Below are positions 1 to 19,715 of a DNA stretch of 19,715 bases, in pieces. The translations under genes and the position numbers were made by a program. The first letter of the stretch is position 1; the number at the start of each line of letters is the position of its first letter. The stretch covers positions 1-19,715 of the forward strand of contig JAAZIH010000153.1 in the NCBI GenBank assembly GCA_012800995.1, in the 5' to 3' direction. The notes beneath the pieces were generated by a model, which searched no databases, had not been told where the DNA came from, and worked only from the letters and a program-made list of their open reading frames with translations. Source of the DNA: Chloroflexota bacterium. GTDB lineage: Bacteria > Chloroflexota > Anaerolineae > Anaerolineales > Anaerolineaceae.

Positions 1-172
1 AGATCTGTGCATCGGTTGTGGTATCTGCGAAGGTATCGCTCCTGAGGTTTTTAGCCTTGAAACCGAACCCTACGCTGTTGTTCTTTTGGATCCCATCCCC
101 GAAGAATTCCATGCCGCCGTTCGCGAAGCAGCCGAAGCCTGTCCAGATTCCGCTATCGAAATCGAAGAATAA
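1..172 (+). CDS. Ferredoxin, single [4Fe-4S] type (3' end only)
   Basis: This is the C-terminal 56 residues of a small ferredoxin whose start lies left of the window. The reading frame begins at base 2 and stops at TAA 170-172. It shows the cluster signature CIGCGIC followed later by an isolated Cys-Pro (EACPDSAIEIEE), so the four ligands are C-x2-C-x2-C and a distant C-P. That pattern is typical of one-cluster bacterial ferredoxins of about 60-65 residues, so only around ten N-terminal residues are missing. Such proteins carry single electrons between cytoplasmic redox enzymes in anaerobes. The region between the Cys motifs is acidic, as usual in the family. A strong hairpin terminator follows ten bases after the stop, so this is the last or only gene of its transcript. 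The physiological partner cannot be told from here. Confidence 0.93.
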   Translation, partial: DLCIGCGICEGIAPEVFSLETEPYAVVLLDPIPEEFHAAVREAAEACPDSAIEIEE

Positions 173-180
173 TTCTTATC

Positions 181-227
181 AAACGCAAAGGCACACCGTG
201 ACTGAATACGGTGTGCCTTTGCGTTTT
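181..227 (+). terminator. Rho-independent terminator after ferredoxin gene
   Basis: A perfect 19-bp inverted repeat (arms 181-199 and 208-226) encloses an 8-base loop and ends in TTTT. Because the left arm begins with AAA, the hairpin could also work on the opposite strand. It lies just after the ferredoxin stop and is the strongest hairpin seen in the window. Confidence 0.93.
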
Positions 228-271
228 AATAAGCCTTTAGACAAGCTCTTGCATCTTATTGGTTGTCACTA

Positions 272-403
272 TTAAACGACAGAAAACAATAAAGCGGCAA
301 TGCGTATTTCTCCTCCCAATAAGGGGTGAATAAATACTGAGGTCCATTAAGACCCAACTTATTTTGTGGTTTTGATACAAGCGCCCATGCTCTTAAACGA
401 CAG
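272..403 (+). repeat. Pair of 11-bp direct repeats TTAAACGACAG
   Basis: TTAAACGACAG occurs at 272-282 and again at 393-403, 121 bases apart, in the otherwise gene-free stretch 228-429. The second copy overlaps the probable -35 region of the glycosyltransferase promoter. AATAAAGC also recurs downstream of both copies (288-295 and 421-428). This could be a duplicated promoter segment or a regulator site; two copies are not enough to decide. Apart from this and the promoter, nothing else was recognised in 228-429. Confidence 0.45.
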
Positions 404-429
404 TTTTGCTTTTCAGATATAATAAAGCT
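393..429 (+). promoter_or_regulatory. Leaderless promoter of the glycosyltransferase operon
   Basis: A perfect TATAAT at 418-423 is followed by six bases and then the ATG at 430. Transcription normally starts about seven bases after the -10 box, so it would start at the ATG itself and the mRNA would have no leader. TTAAAC at 393-398 is a weak -35 with a long 19-base spacer. There is no Shine-Dalgarno sequence before the ATG, which agrees with leaderless translation. Confidence 0.7.
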
Positions 430-1635
430 ATGACTGAATCTAATTTTCCCGAGCTGTCAAGCGGGCAGAAACGCGTTCTCATTCTCACCAGTGATGCCGG
501 TTTTGGGCATCGCCGTAGCGCGGAATCCGTTGAAAAAGCCCTGCTCAAACTCTATGGCGATCAGGTTCAGGTGGAGGTGGTTAACCCCATCACCGACACC
601 GATAAAGCCTTATTAATGAAAAACGTTGAGAAGAACTACAACATCGGCGTTAAAAACACCCCCGGACTTTACAGGCTTGGCTATCAACTAAGCGACAACC
701 GCCAGGTGAGCGACATGATGGACGGCGCGCTAACGCTCGCCCTGACTTCCAGCCTGAAAGAAGTGATTAAAAGCTTCAAGCCACAAGCCATCCTCAACAC
801 CAACGAGATGTTTAACTCCGCGGTTGGTTCAGCACTTGACCAGCTCGACATGCACATGCCCTACTTTACCGTGGTTACCGATTTCGCGGATGTGCACGCG
901 CTTTGGTTTAGCAACGAACCCGACTTTTACTTTTTGGCGTCCGATTGGGTTCGTGTTCGCGCGCTGGAAAACGAGATGAAACCGGAAAAACTAATTGTGT
1001 CGGGCATCCCAGTCGATCCGATTTACGAAGAACCCCTCAACAGTAAAGTCCGGTTGCGCAAAAAACTAAGAATTGAACCCAACTTGCCCACATTTTTGAT
1101 TGTAGGTGGTGAGCGGGTGAAGAACGTGCTTGAAACTGTTGAAGCATTGGAGCATTTAGAGCATGACTTTCAGGTTGTGGCTATCGCTGGTGGCAACGAC
1201 CGCCTTTTCCTGGATTTGGTCAAGCTAAAGCCCAAATTCCCCCTGCACGTGCACCATTTTTTGAGCAATATGCCCGATTGGCTGCGTGCCGCGGATGTTC
1301 TGATAACCAAAGCTGGCGGCTTAATTCTCTCTGAAGGGCTGGCAGCCGGTTTGCCCATCCTGATCATCCATTACCTGCCCGGGCAGGAAGAGGGCAACGT
1401 CCGCTACGTGCTCAGCCATCAAGCCGCCGCGATGCCTGCCAATACCGGCGAAGCGATTGCCACCCTTGATTATTGGCTAAAGGATGATGCCAAAGGACTA
1501 AAGATTACCGCGCAGGCTGCCAAACTACTGGGCAAACCACACGCGGCAAGCCAGATAGCTGAGGCACTATGGAAGTCGATTAACGACCCTGCCAAACAAG
1601 CAACTGAAACCACAGCCAATAGCAACACTCACTAA
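430..1635 (+). CDS. MGDG synthase-like diacylglycerol glycosyltransferase (GT28)
   Basis: Predicted membrane-associated glycosyltransferase that moves a sugar from UDP-hexose to diacylglycerol to make glycolipid, as in plant MGDG synthase, Bacillus UgtP and the related MurG. The 401-residue protein has the two-Rossmann GT-B layout. An N-terminal acceptor domain opens with TSDAGFGHRRSA (about 20-31; the Gly-His motif of the family), and VTDFADVHALWF lies at 149-160. The C-terminal nucleotide-sugar domain carries ITKAGGLILSEGLAAGLP (292-309) and PGQEEGN (317-323). The start is ATG 430 rather than the in-frame TTG at 406, because a -10 box sits at 418-423. The stop is three bases before the TVP38-like gene, so the two are one operon. 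Donor sugar and processivity cannot be read from sequence. A purely sterol or peptidoglycan acceptor is less likely. Confidence 0.9.
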   Translation: MTESNFPELSSGQKRVLILTSDAGFGHRRSAESVEKALLKLYGDQVQVEVVNPITDTDKALLMKNVEKNYNIGVKNTPGLYRLGYQLSDNRQVSDMMDGALTLALTSSLKEVIKSFKPQAILNTNEMFNSAVGSALDQLDMHMPYFTVVTDFADVHALWFSNEPDFYFLASDWVRVRALENEMKPEKLIVSGIPVDPIYEEPLNSKVRLRKKLRIEPNLPTFLIVGGERVKNVLETVEALEHLEHDFQVVAIAGGNDRLFLDLVKLKPKFPLHVHHFLSNMPDWLRAADVLITKAGGLILSEGLAAGLPILIIHYLPGQEEGNVRYVLSHQAAAMPANTGEAIATLDYWLKDDAKGLKITAQAAKLLGKPHAASQIAEALWKSINDPAKQATETTANSNTH

Positions 1636-1638
1636 ATT

Positions 1639-2301
1639 ATGAATAGTACACCAGATGCCCCTCTGCTCCCTGTCGCAAAAGATGACATGGTTTCTACACA
1701 AGCCGTACGTTCCAAAGCCGGTGTTGAGACAATGCGAGATCAAACGCGGAAATCATTAACCCAACCCAGCAAAACCCTCAATATCATCTTGCTTGTTATC
1801 ATCACCATCCTTGGTCTGCTTTTGTTTATTTTCTTTGACATGGATGAGATAACCGCGTTCATTCAGAACAATCCAAGCTGGGTGGTAGGCATCAGTCTCT
1901 TCGTCTTTGCCATATTGGGCTTTACCATCATCCCCACCACGCCAATATCCATTTTACTGGCTGCGATTTTGAGCCCCTGGGAAGCTATTCTTTGGGGCAC
2001 AATTGGTATGACTTTATCCTCACTGATTGAGTATTTCGTAGCGCGCCAGTTTTGTGATGTTTTTGACATAGAAAAGTCGCGCAAAAAATGGCCCAAGTGG
2101 TGTCGCGATTTGCCTCTCGACTCACTTATGATGCTCATTTTCGGGCGTTTCCTGCCTGGGCCCAAAATCGTTGCCTTAGGCGCAGCCACTTTAAGGGTGC
2201 CTATGTTCAAATACATCTGGACATCTCTGGCATCAAACCTCTTGGGCAACGCGATTGTCATCCTCATTTTTACTGGCATTCTAAAAACCCCCTGGTCATA
2301 A
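1639..2301 (+). CDS. TVP38/DedA (VTT domain) family membrane protein
   Basis: Integral membrane protein of 220 residues from the SNARE-associated/VTT superfamily. Members are linked to lipid scrambling, undecaprenyl-phosphate or phospholipid translocation, and envelope homeostasis. A polar N-terminal tail (1-45) precedes hydrophobic segments at about 48-66, 80-98, 103-132 and 192-213. The family signature FGRFLPGPKIVALGA (168-182) ends with an Ala/Gly-rich re-entrant stretch. The gene starts three bases after the upstream glycosyltransferase stop and has no clear Shine-Dalgarno, so it is likely translated by coupling. Pairing with a glycolipid synthase suggests a role in moving or balancing membrane lipids, but that is inference. 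It converges on the LuxR-type gene, with only 16 bases between stop codons. Confidence 0.88.
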   Translation: MNSTPDAPLLPVAKDDMVSTQAVRSKAGVETMRDQTRKSLTQPSKTLNIILLVIITILGLLLFIFFDMDEITAFIQNNPSWVVGISLFVFAILGFTIIPTTPISILLAAILSPWEAILWGTIGMTLSSLIEYFVARQFCDVFDIEKSRKKWPKWCRDLPLDSLMMLIFGRFLPGPKIVALGAATLRVPMFKYIWTSLASNLLGNAIVILIFTGILKTPWS

Positions 2302-2317
2302 GCCCAAGTTTCAGGCT

Positions 2318-2746
2318 TCAATCATAAACCGACCCCAAGTCCGGAAAAATCAAACCCATCGCGGTAACAAGCGCAATTAAGACATAGAGCGTTTCCGCAC
2401 GAAAAGTGATTTGCATGTTCTTTAATCGCGAACGTACGGTGCGCGTGCTGATGTGCAAATACCAGGCAATTTGGTCAACATTTAATCCGGAAATAAGCGC
2501 CTGTAGAATTTGAAAGTCACGCGTGTCCAGTTTGAAATCAGCAAAAGCTTCCGGTGTTTGCGGGTTGGTTAAAAGCACCGCCTTTCCAACCTGACGCGCC
2601 TGCCAGGACTGGCTGGGATAGTTTTCGAAGCCCAGATAGCATTCCCAAAGCCCTTGATTAACCCGCGTCACAATCTGGTCGGCGCGCTCATCAAGCTCTA
2701 AAATCCTCAATGGATCTGTATCACTAAAAACAAATACCTGTGTCAC
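2318..2746 (-). CDS. Small LuxR-type (GerE HTH) transcriptional regulator
   Basis: DNA-binding protein of 142 residues. The C-terminal half (72-130) is a clear LuxR/GerE helix-turn-helix: KLDTRDFQILQALISGL leads into VDQIAWYLHISTRTVRSRL, whose second half is the recognition helix. The N-terminal 70 residues are not recognised. They are too short for a normal response-regulator receiver (about 120 residues), and no phospho-acceptor pattern stands out. It starts with GTG (position 2746); the promoter just upstream supports this start. The helix after the HTH is unusually hydrophobic (YVLIALVTAMGLI). No histidine kinase is adjacent. It may be a stand-alone regulator of itself and of the neighbouring transporter, but targets are unknown. 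Confidence 0.85.
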   Translation of the reverse strand: MTQVFVFSDTDPLRILELDERADQIVTRVNQGLWECYLGFENYPSQSWQARQVGKAVLLTNPQTPEAFADFKLDTRDFQILQALISGLNVDQIAWYLHISTRTVRSRLKNMQITFRAETLYVLIALVTAMGLIFPDLGSVYD

Positions 2747-2769
2747 CGTGCTCTATCTCAAAGCTTTAT

Positions 2770-2815
2770 TAGAACTGCTGTTCTATATTATCGCCAAAAA
2801 ATCACAGGGTGTCAA
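2770..2815 (-). promoter_or_regulatory. Sigma70-type promoter with LexA-like palindrome, LuxR-type gene
   Basis: On the minus strand TTGACA (2815-2810) and GATAAT (2792-2787) are separated by exactly 17 bases, the best match to a housekeeping promoter in the window. Transcription would begin near 2780. The palindrome TAGAAC-N4-GTTCTA covers 2770-2785, from about -5 to +11, an ideal repressor position. Its core GAAC-N4-GTTC is the LexA box used by Gram-positive bacteria, which from memory has also been reported in Dehalococcoides (Chloroflexota). It could equally be the operator for the LuxR-type protein itself. Confidence 0.75.
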
Positions 2816-2831
2816 GTAAAAAGCTTGGTTT

Positions 2832-4061
2832 TTATTCAGAGAGGATGGATTCGATATGCTTCTTTTGGCTATAACGATCGAGCCCCCAGAACGAAAGAAC
2901 CGCCAAAACACCCACCACAGCAGCGGCTAACCAGGGCGCGGTGATGCCGATCTTATCGCTCAAAAAACCACCGCTCACGGGCCCCACCGCCATCGCCAAA
3001 GGCCAGGTGAGCGAAAACATGCCCAGGTAACGCCCGCGTTTTTCCGGTGCCGCCAAATTGGCAACATAAGCCGAAGCGGTTGGTGAGACGATGAGCTCAC
3101 CCATGGTTAAAGCCACCATACCCAGCCAAAAGCCCCAGAAATTGCATGAAAAAGCGATGATGAGCATCGAAATGGGGTAAAAGACCGCGCCCCAAATCAT
3201 CACCTGTGTATCACGCCTGCGCTGAACCAAACGGGTGATGAGCACCTGGAAGAAAATAACCATCAGGGCATTCGTGGTCGGTAACCAGCTGTAGATGTCT
3301 TCGTTGTAACCGAAATTGTTTTTCATGTGCACAGCAAGCATGACCCAAATGAAAGTGGCGCAAATTTCCATAAGCGTGTGCGATACGATCATCCAACTAA
3401 AGCGCAGGTTTTTTAGGGCTTCTTTGTAAATTAATATCTGTTCACGTAAGCCTTCTCGGGCGTTTTGCGCGGGCATGGTCTCTTTGATGAAAACAACAAC
3501 GATGGCGGCATAGACCAATAGCGTAAGCGAAGCTGAGACGAAGCCGATATTGTACGACTTTGCCAAAACCAATCCACCAAGGATGGGACCCAAGGCAACG
3601 CCGATATTATGCCCCATACGTGTGATGCTGTAGGCGTGAGCGCGATGCTCCGCGCTGACCACATCCGCAACCGTCACATTCGTGCCCACCCGGTAAAGTG
3701 GGCTAAAAAGTCCCGCGGATATCAATAAAATCATAAAATGCCAGTATTGGGTGGCAAACATGTAGCCGGCGTAGACCGCCGCCGCGCCCACCAAACCCAC
3801 GGTCATAACGCCCTTGCGCCCGAAGCGATCCACCAACGCGCCGGCTAAAATGGACGAAATCAAGCCGGCGATCGAGTTGAAGCTCATCAATCCCATAATC
3901 GCCGCCATGGGCATGCTAAGTTTGCCACTGGCATAAACGGTGAGAAAGGGCCAAATCATAGTTGTGCCAGTGGATGAAATGACCAAGCCCACAAACACCA
4001 ACCAAAACTGGGCTGAGTACTTCGGTTTTATTGTTGGGGATTGTTCGCCTGAGATGTTCAT
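2832..4061 (-). CDS. MFS transporter, probable drug/proton antiporter type
   Basis: Twelve-helix major facilitator superfamily protein of 409 residues, most like DHA1-type multidrug or small-molecule exporters. The cytoplasmic loop between helices 2 and 3 carries motif A, GALVDRFGRKG (74-84). A second diagnostic stretch, GHNIGVALGPILGG, is the helix 5 motif C-like region of antiporters. Long hydrophobic helices continue to residue 400, with a short polar C-terminal tail. The gene follows the lipoprotein gene by 37 bases on the same strand with no strong promoter in the gap, so both probably share the leaderless promoter near 4669. A LuxR-type regulator lies downstream with its own promoter. 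Substrate is not predictable. Confidence 0.88.
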   Translation of the reverse strand: MNISGEQSPTIKPKYSAQFWLVFVGLVISSTGTTMIWPFLTVYASGKLSMPMAAIMGLMSFNSIAGLISSILAGALVDRFGRKGVMTVGLVGAAAVYAGYMFATQYWHFMILLISAGLFSPLYRVGTNVTVADVVSAEHRAHAYSITRMGHNIGVALGPILGGLVLAKSYNIGFVSASLTLLVYAAIVVVFIKETMPAQNAREGLREQILIYKEALKNLRFSWMIVSHTLMEICATFIWVMLAVHMKNNFGYNEDIYSWLPTTNALMVIFFQVLITRLVQRRRDTQVMIWGAVFYPISMLIIAFSCNFWGFWLGMVALTMGELIVSPTASAYVANLAAPEKRGRYLGMFSLTWPLAMAVGPVSGGFLSDKIGITAPWLAAAVVGVLAVLSFWGLDRYSQKKHIESILSE

Positions 4062-4098
4062 TGGATTACTTTCTTATCGGTCTTTTGTCATCCCATTT

Positions 4099-4662
4099 TT
4101 AATCGCTGGAGGTCCTGATTTTCAAACTGCGCATGATTTTATCAAATGTGCGCACATACATGTTCCATTCGCTCTCAGATGCCATCGCGACAAAAGCGAT
4201 GACATGCGTGGGATGCGTGCCAATCACCACGCGCCCAACCATATATGTTTCGCCCATTGGTTTGGCAAAATCAAGCGCCATGGCTTGTTCTTTGGCAAGT
4301 TTAAGCTCGTTTTTGTTGTAGATCTCGTAATCTTCGGAAACTAAACCTGCCAACCAGGGCTCAATCAAGGCTTTGCTCACTGCCAAATGCTCTTCAAGAT
4401 CTTTCGTCTCGGGCTGACTAAAGTAGAAATAAATCCGAAACGACTCTTCATCTCCCGTAAAATCATTGGGCGCAATCAGATACCGCGCATGGTCTTCGCC
4501 AGCTTCCTGTTGAATCGACCAGTTTTCCGGCAAGGATATCTCAAAAGGGAAAGTCTCATCGACCACGGGGTCTAATCGCAAAGCTCTGTCCCGGGAAACA
4601 CAGGCTCCACAAAGAAGCAAAACTGACAAAATAAATAGAGTTAATCGCTGACGCGTTCGCAT
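4099..4662 (-). CDS. Predicted lipoprotein of unknown function
   Basis: Exported protein of 187 residues. Residues 1-21 form a signal peptide: basic MRTRQR, then a hydrophobic core, then LLLCGAC with Cys21 as the probable lipidated residue. Position -3 is Cys rather than the usual Leu/Val/Ile, so the lipobox is atypical. The mature part resembles small PsbP/DcrB-like folds in style (FPFEISLPENWSIQQEAG near the start, with later alternating strands ending in FDKIMRSLKI), but I do not recognise a family with certainty. An upstream in-frame ATG at 4710 is rejected. The 4662 start lies six bases after a minus-strand TACAAT (leaderless), and the longer form would bury the signal peptide. It is probably co-transcribed with the MFS transporter, perhaps as an accessory surface protein. 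Confidence 0.7.
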   Translation of the reverse strand: MRTRQRLTLFILSVLLLCGACVSRDRALRLDPVVDETFPFEISLPENWSIQQEAGEDHARYLIAPNDFTGDEESFRIYFYFSQPETKDLEEHLAVSKALIEPWLAGLVSEDYEIYNKNELKLAKEQAMALDFAKPMGETYMVGRVVIGTHPTHVIAFVAMASESEWNMYVRTFDKIMRSLKIRTSSD

Positions 4663-4700
4663 AGGAAGATTGTACCCGAAAGCCAGATTATAATAACAAC
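4663..4700. promoter_or_regulatory. Back-to-back leaderless promoters in 38-bp divergent gap
   Basis: On the minus strand TACAAT (4674-4669) is followed by six bases and ATG 4662. On the plus strand TATAAT (4689-4694) is followed by six bases and ATG 4701. Both transcripts are predicted to begin at their start codons. Good -35 boxes are not obvious; TTGTTA on the minus strand is 19 bases from its -10. The two polymerase footprints must overlap, so initiation in the two directions should be mutually exclusive. Confidence 0.68.
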
Positions 4701-5396
4701 ATGTCTTCATCTGAACCGGAATTAAGTATTCCTCTCGACTATAAGATACTCTACAGCAAACGCAAGACCATTGAGCTGCGTTTTGAAAATGCCAACACGC
4801 TGCTCATTAAAGCTCCCAAAAACACCAACCCACAAAGCATCGCGAACATATTATCAAGAAAAGCTGATTGGATTAGCAAAACCCGGTTAAAACTCAGCCA
4901 GCGTTGGCCAGTACCCAAAATGGCAGCGGATGAACGGATTTTATTACTGGACGAGTGGCGGGAGCTTGAAATCAACCCTGTCGGACACAAGAAAATTAGC
5001 CTGAGCGAGTCAGGCAAAATCGTTATAAGCAAAGACCTTGCCATGCAAGGCGCTCAGGTATTAATCCCTTTTTACCGTCAAATCACGCACCACTGGGTTC
5101 ATCATTTTGCAGACCTTTACAGTAGCAAGTGGCAATTAACTTACAAGAGCATCCGCATTAACAGCGCCAAAACCCGCTGGGGCTCATGTGGTGCTAATAA
5201 CACGCTCAATTTTTCCTGGCGATTGGCTATGACCCCGCTGCTTTCAATTGAGTATGTCGTCGCGCATGAGTTGGCACACATCAAACACCATAACCACAGC
5301 AAGGCTTTTTGGCAGTTTCTTGAGCAAATGATGCCCCATTACAAACAGGGTCAGACTTGGTTAAAAGAAAACGGAAACAAACTGCCCCAGATTTGA
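4701..5396 (+). CDS. YgjP-like metallopeptidase (DUF45 / WLM-like)
   Basis: Predicted zinc metallopeptidase of 231 residues, cytoplasmic (no signal peptide or membrane segment). The whole C-terminal half is family-typical: KTRWGSCGANNTLNFSWRL (157-175), then VAHELAHIKHHNHSKAFW (187-204), with HEXXH ligands H189 and H193, catalytic E190, and H199 as the likely third ligand. The final MPHYKQGQTWLKENG is also characteristic. E. coli YgjP and related proteins are often linked to restriction-modification or nucleic-acid-associated contexts, but their substrate is unknown. The ATG at 4701 is immediately after a -10 box, so the mRNA is probably leaderless. It is divergently transcribed from the lipoprotein gene. 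Catalytic residues are intact. About 90 bases follow before the next gene, which has its own promoter. Confidence 0.93.
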   Translation: MSSSEPELSIPLDYKILYSKRKTIELRFENANTLLIKAPKNTNPQSIANILSRKADWISKTRLKLSQRWPVPKMAADERILLLDEWRELEINPVGHKKISLSESGKIVISKDLAMQGAQVLIPFYRQITHHWVHHFADLYSSKWQLTYKSIRINSAKTRWGSCGANNTLNFSWRLAMTPLLSIEYVVAHELAHIKHHNHSKAFWQFLEQMMPHYKQGQTWLKENGNKLPQI

Positions 5397-5443
5397 TTCA
5401 AGATGAATTTATACTTCTATTTCGTGCCTGGCATTTTTAACGT

Positions 5444-5485
5444 TACAATTAGTGTACATTGGACTATCAGACAATGGAGGTTATT
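5444..5485 (+). promoter_or_regulatory. Promoter and strong RBS of the M20 peptidase operon
   Basis: TACAAT at 5444-5449 is a likely -10; the matching -35 position (5421-5426) is poor. TGGAGG at 5475-5480 is a good Shine-Dalgarno sequence five bases before ATG 5486. This decides the start and rejects the in-frame TTG at 5459. Unlike the neighbouring YgjP gene, this transcript has a leader of about 30 bases. Confidence 0.6.
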
Positions 5486-7255
5486 ATGAACCCTATTCTT
5501 TTAATTGTGCTTGTCGCACTTGCTATTATCCTCATCACAATCGCGGCAATTGCGCTTGTGCGTGCCATGCAGTTCCCAATCGATTTAGGCGAAACAGTAA
5601 GTGTGCAACTGCCCGTTATTGATGGCGAAGAAGTAGCTGAGCACATCGGGCTTGCCCTTCAGCTAAAAACGATTAGCGATCCTGACCCCAGTAAAACAGA
5701 CCCTCTTCCTTTTGTGGGTTTTCGTAATCTGATAAGAACGCTCTATCCTGCAGTATTCGACAACCTACAAGAAGAGCTGATTAACGACCACGCCATTCTG
5801 CTCACCTGGCAAGGCACTGATCCCTCGCTAAACCCCATCGCCTTCACCTCGCATCAGGATGTTGTACCTGCCGATGATGGTCCCGATTCACCCTGGACCT
5901 ATCCGCCCTTTAGTGGCACACTCGCTGATGGTTATGTCTGGGGACGGGGTGCTTTGGATACAAAAGGCACCTTAATTGCCTTGCTTGAAGCAACGAACAA
6001 CTTGCTGCGCGAAGGCTTTAGACCCCTGCGAACCATTTACCTCGCTTTTGGTCACGATGAAGAAGTATCCGGCACCTATGGTGCCAAAGCCATTGCCGAG
6101 ACACTCGAAAGACGGGGTGTTCAGTTAGCTTTTTTGCTTGATGAAGGTGGCTTCGTTAGCGAAAGTATCATGCTAGGTGTCAAGGCACCCGTTGGTCTGA
6201 TTGGTGTTGCCGAGAAAGGCCATGTCACCCTCAAACTGCGCGCGGAAGTTAAAGGTGGCCACAGCGCCTACCCACCTGAAAACACTGCCATTGGCGCGCT
6301 AAGCCTGGCAATTTCTACACTTGAAGCCAATCCTTTTCCACAAACACTTGATATGGTTGAATTCATGATGAGCTTTGTGGGTAGTGAGTTGCCTTTTAGT
6401 CAGCGTCTGGTACTTGCCAACCCCTGGCTCTTTGGCAATACCGTCAAAAAACGCTGCGCGGCAAATCCCCACCTCAATGCCATCACCCGCACGACCCTCT
6501 CGCCCACTATCATTCATGCTGGTGACGCGGAAAACGTTTTGCCCTCAGTAGCAGAAGCAATCATCAACATCCGCATCATGCCCGGCGAAACGCTGGCAAG
6601 CACCTACGAACGTGTGCGCGATTTGGTCGCGGATGATGTTGTTTCCGTTTTGCCCGCCTATGGGGATCAGCTGATGGGAGACCACAGCTGGGATCCGGTG
6701 GAAATCTCTGATATCGATTCGCCTTACTTCCATATGCTTTATCAGTACATTCGCGCTGCATTCCCTGGTGCCCAAGCCACGCCTATTCTCATACCCGGAG
6801 CTACCGACGCGCGCCACTATCGCAATGTTTGCAAGCGCACCTTCCGCTTTTCACCTGCCCAGATTAGCTCTAAAGAATCCAACCGCACACATGGCGTAGA
6901 CGAACGCCTGTCTTTCGAAAACGCTGCCAGAATGGTTTCCTTCTTCCAGCTTTTAATGCGAGATATGAGCCAATTAAGCGCCCAGGCTGAGAGGAGCGTG
7001 AATGAGCAAGAGGATTTTCAAAATGAAAGTTTTGAAGACAAAGCCTTACGGGAAATGAACGAACCTTTAGCAACCCGACCCATGCGCCAGGGTCCACCTG
7101 CTGCGGCTGTCTTTGAGCCTGCTGAATTAGACAAAGCAGAACTTAGCGAAACGGCTGAAACCGTCGCCAAAGAAGCAACTGAAAACATCTATGAAGATTT
7201 TGACAACTTTGATGACGACGCGCCCCTAAAAACAAGACCTCTTAAGAAAGACTAA
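5486..7255 (+). CDS. Membrane-anchored M20 family zinc carboxypeptidase
   Basis: Peptidase of 589 residues related to the Cps1/PM20D1 branch of family M20, which cleaves (or can form) amide bonds of N-acylated amino acids and dipeptides. Residues 3-28 are a single hydrophobic anchor. Metal-site motifs are all present: SHQDVV (H123, D125), GALDTKG (D158), FGHDEEVSG (E192 as the catalytic base, E193), LLDEGG (D219) and THGVDERL (H469 as the last ligand). The lid domain lies between. A C-terminal tail from about residue 492 has no counterpart in the family. It is acidic and low-complexity (QEDFQNESFEDKAL, YEDFDNFDDDAP). The next gene starts two bases after the stop, making an operon. Topology of the single helix is unclear, so the cell side of the active site is not assigned. 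Confidence 0.9.
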   Translation: MNPILLIVLVALAIILITIAAIALVRAMQFPIDLGETVSVQLPVIDGEEVAEHIGLALQLKTISDPDPSKTDPLPFVGFRNLIRTLYPAVFDNLQEELINDHAILLTWQGTDPSLNPIAFTSHQDVVPADDGPDSPWTYPPFSGTLADGYVWGRGALDTKGTLIALLEATNNLLREGFRPLRTIYLAFGHDEEVSGTYGAKAIAETLERRGVQLAFLLDEGGFVSESIMLGVKAPVGLIGVAEKGHVTLKLRAEVKGGHSAYPPENTAIGALSLAISTLEANPFPQTLDMVEFMMSFVGSELPFSQRLVLANPWLFGNTVKKRCAANPHLNAITRTTLSPTIIHAGDAENVLPSVAEAIINIRIMPGETLASTYERVRDLVADDVVSVLPAYGDQLMGDHSWDPVEISDIDSPYFHMLYQYIRAAFPGAQATPILIPGATDARHYRNVCKRTFRFSPAQISSKESNRTHGVDERLSFENAARMVSFFQLLMRDMSQLSAQAERSVNEQEDFQNESFEDKALREMNEPLATRPMRQGPPAAAVFEPAELDKAELSETAETVAKEATENIYEDFDNFDDDAPLKTRPLKKD

Positions 7256-7257
7256 GC

Positions 7258-8703
7258 ATGTACTTATCTTCAAAAAACAACGAACCTTACATCGCCATCA
7301 TTCTCATTTTGGCAATTATCTTTTTTGCCATTATGGTCGCTTTTGGCGCAATTATGCTCAAGGGTTTGCGCTCAAACGCCTGGAATAGCCCAGCCAGGTC
7401 TGAACCAAACCCCGACAACATAACAACACCACAAGAAGCCAAGCCAAGTGATAAGCCCAATACTGCCGTAGAAAGCGAGCAGCACACCACCGATGAGAGC
7501 GCATCATCAGCCACCCTTGATGCAAAAACAGAAGAGGCGATGAATCTTATTGAAGAGCAGGTTAGCCAGATACGTCTCTTGTCTGTGAAAGATGCTATTC
7601 CGCGCAAAGTGCTTAGCCCTGATGAACTACGGGCTTATGTGGAAGAAGAATTGCTTGAAGACTTGGAAGATGAAGACGCGCAGGAAGATGTGCGCCGATT
7701 CGCGCTTTTGGGGCTCTTTCCGCCTGACCTTGAAATGCGCCAACTGCTTGAAGATCTTTATTCAGAACAAATCGCGGGCTTTTATAAAATCGAAGAACGC
7801 GAGATGGTTGTGGTTGCCGGGGGAGACTTTGGTATCAGCGAACGCCTCACTTACGCGCACGAATATGTGCATGCCCTGCAATACGCTAACTACGATTTTG
7901 AAAACGACCTTGGCTACAGCGAAGAAGCTTGTGAGACAGATTCGGAGCGTTGCGCGGCAATTCAGGCACTTATTGAGGGAGATGCCAACTTTACGCAGCT
8001 CAAATGGTTTGAGACCCACGCCACACACAAGGACATTCTCGAATTCCTCACCAACGTTGAGAGTTACGAAAGTCCTGTTCTTGATTCTGCCCCACCTTAT
8101 CTTTCCGCATCGCTGATGTTTCCTTATAACGTGGGTACCACTTTCGTGGAACATCTTTTCGACATGGGTGGTTATGACGCCATCCATCAGGCTTACACCA
8201 CAACACCCCCGGTTAGCACCGAACAAGTTATGTTCCCTGAGCGTTATCCGGATGACATCCCTCTTGAAATCAACTTGCCAGATCTCAGTTTGTCATTAGG
8301 CAGTGGATGGGATATCGACCAGGAAGGTGTTGTTGGCGCATGGGATATCTATATGATGCTCAGCCAGGGTTACGAGGAGCGTTTCCAAATTGACGCTGAA
8401 GAAGCTTTATTTGCCGCTGAAGGATGGGGTGGCGATTCCTACGCTTTTTTGAGTCATGAAAACGATGATGAACGTCTCTTTGTGATGAAAACCGTGTGGG
8501 ATAGTGAAAAAGACAGCCTGGAAGCCTGGGAGGCTTTTAGCAAGTGGCTTGACTTGCGATTTGGCACGGCAGATGGCATTGGCATTTACAGCAACGAGGA
8601 GGTCTTCGCGCGTGTCTTCAAGACCGGTAACAATGGCTTTGTCCTGATTATCTCTGAGGGTCTCGAAAGCCTTAACAGGGTTTACGATTTTCTGAATGAG
8701 TAG
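7258..8703 (+). CDS. Membrane-anchored HEXXH protein, putative metallopeptidase
   Basis: Protein of 481 residues. It has one N-terminal transmembrane helix (about 11-35), a polar Pro/Ser/Thr/Glu-rich linker (40-90), an acidic helical segment (ELLEDLEDEDAQED near 131-144) and then a metalloprotease-like core. LTYAHEYVHALQ gives HEXXH with H201, E202 and H205. ALIEGDA places E240 as a likely third ligand, the gluzincin arrangement seen in Peptidase_MA-type domains. C222/C225/C232-like cysteines are sparse (EEACETDSERCAA), a possible disulfide if the domain is outside. The C-terminal 200 residues are not recognised. I know no named family for the full protein. It starts two bases after the M20 gene and overlaps the HAD gene start, so the three are co-transcribed. 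Zinc-peptidase function is inferred from the motifs only. Confidence 0.78.
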   Translation: MYLSSKNNEPYIAIILILAIIFFAIMVAFGAIMLKGLRSNAWNSPARSEPNPDNITTPQEAKPSDKPNTAVESEQHTTDESASSATLDAKTEEAMNLIEEQVSQIRLLSVKDAIPRKVLSPDELRAYVEEELLEDLEDEDAQEDVRRFALLGLFPPDLEMRQLLEDLYSEQIAGFYKIEEREMVVVAGGDFGISERLTYAHEYVHALQYANYDFENDLGYSEEACETDSERCAAIQALIEGDANFTQLKWFETHATHKDILEFLTNVESYESPVLDSAPPYLSASLMFPYNVGTTFVEHLFDMGGYDAIHQAYTTTPPVSTEQVMFPERYPDDIPLEINLPDLSLSLGSGWDIDQEGVVGAWDIYMMLSQGYEERFQIDAEEALFAAEGWGGDSYAFLSHENDDERLFVMKTVWDSEKDSLEAWEAFSKWLDLRFGTADGIGIYSNEEVFARVFKTGNNGFVLIISEGLESLNRVYDFLNE

Positions 8704-9442
8704 GAGTTTAAAAACAGAGCGCATGTCCCCTAAAAACGCCCCTTTTCAATCAAGACTCGACCGCGGAAAAGTAAAAGCCTTACTCTTTGATATTGATGGC
8801 ACACTTTCAGACAGTGATGACGAAATGGTTGCCTCAATATACGCGCGCATGGCATGGCTCAGCCCGCTTATCAAAGAAACGCGTCTGCATACTTTCGCGC
8901 GCCAACTGGTACGATTTTTTCAAGCGCCAGCCAACCGCTTTTTAGCTTTTCTGGACCATATTGGCGTCGACAGTCACCTGGCACGTTTTTTGGATTACCG
9001 CGCGCGGAAAAAGAAGGCGGTTCCTGAAGATTTTCCGGTTATCCCCGGTGTGCATCCGATGTTGGATGCCCTCCACAAACGCTATCCCTTCGCGGTTGTT
9101 TCCGCGCGTAACAGCGTCACCGTAGAAAAATTCTTACGCGTCAACGATTTGGAAAACTATTTTGAGATTGTTATCAGCTCACAAACCTGCGAGAAGACCA
9201 AACCGTTCCCCGACCCGCTGCTTTATGCCGCTTCGGAGCTGGGCGTGCCCATAGAAAATTGCCTGATGATTGGCGACACACTCACCGATGTGCGCGCCGC
9301 TTTGGCTGCCGGGGCGCAGTCGCTCTCCGTTTTGTGTGGCTTCGGAACCGAAAAAGAACTGCGTAAAAGTGGCACGCATCATATCCTGACAAGCACAAGC
9401 GAACTGGCAGACTTACTCAACCAGCAAGATACTACAGAGTAG
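8696..9442 (+). CDS. HAD-family phosphatase (phosphoglycolate phosphatase-like)
   Basis: Cytoplasmic HAD hydrolase of up to 248 residues. Motif I is LLFDIDGTLSDSDDE (D32 nucleophile, D34 acid/base). Motif II is probably VVSARNS. Motif III Lys is in EKTKPFPDP, and motif IV is GDTLTDVRAA. The helical cap sits between motifs I and II, as in PGP/Gph-type enzymes. The exact substrate is unknown. The start is uncertain. ATG 8696 overlaps the upstream stop by eight bases (ATGAGTAG) and would be coupled; ATG 8723 lies downstream of an AGGAG at 8702-8706 but at a long distance. Both keep the full domain. It is the third gene of the M20-HEXXH operon and converges on the MFS gene, with 56 bases between stops and no convincing hairpin there. 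Confidence 0.86.
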   Translation: MSRSLKTERMSPKNAPFQSRLDRGKVKALLFDIDGTLSDSDDEMVASIYARMAWLSPLIKETRLHTFARQLVRFFQAPANRFLAFLDHIGVDSHLARFLDYRARKKKAVPEDFPVIPGVHPMLDALHKRYPFAVVSARNSVTVEKFLRVNDLENYFEIVISSQTCEKTKPFPDPLLYAASELGVPIENCLMIGDTLTDVRAALAAGAQSLSVLCGFGTEKELRKSGTHHILTSTSELADLLNQQDTTE

Positions 9443-9498
9443 ATGTCTTCCTGAAAAAGCCCCAAAAAAAACAAGCGAATGACAAGAAAGAAAACAGA

Positions 9499-10845
9499 CT
9501 AAACTCTATCCTGGTATTCGGGTAGTATTTGCCCGCCAGGACCTTGCCAGTCAAGTGTTGCCATTGGTTTATACAAGAGCATAACAATGGCAAGCACAAC
9601 ACAAGCTGTGCCACCGATAATGAACCAGGCAGAAATTCCCAGCCATTCCGCGATTGGCGCGGCAATCAGCAATCCGATCGGCACTGTGGCTTGAACAAGC
9701 GAACCCATCACCGTAAACACGCGCCCCTGCAATTCTGGCGGGATTTTGTCTTGAAAAAGCGCGCTTAGTGGCCCGTTGGCAAACGTGTTGGCGATACCAA
9801 AAAACACCGTGATAAAAACAGCCACGGTATATCCCTGGGCAGGAAGAAAGCCGAACGCGAGCATGCCAAGACCCATCGAAAAAATACCCGTAACAACAGT
9901 CAATATTTTGCGTTTAAAGCCACCCCACACACTCAGCACCAAGCCACCAACAATTGAACCCACGCCCAGAGCGGAATAGAGAAATGCCAGTCCATCTGAG
10001 CCTTTCTGAAAAAACTGATCAACATGCAGTGGCAAAAGGCTGAAAGATGGCGCGGCAGTCATGTTGATAAGCGTCCCACCGATCATGGCGGCAAAAATAC
10101 CCTTCCAGCTGATAACATAGGCAAAACCGTCTTTGACATCGGTCAAGACTGTTTTGATACTCGTGGCTACTTTTTCCGATTTCTGCTTGGGAGGTTGCGG
10201 GATCTTAACGACCAGCAATAAAAGAATAGCTATTGCTGCGGTGACAATATCAACCGCTATCACCGCCTGAATGGGCAATAAGGACATCAATAACGCGCCC
10301 AAAGGAGGTGACACAATGGTGATAATGCCGTCCACAGCATGCGAAACACCCGCTAATCGGGTGTAATGCTCCCTGGGAACCATCAGCGTAATTGAAGCAC
10401 TCATCGCCGGTCCCTGGAAGATTCCCCCCACGGAACGAATGAAGAGAATAGCGTAAACATGCCAAATTTGAATTTTTCCAATAGCAAACAAAAAGGCTAA
10501 TAAAAGCGTTGCCAGGGCGATGACACCATCTGAGATAATCATGGTTAATTTTCGGTTCCAGCGGTCTACCAACGCGCCAGCAAAAGGACCCAGGATAACA
10601 CTGGGCAAGACTCCCGTGATGGTTGCCATAAGAAGCGTAATCGCTGAACCGGTTTCTTTGGTAATAAACCAAATCAGCGCGAAATGCACCAGCCCCGAGC
10701 CAAGCATGGAAAGAATCTGCCCCACACCCATCGGCAGGTAGTTTTTAAGCCATTTGTCTGGCAGTTCGGGCTGGGCATCCGGCGCGATAATTGCTTCATC
10801 AGCCACTGATGGCTGTTCCGTAGCGGTGTTTGGGTCCTGGTTCAT
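9499..10845 (-). CDS. MFS exporter of the DHA3 / EntS-MefA type
   Basis: Twelve-helix transporter of 448 residues. A 30-residue polar, acidic N-terminus (MNQDPNTATEQP...) precedes the first helix. MGVGQILSMLGSGLVHFALIW is the typical first helix of the DHA3 group, which includes enterobactin and macrolide exporters. Motif A is GALVDRWNRK between helices 2 and 3. A central cytoplasmic loop rich in Lys/Gln (PQPPKQKSEKV) splits the two halves. The likely start is ATG 10845, two codons inside a GTG at 10851; a TATAAT lies 25 bases upstream of the ATG. Substrate is unknown. It is on the same strand as the upstream DUF4143 ATPase but has its own promoter, so an operon is not required. Confidence 0.87.
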   Translation of the reverse strand: MNQDPNTATEQPSVADEAIIAPDAQPELPDKWLKNYLPMGVGQILSMLGSGLVHFALIWFITKETGSAITLLMATITGVLPSVILGPFAGALVDRWNRKLTMIISDGVIALATLLLAFLFAIGKIQIWHVYAILFIRSVGGIFQGPAMSASITLMVPREHYTRLAGVSHAVDGIITIVSPPLGALLMSLLPIQAVIAVDIVTAAIAILLLLVVKIPQPPKQKSEKVATSIKTVLTDVKDGFAYVISWKGIFAAMIGGTLINMTAAPSFSLLPLHVDQFFQKGSDGLAFLYSALGVGSIVGGLVLSVWGGFKRKILTVVTGIFSMGLGMLAFGFLPAQGYTVAVFITVFFGIANTFANGPLSALFQDKIPPELQGRVFTVMGSLVQATVPIGLLIAAPIAEWLGISAWFIIGGTACVVLAIVMLLYKPMATLDWQGPGGQILPEYQDRV

Positions 10846-10876
10846 AAGCACTCGTTTCTTAACGATGGCTATTATA
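10846..10876 (-). promoter_or_regulatory. Promoter of the DHA3-type MFS gene
   Basis: A minus-strand TATAAT occupies 10876-10871. Transcription would begin near 10864, giving a leader of about 18 bases. No good -35 was found, and only a weak GAG-containing ribosome site precedes ATG 10845. Confidence 0.5.
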
Positions 10877-10906
10877 CAGCAAGTTCATCCGCGAAACGAA
10901 AAAATG

Positions 10907-12247
10907 TCATTTATCGAGCACAAAATTCAGCATATATATTGGCAGAAATGAGATATTTTCTTTCTCCATTCTGTCCTTCTGAGAAAGTATATAAGCTTTA
11001 GACACCACTTGATGATACTTTGCGATGAAATTTTTCATTGATTCATGCTTACCTGTACCCGATGACTTTACCTCTATCGCGTTAATTTTCGAATCGACAG
11101 GAACAAGAAAGTCAATTTCATAGTAATGTGAGCTTCCTTCTTTATTCCAGGTATGATAATACAGTTCCTGTCTGGTAGATGCTATCATCTGTGCGACTGC
11201 GTTCTCATAAAGGTAGCCTAAATTAGCTGGCAATTTATCCGAAAGCAACTTCGTGTATATTTCATTAGCAACTTTTGGTCTGTCAATAAACATGAGCGTG
11301 ATAAACAAGCCCGTATCTGCCAGATATAACTTATAGTTGTCCAGCGATTTGGTTAACGCCAGGCTAACAACGGGATCAGTCGTGTTGTATGCAATTTGCA
11401 CTGTTCTTGAATCAACCAAATCGAAAAGCAACTCATCGTCCCCAGGTCCTTTCCTCTTGCCTGTTGCTTCAGAAATGATAAATTTTTTGTAATCTTTGGA
11501 TAACTGAGCTGGTACAGACCTATATAAAGCTGATAATCTTCCACTTGGATCTATTTTCTTAAAATCATCCTCGTAAAGATCAATGATGGTCCTTTTGACC
11601 TTATCGATTTCCACTAGGTTTTTCCCCGCCAAATAGGCTTCTACAGCTTGTGGCATTCCTCCCACAGACATATATACCCTAAAATCTCTCATCCACTTCC
11701 GATTGATTTCCTGTCCGACTTGTTTACCAGTTTCAAAGACTTTTTTGCTTAGATCAAAAACGTTACTGTCAATCGCCCAGCAAAACTCCTCGAAATCCAT
11801 TGGGTATATTTTTAACTTTAATTCTTCAGACGGAATTAGAATGTCTTTTACATTCTTTTTAATCGATATCAAAGACCCGGTTTCAATATAGTGATATCGA
11901 CCATCTTTAACCAGATACTTTATCGCTTGACGTGCTTTAGGAAACAATTGGATTTCATCGAAGACAATAACTGAATCGCCTTTAACAAGTGTTTGCCCTG
12001 AAGCTGCCTGAAGTCTTAAAAAGAACATATCTAAATCATGGATGTCATCAAAGCAGGCTTTTATCGCATCAGAGGTACTGGCAAAGTCGATGATAATCGA
12101 CGCGGCATATTCATTCCGCGCGAATCTTTCTACAATAGTCGATTTACCGACACGTCTTGGTCCTTCAAGTAAAATGCTGTAGGAATCAGCATCTTCTTTT
12201 TTCCACTTTAGTAAGCTGTCATATGCTTTTCTTTTGAAGTACATCAT
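10907..12247 (-). CDS. AAA ATPase with DUF4143 C-terminal domain (first copy)
   Basis: ATPase of 446 residues from the widespread AAA_14/DUF4143 family, whose cellular role is not established. Walker A is GPRRVGKST (29-37) and Walker B is VIVFDE (93-98). IETGSLISI is the sensor-like strand. The C-terminal DUF4143 domain has a PD-(D/E)XK nuclease-like pattern: YYEIDFL (E377, D379), then AIEVK (E392, K394). All motif residues are intact. A GAGG site lies four bases before ATG 12247 and seven before the adjacent ATG 12244, so either may be used. Hand counts of sample rows give 35-42% G+C here against 58% in a sampled row of a neighbouring gene, a hint of horizontal acquisition. Four evenly spaced repeats lie just upstream. 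It has no obvious partner gene. Confidence 0.9.
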   Translation of the reverse strand: MMYFKRKAYDSLLKWKKEDADSYSILLEGPRRVGKSTIVERFARNEYAASIIIDFASTSDAIKACFDDIHDLDMFFLRLQAASGQTLVKGDSVIVFDEIQLFPKARQAIKYLVKDGRYHYIETGSLISIKKNVKDILIPSEELKLKIYPMDFEEFCWAIDSNVFDLSKKVFETGKQVGQEINRKWMRDFRVYMSVGGMPQAVEAYLAGKNLVEIDKVKRTIIDLYEDDFKKIDPSGRLSALYRSVPAQLSKDYKKFIISEATGKRKGPGDDELLFDLVDSRTVQIAYNTTDPVVSLALTKSLDNYKLYLADTGLFITLMFIDRPKVANEIYTKLLSDKLPANLGYLYENAVAQMIASTRQELYYHTWNKEGSSHYYEIDFLVPVDSKINAIEVKSSGTGKHESMKNFIAKYHQVVSKAYILSQKDRMEKENISFLPIYMLNFVLDK

Positions 12248-12294
12248 ATTGCCTCTTTTTCAGTAAACACTGCCTTGCTTAGTCCGCGCTTCTG

Positions 12295-12408
12295 CATTTG
12301 TTCAATATTATTAAGGCAGTATATTGTCATTTCTTCAATATTATATTAGCACATTAATGTCATTTGTTCAATATTTCAAGTGCCTTAATAACGCATTCCT
12401 TCAATATT
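12295..12408 (-). repeat. Four direct repeats (CATTTGTTCAATATT) at exact 33-bp steps
   Basis: Plus-strand copies lie at 12295-12309, 12328-12342, 12361-12375 and 12394-12408. Copies 1 and 3 are identical; copy 2 has C at position 6 and copy 4 has CC at positions 5-6. Start-to-start distance is 33 bases in all three steps, close to three DNA turns, so bound proteins would sit on one face. The 18-base intervals differ except for a GC at positions 7-8. The array lies 48 bases upstream of the minus-strand ATPase gene, between it and the PlsC-like gene. A minus-strand TATAAT (12345-12340) overlaps the copy at 12328. TTGAAC in the next copy could be a -35, but the spacing (20) is long. The array probably consists of operators or iterons. 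Confidence 0.85.
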
Positions 12409-12505
12409 TAGTGTTATTGGCTTTCAAAACATTCATTTTTTTACAATTCCACATAAAATCGCAAATCGTTGTAAAATAAGACATCACCTCATTGGGACGG
12501 TTGCT

Positions 12506-13207
12506 ATGAAAAAGACTAAATTCCGTGAAGAACACCAAAAAAAATATCCTTATCCGCGTTATCAATTTCGTCGAGCGTTGCTCCGCGGAGGAATCGGCTT
12601 TTTGGCATGGCTTTTGCTTAATTACGAAGTAGAGGGCAAAAAAAACCTGCCTAAAGAAGGTCCCCTCCTGGTCGTCAGCAACCATTTTCATTTTTTGGAT
12701 ACCATCGGTCCGATACACACCACCCGATACCCTTTGGAGTTTATCAACGATGCTGTTATGCCCATGGCGCCAGGCAAGTTGAAATTCCTGCCAGGGCTCT
12801 GGAAAACACTGCGCATCCGACAAGGCACAGCCAACCTTGAAGCTATGCGAGCCGCGGAAGCAGTCCTGGCACAGGATGGCATTTTAGCGATTATGCCAGA
12901 AGGGCATGCGCATAAACCGCCTCTGCATGAAGCTCTGCCCGGCGCGGCTTTTTTAGCACTTCGCCTGGGCGTGCCCATTTTACCCATCGGCACCTTTAGT
13001 GAGGATAATTGGGACATTTTTGGCACACTGCGCAATAAAAAACGCAAAGCTCGCGTCATCTCGAAAATTGGCAAACCCTTTGGACCATTAAGCGCCGCGG
13101 ATGGTGGCAACCGCCCCTCCAGAGAGGATGTCGAACGCGCTGGACACGAAATCATGAGCCAGATCGCTGCCCTTTTACCGCCTAAAGTGCGTGGGGCATT
13201 TGGCTAA
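12506..13207 (+). CDS. PlsC-like 1-acyl-glycerol-phosphate acyltransferase
   Basis: Lysophospholipid acyltransferase-family protein of 233 residues that would acylate lysophosphatidate (or a related lysolipid) at the membrane. A basic N-terminus is followed by a hydrophobic stretch (GGIGFLAWLLLNY, 28-40). The catalytic H-x4-D motif is NHFHFLD (H60, D65). The phosphate-binding block is MPEGHAHK (131-133 is PEG); the usual Thr-Arg-Ser after PEG is replaced by His-Ala-His, a departure seen in divergent members. VPILPIG is the last block. No strong Shine-Dalgarno precedes ATG 12506; TAAAAT at 12472-12477 is a possible -10. The gene is divergent from the ATPase, so it shares the repeat-containing region. 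The acyl acceptor is not certain. Confidence 0.85.
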   Translation: MKKTKFREEHQKKYPYPRYQFRRALLRGGIGFLAWLLLNYEVEGKKNLPKEGPLLVVSNHFHFLDTIGPIHTTRYPLEFINDAVMPMAPGKLKFLPGLWKTLRIRQGTANLEAMRAAEAVLAQDGILAIMPEGHAHKPPLHEALPGAAFLALRLGVPILPIGTFSEDNWDIFGTLRNKKRKARVISKIGKPFGPLSAADGGNRPSREDVERAGHEIMSQIAALLPPKVRGAFG

Positions 13208-13256
13208 CACCCTCTTTTGCCCGCTTGATATTAACACGCTTTATACATTGATTTGC

Positions 13257-13262
13257 TATTAT
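13257..13262 (+). promoter_or_regulatory. Extended -10 promoter of the DnaJ-like gene
   Basis: TGCTATTAT (13254-13262) is an extended -10 element. The predicted leader is about 25 bases. No Shine-Dalgarno was seen before the two possible ATGs (13294 and 13300), and no heat-shock CIRCE element was recognised. Confidence 0.4.
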
Positions 13263-13293
13263 CAGGATGTTAATAGCTTAATTAAGCCGTGAA

Positions 13294-14295
13294 ATGATTA
13301 TGGAATACAAGGATTACTACAAAACTTTAGGCGTTTCTAAAACCGCAAGCGACGATGAGATCAAAAAAGCTTATCGTGATTTAGCACGCAAATATCACCC
13401 CGATGTCAACAAAGACCCAAATGCCGAGGAGATGTTCAAAGAGGTCAACGAAGCCTATCAGGTACTTTCGGACAGCGAAAAGCGTCAGAAATACGATCAA
13501 TTGGGCTCAGAATGGCAGCAATACCAACGCGCGGGTGGCCAACCTGGTGGATTTGACTGGGGACGCTGGCAACAACAACCTGGTCAGGGTGGTGGCTACC
13601 GCACGATGACCCATGAAGAATTCCAGGAGATCTTTGGTGGCATGGGCATGCCAGGTGGTATGGGTGGTTTCAGTGGCATGGGGGGCTTTTCGGACTTTTT
13701 CACCTCGCTCTTTGGCGGAGGTTTTAGTGGTGGCTTTTCATCCACCGGCACTGGGGGCACTTACAGCCAGGGAGGACCCAGCTACCGCACCCAGGCGCCA
13801 GCCAGGCGTGACGTTGAACATGAGACTGAGATCACCCTTGAGGAAGCCTACCACGGCACACAACGTAGCCTCAGGTTTTCTGATGGGCGAACGATTAATG
13901 CCAGCATTCCTGCTGGCGTGGATACCGGTTCGAAAGTGCGTTTGAGCGGTCAAGCCGATGGCGCGGACCTGTATTTACTTATCAAAGTATTACCTCATAA
14001 AGTTTTTAACCGTAAAGGCAACAACCTGCTGATTGATCTGCCGGTTGACTTTTACACCGCCGCTCTGGGTGGTGAGGTAGAAGTGCCCACGATGGGTAAA
14101 ACGGTTAAACTGAACATCCCCGCTGGAACCAACACCGGCAAAACCTTCAGACTCAAAGGCTTAGGCATGCCGGCCCTGCGTAAAAAAGAGCAAAAGGGTG
14201 ACATTCTGGCTAAAGTGGAGATTCACCTACCCAAACCGCTCAGCCAGGCTGAGAAAGAAAAACTCCAGGCTCTGCGTAATGAGTATCATAGATAG
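13294..14295 (+). CDS. Class B DnaJ co-chaperone (CbpA-like)
   Basis: J-domain protein of up to 333 residues that would stimulate DnaK ATPase and deliver unfolded clients. The J domain occupies about 4-70 with the essential HPD at 35-37 (KYHPDVNKD). A Gly/Phe/Met-rich region (about 75-165, for example [20 protein letters not shown]) follows. Next come two beta-sandwich client-binding domains (about 170-333) with [19 protein letters not shown] and [19 protein letters not shown]. The cysteine zinc finger of class A DnaJ is absent, which makes it class B (CbpA type). The start is ATG 13294 or the second ATG at 13300 (MEYKDYYK); the latter matches family N-termini better. It stands alone, without dnaK or grpE nearby, and ends at a hairpin terminator that is also the first palindrome of the next gene's operator array. 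Confidence 0.94.
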
Positions 14296-14333
14296 AGCAG
14301 GCGTTTCACCCAAAAACCAATCATTTAAATCAC

Positions 14334-14363
14334 AAAACTGTCAGATATAACTGACAGTTTTTT
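14334..14363 (+). terminator. Hairpin terminator after DnaJ-like gene
   Basis: An 11-bp stem (14334-14344 with 14351-14361) encloses a 6-base loop, and the T run reaches 14363. This can end dnaJ-like transcription. The central 18 bases are also the first of three operator-like palindromes, so the element may have two jobs. Confidence 0.65.
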
Positions 14364-14434
14364 CTTTTTAATCTTTTTATCAGTTATATCTGACACTTTC
14401 TTGCTTTTTTTCTTTTTGTCAGTTATAACTGACA
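14339..14434 (+). repeat. Three palindromic operator-like sites at exact 39-bp steps
   Basis: Sites lie at 14339-14356, 14378-14395 and 14417-14434. The third, TGTCAGTTATAACTGACA, is a perfect 18-bp palindrome. The first differs at position 7 and the second at positions 2 and 12. Both steps are 39 bases, and the 21-base intervals are T-rich on this strand. The third site overlaps the probable -10 of the second DUF4143 ATPase gene, which begins 16 bases after it. This looks like a repressor array controlling that gene. Confidence 0.88.
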
Positions 14435-14449
14435 CTATCGAGGTGAGTT
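14401..14449 (+). promoter_or_regulatory. Promoter and RBS of second DUF4143 ATPase gene
   Basis: TTGCTT (14401-14406) and TATAAC (14424-14429) are exactly 17 bases apart, and the -10 is the centre of the third palindrome. A protein bound there would block polymerase. GAGG at 14440-14443, six bases before ATG 14450, is the ribosome site and fixes the start. Confidence 0.55.
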
Positions 14450-15664
14450 ATGATTATCCGAGAAAATTATCTTAAAAAAATCGACCCGTTTATTGACAAA
14501 CCGATTATAAAAGTGTTTACTGGATTGCGCAGAAGCGGAAAGTCTGTTTTGCTTGAACAAATTCAGGACCGTCTTATCATGCAAGGGGTTGAGCCCTCAC
14601 AAATCTTCACGCTCAATTTTGAATCCGCGAAAGCCATGCACATCCACGATAGTCAAGACTTAATCGATGAAATTCAAAATCGACCCTTTGATTTTAGTAA
14701 AAAAGTCTACATTTTTTTGGATGAAATTCAGGAAGTTCAGAACTGGGAACGCGCGGTTAATACCTTTCGCGTTGACTTTGATTCCGATATTTACATCACC
14801 GGCTCCAACAGTTCGCTCCTATCCGGAGAACTGGCAACTTACCTTGCTGGTCGATATGTGGAATTTCAAATTTATCCCTTCTCATTCCTCGAGTTCACAC
14901 AATTACTTGAACACACACCATTAAAGCTTGATCAAAACGCCGCCTTTAATTTGTACATCAATCTTGGCGGAATGCCGTTTCTACACCATCTCAACTTTGA
15001 CGTGGAACCCTCAAAACAATATCTAAAAGATCTTTACGCATCAGTTGTGGTTAAGGACATCGTCAGCCGACACAATATCCGCGATGTTGACCTTTTACAA
15101 CGGGTCATCCTGTTTTTGATGTCAAACATCGGCAATCCCTTTTCAGCCCGTAGCATTTCAGCCTATTTAAAAAATGAATACCGCGCGGTCGCGCCCGAAA
15201 CAGTCATCAACTACATTAAAGCCACCCTGGATGCTTGTCTGTTTTATCCGGCAAAACGACAGGATTTGCGGGGCAAACGCATTTTGCAAATGGATGAAAA
15301 ATATTACCTTGCTGATCATGGCATTCGCCAGGCGGTTTATGGTGAAAATTTTAGGGATATCCATCTCATCCTTGAAAATATTGTGTTTATGGAACTTTTA
15401 AGGCGTGGCTTTGAGGTCACGGTTGGGCGAATGGGCGAAAAGGAAGTTGATTTCGTCGCGGAAAAAGCTGAACAAAAGCTATACGTTCAGGTGAGCTATA
15501 TTATGAGTGATGAAGCCACCTTCAATCGCGAGATATCGCCCCTGCTGGACATCAAAGATAACTACCCGAAATACATCATTTCCATGGATCCAGTTAATCG
15601 CAGCACACAAGGTATAAAACACGTGCATATATTGACATTCTTACTGGAGACAGAGAGTTTATAG
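14450..15664 (+). CDS. AAA ATPase with DUF4143 C-terminal domain (second copy)
   Basis: ATPase of 404 residues, same family as the gene at 10907-12247 but clearly a different subgroup. Walker A is GLRRSGKS (25-32), Walker B is VYIFLDE (86-92) and the sensor strand is ITGSNSSLLSG (116-126). The family stretch LAGRYVEFQIYPFSFLEF follows. Residues about 215-275 (SARSISAYLKNEYRAVAPETVINYIKATL in part) look like a winged helix, a possible DNA-binding part. The C-terminal nuclease-fold-like domain has EVDFV (E332, D334), but the usual E-V-K is VQVSY (347 is Gln, 350 is Tyr), so nuclease activity is doubtful; this variant is common in the subgroup. Three evenly spaced palindromes lie upstream. Its own binding to them is a hypothesis. 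Confidence 0.92.
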   Translation: MIIRENYLKKIDPFIDKPIIKVFTGLRRSGKSVLLEQIQDRLIMQGVEPSQIFTLNFESAKAMHIHDSQDLIDEIQNRPFDFSKKVYIFLDEIQEVQNWERAVNTFRVDFDSDIYITGSNSSLLSGELATYLAGRYVEFQIYPFSFLEFTQLLEHTPLKLDQNAAFNLYINLGGMPFLHHLNFDVEPSKQYLKDLYASVVVKDIVSRHNIRDVDLLQRVILFLMSNIGNPFSARSISAYLKNEYRAVAPETVINYIKATLDACLFYPAKRQDLRGKRILQMDEKYYLADHGIRQAVYGENFRDIHLILENIVFMELLRRGFEVTVGRMGEKEVDFVAEKAEQKLYVQVSYIMSDEATFNREISPLLDIKDNYPKYIISMDPVNRSTQGIKHVHILTFLLETESL

Positions 15665-15666
15665 GC

Positions 15667-15680
15667 TACAATAGAGCAGT
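15667..15680 (+). promoter_or_regulatory. Near-leaderless promoter of LOG-family gene
   Basis: TACAAT (15667-15672) is followed by eight bases and ATG 15681. The predicted leader is zero to two bases, and there is no Shine-Dalgarno. The -10 lies just after the ATPase stop codon, so the LOG gene is probably transcribed independently of the ATPase. Confidence 0.5.
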
Positions 15681-16274
15681 ATGGAAACTACCTTTTATAA
15701 AAACATCACCGTCTTTGCCGGCTCGGCGGATGGGCTGCCCGCAACCCATATGCGAATCGCCTGGCAACTTGGCGAAACACTTGCCAAACAAAACCGCACG
15801 CTCATCTATGGTGCTGGCTCAACCGGATTGATGGGCGCGGTAGCCAACGGTGTGCTCGAGAACCATGGCGAGGTTATTGGTGTGGTAAACGACGTGCTCA
15901 ACCTTGAACACCTCATCCATGCCAACCTGACCAAACTTGAAACAGTTAGAGACATCCAAACACGCCAAAAGCGTATGCTTGAGTTAGCGGATGGCATTAT
16001 TGCCCTGCCCGGTGGCTATGGCACCTACTACGAAACCGTTGAGGCGCTCACCTGGGCACAAATCGGCTTGCACACCAAACCGATTGGCTTGCTGAATATC
16101 GAAGGTTATTTTGAGCCCTTCGTGCGCATGGTTGAACACAGCATCGCCCTGGGTTACATTTATCCGGAACACCGCGGGCTCTTCATCGTCGCAGAAAACC
16201 CAACTGAGCTTTTGCAAAAAATGGATGCGTTCGTTCCACCCCAAAACATGAACAGGTGGTTAGACCGCACATGA
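15681..16274 (+). CDS. LOG-family nucleoside 5'-monophosphate phosphoribohydrolase
   Basis: Rossmann-fold hydrolase of 197 residues of the LOG/YvdD (TIGR00730) family. It releases the base from cytokinin-type or purine nucleoside 5'-monophosphates; older annotations call it lysine decarboxylase, which is wrong for the family. Motifs are YGAGSTGLMGAVANG (43-57), RDIQTRQKRMLELADG (90-105) and the catalytic PGGYGTYYE (110-118, with E118). The commonest form is PGGxGTxxE, so the site is intact. It overlaps the following HAD gene by four bases (ATGA), making a two-gene operon. Together the pair could dephosphorylate or hydrolyse nucleotides in a salvage or house-cleaning route. No cytokinin biosynthesis gene is nearby. 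Confidence 0.9.
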   Translation: METTFYKNITVFAGSADGLPATHMRIAWQLGETLAKQNRTLIYGAGSTGLMGAVANGVLENHGEVIGVVNDVLNLEHLIHANLTKLETVRDIQTRQKRMLELADGIIALPGGYGTYYETVEALTWAQIGLHTKPIGLLNIEGYFEPFVRMVEHSIALGYIYPEHRGLFIVAENPTELLQKMDAFVPPQNMNRWLDRT

Positions 16275-16912
16275 TTAATCAGATCACGACCCTTCTCATC
16301 GATCTTGACGACACCGTATACCCCACCTCACTCAATATTTGGCCGCTGTTCATGGCTCGCATTAATAGCTACTTGACTGATGTTTTGGGTGTACCTAAAG
16401 AGGAAGCAGGAGCACTTCAATATCGGCTCTTTAAGCAATACGGCACAACTTTGCGCGGTTTACAAATTGAACGCGAAGTGGACATGCATGACTATCTTGA
16501 TTATGTCCATTACGTGGATCTTTCGGAGCATATGCAACCGGACCCTGCCCTGCGTGCAGCGCTTGAAAGCCTGCCGCAGCCCAAGTGGATTTACACCAAC
16601 GCCAGCGTTGCTCACGCGGAAAACGTTTTAGGACTGATGAATTTGCGCGACTTGTTTGAGGGAATCATTGATGTTGTTGCCACTGCCCCCTATTGCAAGC
16701 CCGAAGTGGGCAGCTACGAAATCGCGTTAAATTTGGTTGGTAATCCCAGACCAGAAAATTGCCTCTTTATTGACGACCGCAGCAACAACCTTGATACCGC
16801 GCGCGCCCTAGGAATTCACACTTTACAGGTCAAACCTATACCCGATGGTGACCATCCATCCATCAGTCATCTCATACATCTTCCAGATTATTTGCACCAA
16901 ACAAAGCTTTAA
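16271..16912 (+). CDS. HAD-family pyrimidine 5'-nucleotidase-like hydrolase
   Basis: Cytoplasmic HAD phosphatase of 213 residues resembling the TIGR01993 (Sdt1-like) pyrimidine 5'-nucleotidases. Motif I is LLIDLDDTVYPTS (D11, D13), and the DDTxYP form is diagnostic of this group. The motif II region is WIYTNAS. Motif III Lys lies in YCKPEVGSYE, and motif IV is CLFIDDRSNNLDTARALG. The helical cap falls between motifs I and II. The start is ATG 16271, which overlaps the LOG gene's TGA, so translation is coupled; an in-frame GTG at 16256 is rejected. Co-expression with a nucleoside monophosphate hydrolase supports a nucleotide substrate. About 150 bases follow before the S41 gene, with no convincing terminator. 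Confidence 0.88.
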   Translation: MINQITTLLIDLDDTVYPTSLNIWPLFMARINSYLTDVLGVPKEEAGALQYRLFKQYGTTLRGLQIEREVDMHDYLDYVHYVDLSEHMQPDPALRAALESLPQPKWIYTNASVAHAENVLGLMNLRDLFEGIIDVVATAPYCKPEVGSYEIALNLVGNPRPENCLFIDDRSNNLDTARALGIHTLQVKPIPDGDHPSISHLIHLPDYLHQTKL

Positions 16913-17028
16913 TAACCTTGTGTTGAATGCCTCTTTTTCTGTTTGAGATTTGTAAACATTCCCATAATCTTTCTATAAGGCTCGGTGAAAAAACCTCGAA
17001 TATGGTATTCTTAAGCATTGTATAGAAC

Positions 17029-17046
17029 CAACGCAGCTATGCGTTG
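17029..17046 (+). promoter_or_regulatory. Perfect inverted repeat in leader of S41 protease gene
   Basis: CAACGCA (17029-17035) and TGCGTTG (17040-17046) form a 7-bp stem with the loop GCTA. It lies only four bases before the TGGAGG ribosome site (17051-17056). In RNA it would be a hairpin at or near the 5' end, perhaps stabilising the transcript. In DNA it could be an operator. TATAGA at 17021-17026 is a possible but weak -10. Confidence 0.5.
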
Positions 17047-17061
17047 ACTTTGGAGGTATTC

Positions 17062-18411
17062 ATGCAAAACAATTCAAACCGCACAACAATCACCATTGTC
17101 CTCATTGTGCTCATCGTTATTACATCCTTTGCGACTGGACTTGCCACGGGCAGTATTGTCAAAAACAACCCCATTCGCATGGCACTTGGTTACGATAAAG
17201 TCTATACTGGCAGCGGTAGTGATGGAACTTGCCCTGTCTGCGTTTGTCCAAATGAGGATGGCGATATTGTTGGTCTTGAATGTGATCCCTGCCCGGCAAT
17301 CCAATTTGGCGCGGATGCGGGCAAATGCTCTGAGTATGTCAGCTCGTCAACCCCACGCGAACTGCAAACTTTATTTAAGCCCTTCTGGGAAAGCTGGGGC
17401 TACCTGCACAAGCATTACGTTGACCAACCTTTGGACGACGTCTTACTGATGCGCGGTGCAATTGAAGGCATGTTGGCTGCCACGGGCGATAAACATACCT
17501 CCTACATGGACCCGCATACTTACGAACAAGCCAATGCTGAGATGGAGGGCTCGTATACAGGAATTGGTGCCTGGGTAAACACCTCCGGTGATTACGTTGA
17601 AATTGTTTCTCCCATGAAAGGCTCCCCCGCTGAAGAAGCCGGACTAAAGCCCAAAGATATCGTCATTGCCGTGAACGGTAAAGACACCACTGGAACAGCA
17701 GGTGATATCGTTTTGCAATCCATCCTCGGCCCTGCAGGCGAAGTGGTCGTTTTGACTATCCGCCGTGGTGATGAAGTTTTTGACGTCAGCATTACCCGCC
17801 GTGTTATTCAAATACCGGTTGTTGATTACGAAATGCTTGAAGGCGACATTGCTTACATCGCGCTTTACACCTTCAACGATAAAGCGGTTGAGCAAGTTGA
17901 AAACGCTTTGAACGATCTCATGCCGCAAAATCCTAAAGGGCTCATTTTTGACCTTCGCGATAACGGCGGTGGTTATCTTTATGCAGCCATTGATATTTCT
18001 GCCATGTTTATAAAAGAAGGCGTTATCCTTTATGAAGAATATGGTGATGACACCCGCGATACATATCGTGCGGATGGCAACGCCATTGCGCCTAATGTGC
18101 CTATGGTGGTCTTAATCAACGGTGGTTCTGCTTCCGCGTCCGAGATTGTTGCCGGCGCGCTGCAAGATCATGGTCGCGCCACATTAATCGGTGAGGTGAG
18201 CTACGGAAAAGGCTCTGTGCAAAGTTGGATTGATTTATCTGACAATCAGGGTGGTGTGCGCATTACAATTGCGCGTTGGTTAACTCCTAACGGCAATCAA
18301 ATTGCTGAAATTGGACTCACACCAGACATTGAAGTGCCCTATACCGAAGCTGATTTTGAGGCGGGCATAGACACACAACTCAACGCCGCGATTGAGTATT
18401 TTAAGAAATAG
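17062..18411 (+). CDS. S41 C-terminal processing protease (CtpA/Tsp type) with Cys cluster
   Basis: Membrane-anchored serine protease of 449 residues that degrades or trims exported proteins from their C-termini. Residues 9-33 are a single hydrophobic anchor. A cysteine-rich insert (C57, C60, C62, C74, C77, C89) lies between the anchor and the conserved domains, which is unusual for the family. An N-terminal helical part (HKHYVDQPLDD) precedes the PDZ domain (about 163-250; GSPAEEAGLKPKDIVIAVNG). The protease core has NGGSASASEIVAGALQDHG with S358 and YGKGS with K383, the Ser-Lys dyad by spacing to E. coli Tsp. The start is ATG 17062, with TGGAGG five bases upstream; the in-frame TTG at 17044 is rejected. 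The YugP-like gene follows 26 bases later and may be co-transcribed. Confidence 0.93.
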   Translation: MQNNSNRTTITIVLIVLIVITSFATGLATGSIVKNNPIRMALGYDKVYTGSGSDGTCPVCVCPNEDGDIVGLECDPCPAIQFGADAGKCSEYVSSSTPRELQTLFKPFWESWGYLHKHYVDQPLDDVLLMRGAIEGMLAATGDKHTSYMDPHTYEQANAEMEGSYTGIGAWVNTSGDYVEIVSPMKGSPAEEAGLKPKDIVIAVNGKDTTGTAGDIVLQSILGPAGEVVVLTIRRGDEVFDVSITRRVIQIPVVDYEMLEGDIAYIALYTFNDKAVEQVENALNDLMPQNPKGLIFDLRDNGGGYLYAAIDISAMFIKEGVILYEEYGDDTRDTYRADGNAIAPNVPMVVLINGGSASASEIVAGALQDHGRATLIGEVSYGKGSVQSWIDLSDNQGGVRITIARWLTPNGNQIAEIGLTPDIEVPYTEADFEAGIDTQLNAAIEYFKK

Positions 18412-18437
18412 ACTTGTTTTGAAAGGATAAATCAAAG

Positions 18438-19130
18438 ATGCCTTTTAACCTGACTTACATCTTTTTTATTTTGCCGGGCTTGATACTGTCAATCATTGCC
18501 AGTATCGCTGTAAATTCAGCCTATAAGAAATGGAGCAGAGTTAGCAACACACGCAACATGACCGGGCTCCAGGTTGCGGACTATCTTAAAAACCGTTATC
18601 AACTCGATGAATTGCGCTTTGTTCAAACTCAAGGCACGCTCAGCGACCATTACGACCCCAGCAGTAAGACCCTGGCTCTCTCGCAGGGTACCAGCACTAT
18701 ACCATCTGTGGCGGCCATGGCTATAACCGCGCATGAACTTGGACATGCCATGCAGGACCGCGATAATTACGCCCCAATGAAAATACGTCGTGTGCTCGTG
18801 CCCGTCGTCAATATTGGCTCCAACGTTGGCATGATTTTGGTCGTGATTGGCATGGTACTAAACTTGATGGGATTGGCAACAATTGGTGTCATCCTGTTTG
18901 CCAGCACGACCTTATTCTCACTCATTACCGTGCCCATTGAGCTGAATGCTTCAAAACGCGCGAAAGCGATGCTTGAAGAAAGTTATTTGATGACCAGTGA
19001 TGAGGAACGTAAAGGCGTTAATAAAGTGCTCAATGCTGCGGCATGGACTTACGTAGCCGGGCTAATAACCTCAATTCTGCAGTTGCTTTATTACGTTTCT
19101 TTGATTGGCGGTGGCAGGCGCAGATCATAA
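18438..19130 (+). CDS. YugP-like membrane neutral zinc metallopeptidase
   Basis: Integral membrane metallopeptidase of 230 residues of the YugP/Zn_peptidase_2 family. An N-terminal helix (8-28) is followed by a cytoplasmic or surface segment (NMTGLQVADYL, RFVQTQGTLSDHYDP). The HEXXH is AHELGHAMQ (H99, E100, H103), and PIELNASKRA supplies E168 as the probable third ligand. Two long hydrophobic stretches (about 117-165) lie between, and a last helix (about 203-222) ends in GGGRRRS. All catalytic residues are intact and length is normal for the family. GAAAGGA about ten bases upstream is the ribosome site. It ends before a hairpin terminator. Function is unknown in vivo; membrane protein quality control alongside the S41 protease is a plausible inference. 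Confidence 0.93.
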   Translation: MPFNLTYIFFILPGLILSIIASIAVNSAYKKWSRVSNTRNMTGLQVADYLKNRYQLDELRFVQTQGTLSDHYDPSSKTLALSQGTSTIPSVAAMAITAHELGHAMQDRDNYAPMKIRRVLVPVVNIGSNVGMILVVIGMVLNLMGLATIGVILFASTTLFSLITVPIELNASKRAKAMLEESYLMTSDEERKGVNKVLNAAAWTYVAGLITSILQLLYYVSLIGGGRRRS

Positions 19131-19163
19131 GCTTGCTTAGACATCATTAGACATTAACTATCG

Positions 19164-19196
19164 CCGCTCCATCTTATACAGATTGGGCGGTTTTTT
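19164..19196 (+). terminator. Rho-independent terminator after YugP-like gene
   Basis: CCGCTC (19164-19169) pairs with GGGCGG (19185-19190) with one G-U pair, followed by six T residues (19191-19196). The stem is short and the loop long, but the T run and the position 33 bases after the stop support it. Confidence 0.65.
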
Positions 19197-19213
19197 ATAT
19201 GAGTATCTTTTAC

Positions 19214-19266
19214 ATCGGTGCAATTCGCTCAATTCTATCGGTGCGTTTTGCGTTATTTCATCGGTG
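19214..19266 (+). repeat. Three ATCGGTG repeats at exact 23-bp steps upstream of pepF
   Basis: ATCGGTG occurs at 19214-19220, 19237-19243 and 19260-19266, both steps being 23 bases. The first two copies share a further C and several later bases. The repeats lie between the YugP-like terminator and the pepF promoter, ending about 66 bases before its -10. They may be activator sites. A 7-bp core is short, so chance is less excluded than for the longer arrays. Confidence 0.6.
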
Positions 19267-19332
19267 TGATTAACAGCTGAGATTATCCAGTTCCTAAATG
19301 TCACATCAACACCTTGCCACACACGAACAAGG

Positions 19333-19368
19333 TATAATTTTTTCATCTAAAACGAACAGGAGCACATT
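19333..19368 (+). promoter_or_regulatory. Promoter and RBS of pepF
   Basis: TATAAT is at 19333-19338 with no good -35. AGGAG at 19358-19362 lies six bases before ATG 19369 and fixes the start. The predicted leader is about 24 bases. Confidence 0.65.
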
Positions 19369-19715
19369 ATGACACCAACCCGATGGGATCTTTCTAATAT
19401 TTACACAGGCCTTGACGACCCAAAACTCGCCGAGGACATTCAATTCATCAAAACTGTAGCCGCGGAACTCTCCGCACTTTACGAAAAAGAGCTCGCGCCA
19501 GCCCTCAACTCAGACATCAGCGCAGAGGCTCTTAGCCAGCGCCTCAACCGCATCATTGACGCCCGCAATGAAATCAGTATCAAAGCCAATTCCATTATGG
19601 GATATTTAGGTCTGACCCTTAGTGTCGATTCCTTCAACAAGGAAGCAGAACAACTTTATTCCAAAGTGCAAATTGAGATGATCCCACTAAGCAACCTGAG
19701 CAATCGCCTCTCCGC
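19369..19715 (+). CDS. pepF: Oligoendopeptidase F, M3 family (5' part only)
   Basis: The first 115 residues of a cytoplasmic zinc oligopeptidase, cut by the window end. The start, TRWDLSNIYTGLDDPKLAEDI, is the signature N-terminus of PepF/M3B enzymes. The following helical segment (LYEKELAPALNS, then LNRIIDARNEIS) is the family's N-terminal lobe. The full protein is usually about 600 residues, and its HEXXH would lie outside the window. PepF hydrolyses peptides of roughly 7-17 residues, completing breakdown of imported or proteolytic peptides. The frame is open with no internal stop to base 19715. A strong ribosome site and -10 precede it, and three short repeats lie further upstream. Confidence 0.88.
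   Translation, partial: MTPTRWDLSNIYTGLDDPKLAEDIQFIKTVAAELSALYEKELAPALNSDISAEALSQRLNRIIDARNEISIKANSIMGYLGLTLSVDSFNKEAEQLYSKVQIEMIPLSNLSNRLS

Follow-up and report, generated by a model that had tools for sequence, protein, structure and literature searches.

Private palindrome arrays precede many DUF4143 ATPase genes

Three 18-bp palindromes of the TGTCAGWTATAWCTGACA type, set at exact steps of 39 and 39 bp, precede the second of two DUF4143 ATPase genes (ATPase 2) in the window, the whole 19,715-nt stretch of Chloroflexota DNA analysed here. This observation, first made in an earlier note on the same DNA, is real and extends beyond the original claim to a large part of the DUF4143 family. Where an array can be detected, each DUF4143 (PDC-S01) lineage has operator words of its own, and the protein clade determines which step, 33 or ~40 bp, separates the sites. 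We consider it likely that the ATPase binds its own array through a winged helix and represses its own promoter, so that operator and gene would form one unit. The array, the gene and its two borders are arranged as follows, with G095 and G079 denoting the genomes that carry close orthologs.

13294..14295, plus strand: dnaJ-like gene, left border of the unit of array and ATPase 2
14339..14356: putative operator site 1, TGTCAGATATAACTGACA, terminator-like with a T-run behind it; kept in G095 and G079
14378..14395: putative operator site 2, TATCAGTTATATCTGACA; kept in G095 and G079
14417..14434: putative operator site 3, TGTCAGTTATAACTGACA, a perfect palindrome; kept in G095 and G079
14440..14445, plus strand: putative ribosome-binding site GAGGTG, from the sequence
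14450..15664, plus strand: ATPase 2, 404 aa, AAA_14 plus DUF4143, PADLOC PDC-S01
15681..16274, plus strand: LOG (lysine-decarboxylase-like) gene, right border of the unit

Palindrome 2 starts with T-A instead of the T-G of TGTCAGWTATAWCTGACA, and 15 bp separate the end of site 3 from the ATG of ATPase 2. With up to three mismatches allowed, the window contains three matches against 0.01 expected, a number reached in 0 of 200 shuffles; the array as originally described is confirmed. Across the 1.38-Mb genome (81% complete), the three array sites are the sole matches within three mismatches, and a reversed control pattern has zero matches.

Relatives of ATPase 2 are present in 40 of the 147 genomes of the family (E <= 1e-20). 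Allowing at most one mismatch, TGTCAGNTATANCTGACA occurs in four of the 147: the source genome (G000), G095 and G079 hold three sites each, all before ATPase 2 orthologs and at steps of 39/39, 39/39 and 40/40 bp, respectively, and G125 holds one stray site, the single match apart from the orthologs' arrays. The earlier note had named two outcomes that would speak against it, namely palindromes absent from orthologs and sites before unrelated genes. Both close orthologs carry the palindromes (protein identity 93% in G095 and 69% in G079), and one stray match is all that the 147 genomes yield elsewhere. Sites of a global regulator, considered as a candidate, are ruled out by the same counts, with three sites in the genome itself and three genomes plus one stray among the 147. 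A three-way alignment reveals nearly invariant palindromes between spacers that have diverged; within the spacers, T-tracts and CTTG at the putative -35 element are the exceptions.

The array of G079 ends 292 bp 5' of the start codon, which counts against self-repression. This 292-bp stretch between array and start codon (locus L050, G079:C5:60959-61250) contains GTGGAGGCGTGGATTGAAAC, which has the look of a CRISPR repeat end.

Predicted architecture of ATPase 2

Both ATPases of the window exceed the Pfam cut-offs for AAA_14 and DUF4143, a family for which we take COG1373 to be the label, and match the PDC-S01 models of PADLOC with best E-values of 2e-157 and 8e-92. The AlphaFold2 model of ATPase 2, with a whole-model pLDDT of 91.2, contains a winged helix as its DNA-binding fold, followed by a C-terminal domain.

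15086..15310, plus strand: winged helix, residues 213-287 (AlphaFold2)
15194..15232, plus strand: putative recognition helix, residues 249-261, third helix of the winged helix (AlphaFold2)
15350..15646, plus strand: PD-(D/E)XK-like domain, residues 301-399, in which Q347 and S349 replace the usual E/Q-x-K (AlphaFold2 and alignment)

The winged-helix-like region, placed at residues 215-275 from the sequence, is real in the model, at residues 213-287. The solved folds nearest residues 1-298 are the archaeal AAA+ ATPases 2qen and 2fna, followed by STAND proteins and Orc1/Cdc6, and the PDB contains no sequence relative of ATPase 2 at E below 0.4. Identity to 2qen and 2fna is 14-19%, and the aligned range leaves out the C-terminal PD-(D/E)XK-like part. 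The likeness to STAND ATPases consists of a fold match of residues 1-298 to NLR, CED-4 and Apaf-1, together with a match of the model to MalT entry 8bob, all switch-like ATPases. Where STAND proteins have sensor repeats, ATPase 2 in the model continues after residue 300 with a PD-(D/E)XK-like domain and apparently lacks such repeats; its operators are private rather than shared. With the Orc1/Cdc6 initiators, ATPase 2 has the AAA+ plus winged-helix fold in common. Archaeal Orc1/Cdc6 initiators act on origin boxes beside their own genes; the array of ATPase 2, in contrast, lies on a predicted promoter, and its protein carries a PD-(D/E)XK-like domain.

The C-terminal part follows the element order of the PD-(D/E)XK fold, with E332, D334, Q347 and a serine at position 349, which we take to be the motif positions. 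ATPase 2 thus has S349 where an active PD-(D/E)XK nuclease would be expected to carry the catalytic lysine. This lysine of E/Q-x-K is found in 0 of 42 genes of the ~40-bp step class, in 12 of 15 aligned genes of the 33-bp class and in 40 of 160 genes overall. Its absence from all 42 suggests that DNA cutting is probably not the conserved function of the ~40-bp clade.

Upstream repeats across the DUF4143 family

The family is large, at least 7995 proteins scoring at E <= 1e-30. The family-wide set, comprising 215 DUF4143-type genes from 237 loci on genomes, plasmids and viral contigs, was reduced to 162 genes by similarity and by a minimum upstream length of 110 bp. As controls we took the upstream segments of 158 other genes in these loci, with regions near any target left out. 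Direct and inverted repeats were detected by separate tests; a detector requiring near-identical palindromes overlooked many arrays.

A significant inverted repeat, or a repeat with a step of 32-34 or 38-43 bp, precedes 102 of the 162 DUF4143 genes versus 22 of the 158 controls. That each DUF4143 gene carries its own operator array, as had been suggested, is borne out to this extent but not throughout, as neither feature is significant in 60 of the 162, and these genes count against self-binding. Direct repeats reached by no more than two of 40 shuffles occur in 73/162 targets and 26/158 controls, and their steps fall at 32-34 or 38-43 bp in 52 of the 73 targets versus only two of the 26 controls. 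The mean excess profile of the targets peaks at 33 bp (1.20) and at 39-41 bp (1.24, 1.91 and 0.69) over a background standard deviation of 0.14, with smaller rises at 32, 42, 78 and 80 bp. The control profile stays at or below 0.37 at every step, with no peak at 33 or 39-41 bp. Inverted repeats beating all 40 shuffles are found in 71/162 targets and 12/158 controls (odds ratio 9.5, p 2.5e-14). A palindrome-only test, requiring that all 60 shuffles be beaten, gave 20/89 targets and 6/102 controls, the controls in this case being free to share intergenic regions with a target. The neighbourhoods examined have no regulator gene in common.

Four loci (L144, L146, L150 and L154) carry very long inverted repeats upstream, with arms of 20-29 bp placed 7-13 bp apart, instead of tandem short palindromes.

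Step class and operator words

When the 162 proteins are placed on a quick tree, a single change parts the 42 genes whose step is ~40 bp (or double) from the 16 whose step is 33 bp, compared with a mean of 14.1 changes for shuffled step labels and 0 of 500 shuffles as low as one; this test omits 15 significant repeats with other steps, and 104 of the 162 genes are unlabelled. The two ATPases of the window fall on either side of this division, ATPase 1 belonging to the other step class.

10907..12247, minus strand: ATPase 1, 446 aa, AAA_14 plus DUF4143, PADLOC PDC-S01, 33-bp step class
12301..12408, minus strand: putative operator array of ATPase 1, in which TTCAATATT units follow each other at exact 33-bp steps (four units, at 12301, 12334, 12367 and 12400); step repeat significant

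Both genes have an evenly spaced array of their own sequence, in line with the earlier note. The spacing itself falls into two clade-bound classes instead of a single value, 33 bp for ATPase 1 and ~40 bp for ATPase 2.

The operator word does not follow the protein in this way. Paralogs within a single genome differ in their words by eye, as seen for five genes in G043 and four in G042, and G099 carries two DUF4143 genes with two different operators. Searched across nine genomes at up to two mismatches, the first G099 word occurs with 0-2 mismatches before its own genes in G088 and G099, and strays are limited to single two-mismatch matches in G047, G048 and G092. The second word is AT-rich, and in the nine genomes all its one-mismatch matches precede its own genes, in G075 and G092; at two mismatches it precedes such genes in G075, G083 and G099, with one stray in G047, and at three mismatches strays are many. 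The private sites and their extension across the family suit the description of the operators as addressable, with binding of each protein to its address a presumed step.

Helix and operator variants coincide in the 33-bp clade

The 33-bp clade comprises 41 orthologs of 53 loci, kept by a Walker-A signature chosen after the output had been viewed, and its proteins are 46-96% identical (median 67%). The consensus operator, TTTTCATT-GAC-AATGAAAA, stands out from its surroundings: conservation at site positions -8 to +8 is 63-98%, with 12 of 17 positions at 80% or above, versus 27-49% at positions -41 to -14. TTGACA at the centre of site 1 can act as a -35 element, 17 bp before TAT.AT, and a second operator copy, 33 bp on, is centred on the start codon in the consensus.

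Half-sites derived for each gene without the consensus yield [AT]TTTCA plus a looser end in 39 of the 41 genes, with some letters drawn from two of four halves. The operator core departs from this in L255 (ATTCTATT) and L336 (TATTCATT). The recognition helix starts with GNVTT in L255 and KSLNT in L336, compared with GS[VIA]NT in the other 39. The two helix variants of 41 are thus the two operator variants, a coincidence with a chance of 1 in 820 for unrelated genes by our arithmetic, which ignores shared ancestry. Four genes that are 55-57% identical to the reference (L331, L334, L345 and L350) keep both helix and word.

Since only ~6 bp separate the end of the -10 element from the start codon in the consensus of this clade (L332 and 40 further loci), its transcripts may lack a leader.

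Overlap of the arrays with predicted promoters

The promoter elements assigned to ATPase 2 lie between site 2 and the end of site 3.

14401..14406, plus strand: putative -35 element TTGCTT (TTGATT in G095 and G079), absent from the list of the strict scan
14424..14429, plus strand: putative -10 element TATAAC, weak, at the centre of site 3 and 17 bp after TTGCTT

In line with the earlier note, palindrome 3 covers a predicted -10, the weak TATAAC. A strict promoter scan lists another pair, not TTGCTT-17-TATAAC, and a longer scan slightly prefers a pair at palindrome 1 (score 6.5 versus 6.4 for the site-3 pair). We place the -10 in site 3 because the orthologs have TTGATT-17-TATAAC and the relatives have better promoters. 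L055 and L056 display the same layout as site 3, with TATAAT preceded by TTGAAT or TTGATT, and a site is centred on the predicted -10 in the window, L055, L056, L183, L008 and L037. Of 24 strong predicted promoters, 13 have their -10 no more than 4 bp from a lattice place, versus ~5 expected by our arithmetic (Rayleigh p 0.016); looser thresholds give 17/37 (p 0.069) and 20/42 (p 0.042). A plain promoter-overlap test with random shifts gave 22/36 versus 21.4 expected.

In the self-repression reading, which we regard as the most likely one, the three palindromes serve the ATPase gene that follows as its operator array, and ATPase 2 would dock on it through the winged helix at residues 213-287. 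The geometry of the ATPase oligomer may set the step near 40 bp, with cooperative assembly on the lattice, and the bound oligomer would mask its own -10 and thereby repress the promoter. We infer binding by the protein and repression by that binding, as well as a release signal and a final effect.

The protein might instead bind the array as an activator, or use it as a resting platform for a sensor/effector complex in the manner of Orc1/Cdc6 or STAND proteins. Several genes have their last clear site directly adjacent to the -35 element, a position into which an activator would fit too. Sites centred on the -10, as in the six cases above, or on the -35 and the start codon, as in the 33-bp clade, fit repression, and we regard an activator or platform role as unlikely.

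Helix-operator links elsewhere in the family

Outside the 33-bp clade, helix-operator patterns are post hoc, having been chosen after the sequences were seen. On this footing, PET at residues 249-251 goes with an AGWTATA word in 5/8 genes versus 3/154 others (those three carrying TET, KET and AET), and Y253 with GG/CG-n-TATA words in 11/21 versus 2/141. VDT goes with ATCGA in 3/5 versus 7/157, SQ[NS]T with CCGAA in 4/5 versus 10/157, and VNT only poorly with TTGTCAA, in 2/14 versus 1/148.

The pairwise tests of covariation, run in the 40-bp clade, gave less. The first reached a best partial r of 0.16, with permutation maxima up to 0.21. The second, on 26 genes, gave p 0.075 for the predefined helix set (0.13 without the closest pairs) and r 0.28 for residues 249-257, and its best windows lie at approximately residues 308-321 (0/100 permutations). 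The third, on 36 genes, was weak, with r 0.115 reached in 46/2000 permutations and equalled by 65/1000 random residue sets; distant pairs alone gave 178/2000. Covariation of palindrome and winged helix, proposed in the earlier note as the check to make, is found as joint change in the 33-bp clade and as post hoc links elsewhere, but general pairwise tests for it are weak or mixed.

The best operator-linked window of the second test, residues 308-321 of ATPase 2 (15371-15412), falls outside the winged helix, in the helix with which the PD-(D/E)XK-like domain begins.

The weakness of pairwise covariation, and the presumptive character of ATPase binding, leave some room for a different reader of the arrays, namely another host DNA-binding protein. 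Such a reader is nevertheless quite improbable: the differing words before paralogs of one genome would require equally many host factors, the step classes track the ATPase tree, helix and operator change jointly in the 33-bp clade, and the sites of the window occur nowhere else in their own genome.

Probable gain of the unit between dnaJ and LOG

The LOG gene was located in 25 of the 29 genomes of the genus. Fifteen of these 25 loci are dnaJ-LOG junctions without ATPase 2, with ~50-150 bp between the genes; three carry the ATPase (G000, G095 and G079, with dnaJ beyond the edge of the G079 piece), and seven have no dnaJ in the piece. The array and the ATPase 2 gene were probably gained jointly between dnaJ and LOG and then kept as one unit. 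No close relative lacking the unit was found.

The 15 loci without array and gene would also fit a mobile element that has the palindromes as its ends or targets and encodes its enzyme in the ATPase gene. The distribution of DUF4143 relatives points the same way, as they occur on 230 plasmid records, 173 of them from Acinetobacter, and also on contigs classed as viral; a scan of viral contigs with a single protein returned zero relatives, and the statistics above do not include the few new loci that further scans yielded. Against a mobile element, the genome has no further palindrome copy, whether 3' of the gene or at any other place, the sites coincide with promoters, and the catalytic PD-(D/E)XK lysine is missing in all 42 genes of the ~40-bp class, making this explanation highly improbable. 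We reject end repeats of a mobile element on the search of the 81%-complete genome, in which copies are not present at both ends of the unit. In the one Acinetobacter plasmid record examined (locus L182), the relative lies between a sul2 gene and an IS17-type transposase.

Palindrome 1, for its part, scores as a terminator (14334-14361 plus T-run) and was originally taken for that of the dnaJ-like gene, but the T-run is absent in ortholog G079, which keeps the palindrome. A terminator as the main role is ruled out, the T-run not being conserved. That the palindromes work as RNA, in terminator or attenuator hairpins, is accordingly the least probable explanation of all and close to negligible, since beyond this single terminator score and its loss in G079, exact 39/40-bp steps would be meaningless for hairpins, the inferred promoter comes only after palindromes 1 and 2, and Rfam has no match anywhere in the window.

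Relation to known defence systems

PDC-S01, a phage-defence candidate of PADLOC composed of an ATPase plus PD-(D/E)XK, ranks fourth among defence systems across prokaryotes in one survey, which describes validation as pending for most PDC systems (PMC12988326). It is the most frequent single locus type in a rumen survey (PMC13356809). The accessible text of the literature searched describes no operators or autoregulation for the PDC-S01/DUF4143/COG1373 family, and operator arrays, two step classes and a helix link are new for the PDC-S01 family as far as that literature extends. The nearest parallel in regulation is RptR, reported as a repressor of restriction-modification systems in a defence island (PMC12255303). 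The likeness is that a repressor silences a defence locus; the difference is that in the DUF4143 case the candidate defence ATPase apparently doubles as the repressor, each with a private site. In an Argonaute-carrying strain, the RNA of a Thermus gene with DUF4143-type domains is reported to rise 6.6-fold in the presence of a plasmid.

A private operator before a large share of PDC-S01 genes offers a first handle on mechanism. Reading the palindromes as operators predicts the DNA target of the protein, its pitch and its self-control, and the paired helix and operator words could yield a recognition code and orthogonal repressor-operator pairs. As a possible and more tentative extension of self-repression, DUF4143/PDC-S01 proteins may be self-addressed sentinels, STAND-like ATPases seated on a private promoter lattice whose pitch (33 or ~40 bp) is set by the protein. 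The lattice would then be the switch, and lost occupancy, through titration, a change in copy number or an invader acting on the ATPase, would derepress the gene and trigger the effect. New addresses would come from coupled changes in helix and operator, and many paralogs of one genome could then coexist without cross-talk.

The genome carries a third DUF4143 gene, which falls outside the test set (L001, G000:C294, ORF at 898); ACCACAATnCTCTC-like words occur twice upstream of it, ~46 bp apart by eye.
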